A stretch of DNA of 64,000 nt from Cadophora sp. MPI-SDFR-AT-0126 (lineage: Eukaryota > Ascomycota > Leotiomycetes > Helotiales > Ploettnerulaceae), in NCBI GenBank assembly GCA_020747065.1, contig JAGMVK010000003.1, positions 1,054,001-1,118,000 of the forward strand, given 5' to 3'. Below, piece by piece: positions 1 to 64,000 of this stretch. Position 1 is the stretch's first letter, and each line of letters opens with the position of its first letter. Made by a program: the position numbers and the translations under genes. Below the pieces are notes generated by a model that worked only from the letters and a program-made list of their open reading frames with translations, did not search any database and was not told where the DNA came from.

Positions 1-59
1 ATTTTTATATAGGTAGGGGTAATAAAATTATCTGAGCTCTGAGATACCTTAGCCCTTAG

Positions 60-700
60 GAAATTACTTCTTAACTAAATATATTAGCGTATCCCTTCCT
101 TCTCTTTTAGAGGAGTCGACTTAATAGAATCGATTACTACTATTAGTTTATTATATTAATATAATAAAGGTACTTTCTAGTAAAGTATTTAAGTAATTAA
201 AGTTATTACTTAGCGAGTACTTTAAATCTAATTTAGTACTATCTTAGGAGTGTTCTAAATCTATAACCTTAATTAATTCTTTAGTTAAATATTATCTTTA
301 ACTTATACTATTTAAGCTAATGTAATAAATACTAGTACTTTATTTTATTATATATAAATACTATTAGCTTATAATATATTTTATAATATAATCTACTTTA
401 ATTTCCTTATTTAGAAAAAGTAGAAAGAAGACTAATTTCTAAAGTACTCCTAGTAATCTTAGAAAAGGAACTCGCTCTTTTTACTACTATTATAGAAGAG
501 CTTCTAAAACTCCTGCGAAAGCTTCATTAGATCCTCTAGTAGTTCCTTTACTAGCTTTAGCTTTATCTATATTACCTTCGCTACTTCCTCTTTTTCCTTT
601 ACTTTTTCCTCTTAGTCTAAAATAGTTAGTATTTCTTTAGCTATAGTTTATATCTAAATTAGTAATCTTCTAGATATAGTATTATTTACTTAAAAGTTCT
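60..700 (-). pseudogene. Degenerate coiled-coil-like coding relic
   Basis: Read on the minus strand, this stretch gives a long lysine- and glutamate-rich frame (for example KEKEEVAK and KELLEDLMKLSQEF) broken only by TAA/TAG, as expected from RIP. The composition suggests a coiled coil. No domain is recognised, and it could be part of a retrotransposon gag or a host gene. Limits are approximate. The plus strand shows no comparable frame. Confidence is limited to its being old coding sequence. Confidence 0.35.
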
Positions 701-934
701 TTAGCTAGAGTTAAGTAATTAATTTAATAATTATTAAAAAGGAATTATTACTATTATTATATATATAAGTGTATAAGATTTTTAATCTAAATATAATACT
801 TATTTCTTACTTTTAAATTACTACTTATTAGTTTAGTTTTAAAGAGTTACTTATTAAGTATAGCTAAGTACTTAATATTAAAGTCGCTGCTTTTCTTACT
901 ATAACCTATCTACTCTATAGTATATATTAACTAC

Positions 935-1160
935 TAATTAGTATCAGTTTAATACTAAATATAAGCTAAGAATTAAACGTAAATATCATATATATATATA
1001 TATATTAAGCTTAATAGTATAGAAAATCTGTGTATTTCTAAGAGGAAGCGAGAGATACTAGACTATATACTGCCTCCGAAATACTACCGAATCGCCTTCG
1101 TAAGTAGTTCTACCCCCTATTCTAGCTGAGACATGGCCTGTATAGGCCTATGGACCAATA
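935..1160 (+). repeat. LTR-like repeat, copy 1 (5' LTR of a retrotransposon relic)
   Basis: This 226 bp segment aligns along its length with 59241-59463 in the same orientation, for example around the shared words actagactatatactgcctc and ctaccccctattctagct. The better preserved distal copy begins TGTT and ends AACA, as LTRs do. Here the ends read TAAT and AATA, consistent with G to A and C to T changes. A gag-like frame with a zinc knuckle follows at once, so this is best read as the 5' LTR of a plus-strand element. No target-site duplication was identified. Confidence 0.65.
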
Positions 1161-2481
1161 ATAGCTTATAGAAAAGATCTCTCCCTTAAACGAAGGAACT
1201 AACCTAATATTTAAGTAATAGAAAGCTTTAATTAAAGATTAATTAAAGATTAACGTGAGTCTTTACCTAAATACTTAAGTATAGTAAGCTTTAGTATAAG
1301 GATTAACTACTAGCTTAGCTCGCTTTTACTTAGAGCCTTAATATTTATCTAAAACTAATATGTTCTAAATAGCCCTGAAAATGATTTCTTTACTAGAGAC
1401 CTACTTTCTTACTAGAAATAAAGCTTATAAGGCTTATACTAAGTTCTTTAATATAAGTATATAAGAACTAGACTACGCACGCGAAACTTTTACTTAATTT
1501 TGTGTAAGATTTTAGAATACTGTAATTTAAGGAAATATAGCTTATATAAAATAATTCTTCTTTATATAGCTTAAAATCACTTCCTAGCTTTATACTACTA
1601 CTACGTTAATTAAGAGCTTATAGTAAGATAATTATATAGTGATAGTAACTTATTTTATCTTAATTAATACTAATAAGTAATAGAATACGTAACTTAACTT
1701 ATCTCTTACTAGCCTTTATAAATTAAACTCTCCCTAAAATATAACTAGGTTAGGCCTCTTTTAAAAGACTTCCGGACTACTTACTTCTTAACTAGTACTT
1801 AAACCTACTTCTTCTCCTAACGCTCCCTTCTATTACTACTTAATACTATAGATCGTAACTCCTACCTTACTATATTAAGAGAGTATATAGAAACCTTAGG
1901 GAGGTTTTAGTAATTTATAAGTAAAGTATTATAAGTACAGAAAGTTTAAGTACTATAAGTTAAACTATTTTAAATTAACTAAGGTTTAGGTTCTTAATAA
2001 GGAGAAAGTTAATAATAATACTAAAAAGATAGTAAAGAGTAAGGAAGATTAAGTATAAGAAAATAAAGAAGCTTAGAGAAAAACTCCTTCTTAGGCCTAT
2101 ATAAATATAATCTATTAAAACTCGATTTAAACTCTCTAATAAGAGGGAAGTAGTTTATAGTTAATTATATACTTAGTATAAATAGATTAGAAGTTATACT
2201 CTTTATATTAATAAATACTAAAGTAAACGATTATCTCTTTATGAATTGGACTATATTTATATATTTTTTAAGGGTGTTAGGAGTAAAGATTTAGCCCCTC
2301 TTATACACTGTACTAATATATAGTTTTTAGAACTTCGTTTAAAGCTACGCTACTTACTATATGCATTTATACTTAATAATTAATAATTAATACGTATATA
2401 ACTATCCTTTTATAATCCTTAACCTAGAAAAGTAAGATATAATAATAAGTATTAAATAGATATATTGATTCTATCTTAAGT
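1161..2481 (+). pseudogene. gag: Retrotransposon gag relic with zinc knuckle
   Basis: Plus-strand coding relic directly after the LTR-like repeat. At 1927-1968 the frame reads YYKYRKFKYYKLNY, which matches a CX2CX4HX4C retroviral-type zinc knuckle if each Tyr at a Cys or His position came from TGT/TGC or CAC by C-to-T or G-to-A change. Spacing is exact. The knuckle binds element RNA in intact Gag. After it come lysine-rich residues and stops, and the frame is cut by the piggyBac-like element that starts at 2482. No protease or reverse transcriptase was recognised downstream, so copia versus gypsy cannot be decided. Confidence 0.55.
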
Positions 2482-4531
2482 TATCCGACGGGCTGCTGCC
2501 AGGATTACACCTGCCCCGGGGCGGAACAACAGTTATTCCGAAGGAACACCAAAAGCCCAGGGCATTATTGATATGTAAATAACCCCCTATTTCCCACTTA
2601 AAATCGTTAGTTTTATTATTACTATAATGCCAGAGGATATAATAGCTGATCCTACAGATCCAGGTACCTATAGACCGGATGCGCCGCCTCTAAAAAGTCA
2701 CAGGGATAAGTTTTACCCTATGTATTTACCTGATTACCCCCCTGAGATTCGGATTTTAGAGGGAGTCGATCCAGACGATCTACTCTCCCTTTTTATTATA
2801 TATTATACCCTAGAAATTATAGATTAGATAGTCCAGAAGACGAATAAGTACGTCCGGGATACTTAGGACTATTCTAATCCATATACACGATTACTCCTTT
2901 AGTACTCTACGTGCGCTGGCGAGCTCTATATTTACTTTGCGATACGAATTTATATAACGTATAATATTTAGTATAAGATATCTAACTATTAATCAAATAA
3001 GGATTATATGATCTATCACGATATAACTAAGTATATAGTAAGAAATAGATTCTAAGAGCTTCATATACATGTAAGATTAGCGGGAGATAAGGCTTCCGGG
3101 CCGTACTAATAAGTAGAGTTTATAATACTTAATACCGGATATTATTTTTACTAACTTTTACTAAGTAGAAAAGCTCTCTTAGTATATCCAAGACGTGAAT
3201 CTATTTATCTATATTCCAGGATAAGATATTACTATAAATGAGTATATTATCCGGTATAAGGGGTATGTAAAAGAGACTACTACAGTACTAAATAAGCTAA
3301 TACCTACCGGCTTTAAAGTATAGGTAATTACGTGTATAGGCTTTATTTTCTACTGGAATTAGCATATCCTAGGGATCGGAAATAGGCCTATAAATACTCC
3401 TACACCCGTAGTACTTAGAGGGACGAAGAAAGTCGGAAATAAAGGTAATAAGACATAAGCCGTATGCCTTAAGTTACTCTAAAGGCTACCGCTATCTCTT
3501 ACTAATTATAGTTACCACGTCTTTTTTGATAACCTCTTTATTTCAGCTAAATTCGTTACCTACGTATATACACTTAGATTTAGTATTACGGGGATATATA
3601 GAACTAACTCCGGGGTTATTTAAGAACTCCTTAACTTAAAGAAATCAGATAAGAATAATATTATTTCGTAGGGGATACTCTATTCCTTCCCTATAGAAGA
3701 CTGTAAAATACTACAAATTAAGTGGAAGGATTAAGCTTTTATACTTTTCATAACATCGGTCTTATCCTTAGAGGAGACTATAGAACGGTATAGGAAGCGC
3801 TTAAAGGAGACTAGCTCAAAGGCAAAGATATCAAGAGTAGTATTTGCAGAAGGCGAAGCTATTAAGAAGTTACTTATACTTATTATAGCTGACTTATATA
3901 ACTATAAGATAAGAGTTATTGATAAGAGTAATTAGCTAATCGCTTAAAAGCTTAATTTACGTGAGGTACACCGCGGAGGCTATTAAGCTCTCGAGTACTA
4001 GCTACTTCAGCTTATCCTTATGAACTATTATTTGCTTGCAAAGCGTGTAGAGGTAGAAGAACTACGTAATTTGACCTTCTATAGCTAATAAGAATTCCGC
4101 TAGATATTAGTAAGTGACTTAATTCATAAGGTAAAAGAGAGCTCTTAATATAGCCTAAAAAAGAGAGTCTTTATAGTAAGCTAAAAGGCTGATTCTAGGC
4201 CTTTATATACTTATTAACGCGTTAAGATAGTAAAGAAGGAGTAGTGCATTACATGTAAAGGAGGGAGGTTCTTAGACTAGCTATAGAAAAGAATTGCATT
4301 AGGAGAAATTATAGTAAATCGGGCTCGCCCTTTTAAGGATAATCTCAGCTAGTTTAGCTGTAAAGAGTGCGCTGTACACCTGTGTAAAATAAGGCCCTGT
4401 TTTGCAGAATTTCATAGATATTAAGTAATATCTATACCTTTCCTTAGAAATGCGGTTCTCTCATTAGTCAGAATTAGTCGAGGCGTCCTAGCGCACGGAC
4501 CAGTGTAATTCTAGCAGTAGCCCGTCGGATA
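2482..4531 (+). mobile_element. piggyBac-like DNA transposon (PBLE), complete but dead
   Basis: The left end (2482-2510) and the reverse complement of the right end (4503-4531) are 29 bp terminal inverted repeats starting TATCCGACGGGCT; they differ at three positions, all transitions. A TTAA, the piggyBac target, lies just outside the left end at 2476-2479; the matching right-hand TTAA is not clean. Total length is about 2.05 kb, normal for the superfamily. Base composition is less AT-rich than its flanks, so it is probably younger than the retrotransposon relic it interrupts. Confidence 0.85.
2627..4424 (+). pseudogene. piggyBac-type transposase (DDE_Tnp_1_7) pseudogene
   Basis: The first 66 codons from ATG 2627 are open; after that the piggyBac family pattern continues through many TAA/TAG stops. 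Recognisable blocks in order: YKGYVKETTTVLNKLIPTGF (family PxKPxPxGFK region, about 3.27 kb), HVFFDNLFISAKF around the second catalytic Asp (about 3.52 kb), a third Asp block RVIDKSN (about 3.92 kb), and a C-terminal cysteine-rich zinc finger (CITCKGGRF, then SCKECAVHLC) ending near 4424. The first catalytic Asp (VDEAM in the family) reads Asn here. Start to end is not a multiple of three, so at least one indel exists as well. It would have cut and pasted at TTAA sites in the nucleus. Confidence 0.85.
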
Positions 4532-5598
4532 TTATAAGCCTTTTATATTAATTCTATAAATAGATTATTTACTATAAGTATTACTAAATATTCTTAAAAA
4601 AGCAATAGTTTGTTATTTATTTAGAATTATCTAAGAATATTAGATATAGCCTAGGCTTATAAAGATTCTAAAAAGGTAGTACGCTAATTAGCTTTTAATA
4701 TATAATCTATTAAAAATCCTTATTAGCTTAAATTAAACCTTTATTTATTATTATAAGTATAATTTAGGTTTAGTCTGTAATGGTTTTATTAGTTAGAATA
4801 TATTATCTAGTTTAAAGTAATTAGAACTTTCTTTTAAAATATAGAAATCTACTTATTTTTTTTTTAAAAAAAAAAAGTTCGGTATTAGTTTGTTTTTTAA
4901 TTTTTATTTTAACTCTTAATCTAGTATTCTTATTAACTAAGAATATTAGTTATTATATTATTTTTTCCTAATTAATAAGCTAATTAAAAATTAAACTTTA
5001 AGAAGAACTTAGTCTACTAAACTTATTAAATAATCAATTTTTTAATAATTATAAAATATTCGAGTATTTTATAGTCTAAGTAGACTAGGAATTTCTTTAT
5101 AATACTTACTAAATATATTTTCTAGGCTTAAAAACATTAAATAATAATAAATATTTTTTAATTATAAATCTTATAATTATACTCTATTAGTATTATTATC
5201 TTAAAAAATAATACTATATATTACTATAATCTATCTAGTTATAGCTAAGATAGAGCTCTAATTACTATACTATCTAATATATTAGTTTTAGCTTTAATAA
5301 GATATTTAGAATAAAAGTATACTATTCTAATATTCTTAGTAAGTTTATTCTTAAATTACTAGAATATAGCTTAGCAGATATTATTCTAATTTTATATATA
5401 GCTCTTAAAAATAAGTTAATTTAGAGAATAAGCTAAACGATTATAAATAAGAATAAAACATTAGTAAAAGTTATAAAATCTAAAAAAAAATTAAACTTTT
5501 CTTTATAATAATAGACTTTTTCTAATACTAGACTATAGATACTTTATTTAAATCCAGGGAAATCCTTTTAGTACTAATAATAAAATTAAAGTACTTAG
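4532..5598. other. AT-rich RIP-degraded spacer, nothing recognised
   Basis: About 1.1 kb of extremely AT-rich, TpA-dominated sequence between the piggyBac-like and Tc1/mariner elements. It may be the continuation of the retrotransposon split by the piggyBac-like element, but no reverse transcriptase, integrase or second LTR could be read on either strand. Confidence 0.5.
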
Positions 5599-5600
5599 TA

Positions 5601-6901
5601 CAAATCGGTTCCCACAAGTGTTCGCCAATTTAACCGCTTTTGGAATAGTAACTCGCAGGGTACACACCCTACTTCCCACATATCCTCTACACCAAAACTA
5701 CTCTTATTCTCCACTAAAACCTGTACTATGGGTGTCGCGCCGAAAACAAGCCGTCGAGAGACATCTCCGACTCGGAGAGCTGAGGTTTAGACTCGCTGGA
5801 AGGACGGCTATTCGATTCCTTAAATTGTGGAGCTTAAAGACCTACCCCGCTCTACTGTACGCTCAATTATCGAGCGTTGTGAAGCACGAGGTCGAGCTGC
5901 CTTTAAAAACCTCCTACGAAGTGGTGCTCCACCGAAGACTACTCTACGGAATAATCGTGCTCTTATACGATACGTAAATAAAGACATAAAAGCGACCCTC
6001 CACGCGCTCGCAACTCCGTCTAAATCGATAAAGCAACTTGGACGGAACCTCGTACGCAAAATCCTCAAAACCGCCGGCAAATCGAAGCGTCGACCTCGGA
6101 AGAAGCCTTTCTTAAAGGAAGAGCATAAATATTAACATCGTGTGTAGTATAAGGAAAAAAAAACACTTAAACGAGACTGGAATAAGGTGTGTTAGTCCAA
6201 CGAAGTTACCTTCCATATCGGTGCCGATAGATCGGTGTTTTATGTAACTCGTGGCGCTGGAGAAGAATACCTTGAAAAGAACTCGAAGCCTAGCTTTAAG
6301 TTAGGGAGGACAACTATCGGTGTTTGGTCTTGTTATTGCGGAGACGAAATGGGCCCGTTGGTAATTATTCCAAAGGATGGGACCATAACAGCGGCTCGAT
6401 ACTTGGAAACTATAAAGAAGTACTTTATACCTTTCTATTAACAAATAAGGCAAAAGTACGGCTCAGAAGTAATTATACAAGAAGATAACGCTTCGTGGCA
6501 TAAGGCAAAGCTCATAACGAATTAGCTCGATAAGCAAGGAGTTAAGAGGCTTCGCTGGCCCGCATAATCTCCCGATCTTTCGCCGATTAAGAATTTGTGG
6601 AAGCAAATCAAGATTCTGATTAGGAAAAGGAGGCATAGAATCAAGAATTAAGGCATGATAGAAAGAGCGTTGGAAGAAATCTGGCCTACAATTACTAAGG
6701 AATCGCTTTTAAAGTTGAATGCCTTTATACTAAGGCGCTTGAACTTATGCTTGAAAAACAAGGGAGGATCGATTAAGTATTAGAATAGCTTCAATTTCAT
6801 ATATTTACCTTAATTATATCTCTCTTCGTTGTGAAATTACATGTGTTGCAAGTGGAATGTGCGCTAAACCCGAAGTGGCGAACACTTCCAGGAACCTATT
6901 G
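5601..6901 (+). mobile_element. Tc1/mariner-family transposon, complete, 1,301 bp
   Basis: Inverted terminal repeats of about 26 bp: left CAAATCGGTTCC followed by AAGTGTTCGCCA (5601-5627), right the reverse complement (6876-6901). Each is flanked by a TA dinucleotide (5599-5600 and 6902-6903), the hallmark target duplication of this superfamily. Length matches typical fungal Tc1/mariner elements. It holds one transposase pseudogene and lies as a GC-richer block inside AT-rich sequence, so it inserted later than its surroundings decayed. Confidence 0.92.
5728..6783 (+). pseudogene. Tc1-like DDE transposase pseudogene
   Basis: From ATG 5728 to TAG 6781-6783 a single frame of 351 codons runs through without a frameshift, interrupted by nine internal TAA/TAG codons. 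It shows an N-terminal helix-turn-helix part (DLPRSTVRSIIERC), then the DDE region: SNEVTFHIGADRSVFY, IIQEDNASWHKA, and SPDLSPIKNLW. In the family the first catalytic Asp (SDE) is Asn here and the third catalytic Glu (PIENLW) is Lys; the middle Asp in QEDNA remains. The pattern is transition-only damage typical of RIP, and the protein would be inactive even without the stops. Its relation to named fungal families such as impala cannot be judged without a search. Confidence 0.92.
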
Positions 6902-6903
6902 TA

Positions 6904-9900
6904 CTTATAACTTCAAATTTATATTTCTTAAGATTAACTTAGAGTTCTATATTACTAAATTAATATAATACTTTTCGGATATATTCCTAATATTTTTATA
7001 TAATATTAAAATAAATAAAAATATTATCTAAGTAAACTATATAAAAGTTAATTAAGAAACTAAATAGTATATTATTTATATAATATTAAAAAGTAACAGG
7101 TCTATTAGTTAAGTTAAATAATAGTACTTTATATTTATAAAAACTATACTATATTTAGAAAATAGTAAATTTCTTATTATTAGAATCTATTTAAATATAA
7201 TAAAATATTTAATAAATATCTAGCTCTATAAAAATATTTAACCTTAGAAATCTATTTAAGTATTTTATTAATAAAAAAAATATCGTTTCTTTTTTATAAA
7301 AGAGTCTAATTTCTAAAAAGTAATATAAAACCGAAGTATTCTATCTATTTTCTTAATAAGTAAATAAAGAATAAAAAAAAGACTTAACTAAGCTTAATAA
7401 ATCTTTTAGTAAAGTTATCTAAAAAATACTTTTTTAAAGCTTTTAATTTTATTATATATATATTATAGAATAGATAATACTTAGGATTAAGTTCTTTATT
7501 AAACTTAATCGTATAAGCTATAAGTTAGTAAAATAGTAACTTATCTAAAACAGATTTAGAAAATATATAAGAAAATTTATGAATATATTCTAGTTATAAT
7601 TAAGAAAGTTCAACTAATTTTATATTTATTATACTAAAAAGTACTTATATTATATAGTCCTAGTCTTATAGAAAGAGTAATTCAATAATATATTTTATAT
7701 AAACTAGTAGTAAATATCTTATTTTTAGTATTTCGAAGTACTATATAAAATACGAAAATACTTATAATACTAATATTTAAAAAAAAATTAGAATAATTTG
7801 TAAATTTATTTAAGTATTATTTTAATCTAAGATTTAAAATATCTTCTATATTACTTCTTTTTTTAACTAAAATAGGCTAGGCTTTTTTCTAAGAATAAAA
7901 ATGAAGTAAAAAAAATAAAATAGTTTCTAAAATTAAAAGAAATTTATAATATAGATTATAAATTTAATAAAAAAAAGAATCTTATATTAGAATATTTCTT
8001 TGATTTATATCTTATTAATAAATAAGATTTAGAAAAGATAATAAAAAAATAAAATAATCCATAATATAAATATTATAAGAATTATAAGTATAATATTCTT
8101 TTAGAAACTAGAAGACTCTCTTTTTTTAATAGTTAATACTAATATTATATTTAATAAACTATATATAACTAAAAATAATATTATAATTACTAAAATTTAG
8201 AAATATAAAAGATATTTAATAAAAATATCTTTTTCTAATATTAATATTTAGTATAATACATTTAATAATAAGGTAAATATTATTTTTATTAAATCCGATT
8301 ACTTTAATTAGATAAGAAAAAAAAGAAATAGAGAGCTTAAAGCGTTTTCTAAGAAAAAAAAAATATTAATTATAATATAGTAATTTATTTTAGAATTAAG
8401 TAATATAAAGATATAAAAACTAATTATATTATATAAAAATATAATAAAAATCTTTAAATATAATTTATTTATAAATTAATTTAAGTTAATATAAGTATAA
8501 TTAATTATAAGACTTAAGAAAAAATCTTTTCTTAAATTAACTTATTTTTAATTACTTATTTTTTTTTTCTAAATCCTTATTTTATTTATCTAATCTAACT
8601 AAAATAATAAGATTAATCTTTATCTAGATAATTATTATTTTAAGAATACTAAAAGTTAAGTTAATAGAGTTCAAGTAATTTTATTAAAAGTAGTATTTTT
8701 TTAATAATTATAATAAGTCTTTTTTTAAAATAAAAAAACTAAGCTTAAATAAAAAATAATAAGATAAAACAGTCTTTATAAATAAAAAAAAATAAAAATA
8801 AGATTAACAATATCTTTGAAATAAGCTTAATATCTAGTATAAAATATTAATTTATTAAAAAAACTATATATTTTATAAATATCTTAATTATTCTAAAAAT
8901 TAATTAATAGTAGTTTATTATCTAATAGAAATTATAATTATTATTATTAATATAAATTAATATATAATAAAAGATTAAAAAGTTTAAGTAGGTATATTAA
9001 GTTAAAATAATCTAATAAGCTAAGCTAAGTAAGATCTTTTTGAAGAGCTCTTTTATTTACTTATATTTTAAGATCTGTCTTATATTTATAAAATATAAGA
9101 ACTTTATTTAGGACTAAGTAAATATCTTTATTTTACTTATATAAAAGATTTATAAGATATAATAAGTATTTTATATTTTATTAGAATTATAATAAATATT
9201 AGCTAAGTAAATAATAAGTTCGTTAACTATTAATAGATTATATACTATTCTACTATAATATATAAAATCTAAATAACAAATAGTCTTTTTTTTAGTATAG
9301 CTAAAAATATTTTTATTTTTATTTTTTTAATAAAAAGTAATTATAATTAAAAATAACTTATTTTTTATAATATATTTTTAGTACTTAAATACAAAAGAAA
9401 TACTATTATTAAGTTAAAGTAAGTATAAAAAATTAACTATTTTCGAACTATAGAAGCCTTAGTAATAAGCTTTTAAGTATAATTATACTAAGATTTAAGA
9501 AAAAAAGTTAATTAAATTATAAATAAAAGAATAGACCTTCTGTTTAAGTAAATATACTATAAGAGTACCTAGTATAATAGTACTATAATAAATAGTATTT
9601 TTTAAAAAACAGACTTAAAGTTCGAGGTCTTTTAATTATTTTAACTATTTAATTAGTTATAGATAAACTAGAATTAATTTTTATAGTTATTTAATTACTT
9701 ATCTACTAAATAATAGTCTTAAGAGCTAGTCTTACTATTTCTGCGTATATAGCTTTTTCTATAATAAGACTATAGCTTTTTCTATAATAAGACTACTAAA
9801 ATAATATAACTATAGAAATCTAGTGATCTAAAAGAATAAGATATAATAAAAATATCTTTCTTATATAATCTAAATACTAGAAGAGTATTTTATCTAAATT

Positions 9901-10018
9901 CTTTTTAAACTAACTCTAATAGTATCTCTTATAAGTAAAGGACTTTTATAAGTCTAGAAATTAAAATATAAACTTTTAAAGATATTACTTATATTTATAT
10001 TTATTTATAAAATTAGTT
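6904..10018. other. Extremely AT-rich decayed region
   Basis: Three kilobases of TpA-dominated sequence, the most AT-rich part of the window, with poly-A and poly-T runs. I could not read a convincing protein on either strand. It is probably one or more ancient transposons past recognition. It ends abruptly at about 10018, where GC-richer sequence starts. Confidence 0.5.
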
Positions 10019-10737
10019 AACGACCAGACGGCAAGCCCGTATCCGGAAACTGCGACCGCCGCATCAGGTAAGGCGCGTGCACGAGCCAGGCGCTGCTTTG
10101 GCGAGGTATAAGAACGTCGCGCCGTCCATCGCTTGCTCCTTTCCCTCCTTCTTCCTTTTCCAATAACCACAAAGTCTCCACCTCTGCGACGCTTAGTGCA
10201 CGCGCTTCATGCTTATTCGGCCCTTCTGCTTAGAATCCTACTCCTTCCCACTAGCCCCACCTGATCGGCCACGCCGCAGGGGCGGTGATAGTGCGACGAC
10301 GAGGTAGATTGCGACGCTGCCGAGCTCGTAACTTGGCTAATACAAGGCAGACCTGTGAGGGGGTCAGTATCATAGCTGCTTAGCAGTATCGAAGCTGGAG
10401 GGAGCAATCGCGGATTCTAGCTGAAGCTGCTCTGCACCTCGCTGGCGCGGTCTTCTCAGCAGAGCGCTCCGGAGACAAAGGCCGTGGACATGGCCTGCCC
10501 TCGTTGCAGCACAATAGCCAGTCGCAGAAATGCCTCACGGTAACGCGGCCAGGCTTCTACCTAGCTGTACTGGTGGATGACACGTCGGCAGCTTCTTAGT
10601 AAGCTTCCTGTTTGTCGTAGCGTATTCGTGTTCGTTTTGATTGCGCGGCCCTGAGCTAATCCAAGGTAAAAGGATCGTACGATACTCCTTTCAAGCCTTG
10701 ATTTGAACCTATTAAGGATTTGCCGATTAAAGCGTAT

Positions 10738-10980
10738 TAGCTACACGCTTAAAAGCTAAGACATCGGACGATGGGAAAAACTTAGAATGTGCCAGTTTGC
10801 TTGGAACCTTCGGACGGGTAAATAGGGTAATATCCGAAGTTATGCGACCCTCTCTCGCGCTAGCTGCTAGTATGAGAGCTGAGATACCGACGACGAGAAT
10901 ACTTGTAATGTGCAAGTCTGCCTGAAGCCTTCAGATGGGCGGATGCGGTGGTTTTCGAGGTCATACGACTCCTCCATTCC
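10738..10980. repeat. Two-copy tandem duplication, period about 121 bp
   Basis: The segment at 10738-10860 realigns with 10861-10980. The word cttagaatgtgcca at 10781 pairs with cttgtaatgtgcaa at 10902, and ggaaccttcggacgggt pairs with gaagccttcagatgggc. Differences are mostly but not only transitions, so this is an old duplication. It sits in presumed promoter sequence. Confidence 0.6.
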
Positions 10981-11291
10981 TTCGATCATCACTGCCTCCT
11001 TGTTTAGCTTTTCGGGGCCTCGCCAACGATCAAGAATAATACTAAGATCGGCCGATCTTGGTGGATAGCGAAGTATGGATAGTAGCCGCGGATAGATATC
11101 TTTCGGTATAAGAGCGCAGGATCAAAGGTCTTAAGGCCTTACAGCTGCAGTGGATCTCTCTGCGCGTGAAAGGGGCAGCATTGATGCCGAGGCATTTTTA
11201 ACGGTAGAGAACGTCAGAGAGAATAATACGCCAGGAATGTACGGTGGGCTGCAGAGCGTATTTTGGCTCTGCGAGGGCAATGTGAAGTCTA

Positions 11292-11297
11292 TATAAA
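11292..11297 (+). promoter_or_regulatory. Candidate TATA box for the Myb/SANT-like gene
   Basis: TATAAA about 100 bp upstream of the ATG at 11399, inside a pyrimidine-rich leader that runs to the start codon. The position suits a fungal core promoter; nothing else supports it. Confidence 0.35.
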
Positions 11298-11398
11298 CCC
11301 TTTGATTTCCCCCTCTGTCATCATTTTGCAGCCTATTTATATAGCTAGCAGTAAGCAGAGAATTTCTTGAATACTTCCAATCATTTTCAGCGCTCGAA

Positions 11399-13918
11399 AT
11401 GGCTACTTTTGTCCCTATCTCTTATACCTATGTGCTAACTGCTCCGCGCTCTAAGAGCGTAACAGCTCGCTGTAAACCTGTCCTGAAGTAATCTAGTATC
11501 CTCGACAAGCTCTAGCATATTAAGCTGAGTAGTACATCACTTAGAACGGCCCGACTAGCAGTAGCAGTAAGAAGAGCTAATAATATAAGAGGTGGCAAGC
11601 TTAGAACCTGAGGTATGTTCTGAGATCGAGATGTTTGGCTAGTAGTAGTAATAATTAACCTGTGGAAATCTGAGTAGAGACCGATACGGTTAACGATAGC
11701 GATGACGACGAAAACGACGACGATTGCGACCTTCCCTTTATCAAACAACTGCTATATACTACGCTACAAAAGGAGGGCTTTTTAGCGGAGGACCAGCGTT
11801 TGAACAACAAAATCTTCGGAGTTGGGGATGCAACCGCAGAGGAGAGAAGCGGCTCTTATAATAATAATAACGGGTTAGCATCAGGCGATAACTCAGGCAG
11901 TAGTCCAGGTGAACACGCCCACGACAGTCGTAAAAGCAAACGACTAATTTTTCTAACACGATATAAATGATCTAATTATCCTACTAGGAAATGACGACTC
12001 GAGTGCCTTTAAAGCCGAAGTCGATGACGGTGGTTGTGCCGAAAGTGCAGGAGTAAACGTAGGTCTTTTTAATAACCCAGAGAATGCCGTCGACTCGACA
12101 ACTCTCGCCTCTCCTTCCCCTAATGTGTGGCATAATATTAATGACTTCCCTAAGACGTCACAGCCCTTGCGGCTTGCCCAATAAGAAGCTTCGGCGTCAG
12201 ATTCCATATATGCCCCCCTTTTAATCCCCCTTTCGCGCCTCTCGAGCGAGCTATTGCACGATAGCATTAGTGCTGTGGACCTTGATCTACGCTGCGCTAG
12301 ATCCGAGGCCATAATATCCTATTTCGCTTGTCCTTAAAACCCGCCTCTGCGCCGCGTTATAATGTCGTTAGGGAACCAACTTAGTTATGAAGGTCGTCTT
12401 TATACTAGTTGAGGCGTAATAGATAAACGCGGACTAGTTGGCCTTATACGTAATGCCAATCCCGTTAATAAGAGGGAATAGCAGGAGATAAAGCAAGAGA
12501 AGGACAAAGAAGACAACGATAAGGATACATTCTCCAAAAGTAAATATCCTCTAAGCCTTTAAGGCGCCTTTACCGGGAAGTGTAAACCTCTTTGTGAAAA
12601 TAGTGTCATCTTGGGTAAGGAAGTAATCGAGCCCCTGTAAGCGGATATCGATTTACTTAATTGGGAGGCAGACTTTATGGCTCTAATATAATTAAAGGTG
12701 TGGCTAAAGGCATCCGCGGATCGGGATACGAAGGCACTTATAGACAACTAGCTAAAAGGACTAGTAAAGGGTATAGCAGCGGAGATAACGGCTAAAAGGG
12801 TTAGCGATACCCATCTATCCGGCAAGGTAAACGAAAGCCCAAGGCCGGTTAAGCGATAGCAGCTGCTCCCTAACTGCGAACTATTACTAGTAGCAAGTTA
12901 TAACGAGGCGGGGTGCGACGGTCACTGCGGCGACGAGCTTAATAATACCAAATCGGATAAGGATAATAAGGAACTACGTCCTATAAAGCGGAAATTACCG
13001 GCCTTATCTTAAGACGGCTTAATATATAAGAAACCTAAGCCCTGTCTTTAGTAGAGGTCTACTGGTTAACATAAACCACGCTCTAAGCCTTATAAGCGCT
13101 CTCTTAAGTCGTATTCCCAACTTAATCAGGGTTCGAGAGTTACTGCGATCCCTAGTCCCCAGGCTCGACCTTTTATACCACACGCCGCGGATATAGGTAT
13201 ATCGCCCGACTACTATAACCTTAACTAATTGTCTAAAGCCGCCCTACTTATGCTAACTAAGGTTACGTTTTATCTATACTCCTTACACTACTACTCCTTT
13301 ACTACAGTAATCCGGGACAGCTATGCCAAGCGAGAAGTCTTATTTAGCTAGGTTATTTGACTTATTATAAGCACCGGCCATATGGGGAAGATTAACGACT
13401 TCACTATCAAGCCGGTAGAGTAATATTCGTTCCTCTTGACTGGCTTTAGTCGGCATACCTCACCTCGGCCCTTGTTCGGTAGCACGACTTTGTCGACTGC
13501 TACGAAGGCAGGCTATAGCTACGTTAATATTACGTGTACCCGACCCTAAGAGAGTAAAGCTGTTAATGCTGAGGCCCTTATATCGCGAAGAAGTAAGCCG
13601 TTAATTAGTAATAACGACGATAGTCTAAGCGATAGCGATTCCGAGTTTAGTAGCGACGATAACAGATGTTTAAGCGAGGACGAGCAGGGCTGTTCTAGTA
13701 CGAGTAAGCACAGCTAATAATTAGACCTAGACGAATAGCGTTTACTAGTATATATAAAGAAGGAGAAACCTTAGAAGTGGATCTTCCGCAAGTTCCCAGG
13801 TAAAACTCCGGCTGTAATACGCACGCGCTAAAACATAATCCGGCTCAGAAACGAATAGGCTTCCTCGCGTAGGTGGATAGGCGGTAGCTCAAGCTCTATG
13901 TGCCTATATATCCCTTAG
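11399..13918 (+). pseudogene. Myb/SANT-domain-like protein pseudogene, large
   Basis: Proposed start ATG 11399 (MATFVPISYTYVLTAPRSK). That frame gives way to a second frame for about 11,650-11,968 (acidic DDDENDDDCDLPFIKQ, then Gly/Asn/Ser-rich), and the first frame returns from 11969 and stays in register for almost 2 kb, broken only by TAA/TAG/TGA stops. Low-complexity acidic and serine-rich stretches precede a C-terminal Myb/SANT-like helix block at about 13,730-13,860: LDLDE, then WIFRKFPGKTPAVIRTR. The third expected Trp of this block is a TAA stop. Such domains bind DNA; the protein would be nuclear. The frame changes could be introns or indels. Related genes are dispersed in many ascomycetes, often beside transposable elements. 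Domain call is moderate, exact family uncertain. Confidence 0.6.
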
Positions 13919-14111
13919 TGTCTGCTGGGACGAATATTAAAGGGACCTTGTCCCCTCTATCGGTTAGTCACACTGCGAGAGCAGGTACGGTCGAGGGAAG
14001 CGGCGTTCAGAGGACATGGGAGGGGTAGTCAGATGTATAGGTCGGATACGTAGAAGAAAATAGAGAGGTTGTCATCGGAAGTAGATATAAAGCATATTGT
14101 ATTTATAGGAA

Positions 14112-15202
14112 ACAATTAATGTATTATATAATAAGTCGCGCGTTCATTGATATCCCTAGTATTATTATATTATACAGTTTTCTCTTCATCCTTTTCAAAA
14201 ATAACTCCTCTACTAAAATAATAATACTAATTCCTAGTACTCCTGCCTATATATTTGCCTGTTCCTCCTTTCTTAAAGAGGTTATTACCCTGTCGAACGC
14301 CTCGACTATCCTATTGTATATTATTCGTAAATACTGTCGATATTATTCCGCTGCCACTTATTCCGGTATTCTGCCAGACTATTGACCACTGTTTCTTGAA
14401 TACTAGGAGCGCCGATTGCGTCTAGCTAGTCTTCTTTGCGTATATTTGACGCGCTGGTATAACTACTGTCGGATTTGGACCTCTTTAGTCTGCTACCCTT
14501 ATCAAGTCTTTTATCTCTTTTTCTTTTTTATCTAAAAGAAGAAGTTATGGCGCTACTTGCACTAATTCTTAGGCCAATTAAGTGAGCTACACTGCTCCCC
14601 GACCTTCCCCTAAGGCTTGTTTTTAAGTATACCCGGCTAGATTCTAGACTACTATTGACCTAAGAGGCTTTCTTCGACGGCCTCCGTAGTGACTTAAATT
14701 TTATAGCTTGTCGCAAATGTGAGATAGTATCTGGGTCGCCGTTAATAATAATCTGCTTATAATTAAACTACATAATAATACCTGTGACTCCTTTCTCCTT
14801 TACTAACTTTAATAGTTCTCCCTCCCGCTGCCTTTTATCAGACGGCTAAGTAAACTTCATAACGTACCCCTAGTCCGTTAAGTTAGGTCTCCTTCCTCGG
14901 TAATATGTTATTCCCTGACACACTATCGCTTTTATTAAGACGATTGGCTTGTCTTCTAAAGAGATCCTTACATCTTGTGTAATAATATACTTGCTAGTCC
15001 TATTACGCTTAATAAACGTATTTAACCTTAACTCCGCGTTCGTCATTAGCGCATACTTAGCAATAATCCTAATAAATAGTGTTCGTAATAATACAATATT
15101 TGTATTACTAGCTTCGTATTTAAGTGGTTTAATACGTACTTTGTACCATATTTTTGAGAATATATATATTAATAAAGGAAGTAATAATATTATATAATAC
15201 AA
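14112..15202 (-). pseudogene. FunK1-type fungal protein kinase fragment, truncated at both ends
   Basis: Minus-strand reading gives, from 15202 downward, KYALMTNAELRLNTFIKR, DVRISLEDKPIVL and ITYYRGRRPNLTD, then with a frame change VKEKGVTGIIM and INGDPDTISHLRQAIKFKS, followed by a Ser/Arg-rich linker and, close to the left limit, RDINE, the remains of an HRDxxxxN catalytic loop. Order and wording fit the fungal-specific FunK1 (Sgk2-like) kinase family as I know it. The N-terminal region and everything after the catalytic loop are missing: the right side meets the hAT end at about 15,210 and the left side stops where the 10-14.1 kb block begins. At least two frame changes and several stops. 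The FunK1 call is by pattern memory and needs a profile search. Confidence 0.6.
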
Positions 15203-15210
15203 GGATATAC

Positions 15211-15250
15211 TAATATACTAGTAAATTAATATACTAAACTTAAAATAAAC
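15211..15250. repeat. Candidate left terminal inverted repeat of the hAT element
   Basis: Starts taatatactagtaaattaa and aligns, with transitions and a small gap, to the reverse complement of 30805-30845. The outer 8 bp (ggatatac left, aaatatca right) are only partly alike, so a hAT-type 8 bp target duplication is not demonstrated. Confidence 0.4.
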
Positions 15251-15457
15251 TACTAACTTTTTAAATAATATAATATTTTTGCTAAGATTATTGCGATTTT
15301 AAAGTATATTAAAGAGCTATAATAAAGAGTTTAATAAAAATAGAGATATTATAATATTATAATACTAAAATAAATAAAAATAATAGATCTTAGTATTTTA
15401 AAAAAGACTAAAAACACTGTAAAAACAAAGGAAATAATATATCTAAGGCATTTAAAC

Positions 15458-17720
15458 TTAGCTTAATAATTCTTCGTAAAAAGAAGAGGTTATATAATTT
15501 ATTAACGATTTACTTATAACTAAAATATCTCCTTTTACATCAGAATCAAATAACTTGTGGCTCTTTGGCTTTAACTAATACTTTAGATATTTATGAGTTT
15601 TTATTAATTCGATTCTTATGCGATTTCGTCGATTTGTAATAGTAATTTTAGTAATAAAAAAGAGGTGTTCGTATTCAAATAATATAACTGGAATCGATAA
15701 TATATCGAGAACTATTCGGTATAATTTAGAGTAAGTAATCGCTATATTAAATCACTACTTGCGAAGGCTATACTTCTTATACTTTAAAATCAATAGAGTA
15801 AAAAGGTAGAGCAAATATTCGTCGAAAGTAGTTTTAGTTTGTTACTTACGCTGAAGGTAAATAATATAAGTGTTTTTAAACGGCTTATTAGTTTAAGGCT
15901 TTATAAAGGAGAAAGATTCGTAAATAAAAGGCAGATCTTATTTCTAAGTTAGTAGTTATTCTTAATATAAAAAATATAATCGGAATTAAAGAGAATCTTA
16001 TAAGAGTACTCTTAAAGGCGTTCGATTTTAACCTTCTATGTATCGAGCTACTTAGGATATACTACTTTTCATTAATCCTTAAAATATTACTATTTCTTAA
16101 AAGGATTAAGTATAACGATTATAATGTAAACTAGAGATTTATTTATTAAGGCGTAATAATTATTAAGCTTAGATTAGCCAGAATTGATATAAGGTGATAA
16201 GAATTAGTCCTTAGAATAGTTATCTTTTCTGATCTTAAAGTGATTTAAAATAAACTTTATAGTAGAAAAGATATGATTTAAAGTTGCGCTATAGCCTTTT
16301 ATAAAAAGGATAATATTATATATAGCTTAGAAAAAGAATTTAATCTTATAAAGCTCTTAGAAGTTTTTTGAGGTTAAATAATTAAAAAGCTTAATAGTAT
16401 TCGGATATCAAGAATAGAGCTTTTGTAGGGCTTTTTAAACATTTAGATTATTTAAGATACTTACTAGTTTATATATAGAAGTCTATTGTGTATTATTATT
16501 TCTTAAAAGCTTCTTTTCACTTATATTCATCTAATAGCCATTTTTCTAAGTACTTCGACTAAACTTAATCGTATAGTTATAAGCTTTACTAATAGTACCC
16601 TTTTTTCGCTATAAGGCAAATTCGAATTCGGTGAGAATATCGAAGAAGGAATAATTATTATTATACTTTGCGAAAGCATTACTTTATATTTTAAAAAGAA
16701 AAGCGTTATTAACAAAATTAAGTATATAATCGTAGCAATATAATTAATACTCTTCAGAATCGTAATCGATTCGTAATTAATCAAATAATCTTATAAAGAG
16801 AAAGGGAAGTTAATAAGGGTAAAAAGTCGAATAACTTTAGTAAAGAAGTGGTGCGAAATTTAATTGTATAAAGCAAGCGATATAGTTCTACTACTAATTA
16901 AAACGTAAAAATAAAGCCTTAACTTACTAATCGAAATCCCCTGTAGTATAGTATTATTAACTCTGGTATTATTTATAACTTAATACCTTATTCTCTTTGT
17001 AATCCTTTACTTTATTAATACTTTTATTAAATACTTTGTAAAGTTATTTTGATTATAACTTTTTTGAATCTTTTTAATAATTAAAAGTGCGATGATTAAA
17101 TTACTAAACTTATCGATATAATACGCTATTTAAACTATAATAGGTAGCCTATTAAAAAAAATAGTTATATCACAGGAAATATAAATTAAGGACTAAGTCT
17201 TCGCTATTGATAATATCTTCTTAATTTTCTCTGCGACAAAGTAATAAATAATCTAATTTTTGATTATATTACTACTAAAAGGAAGCCAGGCTCTGATATC
17301 TTTATTTATATAAGCTATTACAGCTCGAAATTCATTGCTTTTTATAGTAAAAAGGGGAATAGAATCAAAGGTAAATCAGCGGATTATCAAAAGCTCAAGA
17401 ATATAGGAATTAATCATATACTTAGCTTTGACTTCGATAGGCTTTATTCGACGTTTCTTGTACCCTCTTAACTAAGTAATAGTATTCATAACACTCTTAA
17501 TAGCTCCACAAGCGCGCTTCTTCTTCTCTTAGCAAGGTGAGTCCTTCTTAATATGGTGCTCTTTCTTAAAGTAATAACTAATAATTCTAGTATTTTCAGA
17601 TTCATAATATTAACGAGTATAATAAATATAGCGCTATTTAACTCAAAGGTTATTGTTTTAGTAAATATACTAGGGATTTACGTTTAACATATGATTCTAT
17701 ACAAAAGAAGTATAATAGCA
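15458..17720 (-). pseudogene. hAT-family transposase pseudogene
   Basis: Read on the minus strand. Near 17.55 kb is a probable BED-like zinc-finger remnant (YYFKKEHHIKKD). In the middle are hAT RNase-H-fold blocks, including FDSIPLFTIKSNEFRAVIAY and a run like the family DNAxxNDT segment (NNTRVNNTI). The C-terminus (about 15.46-15.90 kb) is the clearest part, a hAT dimerisation domain: TTFDEYLLYLFTL, then LDILSIPVILFEYEHLFFIT, then RNRIRIELIKTHKYLKY. The usual WW pair is two stops and the CER motif reads YEH, all explained by RIP. One or more small indels are present. It is truncated or unreadable toward the N-terminus, on the side where the gypsy element is inserted. Confidence 0.8.
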
Positions 17721-18444
17721 AAGAAGAGCTTGATTTACAAGTAAAGTATTTTAATAAGTATTACTCTTATTATTTAAGACAGCGCTAATAGGGTTTTGAG
17801 AAAAGGAGTCCTTTAACTAAAAGGCGTCAAAGGACTATTATTTAATCTATTAATTAAACTAAGCTTTAAAAGTATACTAATCTTCGTTATTCTTTATTAA
17901 ATTAACGATTTACTTTAATATTTTCTTAATCTTTAAAATAGGTTTTTCTTATTTTAATTCAATATTAGGAACAAACTTCGATAAAAATTTAAAAGGAATA
18001 TCAAAAAGAATAAACGAATTAAAACTTTGAGATAATAATATAACAATAATAAGATAGCTTAAGAGGTAATAAATAAAAGGGTAATAACGAGGTACTTAAA
18101 AATATAATTAAAAATATAACTAAAGATATAGCTAATCTAATACAAGAAATATAAGTGGCTTATATAATTTTCAAAGTAAATATACTTTTACTCGCATCTT
18201 TGGTATTCAGGTATTAAAATATCCTACTTTTTAAGAATAAATCCAACTAATTTCTATATCCAAGGATTTTAAACCTACTTACTAAGCATTTGTTTATTTA
18301 AACCACGAATTTGTAAATAACTTCACTTTTTCTAAAATATCCAGGTATTAAAATCAGGCTATTATCCTTCTTAAATATCAATAGTTTCAAAGCCTAAAGT
18401 ACAAAGACAAAGGATAAGACAAATTAAAGGATATTGTGAAGAAG

Positions 18445-18620
18445 TAGAGTAGTACCGTTAAGTGCATAGTAAATAAGAGAATAACTCGCGCGTAAACTAA
18501 TTAAGTAATAGAAGTAAGAGGAAGAAGATAATAATTACTAGTTTAGTAGTGCTAACCTATTTATTTATAGCTAGAACAGAAAAATAAAAACCCTTATAAT
18601 AGGCCTTTAATCTTACTATA
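18445..18620 (-). repeat. LTR of the Ty3/gypsy element (3' LTR in element orientation)
   Basis: This 176 bp copy matches 30133-30308 at the same length without indels; all roughly thirty differences are transitions. The element reads on the minus strand, so this is its 3' LTR. Directly inside it (18621-18640) the minus strand reads a purine-rich tract containing AAAGGGGGA, the expected polypurine tract for plus-strand priming. Confidence 0.92.
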
Positions 18621-18719
18621 TATCCCCCTTTAGTTTAGTAATCGTCCCCTAATTGTAATAATCCTATATATAGTATAAAGAAGTTAAGAAAAGAAGAGCT
18701 AGTCTTATACTTTAAGCCC

Positions 18720-21000
18720 TAGGTCACCGAACTATACGTTCCTTATTTTATCCTTATATACTTTCTTTATAAATAGTAAATTCTCTTTTAGTGCTTCTTA
18801 AAGCACTTCCTTACTTAGCTTATTTATATCCGCCTTTACTTTAAGTATAAGTAGTTCTAATATATTTACCTTTTCCTTAAGAAAGTAATAGGATTTCTTT
18901 CTAAATACTTTCTTTTTAATTCTATATATTATCTTAAATACTTTTAATCCTATTCTTAATGCCTTCCTTCTTTAATCCTTAATGTACTTATACACTATCT
19001 TTTAATTACTCTTAAGTATAATATTCCTTTATACTACTACCGCTAGTGAACTTTATTTATAATAAGTAATTTAAGTATTAGATAAGGCCCTTAAGCCAGA
19101 TACCTCTACTATAGCAGTGAACTTAAAGGAAATCGCATTATATTAATTAAGTAACTCAGATAGTATAGCTTATAAAGTAATAAAATCCTTATAGGCGTTA
19201 GCTAGATCTTACTACGAATTACCTTTTACTATTTTAAGAAACTCCTTATTATTCTATATAGTAATAAACTAAGGTAAAAGCGTTTGCTAAATAATTGTAA
19301 TAAGACTAGAAGACTTATATAAGATCTTAAGTAAAGTAATATATATATTTCCCCTGTTATATAGTGTTCTAATCTAATCTACCTCTAGTACTTCAGTATC
19401 TTTTTATATAAAAATCTAGTCTATAATTTAGTGTATATAGTAATCGATATCTTACTCCCTAGCCTTAACTTACTCTTATTATTTACTTAACTTATACTAT
19501 ATCCCCTTATAAATAAAGGTGTAATTAGTCTTATTCTTCTAATCTAGTGAAATACTTTTTTAAATCATTACAGTTCCGCGATTAATTACTAGAGCTTACG
19601 GAATATTAATATTAATATAATAGAAGTAAGTGCTATTTCCCGGAATAGTATACTTAGCGTAGTAAAGGTAGCTAATCAGTCTTTATACTTTATTAAGGCG
19701 AAGAGCAGTATAGAGTATATAATACGTAAGGTTCTAATATATAAGCTACTAAGTAATTAAAAAGAATATATTATATAATTATCTAATGTTTTTTCTACTA
19801 TTAATTTTCTAAAGATAGTACGAGTATATATTAGTTTTTTTTAAGATCTTATTATTTAGTAGTAAGTTAAATCACTATTTAAAAAGACCGCGAATAATCT
19901 ACTTATCCTATTCCTATTATAGTAATATTAATAAGTCCTAGGAGTTTAGGATTAGTTTCTAATTAAACTTAAAGATAAGTATTCCTCCTTACTATTAAAA
20001 CTTATATAGCTTAAGTCTATCTAAAGGCTTAAGTAGCTAATTAGCTAGCTAAAACTAATTGCATATCTCTAAATCTATCTTTAGTTTCCTTATTTCTAAT
20101 CTCTAATTATATACCTCTTATAAGTACTTAATAGTAAGCTTCTCTAGTAATTTCTTCGTGCAAAGCCCTATATAGCTAGCTATTAAGTACAGGTATTAGT
20201 AGTATACTTATTAATATCTTAATATCTGCCCTAAGAATTATATATTTACTATAAGAAGTAGTATTTTTTTTTTTTCTAATAACTAATCTCTAATTATTTA
20301 AGATATCCTTAAAGTATTTGCACTTTTATTTACTATCCTTAGTATTACTCGCCCCTTCTTTCTTATAACCCTTTATCTCTTTTTCTACCTCCTTTATTTT
20401 CTCCTTATTAATTTCAATTCTCTTACTTAAAGTAATACTAAATTCTTTTATAGCTATTACTCTCGTTAATTAATTAAATCTTTAAAATAGATTAGTAATA
20501 ATAGTAGTAGTCTCGCTACTGATTTTCCCTATTAAGCGAGCTAAATACTTTAGCTTACCTTTCCCCTGTAATAAAATTACTTTACTAACTTTAGTGCCTA
20601 CACCTAGTAAGCTTAGTAATCCTATAAATTATCCTTTTTCTATAAAGCTACTTACTTTAGGGTATATCTCTATCCTTTTCTATATACTTTCTAATATTAC
20701 TTTTAAGGGGGTATTATTAACCTTTCCTTATACTACCTTTCCTAGGTCCCTTGTAATAATCTCTCTTATATTCGATATACTTTATTTATTTAGTTCTATA
20801 ATCCTCTTCTATACTTTAATATTTACTTGTACTTTAGCTTTCTTTAAGAATATCTTTCTTAAAGTTTTACTATAGTTTACTATAAATTCAGCTAACTTAA
20901 TTATTAACTAATCTCGCATAGCTTAATTAAGCTAATTCCTTATAGTCCTAGCGTATACTTTCTAAAGACGATTTCTTTTTTTAGTATTTATAGTAATAAT
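18720..21000 (-). pseudogene. Extra downstream coding relic of the gypsy element, coiled-coil-like
   Basis: Minus-strand frame between the antisense ORF and the 3' LTR, broken only by TAG/TAA. It is rich in Lys, Glu, Ile and Leu, with long helical-looking runs such as INKEKIKEVEKEIKGYKKE and FLKEKVNILELLILKVKADI. This suggests extended coiled coils. I do not recognise a family; it could be a structural or accessory protein of the element, or captured host sequence. Transcribed in the gag-pol direction it would need a spliced or separate mRNA. Limits are approximate. Confidence 0.45.
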
Positions 21001-21749
21001 AAGATAAACCTTAACTTAATTAAACTTAAACTCCGCCTTACTTATATATACTTTAAAAGCTCCCGATCTTTTTATATAGTTATAAACTTATTTAATTAAA
21101 TCACTGATTTTATTATAATACTTTATTATTTATTTAAGCACTTAAGACTAAGTAGTATATTAATTTTTTACTAATATATTCCTTAAATATAAGATCACGT
21201 TCTTAATACTAGTAAAGTTTAGTAGTGTAACTACTACTAGTGTATCTACTCTAGTTATGTTTATATCTTTGTCTATATTTATTAGTAGGATTTCTACTTA
21301 TATATATACTTTAAAAAGTTTATTATTAAAAAAAAATTAATTCTTTAAAAGGAAATCACGTGAGCTATTAAATTATTAAAGGAAGTTAATTTCGCTTAAG
21401 AATTATTTGTTTTGTTTTCTGTTATAAGTAAATAAATTAATAAAATCAAAGTAAACTTTCTCTTTTTTACGCTTCTTAACTTATAACCTCCTACTAATTC
21501 ACTTTTCTTTTTACCTTTCTCTTACTATCCCTCTTAAATTTACTTTTTTCTTTAGTACCTTTCTTAATATAAGAGACTATTCCCGCTCTTATTTTCTTTT
21601 AATTTTCTTTTAACTTTTATAATAATTTTTCTCCTATATTAAACTATCTTTTATTAAACCTTCTACTTTATACTTCTCACTTACTTCTAGCACTTGCTCT
21701 TTATTATAGCACTAGTCTAGCTACTAAAGCTTATTACTGCAACTTATAT

Positions 21750-23350
21750 TAAATACTACTCTCTCTTTAACCTTAACCTAGGAATAATATATATTTAAGA
21801 TATTATATCTAATCTCTATAATAACTGCATTATTTATCTATTTAATTATATCTTTAGTGCTCTAGTTATAGCTATTAATAAGAGTATCTTAACTAAGATA
21901 AAAATCGCGGATGAAATACGTATTAACTTCCTTCCCTACCTTTAGATTTATAAGGAATATATCTCTACTAATTACCTCTTTCTTAACCTTAATAGCCTTT
22001 ATCTTAAATTCAGTAATAAAGACCTGACTAGTAATACTAAAACTAAGTATAACTCCTCTACTTTAAACTTTACTACTCTTAAAAACTATAATAACTATAA
22101 GAAGTAGTTCTCTAAATTACTTTTTATAAATAGTAATCCTATAACTATTACTAATAAGAACTTCCTTTAACGCTATACTAAGTCTCGTACTACCTTTACT
22201 ACTACTTTAGTAATCCCTAGTCCTTCGACTACTTCTACTAAGGCTACTGCTTTTCCTAGGACTCTTAAGAAGGGTAGATCTAAGACTACTTCCGTACTTA
22301 AGCTATCTATTATTATATTTAAGGGTAAACCTAAGATTACTCTTAAGTATAAGGGCTAAGTCTTTAGTAAAGATAAGGGTAAGGGAAAGGTAAAGTCTAA
22401 TAAATATATTCTAAATATTAATAATAACGGATTCCCTTATAATACTTTAGATAATTATAATAGCTTCCTAATTAATAGTCTTATATCTTTCCCTAATAAA
22501 AATAATAGATTTAATAGTAAATATAATAAGCTAATATATAAGAAAAAGAAAGGTACTACTACTTAATTTTATAAAAAAACCTCTACTACTAGTTTATGTT
22601 TTACTTTTAAGGTAAAGGATTTCGCTACTAAGACTCCCGCTAAGATTCTTAGGTCTAAAATAAAGACTAATTTCCTTACTCCTTTACGTATTACTTGAGC
22701 TAAAGCTAAAATTCAAGATAAAGACTTTACCTAAGTCCTCGCTAACTCTGCTACTAAAGTCTTAAACTCCCTGATCACTAGTTCAGCTACTGATGTCACT
22801 AATTAAAAGTCACTTCCTTTAGAGGTTTAAAAGCTTATTACTGCCTATAACTAAAAGTGCGTCTATAATAGTTTAATATAGTACTTAATCTTAGGAGATT
22901 CTAATAGTTTTCTTAAGTAATACTTTTTGTATTAGATCCTCTAATATATTCACTGTATTAAGGAGACTTGTTCCTATATTAAATCTAGTAATAATAATAG
23001 TACTACAAAGAGATCTCTTTACTTTTACTTAAAGTATATAAAGAAGACTCTTTAAGAGGCTTAGGATTTTCGCGTAAAAGCTATTAAGGCTATTCTTATA
23101 AGATACATTACTAAAAAATCCAATGATAATACTAGTACTATAGACACTAAGCACTTAATTACTAGTAAAAAAGGTTTCTTAATTTACTCCTTTTATAGTT
23201 CCAAGATTCTTATTATTTAAAGCTATAGAGTAATAGCTTTTGCAAATAATAATAATTAGTTTAATAAGTACTTTGATAGTAATTAGTATTTTTATATTTA
23301 CTCTTTAGCATAAGATATAATATTTAATATAATCTTAACTCTTAATTCTA
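21750..23350 (+). pseudogene. Antisense extra ORF relic inside the gypsy element
   Basis: On the plus strand, opposite to gag-pol, a frame of about 500 codons reads as a plausible protein with only TAA/TAG/TGA interruptions: Thr/Ser/Lys-rich (TTTLVIPSPSTTSTKATAFP; KGKPKITLKYKG), then a less biased part (KRSLYFYLKYIKKTL; FRVKAIKAILIRYITKKSND). The minus-strand reading of the same DNA looks less protein-like. No domain is recognised. Extra antisense ORFs placed between integrase and the 3' LTR are known in some plant Ty3/gypsy lineages; in a fungal element this is unusual. Function unknown. Confidence 0.5.
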
Positions 23351-23599
23351 AATAATTAATAGGATTTAGTATAAAGTATATATAACTAGTATAATTAAGC
23401 TAAATAAAATAAAATACATATAAATAAAACTTAAATAACTCTTATAGTAAAATAACTAATTACTTCTTGTAACTTTCTTTATACTTATAATCTAATCATT
23501 AAACTTTCTTCCCCCTTTACTTTTAATTTACTTAGTCCTTTAGATTTCTATTTTATTCGCTAAGCGAGTAAAATACCCCTAGTACTCTTATTACTTAGC

Positions 23600-26500
23600 T
23601 TAATCCTTTTACGGAATTATAATTGCGAATCTTTTATTATCTAATATTACTATTCTTTTTCTTTCTTTTTCTAAATTAATTACTTCTTATAAAAGCTTTC
23701 TTTAAATAACTAGAGCTAAGGCCAGAAGTTCTTCTTTTTTCTTTTCTTTATCTAAGCTTAATTTATTTCCGGGCTTAATTTCCTTAATAAGCTCCGCGCT
23801 TTCTAAGGGTATACCTTTACTTAATTCTAGCTTAGAATTAATAAGCTCCTAAAAAAAGTCTTTCTTTTAGAATACCTTTAACTAGCTTCCTAAAAATATA
23901 CCTTATAATTAAGTCCTAAATAATTTAGTAAAAAGGAATATCTCCTTCTTCAGAAGCGCTTTATTTATCTTATATAATTCGAGCTATTTATAGCTAAGTT
24001 TAACTTTAAATAATATATTTACTTTCTACTTTATATTATATAGTAGTATAATATTACTTATAATAATTTCAAAGAAATAAATCCTCCTACTTACGTTAAA
24101 CTTATCTTTTTATATAACTTATACTCTCTTTTATCTAGTAGTAGCTTTCTTAAAATCCTTATCCCGAATTTAAATTTATTAAGCTTATAGTACTAGTAAG
24201 TCTAATTCTGATTTAATATTTTCTTAGTCTATAATTCTTTAAGTTAAAATAGTAAGCTTTATTAGTAAAATAGTTTCCGACTTATACTATATCTAGAAGA
24301 GTATTCTACTAGTTATAGTCTTAATAATATAGTAGTTAGCTAGTAAGACTATATATAGATTCCTTACTTAATTACCTAATCCCTCTTCTATTATCTTAGT
24401 AAGTCCATTAATTATAAGTTTATAGCCTCTTTTAATTATACTATTAGTAAGCGTATAATAAGCTAAGACTATAACTCTTTTAATCCTATACTTTTTAGTA
24501 AGGCACTTAACCCACCTCTTATTCTTAGGCCCCCTATTTATAATAAGCTTTTTAAAAATCCTATGTTTATAAATAATATTCTCTTAAATGAAATCTACTA
24601 CTACTATAAAGGTTACGTTAACTAAGGCCTTAGCCTTAACTTATCCTAAAAGATTATTCCTAGCTATAACTAAGTACTGCTTCCTATATCTTATAAGTAA
24701 GTAGATAATATCTATTCCGACCTTAATCTATAAAGCGCTTATTTAAGTAGGATAAAGAGTCTTTTTTAATTTTATAGAATCTCTAAATTAGTAGGCTTTA
24801 TATATAGCTACGTATTTCTTTATATCTAAGTAAAGGGTATTTTAGAAGTATCTTTCAGTAACTTTTTAGTAAGTACTTTTTTTTTCTTTATAATCTAATT
24901 CCTTATATAGTAATTAAAAGATAGTTTACCTCTTATTTTAATTATCTAAGATTTATTGAATTAGGAGCCCCTTATTAATCCTATAGTAAAGTACTCCTAA
25001 GTATATTATATAATTTAACACTCACTGCTTAAATATTCTAAAATTAATTGAATTTACTTTATTGAGCTTCTTTAGTATTAATAGAAACTCTACGATTAAT
25101 CTAGAATCTAGACTCTAGTATTCTTTTAGTTATAAAGATACTTTATTTAATTAGTACCCTATTTAAATCCGATTAAACTAAGTATTAATAAAGTTATTAA
25201 TATCTTTCTCTTATACTTTAGTATCTAATTCCTTTTAACTTATAAGGTATCTTAAAAACCTATCTACTATAGTGTGCTTAACCTTAAGTATATAGCGTAC
25301 TTTAAAATCGAATAACCTTATCTAAGTAATCTATCTAGTAATTAAAGCTCCGGAGAGATCTAAAATACCTTAGTTTAACTAAGCTACTAAGACTATAGTA
25401 TCTATTTCTAAAATAAAATACTATTTAATTAAGACTCCTTGGACTTTCTTTAAGACTTTTAGGATTCTATAATACTCTCTTTTAGTAATATCGTAATTCC
25501 TTTCTACTACTAATCACACTCTACTATTATACTTAATAAAATATTTTTTTTTCTCTTAATTCAGTTATATAAGAATTATACCTTACCTCTAAAGGCTTAT
25601 ATCTATAGCTAGTACTACTTCTCTAGTACCCTTAGAAATATCTAACTATACTAAAGCTAGAGTAATTATTAATGCTAGCTTTAGTTTATTTATTACTTAA
25701 ATCTTTTAATCGCAGAAATTAAATTCTACTCCTTTTTTTAGTAAGAGATAAAGCGGCTCTGCTTTCTAAGCGTAGTCCTTAATCTAAATTTAGTAGTATT
25801 TATAGACCCTTAAGAAGGCCCGGACCTTAGTTGAATTCTTATACTCTCTTTAATCTAAAATCTTAATTACTTTCTTATTATTTAGGAATTTTCCTTTTAT
25901 AGTATATATAAACTCTACTAGTCTTAGTCTTGTAACCCTAAACTAAGACTTTAGTTTAATTATAGCTCTTACTCTTTCTATATTTAAGAATACTAAATCC
26001 AGATTAATGAAATATTTAAGTATAAATCTTCGTATCCTTAGCACTAATTTCTTGTTATTATAAGTAAAATATAGTCTTAGTATAAGTATATTATTAATAA
26101 AGATTTATACTTGCGCTAGTTTATAATCCTTTAAAATTATCTTCCCTATTTAATAGAATTAAGCTACTAAATTAGTTACTCCCTAAATAAGTGTAGTATA
26201 TTAAAGAAGCTCGAGAAGAGTTTAAAAAGCTATTAAGTCTTAGTTATTAAGGTGCAGAGTTACTTAATCGTAGTCGAAAAAGAAGTTGATCAGGAAAGTA
26301 ATTATATAATCAGTAAAGTCTTTAAATATCTCCTTTATATTAAGAGGTAGATTTACATCCCTCACTATTATTACGTTATACTTCATAGTTATATCAATTA
26401 TATAATAAGCTCTACTCTTCTTCTTAATTAAAAACTATTAATTTCTATAAGACCTATACTTATATTCTAATATCCTAGCCTTTAATTTCTTATTAAGTAT

Positions 26501-27400
26501 ATCTTTAATATACTCGCGTAAATATTTTAAGACCAGGAATCCTAGTAACTACTACGCTTAATAAGGTATTATATAAATCTCCTACAAAGGGTAAATATCC
26601 TTATAAATCTTTTTATATTCTAAGAAATTAAAAGTAATTATAACCTTACACTAATATAATATCTTAGTTAAAAGCTTTTTTTTCTAAGGCTATAGCTCTT
26701 CCCTAAAAATCATCCCTTTTAACCTTTCTAGCGTTAATCTCTGCCCTTTAAGTAGTTCTAAGAACTTAAGAGTAATTTACTTATCGAACTCGTGTAATAG
26801 CTTAAAAGGACTCTATTATTTTTCCTATATTAATCTTATCTACTTTTAATCTAGTTTTCTTTTAAGCTTTAATTCATTAAAAATATTCTTTTAGATAGGT
26901 ATAACCTTATTTACCTTCCTTTTATATACTCCCTAAATACTAATAATAGGAAAAAGCCGCTTTACCTAAATTAAAGAAATTAAATCCATCTTCCTAGATA
27001 TAATTATATTATCCTTTTCACTAAACACCGATACTAAGAAAACCCTAGCCTCCGCTATTCGAACCTAATTAAACGCCGCTGCTATCTAATTCCCTTCTTT
27101 AGTAAAGGATTTACTAGAAACGCTTACTAATACGCCCTTAGTTACTCTTTTTCCAAAAAGATTTCTAACTTAGACCTTACTTTAGTTAAATTAGTTATTT
27201 TAATTATAACCTACTTCGTTTACTTATTATTAATTACAGTAGCGAATTAGCTACCCTTATTATAAAAGAATAATATTAAACTATTAATAATAAAGGACTG
27301 CCTAAGAACTATATTATTCTCAGTCTTTTCTAATATAAAGAAACTCCTAGTAATTATAATACTCCCTATTTCTATAACTATATTCTTATATAGTTCCCTG
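23600..27400 (-). pseudogene. pol: pol relic: protease, reverse transcriptase, RNase H, integrase
   Basis: Minus-strand relic. At about 27.3 kb is a retropepsin-like region (SFFILEKTE then IVLRQSFIINSLILFFYN, like the family FFVLE...LLGQPFI pattern). At 26090-26101 the reverse transcriptase catalytic box reads F-I-N-N where Y/F-x-D-D is expected, both Asp codons now AAT. At about 24.0-24.6 kb is the integrase core: IINRGPKNK (family VDxGPEN, first Asp to Asn), GIKRVIVLAYYTLTNSIIKR (family xxNGxxERG, Glu to Lys), LGNWVRNL with the Trp now a stop. A DNA-interaction tail follows (IPLESAELI). It would have copied and integrated the element; several catalytic residues are lost. Confidence 0.88.
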
Positions 27401-27999
27401 AACTTTTTATACTCTTCTAAATATCTAATTATCTCTAAGTTAGGGTTAGGGCGTACTAGTAACCCTGTACTTACAGCTATAAATAATAGGATAATATTAA
27501 GCTTTAACTTATAATTAATTAGAACTATTATAACTATTAAATCTATTTAAATCTTAACTTTAGAGCTTTAAACTACTAGCAGTGCAGGATCCTTCGAGTT
27601 ACTTATTATTCCAGCTAACTCTACGCTAATATCCTTAGCTGCTTTATTTACCTTTACCTTAAGTTCTCTAGCTCGCTCTTTAACTATAGCTATATTTTTA
27701 AATAATAGCTTTTATAATATATTTAAATATACTAGTAGCTTTCTCTTAATTATCCCCTTTAATTTATTATTTAAAAGCTTATCTAATAAGTTTATTAGAT
27801 ATACCTCCTTCTTAAGTAAGTTTATAAACTTCTTAATCTTTTTATCTACTTAAGGTCTAATCTTCCTTAGCTTTTCTATTTACTTCTTATTAATTTCCAT
27901 CTTTTCCACTACCTTCCCTTACTATACCCTATCTCTAAAAGCCTCCTTTACTTAATCCCAGACCTTTTAACTCCCTAAGTAAGGTACTTTAAGAGCTAC

Positions 28000-29900
28000 T
28001 AAATCCTTTTCCTTTTTTATACGCCTTTTTAGAATCTTCCTTAGGTTTACTTACTTATTGTTTCCCTTTACTTTTAACTTCTTACTTCTTACACTTAATA
28101 CTCCTACTATACCCTAATTTACCTCTTCTTCCTCTTTATCTTATTTATCTTATAGAACTACCCCTACTACTATTCCACTAATATTTTTTATAATTATAAT
28201 TAATTAATACACTACTCCTTATCCAACTAGTCTACTTAAGGCCCCCTGCTTTAAAGCTTTCTATTATTACTATATAATTTTTCTTCTAGGAACTCTCTAC
28301 CTTACTTATATAAAATTACCCCTATCTTCTCTCTTTCCCTAATGTATTCTTCCCTAGACTTCATATACTAACCTCCTTTCCGTATCTAATATAAAATAAG
28401 AGCACTTCCTTTAGTAGTAGCTATTCTTTATATAATAGAAGCAATACGTAGAATAATTATTATATATTCCTGCAGCCCTGATTACAATTAGTACTATATT
28501 ATATTGCTATCCTATATATATAGCTTAGGGCAGCTTTAATAAATTAATTTAATCTAAAGGCTTAGCTAAGTACGCCCTAATACAGTTTCCCTCGCTAGGT
28601 AAGCTAAATCCTAAGCGCGCCCTTAGACTAATCCCAAAAAGCGTAGCCTTCGTAATAAGCGTAAGCGTATTAAGAGCTTAAGTTATTTCCTTAATAGCTT
28701 TAGTAGAGACCGAACTTAGTGTAATTACTAGAGCTACTAGGCGATCTTTACCTTTTTGTAAAACAATTATTTAGCCTAAAGTATTTACTAATTCACTTAA
28801 GTCCTTCTTCTTTTTATAGCTATTAGAAAACTTTTAGATTATCTTATTTGTAGTATAAATACTAATAGCTATCTTTATAAGTTTATTAAATATAATAGTA
28901 TTTAGCTTATTAATATTAATTTTATTCTTCTGAATTACCTTTCCACGAATATCTTCTAAGAGACTATTTAAGAACCAGATACCTCTAGTATAGCCCTTAA
29001 GCTGCCCTTTATTCATAAAGGTAATTAAGACCGCTGTATATTATTGAATAAACTTCTGAATATCTTTCTTACTTATTCATAGTTTTAATTTTAAAGTCTT
29101 TAAGAAGGATTAGGAATTTATTTATTAAAAGATATTTTAATTCTTATACTTTTCTTAAAGTTCTTTAATTAAATACTTCTAATTTAGATAAGCCCAGGTA
29201 ATTAGTGTTTTAATATACTACCTAATAGATAACCTATAATACCGCGGAAGTTACTTTACCTTATCTTTTATTTTTAATTATATATCTTTACACTAATCTA
29301 AATACTACTTAAGAAATTTAGTAATATTAACTCTATTAAAGTATAAGGCCCCTAAAGTTTTAAGCGCAAGTATTAAAGCTATATACCTTAGATTAGCTAT
29401 CTTTATAATAGTAGTAATAAAGTCAGCTTATCCCCCTTACTAAGTAGGAAGATACTATTTCGTTTTTTCACTACTTTCTATATTTAGCGTTAATTAAAAG
29501 CTTTCCAAAAAATCTTCCTCTAAGAATAAATTAACTTTAGTAAGATCTGGAAATAACTTAAGTCTTTAATAGTAATAACTACTTATTAAGTATAGTAAAG
29601 CGCGATTTATTAGTATTAATAATAAAAGCACTAAAAGTATTAGAGTAATATAAGCGCTCCTTATAATCTCTAGTCCTAATACTCTAATACTTACCTTATT
29701 TACTACTATACTTACTTACGATTCCTTTTTCCTTAGCCCTTTTTCCTTATACTCCTTCTTAGCCCACCTCCTCTTTATATTTATTTACTCTCTAGTAAGT
29801 AATTAGGCTTACTTAGCCCTATTACTCCGCCGCGTTTCCCTAGTAACTATAGTTTTCTCTTTTACTTAATTTCTCTTATCTTAACTATACCTTAGTACCT
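28000..29900 (-). pseudogene. gag: gag relic of the gypsy element with zinc knuckle
   Basis: Minus-strand relic next to the 5' LTR. It includes a fungal gypsy capsid-like region (IKIANLRYIALILALKTLG; FNRVNITKFLK; LPRYYRLSIRQYIKTL with the Gln now a stop) at about 29.1-29.45 kb, the segment GIWFLNSLLEDIRGKVIQK at about 28.95 kb, and a zinc knuckle at about 28,403-28,445: CFYYIKNSYYxRKC, matching CX2CX4HX4C with Cys and His positions turned to Tyr. The fragment 28834-29016 is still open. Gag would package element RNA in cytoplasmic virus-like particles. Confidence 0.8.
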
Positions 29901-30132
29901 TACTAAGGTATAATTCGTTCACTATTAATCTTAGCTTTATACCGTAGGTTTCTTAAAGCTTTATAAAGCCCTTTTTATTCTAAACTATTCTATTATATTC
30001 TAATATTCTTGAGGCGCCTTACTAATTATTAATGAAATTCAACCTCTTACTTCTTACCTAAGTTAACTTACACTTAGTTTCACGCCTATATTACTTTCTC
30101 AATTCCTTATATAAGTTATTAATATAAAGGAG

Positions 30133-30308
30133 TAAAGTAGTACTATTAAGTGCATAGTAAATAGGGGAATAACTCGTGCGTGAATTAATTAGGTAATAGA
30201 AGTAAGAGGAAGAAGATAATAATTACTAGTCTAGCAGCGCTGACCTATCTATCTACAGCTGAAACGGAAAAATAAAAACCCTTGTAGTAGGCCTTCGACC
30301 CCACTACA
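30133..30308 (-). repeat. LTR of the Ty3/gypsy element (5' LTR in element orientation)
   Basis: Same length (176 bp) as its partner at 18445-18620. On the minus strand it begins TGTAGTGGGGTCG and ends in a derivative of CTCCA, the TG...CA form of LTRs. This copy keeps more G and C (for example cttcgaccccactaca where the partner has tttaatcttactata), so RIP hit the two copies unequally. Confidence 0.92.
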
Positions 30309-30845
30309 ATATAACTGATGTATATCTTTATATCCGAAATGATCTAAGTATAATCTAGGCTTATAAAACCACTAATTTCCTAATCAAAAATAAGTAATGC
30401 AATATCCGAATTATATATTCAAAGGCAAGTGAATATCAAAAAGTATAAAATAAATATATATCCTTATTTTCATATCCTTTTAATATATACCTAAGCATTT
30501 AATATCACACGAAATACTACCGGAAATAAGAAATATCTAATGCTTAAGATATATATAATAAAACCAAGCATATAAGGGAATCCAAGGGAATTGCTGAGTT
30601 ATATTCAAATAATCAATTCTACAGTTCTAGGCTCTTTTAAAGGTTTAATAGTTTCGTAACCTTTAACAAATTTAGTTAAAAAGCAAGAAGATCTTTATTA
30701 AAAGTGAAAAAGCGTTAAATAAGCTCTTAACCACTTCTTAGCCCCTTGTATTTACAAAGCTTTAACCTTATTCTACCTCTTTAATTACCCCGCTAACTAC
30801 CTCGCTAACCTCAAGTTAGTATACTAATATACTACTAATATACTA
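30309..30845. other. Remaining 5' side of the hAT element, right of the gypsy insertion
   Basis: AT-rich sequence between the gypsy LTR and the candidate right inverted repeat (30805-30845). It contains several short scattered words like taagcattt and atatccttttaatatatacc, also found left of the gypsy at 18.2-18.36 kb, as expected for hAT subterminal repeats. No coding frame recognised. Together with 15211-18444 it would make a hAT element of about 3.8 kb. Confidence 0.4.
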
Positions 30846-30872
30846 AAATATCAAAATCTCTAAGCTAATATT

Positions 30873-30932
30873 ACTTCGTATTTTTAGGAATAATCCTATA
30901 TCACTCCGTATTTTTGAGAATAATCCCATATC
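30873..30932. repeat. Tandem pair of 30 bp units
   Basis: The word cgtatttttaggaataatcc at 30877 is repeated 30 bp later as cgtatttttgagaataatcc, with matching flanks. Differences are transitions. It marks the edge between AT-rich and normal composition. Confidence 0.6.
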
Positions 30933-30959
30933 ACTGAAGTGAGGAATACCAATTATGCT

Positions 30960-31440
30960 ACAAATACTATTGCGAACACTAATTCCACCGAGACAATCCA
31001 CGTAACCAATGAGCCGAAGCAAGTATATCCATCGATAGGCCGTGATTGAAGTGTAGAGACGTTGATCTATACACTGAAGTATGCAGGAAATTGACTTATT
31101 TGGTTAAATATAAAGGTTAACAATTCGCTTGTTTGCGGTCTTGATGCGGGTGTGAATGCTGGCAGCTGGGTTGGCGACGAGCCGAGTTGCAAGCGACGAC
31201 GAGCCACTGTAGGCAGTGACTGGGTCCTTTCGCTTGAACTATCAATGCTGACTGTTCTGCCTCTACTCAAGTGTGAGCATAAAGTGAGGCGCAAATCAAA
31301 GAGGAGATGAAATCGCAAGGCACAATCTTACATCCCAGCGCTCATGTTTACATATGAGGGCCTCCCTAGTCACATTTTGTAGCATAAGCCTCACAAGGCG
31401 ACTGTAACGTGCTTTTAAAGTGTTCATTAAACTGCCTTGT
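30960..31440. other. Normal-composition sequence, no gene recognised
   Basis: Unmutated-looking DNA at the start of the gene island. A minus-strand open frame at 31067-31318 has no recognisable domain and an unnatural Arg/Ser/Leu-rich composition; I do not call it a gene. Confidence 0.4.
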
Positions 31441-31710
31441 ATGGTTTTCGAGGGAGACAGCATTGCCACAAGCCGCTACGACAGAATGGGTCCTGGTGTC
31501 AAGGAGGAGTATAAGTCTGGGGACACGAGAAGCCTTCAAGATCTCAAAGGATGTAGGTTCTTAGCCTCCAGGTGATGTGGGCCATGAGACCGGGTCATGT
31601 GGATACGAACCTTTGGAAGCGCTGGTTGTGGAGGAGCATATGAGGGAATCTATACGGAAGGCGAGGGAGAGGAAGAGATTGGAGAAGGCTGCCAAAGAGA
31701 AGGCATGAGG
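31441..31710 (+). pseudogene. Possible gene 3' remnant
   Basis: From ATG 31441 a 44-codon frame reads MVFEGDSIATSRYDRMGPG and ends at 31575. In another frame the adjacent sequence gives a well-formed charged C-terminus (EALVVEEHMRESIRKARERK, then LEKAAKEKA and TGA at about 31710). This looks like the end of a protein whose exons are either spliced or frameshifted. No family is recognised. It could also be chance. Confidence 0.3.
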
Positions 31711-32190
31711 GTTGATGGTTGATCGGGATATTTCCGGAAGGCATTCAGCTGCCGGGACTGGACATGCCCATGCAGCGGCTTCTACGAGTTCCGCCGACTT
31801 TGGCCATCCTATATGTAAGATCTTAACGCCTGCTGGCATATTACTAGGGGCTCGCTCGCTCCATAGTAATGTCTTCTCTGGGCATTATTTCGCGTCACTG
31901 ATGGCGATTGCCCTTCCATGAAGCTGTCCGGCTAGTAGCCGAACGTGGAACGGATGCATTCATGTATACCAGATACTTATTGGCCTAACTTATTTAGTTG
32001 AATAGTGTGAGAGGGCGACATTGATACAGATTGCATGCCAGGCTGCTCCAAACTTTGACCTCCAGCATTTCAAGAGTTCCCTCCCTTGTTCATCCTATGA
32101 CTTTGATTACCGGGTATCACTGCTCGTTTGAAGAAGTTCGGGATACCATGGCTGACCTGAACACAAATAGATCAGCACCAAATTCAAAGG

Positions 32191-34616
32191 CTACATGGAC
32201 CCCGGAAGCCACTCACCTCCAAGGTTTTTCTTCATAGCTCTACGCAAATTCTCATTCAAATCCCGAGCATCTCTCAAACATGCAAGAAGCATCTCTGCTG
32301 CCCCTTCATGCTTCAAGACATGCACAGGCGTAATACTGCCTGGCATAACTCCCTGGCGGTACCCGGGCTCGCAACATTCGGCAATTTCTCCTAATCGCCG
32401 ATCAACAGGTTCAAGATCCACATCCGGCGCCGTAATAGTCAGGAATTCCTTCAATCCAACGACCTCTAACTCATCGCGGCCAAGTGGAGTGGAGGGTGGA
32501 TTCTCAACCTCGATAGTCTGTTTGCGAGGGCGAATGATTGCGTAGCGGACATGCCCGCAGGAGCTTTCTGCTTCTTGCTTGGACGCCTGAGGATTCCAGC
32601 CTTTTCCAGATGTGATGAGGACGGTCCAGCCGTCTGGTGACAAGTCGCGAATCTTGGGTCTGATATCATCGGGGATGTTGTCATCGCCTATTGCGAAGCT
32701 TTCCGCTGGGATAGGAGATATTTCGACCGAAGATAGGCTGGAAGATGTAAGAGATGCTGGGGCGCTGGAAAAGCTGAAAAGACGCGCAGAAGAATTGAAG
32801 TCCTCCTTTACCGGAAAATTGGACTTGGAGCTGTGGAGATAAGTCAGGAAACCGGCAGCAAACCGCTCAGGTGCGAGAAGGCTGTCGCCCAAATAGACGG
32901 AAGCGGTTTTGTATGGAGTACCTCGGGTAATTTGGTAGCTGATGAGAATTTGCTGGATAGGGAATATAGAAAGGGGTGCTGTTTGAATCGTGCTCGCGGA
33001 CGTGCTTGTGTTCTTCGAGATAGTTGGGAGCCAAAAGATCTTGCGAAGAGCAGCTGAGTATGACCCCGCGAACGTGAGTTTCACTCTCGAGAAAAAGTGC
33101 GGTCGAGTAGCGAGAGCTTCAAGAAGCTCCACGTCTGGCGTGTCGGCTTTCCGCAAGGGGCTTTGCATGAGGTATATCTCGCGAAGACTTTCCGATTTCG
33201 AAAGTCCCTCCATGAGCTCAGGCGATAGGTTTCGCATGGTGCTTGTGCAGATACTGATCGACGATATCGTACCCAACTCGGGAATGTTCACAGCCGCTGA
33301 GATGGCTTCCACTGAGATGTCATCCAGTTGTTCTAAGCAGAGATGTTCCCCATCGGCGAATGCAAGTCGAAGAAGAATGCCTGCAGACTGCGTGTTTCCA
33401 AGTCTGTTGGAGTATTGCAGCAAATTGCGCTGTAGCATTTCCTTGAAGTTGGGGACTTTTCGAACATCATCAAAAATAGAGATGTTGAAATTTTCAACAT
33501 CTATCGTACTTTGCTAAAGGTTCGAAGATTATAATTAGCAATGTAGGATGAAAACTGCAATTTGAAACAATAAAAGGAGATGTTCATATGCGTGGGTCTT
33601 GCACTATAACGAACGGCCGTTGTATATCTGTACGTGGTGCTAATCGATAACGCATGGAGTCTTGAGTACTTACGAATAGGCTTCTGATAGCCTGCTCATG
33701 CAAGGATTTCTTCGTTCCAATTGACAAATCGGCCATTGGAAGTGTAATGTCGTACTCTGAACCACCAGGCCAGATAATGTCCAGTGCATCCGAGTGGACA
33801 AGAGGTATTCGAGCCAGTAGCTTCTTGACCTCTTCACCCTCAGGGGGCTCCGGGATTGTATCTGGACCTGGGAATTTGGTCAAGTATTCAGCAGCAGACA
33901 TGACGACTCGAGATCGCGCCTGGTCTAGAACGCGCATTTCGCCCCCAGAGTTGGACGGGGGTACGTGAGACCCTACGGGTCCTGTTTGTCGGTGGAATGC
34001 TTCAGCAGAAGGAACCCACATCATTGGCATCGTCGCAAACCCAACAACTCCATATCGCAGTGCGCTGAGGTCCGTGATATCGATGACTACCATGCCATAC
34101 TCGATGCTTATATCGCGATAGACGGTACCCAAAGGTTGCGGGGCTGCTTGGTAGCAATAGCTCTCTTGGGGATACAAAGCAACCCCTTGGAGCAAGCAAG
34201 CGGTAATGAATGGAAACTCTCGTACATTAGTATGGTCCCACGAATCTGACTCCATTCTGGGGGTAACGATCGCTCGCATCATTCTCTCGTAGCTCTACTT
34301 GTTCAGGACGATATTCCTCATGCCCTTCATCTCTCATATAATAGCCTGCAGCAAGAGATAATTCGGCTTTTATCGCCGTGCGATTAGTCTTGTCTGAGAA
34401 GATGGTGATGATCCTTTGGCAAGCTGCAATGAGAGGGAACCCTTGCAGCGAACCTATTCCATCTCCGTGTTCTGGATCCGCTGGTCCTCTGCTGGATACC
34501 ACGGCAATGGGACGGCGACGTCCAGCGATCTGGGCTACGACAAAGAAAACAAATGAATAAGGGTTGCGAGACAGACCAAAGTGCCTCCAATACGGGGTAA
34601 ATGTTGTGGATGCCAT
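32191..34616 (-). CDS. Unrecognised fungal multi-exon gene, largely intact
   Basis: Minus strand, three open segments. Segment 1 from ATG 34616 (MASTTFTPYWRHFGLSRNPY; Arg-rich AGRRRPIAVVSSRGP). Segment 2 in another frame down to about 33,600 (EFPFITACLLQGVALYPQES; DITDLSALRYGVVGFATMPM; ends RPFVI). Segment 3 starts at 33510 after a convincing acceptor (GCTAAT branch-like site, then CCTTTAG) with QSTIDVENFNISIFDDV and runs open through 33438 to the stop at 32191-32193, including leucine-rich text (EQLDDISVEAISAAVNIPEL). Total is about 770 residues. The junction near 34.25-34.30 kb needs either a poorly matching intron or a frameshift, and the donor before 33510 is not canonical. No domain recognised; no signal peptide or clear membrane segment. 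It is the only gene here without RIP stops, so it is probably single-copy and possibly expressed. Confidence 0.6.
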
Positions 34617-34639
34617 GGCGCAGATGCATGAGACAGAAA

Positions 34640-36139
34640 GAGTATCTATAATTTAGGATTATTATATAAATTATAGCTCCTTAGATAGTATATTATTACT
34701 ATTATATTAATTTTTTATTAGCTAAGCTCATGAGCCTTTCCTTCTATTATTAGAAACTACTGTAAGAGGACATAGGGTAAGCGGAGCGACGGGGGTAAGA
34801 GAATTAGGTTAAGGACTAAAGACTATCGAACGACTTTTTTAAAAGCTTATTTTAACGCGACCTAGGTTTAAAGCACTGTCCTCTTAGTTTTTTAAACCGC
34901 TTATCGTTGGTTTGTTTCCTTAGTAAAATAACCTTAAGCACCTATTATCTCTTATTTTACCTTTTAGCAGTTGTACTATATATTATTATTTTAGTCTTAG
35001 AGGCTAAGCATAAGTTTATGAATACTGTCAGCGCTTATAGAGGGTATTTATACCGAGAGTATTAACTAAAAAGCTAAATAAAAGCAAGTAAATCTGGTCT
35101 AAGTAAAAGTAATAATATCTTAAGATTTTGTTTTATATATTAAGAACACCTCTAGCCTAAGCCCTAATATCCCTTTATAATAGGTTATCTCCCTTACTAT
35201 AACCCTACTAATCACTTTCTAAAGGGTATTTTTGCGTTAACCTAAGCAGCTATATTAATAGGCGTCGAAGTAGACAAGATTCTACGAGTGGCAGTTGTAT
35301 TTACTATTCTTACGATAATTTTTACAGTAATATAAAAGTGAGCTCCTAGAGATCCCTTTTATAGTAGTAAGAATTACCGGAACGTTTACCTGCGAAATCC
35401 CATAACCTTTTAGATCGGCTATAATACTAGACTAAAGCTATTTAATGATTCTTTAAGTCTCCGTGGGTGAGTCTTCGTTAGTGACTTTGTCTCGGTTTTG
35501 AGTAATATACTGCTAGTACTGTAGAGTGTAGGACATAAATATATTCTTATTTTAGCATATACTACCACGGAATAGATAATCTATAGCTGTAATAAAAGCA
35601 TGTATTGTACCTGGTAATATAATAAGTGTATCCCCTCGGATAAGTAAGATCACTCGAATCTACGCTAGATTTGGCTTCTAGTTTGTTCCATCTCAAGCAA
35701 ATTCTTTACGCGTAGCCTACTCGTCCTGGGAAGTTAAAGACTCCGTGATTTTTATTTATTCTTTTTATACTATTACCTACCAGGCGTATGTCTTATTACA
35801 CGGCTCGGAATAAACGGAGAATAATTATCGACTAGCTAGTTGTAGATAAGGCTCTTTTTAAGCTATTATTATTAGTCTAAGACTAGGCGTTATACTAAAT
35901 ATACCCTTAGTAGTATTAGCTAGTTAGCTAGAATACCTGTAGTTAACTAACGTGTCCCGGTATACGCATATAAGTATATATCTAGGGTACGTGCTTTATA
36001 AAAATTGTATTTTATTTTTAAAAGCTTAACTTATTTTTACCTTTAGCCTATATATATTTCGTCTTTAAAATCTTAATTACTATACGTCTAAATACATATT
36101 CCTTAAGCGAATTTCTAATTCTAACTCCTTTAAGTTAAT
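34640..36139. other. AT-rich decayed sequence, nothing firmly recognised
   Basis: RIP-like composition returns at about 34640, just upstream of the intact gene. Minus-strand reading gives partly protein-like text around 35.1-35.5 kb but with too many frame changes to name. It may hold a worn transposon or gene relic. Confidence 0.35.
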
Positions 36140-37000
36140 ATGCCTCAGCCTCGACGATTGGGGTCGAATTACGAAGACCCTCAATATTTACAACCTTACC
36201 CGTTTTGTTCAGATCCCGATACACGGATATAAAAACACAAAAAAGGGGATTCGGTCTACTTTTACGACAATATTCCGGTTTTCCACCGGAAGATCGGCTC
36301 GCCTCGCCTAGGATTACACGACAATATAACACCTATTAGTATTTACGAGCTCAAGAAGTACCTTTAAGTAGAGATTTAATAAGTAAAGGGCGATAGCGCA
36401 AGGGAAAGTGCGGCATAACAAATACTAAAAGATATTCGATTGGACTATTAGTCGTAGCTCTTTAAGAGCCGTTCTTAGTGCCAGGGGATATTTCACGCAT
36501 AGCGCAAGCAAGGAGTTATAAAAGAGGAGTTTATATTAAATTTAAAAAAAGGTTTAGTTACGCTAGGAGAGATATATCCCTTATTTACCGCCTAACTTAT
36601 TTAAAAACTTTCTAAAGGAGGTCTTAACTTATAGTAAATATAACTAAATTCTAAATAATAAACACTAGATTAGGTTTATTATACTTATACTATTATATTC
36701 GAGAGAAGCAAGTCCATTAGTAACTTACCGAGTCCCGCAATAACACTTAGGGACACTTTCCCTTATATAAGCTATATCCCCCCTTATATTAAGATTTATT
36801 ATTTTCCGAGACGTTAGATAAGATTTCAAGAATAAAATATTAGTATAAAGATAATAATAAAGCTAATAAAGCTGGATTATTTTAAGCCCTCTAAGACATT
36901 AATTTACATAAATCCTAATAACTAAATCCCTAAGTCCTCCTTTTTGCGCGATTTATTACTTTACTCTTTATTATGCCCCTTTTTATAGTGTTTCTTCTCG
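36140..37000 (+). pseudogene. Unrecognised gene relic
   Basis: ATG 36140 opens one frame that continues through RIP-type stops for at least 280 codons without a frameshift: MPQPRRLGSNYEDPQYLQPY, then GDSVYFYDNIPVFHRKIGSP, RLGLHDNITPISIYELKKYL, and KQGVIKEEFILNLKKGLVTL. The text is natural protein but I know no family for it. No transposase motif was seen. Further plus-strand frames to about 38.8 kb may belong to it after introns or indels. Confidence 0.45.
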
Positions 37001-39129
37001 TCGTTAAAAGAGGGTTCGAGATATAATAGGAGTTATTAGTGGTTTCGAAATTTAAGCTAGTAGTATAATAACTCTTTTAAACCCGCCCTCATATTATTAT
37101 TTAGGTGCTATTATTCCCCTCGCTTAACCTAAGCCTAGGCATCGTCCTTAAGTCTACCTAGGGCGATAGTGTTTCGGCCTAGACTCTTAAAATCCTTTAC
37201 CCCCTTTTATTCTTTTCTTTTCTTTTAAAGTAAATTTATTACGGTACGAATGTAACGTAAAGCCTCGACAAGGTATATTAAATCCGAAATATTAATAGCG
37301 TACTAATCTAAAGATTTCGCTAACTTACTCTTAGGATTAAGTACTATTATAGTATTATAAAACTCGATAACATTTTACTCGAGGAAGAGATACTAAATAG
37401 CTGGATTAGGAGGCGCTATAGGATATGGCCTAGGATTTTCGCTAGGTTATATATATACCATTTTAGATAATAGTGGTATATTTCGGGATTTATAGTTAAT
37501 AAGAAGAAAAATGCAAGTGGGAGGAATTTTACTATTATATACTTATTAGCCTTATCTTTTAGGTTTAACGGCGCGCGCGATATTTATATTGGGACGCGTT
37601 TATAAGGGCTAGCAAAGGTTGTCTTACGTTACAAAAGCGGCAATCTAATTATCACTTATTTAGGCCGTCTAGGATTAAAGAAGTATAATACTAACGTAGC
37701 TAAGGTATAATTATAACTCTAAAGGAGAAATATATATTAACGGACTAAAGTCTTAGTAAGGGCTTAGTGTTAGCCTATAGTAAGAGACAAGTTTAATTTG
37801 TTGAAACGAAGTAAGAGGAATTAGCTTAGATGCTCGGTGTTTAATCTACTAAGGGCAGGACGGTTAATAGGTTAAAGGAGAATATTAAAAGATAAGAATA
37901 CGCCTAATAAGTGAGTGGCCGTTTTAAAAGTGGGTCGAGCTATTGTGTTTAGTGGTATTATTATATCTTTTGGGGGGCTTATCGCTTAACTTATAGGTGA
38001 TTGATATCTGAATTATATATAGTATTTACGTATACGATACTATTTGATATAACTAATATAGTATTCTGCGACCTTATTACTTTGTAACGAAGCCGCACGG
38101 AGTTATATATAAAGCTTTGGAGATTATTAAAATCTCTTATACGTTAATATAATAGAACATTTTTTACTTAATAAAGTAAATATGCGAGGAGTTAAATTGA
38201 GGGCTAATTCTTGCGCCGACAATTAAGATAGTGAGGTAAGCCGCTAATTCTGCCTCGGCGCCTAGCGGCGGTATCTAACCCGGTGGTTAATATATGACTT
38301 ATTAAAGACTCTAGTAAAGGGATCGTATCTCCTTACTTGATTAAGTATATTATCGGGGGTAACACTTAAGATTTCTTAGCTTTAATATTAAGAAAGCACA
38401 GGGAAATTTATATTATTAACCGTATTTATTATGCCTCGATAGAAAATATAACTCCTCCTTAAAACTAAGATCCTACCTAAGACAGTTGAGGCAAAAGTTT
38501 AAGAATAAGTAAGTTATTAGCTTAAACTTTGACTTTACTTAGCTATCGGCGGTTTAAATAAACTTCCGAAAGACCGGCCGCTTTAGCTATTCCGGTTTTT
38601 ATAAGACCTTTATCGCTTTTATGCCTTAAGCCCTTAAATTTATAAAAAAGAAGAGTTTAGCGAACGTATAATCGTTAATAAGGATCGAGTCATCGCGAAG
38701 CGCGTAAGTTAAAATATAGGAAATTAAATAAAAGATAAGGCGAGGATTTTCCTTAAAGACGAAAATAGTCTTATAAGAAAGGATTAGTCAAGGCGTAAAA
38801 TGCGATTAAGGGTACTATACAGCTTCAGTTTGTTATTTACTCCTTTATAGTTCCGCAAGTGGAATTCTATTGCTAGAAGATCTTGCTTTCTCTCTTTTAG
38901 ATTTTTCTAGTAGTTAAATATAACTTTTCTTTTCTTTATCCTAAAATTAGTTAATTAGCTCGCCGCTTTTACTTAGGCGCTACTTACCCTCGACTTATCT
39001 TCTTTTTACTTAGCTTATTTAAGTAACTTAAGCAACTTAAGTAGCACCTAAGTAATACTTACTTCTTACTTAAGTATTAGATTTTTAATGTAATAGCTTA
39101 ATAATAGTAGGTAATTAAAGATATAATAG
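37001..39129. other. AT-rich region with scattered protein-like fragments
   Basis: Mostly RIP-degraded DNA. A plus-strand stretch near 37.4-37.6 kb reads glycine-rich and hydrophobic (AGLGGAIGYGLGFSLGYIYT) and could be part of a membrane protein or of the gene starting at 36140. Nothing could be assigned. Confidence 0.3.
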
Positions 39130-41215
39130 ATAATCGGGTGTAAATAGTGTAGCGTTCAATCCTATTCCGGCCCGGCTGAACCTCGGCAAGTAGCCGTTCA
39201 GAATTCGCTTGAGCCTCTAATAACTTTACCTTGTAATGAGAGATCTCTCTTTGTTGTTCCGCGACCTGTCTTTTACACTCTTCTAGGCGCGATATGAGTG
39301 CAGCATCTTAAGCTGTATCCCTGACTAATATGCTCGTCTAGGCTTAACTCGCTTAATTTCGCTGTTATAATATACTACGACTATCCATAGCTACTCCTTC
39401 TATCCTGTTACCATGACGAGCAGCCTCAGGAGGTAGTGGTGGGATACGAAAGAAAGAAAGCGCAATACCTCGCTTAACAAATAAATCTGTGACGTACTTA
39501 CTACTCTCTAGTATATCATAAATATTATACATAAAGAAATAAGGAGCGTAATCCTTAAGTGCCTAGTTATGCGGCCTCCTATACTATTATTTCACCTTAA
39601 CATTTAAGAGCGTAGTAGTCCAAATCAATAGCCCAAGGAGTTCTTACTACTTAAGACGGATACGAGTTAAAAGCTGGTAATGGCCAGTGATTTCTGATTC
39701 AAGGTCATAATCGTACCTACCCGGTAATCTAGCTATTATAAGTATATTCCTAGTATGCTCTTGATCTACGTCGGCGTTAAGAATGCTAGTGATTACATTA
39801 GACCTAAATCCAAGGGCGTCCGCGAGCCTGGCAAATTCAAGGAGGCATTAGGGGTCTAGACTAATACTCGGTACCTTTTGTTTATTATCCGACTTCGGGA
39901 CAAGGTTTGTAAGGCGATGGAAATTGCACATAGCGAATATTTATAGTTAAATATATGCTATCTCAAATCTTTCTTCGTCGCCCGTCTATATATCGCCATA
40001 TTAGGCGACCCTATTAGCACTCTCCAACACTATATAGTCTCCACTATATCCACGCTACATGTGTTAAATTGCCTCTCTTATATAACACTCTGTTAGGTCA
40101 ATGAGTGTCCATATCGCTTTCGCACAGTCTTTGAGGTACAAGGAATCCTTAGCGAGCGTCTTAATCGAGGGGATTATCCTATCAATAGCGACGACGTTCT
40201 ATAATAATCGCAATCTTTTAATATTATTATGCAACAAAGGAAATGCGCTTCTACTCTGGATAGCCTAGGTGATAAAGTCTCTGTCGACTAATAACGTTTT
40301 CGGGGCCCTCCTTTTAAGTAGCTTGACGGTCTCGGGATCTAGATTGTACATGAGCTGTTCATCACCGTTGAGTATAGAGGTCCAGACGTGCTTAATGCGA
40401 TCTAAATATCGTATCAGTTCCTAAGGTAGCAGATTAACGTCGCACATACTAAGAGAAATATGCCTACTTCATCATATCTGAGCGATTTATACCGGTACAA
40501 GGTGCCTTTCTAAAAAGATGCCCAGAGACTGATAAATGATCTTAGAGATGTGAAGCCCTTATACAAAGCTAGTCTCTTCTCAATAGCTTTAAGATCATTC
40601 TCCGTGTCCTTCGATCGCCACGCCGTCCTCTAGTCAGGCTCCGCATCCAGGAATCAGAAGACGATCCCATCATCATATGAAATCGACTTAATATTACGGT
40701 CTTGCTCTTGCATACGACACTTGTTGTCCTATCTCTCTATATTACTATGAGATTCACTTATATTAGTATTAGAGGCTTATACATACCTTTGTTATAAAGC
40801 TCGACCGCCTACCACTCGTTGTGCGAATAAATATACTACTTTATAACTTCTAATCGATGCTGTCCATGATAATACGTCAAAAGAGCGCCTTCCGAAAGGT
40901 AAAGACGTTTAATATGCCCCGTATCTTAAAAATCACTAATCATCAATTCGAACCGGGCTACGGCGGTAGCAAAAACCAACTGAGAAATTTCGGCCTTGAT
41001 ACGGTTTCCGCAGACGTTTAAAAAGCATCCTCAAAGTCTGAATTCTCTTAGCTAGTACTCGGTCTTTCTTAGCTGAAGTAGAATTCGGGGCCTTCCTTCA
41101 GGAGGTTAATATAATAGGTTCTCTAGCCTAACTAAAGCCACGCCTAAGCGCGCTATCTCGCGAGAGCGATCCAGGGATTCAGCATCATCACGAGGGAACG
41201 CCGTCTAGCTAAACA
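39130..41215 (-). pseudogene. DUF3723-like fungal protein pseudogene
   Basis: Minus-strand relic of roughly 600 codons. In order: GHIKRLYLSEGALLTYYHGQ then HRLEVIK (the family heading block), a probable retained intron at 40737-40786 (GTATGT donor, ACTAATA branch-like site, ATAG end), DAEPD and KAIEKRLALYKGF, then VWTSILNGDEQLMYNLDPET, VKLLKRRAPKTLLVDRDFI, CLLEFARLADALGFRSNVIT, and the closing SSKYVTDLFVKRGIALSFFR. A C-terminal coiled coil follows (ISRLEECKRQVAEQQREIS). This order and wording fit DUF3723, a family of unknown function common as cargo in Starship elements. It has TAA/TAG stops at Gln/Trp sites and about two frame changes. Its upstream region is the GAATATTC array. Confidence 0.75.
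40737..40786 (-). other. Retained intron in the DUF3723-like pseudogene
   Basis: Fifty bases with a GTATGT donor, a CTAATACTAATAT branch-like stretch and an ATAG end on the minus strand, between two parts of the same protein pattern. Its presence argues that the copy arose from DNA and not from mRNA. Confidence 0.55.
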
Positions 41216-41394
41216 TCTCATGTACTTACTCATAAACAAAGGCAAGTAAATCATAGTTTCAACACGTGGATTTAATGCTATTATGTCTTGTTTGCATTTG
41301 TATCTTCCCTACCTTAGACTAGAATCTATTTCTGGACCATAATAATGTTTGGCCATTCGCTACCGCTGCACTTTATTAGTCTGGGAATTTTCCG

Positions 41395-41880
41395 CCAGTA
41401 GAATATTCTACCCCAGGTATCAGCCGAGCCTCACAATATTCTGCTAGCAGAATATTCTGAGGACAGGAATATTCTAGGCATAGTTCTAGCCGTATTTTAG
41501 AGTATTCTATCAGCAAAATATTATACTTAAGATGTCAGCCGAATCTTAAGAGTATTCCGCCAGCAGAATATTCTACGTAAAGGAATATTCTGCCAGCTGG
41601 AATATTCTGCCCAAATGTCAGCCAAATCTCGGAGTATTCCCCTAGCAGAATATTCTACGTGCGGGAATATTCTGCCCAAATGTCAGCTAAATCTCGGAGT
41701 ATTCCGCTAGTAGAATATTCTGCTAGTGGGAATATTCTGAGATGCGGCTAATATCTTACGTAGAATATTCCTGCACGCAGAATATTCTACTCAAGGACGT
41801 CAGCCGCATCTCAGAATATTACGCCAACGGAATATCTTACCCAACGAGTCTCAGAAATTTCCGTGAGAATATTCCAACTA
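41395..41880. repeat. Array of GAATATTC palindromes in degenerate roughly 65-70 bp units
   Basis: Within about 480 bp there are thirteen exact GAATATTC palindromes plus many one-base variants (AGTATTCC, CAATATTC, GAATATTA). They sit in longer degenerate units that also share words such as tgcccaaatgtcag and aaatctcggagtattcc. GAATATTC is two inverted GAA triplets spaced by two bases, which is the core form of a heat-shock element. The array lies just upstream of the DUF3723-like gene (start about 41215, minus strand), so it may have been promoter sequence; it could equally be a minisatellite. Confidence 0.85.
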
Positions 41881-42396
41881 CAATATGTTATTAATCGGGA
41901 TTAAGATTCGTTCAGTCACAATACAAGCTAATGTCTGCTGCTCTTGTCTTTCCACCCGCGCAAGAATTCTACGTAATACGATAGTAGATTTAGCCCTCAT
42001 TTTACTTATTAATAAGTCCTTATCACCTCTCTCCGTTTGTTGCCCAGACTGTTAACAAACTTTCGAGGGCGGTGAACTAAACAGGCACTCACTTGCAGGT
42101 TAACCGAGGTGGGGCGTGCACGGCGGGGTAAGGGCTAATTAAGGTTAGCGGAACGGCCCGCGATAAGTGAGTTCTTCCTAGCAAATCAGCGCACAGACAG
42201 TTGGAGAATTGTGTAGTTTAATCTAAGCGAGCGCCGTCTTCCCAAAGTTTTGATAATGAGGAGTCATCTGTTATTAGTTTGCTATGGGTTTGTAGGCGTG
42301 CCGAATTATGTGCTAACTCTATAATATACTTCAAATAGACTTTGATTCTATAAAACCCGACGCTGCCTCGTTAGCTAAATAGAAGGTAACAAGATA
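41881..42396. other. Intergenic block, partly GC-rich
   Basis: Normal to GC-rich stretch (about 42050-42190) between the palindrome array and the next gene relic. It lies between two divergent gene starts, so it probably held both promoters. No coding frame recognised. Confidence 0.4.
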
Positions 42397-43180
42397 ATGC
42401 CTACCTCAGATGCGATATTTAAACGAGCCACGGGTATATAGCGCTTAAGAGGTATAAACTAAGACTAAAATATTGAAAAGGAGTCATTAGCTATTAAGTA
42501 ACCAACTAGCGCCTCAGATCCTACTCTTAACTACGATCATATTAATAGTAGCTTCGAGTTCGGAGGCATCCGAGTAAGACTCGTAACATATAAGTCAATA
42601 CCGGGCGTCATTTAAATCAATGCCTTGAAGACTATAAGCAAATAGAATACATTACGTACACTTAAGCATATCAATATTATCGGCTTTAATAATAACAATC
42701 CCAGTATTAGCCATTAGCTACCTACTAACGCCGATAACCACAAGGATAATCCTAAAGGACAATACGAGCTATATATCTCAAAACCCCTATTATCTATCAC
42801 CGTTATAATAGCGGCCGCCTAATATCCACGGTCTATCTTAAACGCGTATAAGATATACAAAGATATAAGTAAAGTCAAAGAGGCTACGAGATACTTTATA
42901 CTAACTAATAAAGATATTAAACGTGCTTAAGTTTCTAGCTAATTATAACCTGTCTCGTAGCGATTTCACTACTAACCATATACTAGTTACTAATAAAGGA
43001 TTCAAACTTAGTAAGTCCAAGGACAATCCTACTTAAGATTATACTAAGAATAATCCAGCGAATATCCATCTATATAAAACCGTAAAGGCTAATACTAATA
43101 TCCAAGATCTTCGATCAGTTAGACAAATATTAAGAGAGGTCTTAATTAGAAAAAGCTATATCCCGAAAAAAGTAAAGTAG
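42397..43180 (+). pseudogene. Unrecognised gene relic, divergent to the DUF3723-like gene
   Basis: ATG 42397 opens a frame with MPTSDAIFKRATGI, then SASDPTLNYDHINSSFEFGG, IRVRLVTYKSIPGVI and QYELYISKPLLSITVIIAAA, broken by TAG/TAA at likely Gln or Trp sites and without frameshift for about 170 codons. Hydrophilic with one hydrophobic stretch. I do not recognise a family. Confidence 0.4.
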
Positions 43181-43666
43181 TTAAATTTCTATACCATTAC
43201 AATAAAAGAAATTACTTTCAACACGTATTGTAATATATTACCTTAACTACTCTTAGAACACTAGCTAAAAAGTAGTAAAGAGTATGAAACAACATCTCAG
43301 GATAATAAACTTCGTGGAATTGCTTATCTAGTTAGCCAGAGGCAACGAAACACCTTCCAGTAGTAGCTATATCTATGATACCGGGTATTACATAAGATTG
43401 CTGCATACGTCTTAATTTCATTTAGATAACTTGGAATTGGGATCATTCAGTCAGAAAATGTAATATCTGCAATCTTTATGCCTTATAAATAGTGGTAATT
43501 AGCATTTACGCGGTGTGAAACAAGGTTAACATGTCCTAAGCCTCCAAAAGGTGTATTCTTTAACTAGGCCGACCGAATTAACTCTCCATTCCTTCAGCTT
43601 TATGTTATTTTAAAAACATGTAATTAATATAATTTATGTTCCCAGATATGATCCAAACGCTTCTTA

Positions 43667-44640
43667 TTAAAAATCCATATCCTCCTCACGCTCCAAAAGT
43701 AGATCCAAATCTTCCTCGTCCCCTTCAATCTCAGGTCCTCTTAGGTAAACAAGAACAGGCTTTATAAAATAACGAAATTAAGAACCTAGTATCTAAGATA
43801 AGCTAATTACAATATACGAGGTGTTTAATAAGGGTTTAAACCTTTAGTATTATTACTTTCCAAACGCAAGGCCATTAAGGCTACGTAAAATAAGCCTTCA
43901 CAAAATAGTTACAGCATTAGATTTATATTATAAGCCACATAAAACCTCCACCTATTTAACATCTCGCGCATAAACAGTTCGCCATATCCTAGAAAAAATA
44001 TCGGTAATATTAAGTAGCTAACAGTCTTCTTAAAATCAAAGAACTCAAATTAACCAGCTAATACATCTAAGCCAAAATCCTGCTTTAACAACTAATATAA
44101 TAAGTTAAAGAGTAAGCTTCTATCCAAAACTATCCTGTAATATACCAACTATAAAAGGAAGGTGTTATTAAATAGTTAAACCTACAGCCTTTATACTACC
44201 GATATAATTATCTAAAGGCGGTAAACCACCAAGGGGGTCTAGTTTACATCTCCAATTATACCAAAGGTCGTTATATCTAGATTCATAGGTCCCCGAATCG
44301 GCTATGGCATTATTTAGCTATTCGAGAGGATCAAGCCCGAGATCATCGATTGTTATAAAAAAATCGGCAATCTCATCAAATATATAATAATCAACTAGGC
44401 GGCATTTCTCTTAAAAGCAAGAATATTCCTATTCCCATCAAAGCATTAACTCGACTACATACACTTCAAAGATCTCATCTTCGACTATCTTAAGGACTTC
44501 TACTAGTAAGCCTATTATAAGTGCTAATTTCCCATACTTATTGCATAAGCGTAACGTTTAAAATAATAATCTGTATATATTATATACCTCAAGGTAACTT
44601 CCTAATCTCACAGGATCAACTTTATATACACATACGACAG
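43667..44640 (-). pseudogene. Unrecognised gene relic with acidic C-terminus
   Basis: Minus-strand frame: NKYGKLALIIGLLVEVLKIV, DYYIFDEIADFFITIDDLGL, SGTYESRYNDLWYNWRCKLD, PLGGLPPLDNY, then FLGYGELFMREMLNRWRFYV, and after a frame change an acidic end (EIEGDEEDLDLLLEREEDMD) stopping at 43667-43669. Stops are TAA/TAG. The text reads as an ordinary fungal protein but no family is recognised. It is divergent to the ferric reductase relic that follows on the plus strand. Confidence 0.45.
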
Positions 44641-45169
44641 CCGAATCCTCATAATAATAGTTACGTGCCATATCACAGTTTACTAACAAAATTCTAACAC
44701 AATAATTCCACTACCTTTAGTCTTATGTAGCCACCAGTTATTTCATACGTGTAAAGTAATAACAAAAGGCTCAGATGACATGCTATGCTAGGGAAAGCCG
44801 TCATCATTACAATCCGTGGGTCAAGATGACATATTGGAAACGAGCCCTGGGACAAAGCAGTAATCAATACGGTCCGCAAGGCAATAGAGATAATCACACA
44901 AATCAACCAGCTATTTAACCTATCATCTCAACGCACTTATTATCATCCAATTAAAGCTAGCTTCAGTAATTTAATATCTCCATTAATTCTATCAATTCTA
45001 TATTAAGGAAAATTACCTAAAATAAACTTAAGAAGTCTTAGACATATCTACGTACTATACAGATTCGTTGCTTCTAAGAATAAATTTCCGTAAGACATTA
45101 CATATATATTTTTATAAGTATATCTTCAAACGCTAAAAGAATACCTCTCCTAACTAAGATATAATAAAT

Positions 45170-46750
45170 ATTATAACTACCACTATAATTATCCCTAGAG
45201 GTACACTCCTTAGGATCGTAATCTTAGCCTTTTTACAATACCACCTACAAAACAATTCTCTTCCTTATATCAACTCCCGTCACCTTAAGTTCTTCGCTCG
45301 CAAATATACCTCTGATCATCCACTCTATCGATACCTTAAGAGTATAAGTATTACTATACCGCTTTATCTAATTAGTCTTCTCTCTATACTAGCAATTAAT
45401 ACCACAGTCCTCGCCATTTCCAAGGGCCGAGTAGTGCTAATAAAACAATCTAATGAAGTTGTTTTAATTAATCTGATTTTACTCTTAGTGTATAGCAGAC
45501 CCAACGTATTCTCGGAGCGCGTCCACATATCACAACAGTTCAAGAATTTCATTTATAGATAGCTTGGCATCGTTGCCATAATCGAATATACCATTCACTT
45601 AATAACTACTTTAAGTCCAATTCGCTCTAGCACGCGTCCTTTCACATCTACATCAAGCATAACAAGTCTCACTATAAATCACAATTAAGTCTAATTAAAG
45701 GTTCCTATACTAAAAACTTACTCCAAGCCACTATTAATATAACTATCCTAAGCGTATTTTCATTGCCGTTCATTTAACGCCATATATATGAATTGTTTCT
45801 AAGCACCCACATAGCCTTAACCGTGATTATAATTATTACGATCTTCTTACATCTTGTCCCTTTCGATTTTTCACAACCATCGATTATTCTCCTTATTATC
45901 GCAGGCTTGCTATACGCTATACTTATTGCAGCTCGAATAGGAATCTCTCTATAGAATAGAGCCAAAGTCAGGATCTCTGAAGAAAACGAATTACTAAAGG
46001 CTGACATCACCCTGGCTAAACCTCGTCAAGTTCGCGGGGGCCAATACATCTTCTTACGAGTTCCTTCTACATTAATACTCTCTATCAATAAATCGTATCC
46101 CTTTTTTATAACATCATAAGATCAGGAGAAGAAAAACAAGACCAAGAACATTACTACCCTTATACAACGGCGAACGGGATTCACCCGTCTACTCCAAGCG
46201 CAACCCACGGCAGTAAGAACCTTCCTTAAAGGCCCATACGAGCAATCACCCTTAGCTGAGGATTACAATAATATTATTCTCTTCGCATCGGGGATTAGCG
46301 TTACAGCTCATTTAAGATGTATTAAGCAATTGCTCAACGCCCGAGATCAAGGGCCCACTAAGACCCAGGTAATAAGTCTCCTATAAGAGATCAACGAGAT
46401 TAAGCCGTGAGATGCAGCTATCAAGATAGTGTATAAGCTACTTGATCAAGATGTAGACCAATGCGACAAGAAAACGCCTAACTAGAAAAATACACAGAAT
46501 CGATTTATAAGCCACCTTTGACCGGTTTAGCACACACAACTAATCCTAGCGTATAAGTCTTTCAATACACCATATTTATTCAACATCACGGGCTTAACTA
46601 GCCTGAGAAATCTAGCGAATCAATAAGAGGTCGTCAACGCTAGAAATTTAGGACTTTAAACACCGCTAATACGCTCACGCAGGAACTGACTAACGTAGAA
46701 GTTCAGGGCTAACGTCTCACACCTACTTTAATCTCTAGTAAGTAATTCTA
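45170..46750 (+). pseudogene. Ferric reductase-like (FRE) pseudogene
   Basis: Plus-strand relic of a membrane NADPH/ferric reductase. In one frame: SRPNVFSERVHISQQFKNFI, then YxQLGIVAIIEYTIHLI, the haem-binding transmembrane helix with its first His now Tyr. From about 45,740 in another frame: ELFLSTHIALTVIIIITIFL then LHLVPF and IILLIIAGLLYAILIAARIG (membrane helices), then the FAD-domain pattern QVRGGQYIFLRVP and KSYPFFIT (HPF to YPF), IQRRTGFTRLL, and the NAD(P)-binding block GPYEQSPLAEDYNNIILFAS followed by GISVTAH. Family order is complete in outline. Such proteins reduce extracellular iron at the plasma membrane. FRE genes are common Starship cargo. Stops, His-to-Tyr changes and a frame change make it dead. 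Confidence 0.82.
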
Positions 46751-47129
46751 TAATTAAACTAGAGAAATACTAATTAAGCATAGTCTACGCTAATCATAAG
46801 ATGACTAATATAATCTGATCAGCTTATGCGAGTACGCTTAAGATAGGAGAAGCTAGGAAAAAGGAGGTTGTATTACATACCTATAATTTCTATCCAAATG
46901 CTTAACTTATAGTAATAACTTCTGCATATAATATCCGCATTAAATTGCGTTTAAGTTCCTTGAAGCTGGCTTACATACGACAATAAAAGTTAAGAATAGC
47001 TTGTAATTATATATACGTGCGTTAATTAAATAATTTGAAAATATCTAAGGGAATAACCTTATCGCAATCTCCTATAAGGACATAATCACACAAGGACTTT
47101 ATACTCGATTCTGGCTGCTTCTTACTGAT
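46751..47129. other. Spacer between FRE and sirtuin pseudogenes
   Basis: The two genes converge here. AT-rich, possibly with the FRE 3' end in its first part. Nothing else recognised. Confidence 0.35.
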
Positions 47130-47257
47130 CTAAAAACTTACTCCACCTACGCTTCGAGCAGCGCGGCAAAAGTTTGTGACTATCGACCGAGCGCCAGGAA
47201 TCCGTAGCTTCGTGCCAACGATCAACATTAACTCCGGGCATGTTCTCAAATCATGCT

Positions 47258-47259
47258 TA
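47258..47259. repeat. Left TA target-site duplication of the MYND element
   Basis: TA immediately before the left inverted repeat, matched by TA at 49039-49040. Removing the element and one TA leaves an uninterrupted sirtuin frame across the junction. Confidence 0.85.
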
Positions 47260-47301
47260 ACGTCCCTCCCTGCGTGCCGAGAAACCCTACGTACCGAGAA
47301 A
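47260..47301. repeat. Left terminal inverted repeat of the MYND element
   Basis: Begins ACGTCCCTCCCTGCGT and continues with GAGAAACCC and CCGAGAAA. About 42 bp; it matches the reverse complement of 48997-49038 with about five mismatches. Confidence 0.9.
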
Positions 47302-47765
47302 ACCGAGGGGTACTTTGGCATTAAGCAACCCAAACTTTGTGCATACATCGATAGTTATCATAGCTATATATAAAGTTGTATACTATAACTACTTCTCAAT
47401 ATCGAGAACCTTTCTACTTAGTACATTACGTTCGCATCGTCGTAATCGAGCCCTTTTGTGGAGAGCCTCTTCTCATGGCATAAAGTGAATTTCTTTACCA
47501 CGACTCCATCATCAAGCTTGTATTACTATTAAAACCTATAAATGGCCCATATCTGACCTCCAGAGTCCCGTAGTAATGCTGGGGAATCATAATCAGCTTT
47601 ATGGCAGTCGTGGAGCGCAAATTCATCCAAGGTCGCTACGCGGGCTAGTACGTACCTCTAATTAAAGCGGCTAGCGGGTTTTAGTTACTGGTAGTGCAAA
47701 CGACCCCGCATTCTTCATCACCTCTACTCTCTATTAACATCTTAACATTAATCCTCTACCACTAG

Positions 47766-48368
47766 ATGGCAACTCCTACTTGTATAATTTGTAATGGCTT
47801 TAATGCCAAATTCTGCTCCTTATGCTATTCGATTTCATACTGCTCTCCAGAATGTCAAAAACCCGACTGGCCCCTTCACAAGACGATCTGTAAGACCTTC
47901 ACAACCTTGCCCCCACGATCATCACCTTCGCATAAACTCGCAATCCTCTTTCCAATCGATTCAAAAGATCTACAACTCATCTAGATCAAGTGCGAACGAC
48001 ACGTTGATAATAAAGACGGAATTGTATGGGAGATGCCAGATACTCAACAACTTCTAGAGATCGAGAGCCTTGACCCTAAATACTATGCCAGAGAGTTCCT
48101 AAAGATAAGGCGGAATGCACTTCGCGGATTTAATCTCAACTACACGGTTAAGGTTATTGGTCGCGAAGCTGCTCTAATTAACGGCTCCACGCCTAATATT
48201 TGTGTTCGACATACCACGAAAGGGCAAACGACACACGTCTGGAAGGGACCAATAGTGGTTATGCGTCAGTCGGGCACGGCTATTGACCCTTTGTTCTACG
48301 AGGATATAAGGGCTGGTGATTTTCGAGTTGCGGTCGATTATTTTCTCTCTTATGGAAGGGGTTTATAA
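47766..48368 (+). pseudogene. MYND zinc-finger protein, one premature stop
   Basis: ATG 47766 starts a 200-codon frame with a single internal TAG at 47982-47984 (context LQLI-stop-IKCERH, probably from TGG) and the natural stop at 48366-48368. Residues about 5-42 form a MYND finger: CIICNGFNAKFCSLCYS, then YCSPECQKPDWPLHKTIC, giving CX2C, CX2C, CX3C and HX3C zinc ligands. The rest is a small globular domain (PKYYAREFLKIRRNALRGFN; HVWKGPIVVMRQSGTAIDPL). MYND fingers bind proline-rich peptides in protein complexes. It lies alone inside the TA-flanked element, with about 460 bp upstream as a possible promoter. If translation started at 48033 (in-frame ATG) a 111-residue product without the finger would remain. 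Confidence 0.8.
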
Positions 48369-48996
48369 TCTAGCTTGAAGGTACTTCCTTAGAGCTAGGA
48401 CATAAGGTTTAGACTACGCAAATGTGGTTAAAATAAGTAGAAACCACTTAGATAGGTCGGCATGTGGCGAATAAGACTTGTTTGGGATCCGATTTGGCGA
48501 AGGAATGGGGGAAGTGAGGATTGTCCGTAATAGATAATGTTAAAACAAAAATTTCAGGAAATCGAAAGCATTTATTAGTATACAAAGTGAGCTGGCTTCT
48601 TGCTAGCGGGTTGTTTTGCGCTAACCATAATTAGTTAGTTACTTTGACAGGAGGTACTCCGTGTGGCGATCTTGCATAAATGTACGTGCCACAGAAGCCA
48701 TAATACTAGTGACGATTTCTGGCATCGTAGTAAGGCACTAATGCTCAGGTAAGACCTTTTTAAAAGTATAGTAATAATAAGAGCTCGATGGTAGAGTTGT
48801 GGTAAAAGAACTTTCTTTTACTATAAACGGAGATATCTGGTTAATCAGGTACGAGGGCGGTAATGCGAATGTAGTTTTTTAGTAAAAGGAGTTTAGAGTG
48901 TTTAGGGGTAGCGATAGGACACGAGTTATAGAAAAACAAAGGGTGGTTTAATAGATGAAAAAGTTTGAGATATCTAAAGTCGAAGTACTTATTAAA

Positions 48997-49038
48997 TTTC
49001 TCGGCACGGTGGGTTTCTCGCTACGCAGGGAGGGACGT
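48997..49038. repeat. Right terminal inverted repeat of the MYND element
   Basis: Reverse complement of the left repeat, ending AGGGAGGGACGT at 49038, followed by the TA duplication at 49039-49040 and sirtuin coding sequence. Confidence 0.9.
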
Positions 49039-50024
49039 TAGCAGTTTCCAGAATCTCTTTGCCATCTGGGTGAGGTTAGCCGTATAAAAGCAAGTTAGGT
49101 CTCAGCCTGCCAATCTTCAATAATCGCTTACCCTTCAATACCCGGGCCTGGCTTCTTTGCAAGCACCTTTGACAGTATAGCGAATCGGAACCGTGGAACA
49201 GATGTGGCTTATAGCCACAAACTTAGTTGCATATCTCGCATCGGGCTTAATCAACTCGACCATAGAGGCGCACCGTCTTAGCGTCGAGATCAGGTAATAG
49301 GCGCTCGACGCAATCAATATTCTGTGTATAGTACCGAAAATGAGAGCGAGTCCGCGCAAGCTCGTCTATAACCTTATAGAAAGGTAAAGGCTCGGTCAAA
49401 TCCGAATATAAGCGTTCACATATACCACGGACTATAAAGTAGAAACAGATTATCTCGTTTAAAGAGGAGTAAAGAGAGCGGTTAAATAAGGTCTGTTTAG
49501 ATTTCCATATATCCTTAAAAGTGGGAACTAGGTAAATTAGTATCGATGAAGGAATTTACAAACGAGCTTTAACTCACAGCCTACACTAACAAAGATACCG
49601 GTCCCGCTAATAACGACAATCTTTTCACTCGATCGCACGAGCTCTCTCAATCGGCTAAGGTCATCCACGGGTTCGCGGATAGTCTAAAGCGATCCCCTCA
49701 TTTGTTTAGCTCTTTTTCTAATGCGATAGTTGTAATTAATTAGTCCCTAAGTGGAAGCTGTCCGTTTTGGCAGATCTACATCATTATCGATTACTATTAG
49801 CCGATCTATTTCCACGATTAACAAACTTCGTAGTACTATATTTAAATCTCTTACCTCGAGAACCCTCCTAAGGGTATGCCCGCCTCTTCCTCGCCTTGGA
49901 GGCCGCGATCAAATTGTCACACGTCTTTTAAGCCCTTTTCAAACCAATGTTAGCATAAAGGCGCGTTCATTATCGCAACATCTTATTAAGTCGGATTTTG
50001 CAAATGCCATCTTCGTAATAGCGT

Positions 50025-50440
50025 GAAATGATAAGGATACTTGAAAAAAATGGAAAGGAAGCTAGGAGGGAAGTAGTTTGGAGAGGGGAGTACTGCCCTC
50101 TTATACTTGAACGGAAGGTCCGATGGCGCAGCTGCGACAGACTCCAGGATTCACCCCACTGACACAGTGCCTTCGGCTCGGAGGCCTTGATTCGTTGGAG
50201 AACAGTCAGACGGAGGACTGCACCGTCGGTCTCTCGATCAGGAATCCCCTTGCCAGTGAAAGCATGCAGCGCTCCTTATATTAAAGCTCTCCAAACTTGA
50301 CGATGGCCATAACTTATACATGATCTGGGCAATGCTCCTAAGCCATTCCGAGCAACGACTAACGGTATCCAGGAAGAAGTAGTGCAATTCTCAAGCTGCG
50401 ATCACCGTAGTCTTGCGAGCTTTTTAAATCTTATTTCCAT
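50025..50440. other. Upstream region of the sirtuin pseudogene, normal composition
   Basis: GC-normal block directly upstream of the sirtuin start, probably its promoter and leader. Small open frames here look accidental. Confidence 0.4.
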
Positions 50441-53400
50441 TTTATAAGTAAATAGGCGTTATTAGATAGGTCGTAGAGGCTTCCTTATTACGGAATAACT
50501 ATATCTCCTAGCTTCCCATTTCATCTGTACGAAGGTATTACTTATAACTGATCAATTGGGCTATGTTGGCATTAATATATTATATATAGTACATAATTTG
50601 CCTATCCTTAAAAGAGAGCCAGAGCACTTTATAAGAGCGGAGTCGAATCGTTGACTAAGGCTTCGGCGAGCCTCTAGCGCAGATTACACCGAAAGTACAT
50701 CACTAGAGGTATAGTATATATAAGTATATATAATCGTAACTAGGTACTCTTAAAAGACTTAAGTCGCTTAGTGAGAGTTAACGACGATTTGAATTAATAA
50801 TGTATTACTTTAACTGAACTCTCGATTCTTCGCTTATTTTAAAATCGTGATTAACGACATAAACATAACTACTACCTAAACGTGTAATAAGCTTATATTA
50901 TAGGCTTCTTCTTCTTATCCTTGCTTATATCTTTACGAATCTTCGAGCTAGCGCCTTTTCTTATCTTATATTATCATTATAGCTTATTTTAACTTTATAA
51001 CATTTTAAACTTCATTTATAAAACTGTTAAACTCGTAAAGGATATTATAATCTTGTCTTGTAATTAGTGGATAATAAGGTGCTTAATTAGCGGAGATACT
51101 AAGCTATGATAAGTATTAGTATAATTAAAATAATATATAATAAAGCGTTATCTAACGTTAGAAACTTTGGAAAACGAAATTGGTGATATTAAAGCGGAAG
51201 GCATGTTTAGTAGGGCAGCGTGTAACGCCTAAGCGAAGTATTATTATTACGTATAACAATTTAAATCGGACGGACAAGCCCCGTTTGAGATACTCTTATG
51301 TTATGGTTTTACTAATCTTTAATAATATCGCTAATAGGGCAAGTGGACGAAATTTTGTATTATTTTTAAGGTAATATTAAGTTTGTGCCGTTACTACCGC
51401 TAAAGATAATTTTTCAAAGGCGCTTTAAGCTCAATTGTGATAAATCTTTAACTATTATTGCTTATCTTTATTTTATAACATATGTATTTCTCAAAATATC
51501 TAACCTAAAATCCATTGCTTATAATCCGTTAACTAAAGTAATATCTATCTAAGAAAGCTAATAATAAAAATTAAATTTGCTTTATTTAAAAAAGCTACGA
51601 AATCTACGGCAAACACAAGAACTAGGTATAATATTATAATTAACTTCTATATCTTCTCCTATTTCAATATTATTAATAGCCATATATTACAAATACTTAA
51701 CTAGGAGGTTCTAACCTAGTATATTTAAGATTAGTATAGTAAAGCGTTTAGGGAATTTATTTAATCTTTACAACTTAAATGATAAGAGTAGTCCCTTTTG
51801 GGCATTGCCTATATAGAGCTTTTATAAACACGTCTTTTAGGGCTTCCTATCTTTATATTAGCTTGAACCTAAGAGCTTATTTAGAATTTAAGTTAAAGAA
51901 TATTATGCTTCTATAATATTTAAAATTAAACACTGGTTTATCGAGGTATTTTATAACTAAAATTAATTTGGTGAGATTTTAAAAAGGGCAAAAATTAAAT
52001 AACCTAGTAAAATAATAGTTATACGAATTATAATATAAGACTACTAATTAAATTTCTTTTACCTTAAGAAATCTACGTATAAACTGCTTATCTCTTAGCG
52101 CATTTGTTTTGGTGAAATAAAGAATATCGCGTATAAGACAAAAATATATTAGCCTCGACGTAGATTCTATCTTGTGATCAAACGTAAAGAAGGACTAGTA
52201 AATAGAGAGGGCTTTTTAGCGAGATTCCGAGCAGATATATAATACTACTAAAGAAGTGCTATTATTAAAAAAGGAACCACTATTATCTTCACGAACAATA
52301 AATTAAATAATACGAAAAGTTGGGAAATTATATTACTAGATTAATTTCCGAATTTCAAGAGAAATCTTCTTTTGGAATATCTCTTGTTTAAAGCAATCGG
52401 AGTTTAGTAGTGACTAATGTCGAGATTAAGCTTTAAGCAATCGATTCTTCTCTTATAGGTTATACACTTTCACTTAAAGGAGAGAGATCCGCCCTACGTA
52501 AAGCCTTATTTCGATAAAGGCAGGGTTTAAAGGCCTCGTTAATATTAGTTATATTAATCTTCTCTCAACCTCTTCGTTCTTAAACAAATCATTTATCTCG
52601 GGGATTCTCGAAAAGGTACCTAAATATAAGAGACGATAAAAGATAATGTATATAATAAAATTAGAAAGAGGTATATTAATTTAGAGATCGAAGGTAGCGG
52701 CCCCGAAGCGGCTAACCAGAAGTCATTCGACGTCAAGTTTGTAGCCTTAGAATTAAAGATAGCACTAAGATGAGAGTTACATTAATATCTCAAGCTAACG
52801 GTAAGACATAATGAAGCAGGCTATTAATATAATATAAATCGCTTAAGGTATAGTATGCGCGAGTATATACTTTAATAACTCTATACTCTTTAAAGAACTA
52901 AGGGAAGAGTATAAGCAAGAAGCAAAATATTAACCCTAAAAGCAGCTTTATTTATTCTTCTCTTAGATAAAGAAAATGCTTAGTAACTTTTTATATAAGT
53001 AAAGGATAGTATTATTAATCGCTATTTCCACTCGTAGTTTATAGGCACAGAGCTATAGTCCGTACTCTTGTTATCATTTATAGAAACTAAATCTGGAAAA
53101 TACTATATAAAAGGCTAAAGTTACTTTACTAAAGGTTATATATACTTAATTGTTTTATTCCTAGTCCTTATTTATATGTTAAGTGTTAACTTAAAGCTCT
53201 TGTGTCCTTGAATAACGGTGCGCCAAAGCGTTATTAATCTGGTGGTGACTTGAGGGTCTTGAACTAATCCTTAAAATATCTCTTACTTAGTTTTATTCGC
53301 TTCTCTAGTACATTTTCGACGTTTATATAAGGAATCCCGCTCGCCCATATATCTATAAGAGCTCTCGTAAGAATTATAAAGCGTATTAGTAGCTAAAACT

Positions 53401-53590
53401 AAAGTACGTTGTAACGGCTGATCTCGAGGACCTAGGCCCAGAGATTCAACTTCGACGGTCAGCCTTTTAAGAACTCTAGCGTGCTTTAAATTAATTATTA
53501 TGCCCATACTATTTTCTATTTACTACTAAACTTGATCTTAAGTAGTAATAAGCAAAGCTTTAGTTAGAGTTAGCCTACTAAGTACCTCTT
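50441..53590. other. AT-rich decayed region, no gene recognised
   Basis: RIP-type composition. Open frames such as 51180-51374 have no recognisable motif and unnatural composition. A GC-richer patch at about 52.4-52.9 kb and a minus-strand open frame at 53283-53507 (MGIIINLKHARVLKRLTVEV) may be ends of unknown genes; I cannot name them. Confidence 0.35.
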
Positions 53591-53599
53591 CTAAGGACT

Positions 53600-54530
53600 G
53601 TAATACCTTAGTATTAATTAGTCGGTGGGTTTTGCTCTCTGCTTTTAAAGACTAAGTTAACTAGCTTGCCCTTGACTTTAGTTTAGCTAGCTTCTTCTTT
53701 ATTTTAACTTTTATATTATATATATTCTAAAGCTTAGCCTCTGTCGTCTCCCTCTAGGAATTTGTTCTCAATTGCAAGTACGACGAGGTTTTCTAACTTC
53801 TTATACCAATATAAAAGCTGCGCAACTCGCAAGTGGTCTTATAATACTTAAAAAAGTAACTAGGCGTCCTAAACCATTTCTTTTATTTTTTTAATAAGAA
53901 TCCGTAGGCGATAATAAACAACGTAGTACTAGATAAATATAGCGCGCTTAAATAAGGCTGCCAGCGATTAACCATGACTTAAAGCAATAGCTATTACAGG
54001 GATATTACACTTCAAGAAGGTCTTTTACCACTTAGTTAGTTTAACAACCTCGGGTACATCCCAGCTATTGGCCTCTAACATAAACGAAAACTACTTTTTA
54101 ATAAAGTTATAATAGTATTCTTTTAGTAGTCGTTAAGTTTAAGTAAGGATTAAATATTAAAGTATAAAAAAGAGATATATAAGATTTATTAATATAATAT
54201 TATAATCACGGGTACACTTTAGGCCTTTTTTACTCTTCTCTCTACTTACAAAGATAGACGTAGGTAGCGTTAATACTCTAAAAAGGATTATTCAAGAGAC
54301 TTATATTTATATCTTCGCGAAAAACTTCCTTAGACACAGTCTCCTTTCCCTTTTTTACTTAAAGTATGGCCCTTATGAGTTTTGTCGCGGCTTAAGTAGG
54401 CTTTCTAATGCGCCTCGACTTTCTGTTTATACAGTGCTGTCTAACTATTAAAGTAGTCTTTAGGGAAGCGCCATTTAACATCGGAGTATCGGAAGAGTAG
54501 AGGGTATTCAAGAAAGAAGAGGCGTCGAGG
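53600..54530 (-). pseudogene. Unrecognised gene relic, helical
   Basis: Minus strand: SFMLEANSWDVPEVVKLTK, then KTFLKCNIPVIAIALSHG, LAALFKRAIFI, VYYRLRILIKKIKEMV, DHLRVAQLLYWYKKLENLVV and LAIENKFLEGDDRG, with TAA/TAG stops at likely Gln/Trp positions. Upstream fragments (WRFPKDYFNS, KQKVEAH) are in another frame. Strongly helical, Lys/Glu-rich toward the end. No family recognised; not a transposase motif I know. Confidence 0.4.
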
Positions 54531-55289
54531 TTTATTCTATCACTTTATCCTCGCTCGCCCTTAAAACTATCCTCCACGCACTTCACAATTAGGACTACAA
54601 AGTACTCTAGGCGCGTTATATTAACTACGATAAGGGAGGGATTAGACTTAAATAAGCTCTTAGTAAATAAAAGCGCGAGATAAATTCTTTATTATAAATA
54701 CAAGTTTTGAGACAAGTAAGAAGAGTAAATGAGTTATACTTATATTATACTTTAAGAAGTTAATTTTTATTATCCTACTTTTAGTCAGCGTAGAATTTTA
54801 GAACTGCTTAACTTTAAAAAAAATAATCACATTTTGAAATTATAACTAGGGAAGCTAAGATACTGCTTAAGAGCTTGTTAACTACTAAACGATTAATCGC
54901 ACTCGTCGTATTTAAGGATCGTGAGCTAGGGAATTAAGGTGCTAATTAAGGGCTCGCTTAGTGTTAAATGCCTAATTATACTCGTCGCACTTATATACCA
55001 GATTATAAGCGGGTGAATTAAGGTACTACTATAATGCTTACTAATTACTAAAAGATCGATCGTAAGGAGAGTAGTATAAGGTTATATCGCTTAATAATTT
55101 ATTTCTTTAACGTTATAGTTTCTTTACTCGATAAAGGGATAATTGCCTCGTGAAGCAACCCCTCCTTTTGTTTTCGGCTTAGCGTTACTCATAATTTCAT
55201 TTATGTTTACCGCTAACTTAAATTTGCTTAGCGTATAAAAACTTCTGGAGTGATATTGTCCATAGCGCTTTATAAAAATATAATACTAA

Positions 55290-57060
55290 AAAAACCACCG
55301 CATTATAGAAGAGGTTATTCAAAACTTGCTACACCGAGTAATCGGCGAAGTGCTAATACCCTGCAAATTAAGTAGTAAGAATAATAAGCTACTTAACGAT
55401 AAAATTACTTATATTTCTAAAATTAGTAAGTAATCAATCAGACCTATACTTTACTTCATCGCTAACCCTACTACTATTAATAAAATCCGACTTAACGCTA
55501 AAATAAAGAGAGACTTAAAATCAAAGGACCTTATATTTATACGCGTACGTAAGTCGAATCGCCTCAAATCCTATACCCAAAAACGTCAATTTAATAATCT
55601 AGAGGGCTTAATAAGCCCTTACAAGAGGAAACGGAAGTCCAGGTCCACAGATAAGCTTATTAACAAACCAGCTACTATTAATAAGTCTAGCGCCGATATA
55701 AATATAGAGATCAGCACATCCTCTGGGACCAATAAGCCTACTACCAATGCAACTACAGAGGACGCAGTAGTCGTCACACCAGCTGCTATTAATAGGTATA
55801 GCACTAATGCGGCTTTAGAGGACGTAGCGATCAATATACCAGCTGCTATTAATAAGCATAATACCAATACAGCTCTAGAGGACGTAGCGGTCCATACACC
55901 AGCTGCTGTCGATAAGCACAGCACCGATGCGGCTATAGAGGATACAATAGTTAGTACCCCCTTAGGATAGACAGACAACTTAAGCGCTGTATCATCCTCT
56001 ACGACAAAGAACACCTAGATAGGAGCCTAGCTAAGCCCGGTGCTCTTATACCCATTACCTACTATAGTAAATTTATTACATCTTAAGTATGCAATTCGTG
56101 TTATAACCTTTATACTCCTGGAGTTAGTAAATTAATATGATAGGATTAGATAGTTCGGTAACTGTACCGAAGAGAAAATGGTACAAAGCACGACCAACCT
56201 TACCAAGATTCGTGCATTTACGAACCAGCTTACTAGCCTGGAATATAAAGCTACGATTTATTCTATCTCAAAGAGAAACGCGAAGTATATAACTAATAGT
56301 ATACAAATCGATAGTAATAAAAACGCTTACTAGGAAATAATCTTTAAAAGCGTTAAATCCATTAATCCCGCGACCTTACTCAAAGGATTATCTAAGAGAC
56401 CCCTTAATAATATCAGCGCAGCTAAGAAGATCGCGATAAAAAACTTTATGATCAGGGCTAGCCTTAGAACGAGCCCAAAAAACCAGCGGTAACATCGCGG
56501 CTTCTGGAAAGCCTTATTCAATATTCGGAAAACAGATGTCAAGATAATCACTTGCTACCGAACTGATAAGTTCACCGAATACTACAAAATATACTCGAGA
56601 AGATTAGACATTTCTCTTATTAATACTATTATATTATAAGAAAAAGTTTACAGACCTTAAATAAGCTAACTTAAGGGTCGAGTATTTAAATATTATAAAG
56701 GAGATTTTTTGGGCAAGTCCCGTCTTATATAAAAGCATATCGCTAAGAGACTTGAAGTTACTAAGTCCTTATGAAATAACGCTTCTAATAAGTAGTACTC
56801 GAATAACGAAGAAGCTGCTTTTAAGCTTACAATAGCAGTCAAAGCAAATTTATCTAAGAGTCTAGTAAGCCTTTTTAATAATCATACTAACACGCAATAG
56901 TATTAAAACAAAGCTTTTTTTATATCTCTTTTACCAAACGGCGACAATTTCCTCGATATTTATCCTACTATCCTAGTATTTCTAAGGGATTTCTTAAGCA
57001 TTTATTCTAAAACCGTCCGATTCTTAGAAAAGCCTAATCCTTCGCATAGTATCCCCGGAC
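55290..57060 (+). pseudogene. Unrecognised large gene relic with internal 20-residue repeats
   Basis: Plus-strand frame beginning near 55290 (KPPHYRRGYSKLATPSNRRS). After one frame change it is open from about 55.43 to 55.97 kb (RKSNRLKSYTQKRQFNNLEG; basic SPYKRKRKSRS), including about five repeats of the type PAAINKHNTNTALEDVAVHT. It continues with TAA/TAG stops through TTNLTKIRAFTNQLTSLEYK, FMIRASLRTSPKNQR, TCYRTDKFTEYYKIYSRRLD and NGDNFLDIYPTILVFLRDFL. No family recognised; the basic segment, repeats and length could suit a gag-like or DNA-binding protein. Confidence 0.45.
55669..55970 (+). repeat. Tandem 60 bp coding repeats, about five units
   Basis: The word agctgctattaata recurs at 55781 and 55841, with agctgctgtcgata at 55901: an exact 60 bp period. 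Two more divergent units precede. The period is a multiple of three, so each unit is 20 residues in the surrounding frame. Unlike the flanks this stretch is nearly free of stops. Confidence 0.85.
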
Positions 57061-57696
57061 CTAAATCAAAACTTTAGCTAAACTACTCGTAAAGCACTAG
57101 GACCTTTAACTAAATGTAAGTTTCAAAGCTTAATACTAATATAAATGTATATTTACACTAGAAGGCTATTAATAAGCAGGATAAAACAGGCCTCTACGAA
57201 TCGTGAAGGGTCTTAGTTATAGCTAAGAAGGCTATTATGCCCTTTAAACCGCTTGTCCGTACCGCTCCTTGAAATAAACAATACCTTCTACATCAGAAAT
57301 TAGGATTCGCGAAGAGAGGCTTTATAAAAAGTACCTTAGTAACAAAGTTAAAGAGTTAACTTATAAAGGTAAGAATAACCAAGGATTCTGATTTAACCTT
57401 GAAGCTCGGTTTGTCGCAAGAGCTAGGATCACTGGGTGTAGGTCAAATCGAGATATCACATCACATCACCTAATCTTTTAGATCACATTCTGAATCCTGT
57501 TCAAGGTTAAGAAAGAGCTAAATAGTAATTAGTTGCATATTTTTATAAGTTATAATTAGAGTCATTTTATAAACCGGTGGTTTTTCCGTAATCGTGACAC
57601 TTATTAACAAGTAGAAATTTAATTAACGACTAGTACAGTATAATTCAGATTAAACTTACAGAGTTTCTTACCCTGATCCCTATAACTCATATTCCT
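57061..57696. other. Transition from AT-rich relic to a normal-composition patch
   Basis: AT-rich to about 57.4 kb, then a patch with a short run of atcac repeats at about 57455-57470, leading to the next gene start. No coding call. Confidence 0.35.
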
Positions 57697-58380
57697 ATGG
57701 CTGACTATCTACTTCGTATTAAGGGCAATAATCTAACCTTTTTTATCTATGCTACACGACCCAGAATTTACCAGTTACAGAAGGAAAAGAATAAAGCGGA
57801 TTAGCTTATTAGTTAATATGCTTTACAAAGTGGAATCTTCCAATACAACGCACAGATACCAAGTGTTGGAATATTCGGGCATGTACCAAAGTATCAAGCT
57901 TTGAGCAACCGTAGCATCTTATTACTGTATGCAGAGGTAATAGATATCAGGTCCTTGGGGATATGAGCGACGATAGGTATTCTGCTCGAAGTCTGCACTC
58001 CGTAGAAGTAACTAGTAGCAGTTCGTCAGCCGTTTTGTCAGGGTTATCTAGTCGTCGTCGAAATTGGCAAAAGTGCCGCCCCCCGATAACCCATCTCCAC
58101 CCACACTGACGACCATTTAACTAACAGACATGCATACTTCGAAGTAGTAGATCTATTCGTTAGCCCTGGCAGCACTGACAAAAGTACGCAGTTTAGTAAT
58201 GATACTGATAAAGCAACCCCCCTCTCTATTTTACTCTTCCGCAATTATATCTACCAGGAGATAGCAGTCCGCAAAGGGTTTAAAAGGCCAATTACTATAA
58301 TTAATAAACTTTCGTAATGACGTTATAAAGCACCGGGAAAGACAGAGGTTCAAGGTAGTGACGTTATCACAAAATAATAA
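57697..58380 (+). pseudogene. Unrecognised small gene relic
   Basis: ATG 57697 opens MADYLLRIKGNNLTFFIYAT, then RPRIYQLQKEKNKAD and YNAQIPSVGIFGHVPKYQAL. The same frame continues from 58021 with CQGYLVVVEIGKSAAPR and HTDDHLTNRHAYFEVVDLFV, then NYIYQEIAVRKGFKRPITII, with a few TAA/TAG stops and no net frameshift. About 220 codons, soluble. Composition is less AT-rich than its flanks. Family unknown. Confidence 0.45.
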
Positions 58381-58679
58381 CATATTAACAGTTATTAGCT
58401 TAAAAGAGTAGATCTCACTAGTAAAGTAAGTATTTTCATTATAATCAGCACATTTTTAAGGTCTAAGTGATCGCCTATCTTGTAGACCTTTTGCTCTCTA
58501 ATTCGCGATCACTATAAGTGCTTCGTAAAAACTACGTGTACTACTTTTCTTATAAAGGAAGTATACTAAAGTATCTTATTATTTATTAGCTTAAATATAC
58601 ACTAATAAGATCGAATAATATATAAAGAAAAATTTTAATAGTAATTATGATCTATCGAAATCGTAGCTTTTAGTAAGAT

Positions 58680-59130
58680 ATTATTAAATCTATCCCCCGT
58701 ACCCTCCAGCTTAATTCTCGCTATAGCACTTCTCTTATGCCTCCCTTCTAGTCTTTATAAAGCCGAGATTTAGTACCTTGCTTTATAAAGCTAACCGGTA
58801 TATACCTTTTAACTAAAGGATAACTCTGGTCCTAAAAACGTTTAGAATATAAACCTTGGATAAAACACAAGGCTACTCACCACCTTTATTAAACTAAGCA
58901 GCTAAGAAGGCCTATCTTTAGAGGCGTAATTAAAGAGCCGTCCATTTCTCCGTACTAAAACATAAACTTTACTACCGAACTCGCTCCTCAGCTTATCTGC
59001 CTTTTCTATAAAAGTGTTTTTTCGTCTTCGGAAATTCTCCGACACAGCTTTTATCAAGCGCCGTAGAGATCGCGACTTCTCTATACTTAAAGCGACTTAG
59101 GCAGCTTCTCCCCAGGTGTTATAGCCTATT
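58680..59130 (-). pseudogene. MADS-box-like protein fragment
   Basis: Minus-strand text SRSLRRLIKAVSENFRRRKN, TFIEKADKLRSEFGSKVYVL, VRRNGRLFNYASKDRPS fits the N-terminal half of a MADS-box (SRF-type) DNA-binding domain in the divergent form seen in small fungal proteins: a basic helix with RRRKNTFIEKA followed by the beta strand VYVLVRRNGR. The part after it (FLGPELSFS; ARIKLEGTGDRFNNIL) is less clear. RIP stops are present. It would be a nuclear DNA-binding factor; I am not certain of the family. Confidence 0.5.
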
Positions 59131-59240
59131 CAATACTAATTATTCACCTCGATCTCCGTTCATAGGTCTTCAATCAGCTAATAAAGAGTATTTTCATAGC
59201 TTACGTATATCTCTTCTTGATATATTCTATTTAAGCGCAG

Positions 59241-59463
59241 TGTTCTTGTCGGTTCAATACCGAATATAAGCCAAGAATCAAACGTAAATATCATGTATAT
59301 GCATATCAAGCTTGATGGTGTGGAAAATCTGTGTTTCTTCTAAGAGGGGGTGGGAGGTACTAGACTATATACTGCCTCCCGAAACGCCACCGAATCACCC
59401 CCGTAAGTGGTCCTACCCCCTATTCTAGCTAAGACATGCTTTGGATAGGCCTGCGGACCAACA
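59241..59463 (+). repeat. LTR-like repeat, copy 2 (probable solo LTR)
   Basis: A 223 bp copy of 935-1160 in the same orientation, beginning TGTTCTTGTCGG and ending GACCAACA. It is much less mutated than copy 1. No adjacent gag or pol was recognised, so it is probably a solo LTR. The flanking 5 bp (cgcag and gttct) do not match, so no target duplication is seen. Confidence 0.7.
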
Positions 59464-60084
59464 GTTCTCCTTCGAGGTTATCATCTCGTTCAATTACGAG
59501 AAAAAGAACGATGTTTCATAAGATAATATAATATCATAGCTAATATATATAATTATAAACTAAAAATAACTAAATCTTCCTGCCATTTTTAAGGATAAAG
59601 CTAACCGCGAAAAAACAATTCCGATTCTGCGAACGATATTAAAAGCTAATAAAGATATTACTGCGAATAGCTTCAAAACTAACGGAGATTTTTGCCGCAG
59701 GTTTTATTTGCGAAGGGGAGTAAGTATATATTTAAGTTATCTTTCCTGCTCTTTATGCCACGTCTTAAGTAGTTTTAACAAAGAGATCGTAGCTTAAATT
59801 CTCATCTAAGACTAAATAACGTCATAAGCCTGATCGCGCCTTTGACTCCTCGTTCTTATAAAGCCTCGCCGATGGAGAAGTAAAGATAAGTGAATCGTAA
59901 GTATAAGACCTATATAATTTATTTGGGAGATAGTATTTAATTTCTCTTTCTAGATAATCCAAGCTCTCGCAAGAGTAGCTTAATAAGCTCCAACGATCGA
60001 TATATTTCGATAAGAAGAAGATATAATAATAGTACAAGGGTATATAAAGCCTGGTTAGTTAAAAGGTTTATGTTGACTCGATCT
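59464..60084. other. AT-rich sequence upstream of the NCS-1 pseudogene
   Basis: Probably contains the decayed promoter and first exons of the calcium-sensor gene, but they could not be read. The minus-strand open frame at 59822-60037 has no natural composition. Confidence 0.35.
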
Positions 60085-60651
60085 AGGTTTCTTAAAGGAC
60101 TGTCCCTCTAGTATACTTACTAAAGAGGAATTCTAAGGCATCTACCGCCAATTCTTCCCCTTTAGCAACCTTTCTTTCTTTATAGACTACGTATTTAATA
60201 TCTTTAATAGTAATAAATTAAGTTCAATCGATTTCAAGAAGTTTATTTACGCTTTAAGCGTCATAAGTTAGGGAAAGATGAAAAATAAGCTTAACTAGGT
60301 ATTCTAACTCTATAATATTAATAAAGATAGTAAGATAAGCTATAAAGAGATATTAGCTATTATTAAGGTAATTTATAAGATGATATATTAAATATTAATC
60401 AGGTTACATACCTTTACCCTCTTATTATTTAGTAAGTAACTAAAGGGAGTACATTCTAATATAAGAAATAAGTCGGATTCGTGGTAAAGCTCCCAGTAAA
60501 CGAAGACACTCCCAAAAAGCGCGTTAAGAAGATCTTCCGTATAATAGACAAGAATAAAAACAGCAGCCTAGATATAAAAGAGTTTAAGGAAGGCAGTAAG
60601 CACAATGAGATAATTATATTAACACTATCACTTTACGACGGCCTCTTTTAA
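60085..60651 (+). pseudogene. Neuronal calcium sensor (NCS-1/frequenin) pseudogene, intron-containing
   Basis: Plus-strand relic of an EF-hand calcium sensor: GFLKDCPSSILTKEEF, YRQFFPFSNLSFFIDYVFNI, FNSNKLSSIDFKKFIYALSV, ISxGKMKNKLN, LYNINKDSKISYKEILAIIK and, after an AT-rich gap of about 90 bp, VVKLPVNEDTPKKRVKKIFR, IIDKNKNSSLDIKEFKEGSK and LSLYDGLF before TAA at 60649-60651. Calcium-binding Asp positions in the loops have become Asn (FNSNK, YNINKDS, DKNKNS). The gap sits where an intron is expected, so this is a genomic duplicate, not a retrocopy. The intact protein signals calcium at membranes; the N-terminal exon is not readable. Confidence 0.88.
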
Positions 60652-63600
60652 TTTCTTTCTTCTCTCTTTATTATTGTGCCTTCGTACTTGCGCTTATTGT
60701 ATTATAGATAGATAAACGGGATTACGTAATAAAAATAAATAGGAAAAGAGCTTTTAAATTTTAATTCTTATTTCTTTTGCTAAAGAGAATTTTGCCTTTA
60801 AATTATATAAAATTTAAACGTATAAGCTAAGCTTTGTCCTCTTTAAAACTGTTCATAACATCTCTAGCCTTAACTCGGTGCTATGCCTCTAACCTAAGTC
60901 CGTAGCTATTCGAACTAAGTTAGAGAAGTGGTAAGGTATAATCGCTACCTAGTTCATCGACTCGTTCGGCGGCTTAACTGGCTATTTAGGCTACTGGGCT
61001 GGCTTGTTCGGTACCTTTGTTGGCTTTGGGGCGACCAGAAGTCAAAAACTCTAGGGTTTTATAATCCGAGGCCCAATTGCCGTTTAGCCAGTCGATTTTT
61101 ATGTTAATATGCCTTGTGAATCGCCAAAGGTTAAGGCAAAAAAGAAAAAGATTAAAGTGGTTAATTCCTCGGAGTTTCTATAGGTTTCTATGAGCTTTTA
61201 TAACACAATACTACTATCTACTAAATTTGTTAACTAAAACCATAAAATATTAACTTCAAACATCTAAATCAAAGTACTAATAAGAGCAAAATGTACGATA
61301 TAACGCGCTGTTAATCGAGTAGGGGATAGCCAATTATTTAATCTTAACTTTATTAACGTAATACCATTTACCGCCACTATATGCGCCCGTAGTATATAAT
61401 ACTAAAGCTAAGAATGGGGCTAGTTAACTTCCATTAACTATCATTTACTTTGTACAACTACGATACCTAGTAGTATCAAAACCTAAGCTAATCCAAAACA
61501 TATCGAAAGTAAGTTGCAAAGTGACCAAGAACTCCACTAATAACCTACTAATAATTAAACAGCTAATATCGCATCTAGTGCTAAGTTTGGTTAGTCGTGC
61601 TAAAATAACTTAAAACGAGAGTATTTAAAAAAGATATCCCAGAGTCTATATCTTCCTTTACTAACTCATTATCGCCGTTATAATCTTTTATTACGCGATT
61701 ACAATTTTATATTACGACCCTACCCTTGTATTAATTATACCTAAAGCAGTTACCCCACGAACTTTATTTAGCAATGCAAATTCAATAACATCGCATATCT
61801 ATAAGATTAATATATATAATAATCTTAGTACTATATTAATTATAAGCTCTCCCCTTATTTCTTTACCCCCTTTTATATTACTTAATAGATTAAAAGAGTA
61901 TACTAATAGTCCCGAATATAGGTAATAATACCTTATAACATGCTTTACCCTACCATAATAATCTTTTTCCTCTTCTTTATCTTCTTCTTATTTAGTATAT
62001 TTAAATTTAATTCCTTATATATAAAAGACATTAACCTTGTTAACGGCTACTTATACTTTATTATTATGGGACTGATCTTCGTTAATTAATAAAATAATTT
62101 AGTGAGCCTGCAAGCCTTTATACCGATTTATATTTAGAGTATTATTATGCTTTTACTAAGTAAGTATTAGCTCTTTAAGACGTTTTCCTTAGAAATATAC
62201 TACAGATATAAGCAAGCGATAAGGTTATAAAAAGAGGCGATATAGAAAGTAATAAATTATTAAGAAGAGATAATAGGCGATATTAAGGCTAAAGAAGAAG
62301 TTATAGAAAAAGGGGGTGTAAAAGAAAGAATTAACAAGGAAACGCTATTAAGAAGAGATAAAGGGAAGATAAGATAAGATGCTTAACGTCTTACTAAAGG
62401 GTGAATTCGAACCAGGTAGCTAGATTTATATAAAGGCTTAAAGTAATCTTTAAATATTAATTCTCTAATTGAAATACCTCGTATAGTAGCGAGGTCTTAA
62501 AACTATAAAAGGCGAGGGTAATCTTTTAATAGTCGCTTTAGATAAGGAAGTATATAACTAGATCAGGATCTTAATAAAAACAAACGTGGTGATGGCTTTA
62601 TATAAGGGTTTCCTATAATATAAAGTTATTAGACTCTATACTTATAAACTTTAGTATAATATTAACACGAGAAATAAAGAAGAATTAGCTCCGCTTTATA
62701 ATGACAATTAGTACCTTAGGGTATAACTAGGTAAGGGTATATAGCCACAAATATCAAGAAGTAGAGCCCGCTTAAAAAAGTTATTTATAAAATTAATAAT
62801 ACTTAATTTGCCTTTTACTATATTTTCTCTTTTATAAAACTGCTAATTATTTATTTATTTATAATTAGTCTACTTATTATTTATTATTCCTTCCCTTCTT
62901 ATTCTTGCTATTTTTTAGGGCAGAGCTAATTACGAAAGTATAATTCTGAAATTAAGAGCAGAGATTTGTAGATAGTTAAAAGCTTATATATTTGATAAGG
63001 AGGTAGGTGGATCTTTAATAAATACTAGGGTCGTGGTTCAATGAAATCCGTGGTTATTTTATTAGCTAGCGGCCATAGCCGAAATAGGATGAGATCCCTA
63101 TTTCAAAGACAAAATTGTAAAATCCTTGAAAAATAATCTTAGTTAGCTGTTTAATCGCTTAATCTCTGCCGCCACTAATACGGTATACGGACTCGCATAG
63201 AAATGAGAACTTTTGGAATAGCTTCAGTATTATTATCTCTCTAATATTTTTAATTATCTAGCCTTGTTATATCTCTAGTAGGCTTCTTAGGCACTACGCG
63301 CTTTTAAAGATCCCGTACAAAAGCACTCTTACCTTTAATTAATTCCATAAACGAAGTGTGCTTTAAGATTATTCTTATGTTAATAGCTATATAAAGGAAA
63401 ATTAACTTTTTTAACTTATTAATATTAGTTTTTAAATCTGGAGTCGAACTATTTAAATACGTGTACCGTGTAAGTTTAGTGATTTCTTAGACCTTAAGCG
63501 TATTAAAGCGGAGCGTGTTTAGCGTTTAGTATAGCTTAAATAAAACTAATATCTTTAGATTATTAGCTCCTTATTTTTCCGCTAAGATATATAAGAAAGT

Positions 63601-64000
63601 ATAAGTAAGAAGAACCTTACTATTACTCTTAATTAAACTATTATTTATTAAGGACTTACAAATATAAAGGTTAGATCAAGATTCGATGAGAGGATATTTA
63701 AGAGAATTAAACATATCAAATATAAATATCGGTAGCTTTAAACTAAACCTATATAAGCTAAGCGAGCTATTCTTAGATTTCTTCCTTTTCTTTAATCAAA
63801 CTTTAAATAACTATTTATCCTCGGGCTTTAGTATAGAAGTACGGGGTATGGGAGGGGCTATAGAAGAACAGGGCGTGAAAGAAGATCCCCATCTATTAAG
63901 CACTTAAGGCTCTTATAATAACGATTTTGCCTTCATAACCGCTTAAGCTGTAGAGCCCTTCAAGATTGAATAATCTCTTATATAGGCGAATTAAGTAAAT
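60652..64000. other. AT-rich decayed region with short normal patches
   Basis: No gene recognised. A normal-composition patch at about 60.93-61.13 kb and another at about 63.02-63.15 kb interrupt RIP-type sequence. Plus-strand text near 62.55-62.75 kb (NVVMALYKGFL; NTRNKEELAPLYNDN) resembles a protein fragment but has no known motif. The open frame at 63686-63907 is hydrophobic and unconvincing. Confidence 0.35.

Follow-up and report, generated by a model that had tools for sequence, protein, structure and literature searches.

Pack-Mariner elements of rice are non-autonomous terminal inverted repeat (TIR) elements that duplicate a TA target and contain host coding DNA, and the accessible text of the Pack-TYPE paper argues that DNA is taken up by joint mobilization of neighboring insertions (PMC8903248). 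In Fusarium oxysporum, the mimp and mFot5 elements insert at TA, are related to Tc1/mariner transposons (Impala, Fot5), and obtain their transposase from elsewhere, as far as the available part of that source describes them (PMC3599309). A fungal hAT transposon of Pseudocercospora and its relatives captured and multiplied a host gene, histone H3, the copies of which were hit by RIP (PMC6710886, accessible part). Starships are likewise fungal mobile DNA with cargo, and in the excerpt at hand one Starship NLR combines SesA, NACHT, and WD40 (PMC12134995). HNWD genes of Podospora anserina show the architecture HET-NACHT-WD40, and RIP-decayed copies of them are known; the term "inverted repeat" is absent from the main texts of the two papers concerned, and their HNWD passages describe no TIR units (PMC1805685, PMC12222747). 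The string "transpos" is absent from the main texts of PMC4986451 and PMC10197012, and a literature search in titles and abstract starts, with most subscription papers and bioRxiv outside its range, returned no NLR/HET genes in small TIR elements.

The window, a 64-kb stretch (64,000 nucleotides) of the genome of Cadophora sp. MPI-SDFR-AT-0126, lies on contig C23 and contains a TIR element with a single MYND-finger gene (Table 1; C-numbers denote contigs and L-numbers loci). Probably, this element is a member of a family of non-autonomous, TA-target TIR transposons that is moved in trans and mostly carries NLR/HET cargo. The left end reads TA-ACGTCCCT-CCCTGCGTGCCGAGAAA-CCCTACGTACCGAGAAA, and the right end is its inverted counterpart. 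As stated in the preliminary description, the inverted repeats of ~42 bp are flanked by TA on the outside of both ends; they agree at 89% over 44 bp (TA included) and are 75% complementary in an ungapped 81-bp extension. The inverted similarity of this unit consists of the core of 44 bp plus a short match further inward. A 140-bp profile built on 28 family ends, both window ends among them, recovers both of them in the window (E 3.4e-31 and 3.7e-27), with the next place at E 0.83. Within the element, neither a DDE motif, the absence of which had already been claimed, nor another transposase domain was seen.

Table 1. Coordinates of the window element and its flanks (window positions), and cargo of the two-ended family units (by locus)
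Feature	Position or locus	Strand	Basis
Left flank, decayed sirtuin-like gene, downstream part	47009..47257	-	79% to L057; frame
Left TA copy, target-site duplication	47258..47259	.	single TA at empty site in L057
Element proper, 1,779 bp	47260..49038	.	ends set by empty site
Left inverted end, ACGTCCCT and two tandem 17-bp units (47268-47284, 47285-47301)	47260..47301	+	
MYND-finger gene, 200 codons and stop, in-frame TAG at 47982-47984	47766..48368	+	PF01753; full-length homologues
Right inverted end, built like the left one in reverse orientation (17-bp units 48997-49013, 49014-49030)	48997..49038	-	
Right TA copy, target-site duplication	49039..49040	.	empty site in L057
Right flank, decayed sirtuin-like gene, upstream part	49041..49220	-	87% to L057; frame
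HET-NACHT-WD40	L030, L034, L053; decayed in L032, L048		
HET-NB-ARC-TPR	L033, L049, L055; decayed in L031		
NACHT-WD40 beside PigL_N/SesA frame	L035		
PigL_N-NACHT-ankyrin	L038		
HET-WD40	L051, L036 (inner unit)		
HET alone	L054, L056		
MYND gene	window unit		
Alpha/beta hydrolase, HET-type fragment beside it	L037		
382-aa frame without Pfam match	L050		
No gene, 250-bp MITE	L052:106-355		

The surroundings of the element are AT-rich (33% GC in the window), and the dinucleotide ratios are RIP-like (TpA/ApT 1.40). In the 64 kb, stop-to-stop frames of at least 180 amino acids number only two (440 and 236 amino acids), both on the minus strand at 32191-34294. A decayed Tc1-type DDE_3 domain with one TAG and two TAA codons is found at window positions 6349-6636 (C23:1060349-1060636).

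The element interrupts a decayed gene that, from its motifs, we take to be a putative sirtuin. A paralogue of this gene (L057, C2:2100200-2100900) aligns with the left flank at 79% over 254 columns, up to ...AATCATGCT, and with the right flank at 87% over 180 columns, resuming from GCAGTTT (C2:2100468-2100648). Between the two aligned flanks, the paralogue possesses exactly TA, and the element is absent. Therefore, the insertion duplicated the TA, and the element proper measures 1,779 bp. When the flanks are joined with one TA, the frame is continuous through ...KEILETA/KHDLRTCPELMLIVGT..., which bears out the earlier observation of a sirtuin frame in register across the element. The same frame contains other stops, so that the element is not the only lesion of this gene copy. 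The alternative that the segment is a natural intron of the sirtuin orthologue is at odds with the paralogue, which lacks it.

Further copies with the same ends, the search for which had been proposed, are present throughout the genome. With up to three mismatches, the end motif occurs at 182 places in the 54-Mb genome, compared with eight for the reversed pattern, which excludes a chance origin of the ends; the double 17-mer pattern occurs at 52 places, compared with none for its control. These ends are dispersed over many contigs. The neighbor statistics refer to the 100 of the 182 places that were listed. Among these, 19 convergent neighbors lie within 8 kb, whereas 10.3 are expected under shuffled orientation (as high in one of 5000 shuffles), and another 15 neighbors are tandem and seven divergent. 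A stretch on C12 (3041620-3543924) holds 43 of the 100 listed ends and forms a hot spot of nested units. Fifteen of the 19 convergent pairs were read, the other four being C12:3302140, 3390988, 3399106, and 3465431.

In total, 19 two-ended units were considered: the window unit, L030-L038 (L036 as its inner unit, 4820-8441), L048-L051, L052 (106-355), and L053-L056. The units read range from 0.25 to 6.5 kb. The window unit (1,779 bp, with a gene) is not a MITE in the sense of a short, non-coding element, whereas the 250-bp unit L052:106-355 is one. TA is found at both ends of the window unit and of 17 of the 18 further units (the exception being the right end of L053), although this is partly built in because the census motif itself contains TA, and only empty sites are independent of it. 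No longer target duplication recurs consistently in the 18 further units; L049 alone can be read as TATA. Left and right ends of the same unit are more similar than ends taken from different units (0.772 versus 0.705; none of 5000 shuffles; 19 units, with the outer of two possible right ends taken for L032). Inverted similarity exceeds 200 bp in 12 of the 19 units; for instance, it extends over 427 bp in L030 (78%), over 380 bp in L033 (84%), and over 521 bp in L053 (77%). Each end of the long units shows one outer terminus, and an inner second terminus, as in a complete MITE, was not seen.

Empty sites, which the preliminary description had suggested looking for, were found with one TA for the window unit, L056, and L052. 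For 11 units, joined 95-bp flanks served as queries against the genome. The HET gene unit L056 (C34:3202533-3206682) lies inside a repeat, four other copies of which run through the junction without the unit at 76–79% identity, two of them with identical length (183/183 and 177/177). For the other 10 of the 11 units, this search retrieved no uninterrupted empty site; the flanks of L035, L038, and L050 match elsewhere on one side only. The 250-bp unit of L052 interrupts an NB-ARC-TPR gene, and its joined flanks match the L055 paralogue over 217 columns without a gap. A reading of L052 as a 1.85-kb unit was ruled out in favor of a 250-bp unit nested in this gene. At the right end of L053, which lacks a clean TA, the right flank starts where a copy without the unit starts matching, and the left flank has no match at that copy.

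What these ends enclose varies considerably (Table 1). NLR/HET-type genes were found in 15 of the 19 two-ended units and fall into six architectures. The cargo of L034 has the make-up of an HNWD-type NLR, with PF06985, PF24883/PF05729, and nine stretches of PF00400 in three adjoining frames; its closely similar WD repeats resemble those in the accessible HNWD descriptions (PMC1805685, PMC12222747). These assignments are based on the frames read, Pfam searches of 30 frames, and tblastn for L031, L032, L036, L037, and L048. The call for L030 follows the look of its frames, and the NB-ARC and TPR parts of L049, the HET parts of L055 and L051, and the WD40 part of L053 were recognized by eye; in the Pfam scan of L051, the best 25 families are all of the WD40 type.

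Outside the 19-unit count stand L029, the outer unit of L036, and the loci with a single end, L039-L047. Among these, L029 is HET-NACHT-WD40 by tblastn, and L039 has Pfam matches to HET and NACHT, accompanied by a WD40-like frame; L040 contains a HET gene, and L043 a match to NPHP3_N (NACHT-like). L041, L042, and L047 are AT-rich and gave no match, and no NLR/HET match was found in L044 and L046. The single-ended locus L045 holds an OrsD/Fungal_trans_2 gene and a HET-type fragment.

The first loci were chosen by similarity to the window element, which might favor shared inner parts. Of eight regions picked as close convergent ends, six are HET/NLR-type units (L049, L051, L053, L054, L055, and L056), and the remaining two are L050 and L052. 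The genome is generally rich in HET genes (447 first-look candidates, 150 of them scored), at about one per 120 kb; a random stretch of 4–5 kb would be expected to include one in a few percent of cases. The share of NLR/HET cargo is given without a p-value, as the units are related to one another. The emphasis that the preliminary description placed on the MYND gene as a special feature has to be given up, since ends of this type enclose a variety of complete genes, for the most part NLR/HET, and also delimit a cargo-free MITE.

The MYND gene begins with a MYND finger (PF01753, E 3e-11), as had been described, but the 200-codon frame is not unbroken. The TAG at 47982-47984 falls at a position that is invariant in 37 aligned homologues, and the gene is damaged by this one in-frame stop. 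A protein search returned 45 homologues, with 82% identity over the full length in Rutstroemia, 81% (98% covered) in Glonium, and 68% in Cadophora gregata. The next best match in the own genome reaches only 41% (C8:950818-951420), so there is no recent donor in the genome. This donor test was run for the MYND cargo, for which no donor gene could be traced in the genome; the donor may have been lost or may reside in another genome. At C8:945454-951420, four adjoining places form a cluster of distant paralogues with 27–41% identity to the MYND protein, and no family end with up to one mismatch lies on C8 among the matches listed.

The higher identity to Glonium than to Cadophora gregata had prompted the idea of horizontal spread, which was dropped; a single Leotiomycete clade is not rejected (p-AU 0.516). 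In the tree, the window copy groups with Rutstroemia, Halenospora, and one further sequence. An AlphaFold2 model of the Rutstroemia homologue predicts a compact fold (mean pLDDT 90.9). Its best matches among solved structures are SMYD-type MYND regions, at E 0.022 and weaker over ~45–60 columns. The MYND finger is the one part of the predicted fold with a convincing likeness to solved structures, and we assign no function to the rest of the protein.

In the mechanism that we favor, a unit consists of inverted terminal blocks, ~42 bp of which are well conserved, around one or two genes as a rule. A TA-specific DDE transposase, most likely of the IS630/Tc1/mariner/pogo group, would be supplied in trans, bind the tandem 17-bp units in the ends, excise the whole unit with its cargo, and insert it at a TA, which would become duplicated. 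The units share the TA target-site duplication (empty sites of three units) and the terminal inverted repeats with this group, and the class of the transposase is suggested by the TA duplication alone. Duplication of TA together with TIRs is a known signature of Tc1/mariner relatives. Movement in trans is proposed because no transposase with family ends was found. Cargo might be taken up by joint mobilization of neighboring insertions, as for Pack-TYPE elements, which fits the cargo-free member, but an inner second MITE terminus was not seen in the long units. Since the ends have diverged and several units are decayed, the family may at most be presumed to be active at present. What stands of the original proposal is a small TA-flanked, gene-bearing mobile unit without a transposase, for which movement in trans is the simplest reading; its focus on MYND does not.

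The genome yields 128 DDE_1, 85 DDE_3, and no DDE_Tnp_4 matches, none of which lies inside the 19 convergent end pairs when coordinates are compared by eye. Harbinger/ISL2EU was discarded, as PF13359 has no match in the genome, and the 30 frames scanned by Pfam include no tyrosine recombinase. No relative in which such ends enclose a transposase was found among the units read (15 of the 19 convergent pairs, 100 of the 182 ends listed). It is conceivable that the genome holds an autonomous, pogo-like DDE_1 member of which the cargo units are deletion-and-capture derivatives. The candidate is a gene present in two copies (C12:3213749-3215700 and C12:3476225-3478149; 88% similar over 1,952 bp), and a "-" family end is located ~5.8 kb from each copy (5,780 and 5,753 bp). 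The TA target also fits this transposase group. However, the sequence read leftward of the two copies contains no facing "+" end, so that the gene at C12:3213749 is no more than a candidate for the autonomous copy, and its further copies (C35:1147151, C37:1896463, and C15:47135) have no family end with up to one mismatch nearby among the matches listed. Descent of the units from such a member is considered rather unlikely. The pogo-like gene has its DDE domain interrupted by a repeat of ~140 bp (L058:1505-1645, C12:3215004-3215144). Similar copies of this repeat are found immediately next to family ends (C16:585400-585536 and C36:2799692-2799798).

Alternatively, short cargo-free MITEs could have landed on both sides of resident NLR/HET genes in a MITE-rich neighborhood. 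A cargo-free member of 250 bp does exist, nearly half of the listed ends crowd into C12:3.04-3.54 Mb, and tandem and divergent neighbors occur beside the convergent ones. Yet the whole unit including its cargo is absent from the empty sites of the window unit and L056, so that this explanation is already contradicted for two loaded units. Moreover, the ends of the same unit match better than chance pairs, and the end of a long unit has a single outer terminus, where a complete MITE would show two, which renders this origin quite improbable for the family. Ordinary segmental duplication in a rearranging, repeat-rich cluster as the source of the NLR and MYND genes, with the inverted blocks as recombination substrates instead of transposon ends, would agree with the strong clustering on C12 and with nested and abutting units (L036, L037, and L055), but is very improbable in view of the dispersed ends and of empty sites outside C12 (on C23 and C34) at which TA is duplicated exactly. 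Movement without a DDE transposase, in which the carried genes take part, is hardly credible: although no transposase domain was recognized in the units read, TA duplication with TIRs is the signature named above, open DDE_1 frames occur in the genome, and the 250-bp L052 unit moved without cargo, so that cargo is not needed in cis.

As a non-autonomous TA-target family moved in trans, the Cadophora units are closest in mode to Pack-Mariner, judged by the accessible text of PMC8903248, in that non-autonomous TIR elements contain host coding DNA (NLR/HET in 15 of 19, plus the MYND and hydrolase genes). They differ from Pack-Mariner in being fungal and in a load of whole multi-domain genes, mostly NLR/HET (PMC8903248, same text), and from Pack-TYPE elements in that no autonomous member was found and the MYND cargo has no close donor gene in the genome. 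In host and in the size of the empty form, the family is closest to mimp/mFot5; mimps measure 200–220 bp, are non-coding, and are found near genes, whereas the Cadophora units enclose the gene, and only the 250-bp L052 unit is mimp-like in size (PMC3599309, available part). The Pseudocercospora hAT element, as far as described in the part at hand, does not target TA and spread one housekeeping gene in hundreds of copies rather than many receptor-type genes (PMC6710886). Starships are tens to hundreds of kilobases long and possess a tyrosine recombinase captain, in contrast to units of 0.25–6.5 kb here (PMC12134995, excerpt).

The unusual feature of the family is its load of whole multi-domain NLR/HET-type genes in most units read. 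The NLR/HET repertoires of fungi vary strongly between close relatives. If receptor-type genes are packaged singly in TA-inserting units, this would provide a concrete mechanism for their gain, loss, and relocation. We tentatively propose, as a possibility about which we remain somewhat doubtful, a transposon lineage specialized on immune-receptor genes, which lifts complete NLR/HET genes, perhaps with MYND-type partners, and scatters them, while RIP culls or alters the duplicates. From the known role of these families, the cargo would be expected to act in self/nonself recognition, and part of the self/nonself repertoire of the fungus would then consist of mobile elements. Such units are easy to overlook. 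For Phialocephala subalpina, a root endophyte with 534 reported HET-domain gene models, HET-domain sequences were purged from the repeat library as non-transposon, according to the accessible part of PMC5148876.

Some of the units are nested or abut one another. In L037 (1-8733), an L035-like PigL_N/NACHT-WD40 unit is followed by the hydrolase unit and then by TPR sequence. The L055 unit is followed immediately, beyond its right end, by the remnant of a second, MITE-like member (L055:4480-4613). A further convergent pair of ends at C15:570006-575019 surrounds a HET gene whose open frame comprises 590 amino acids.
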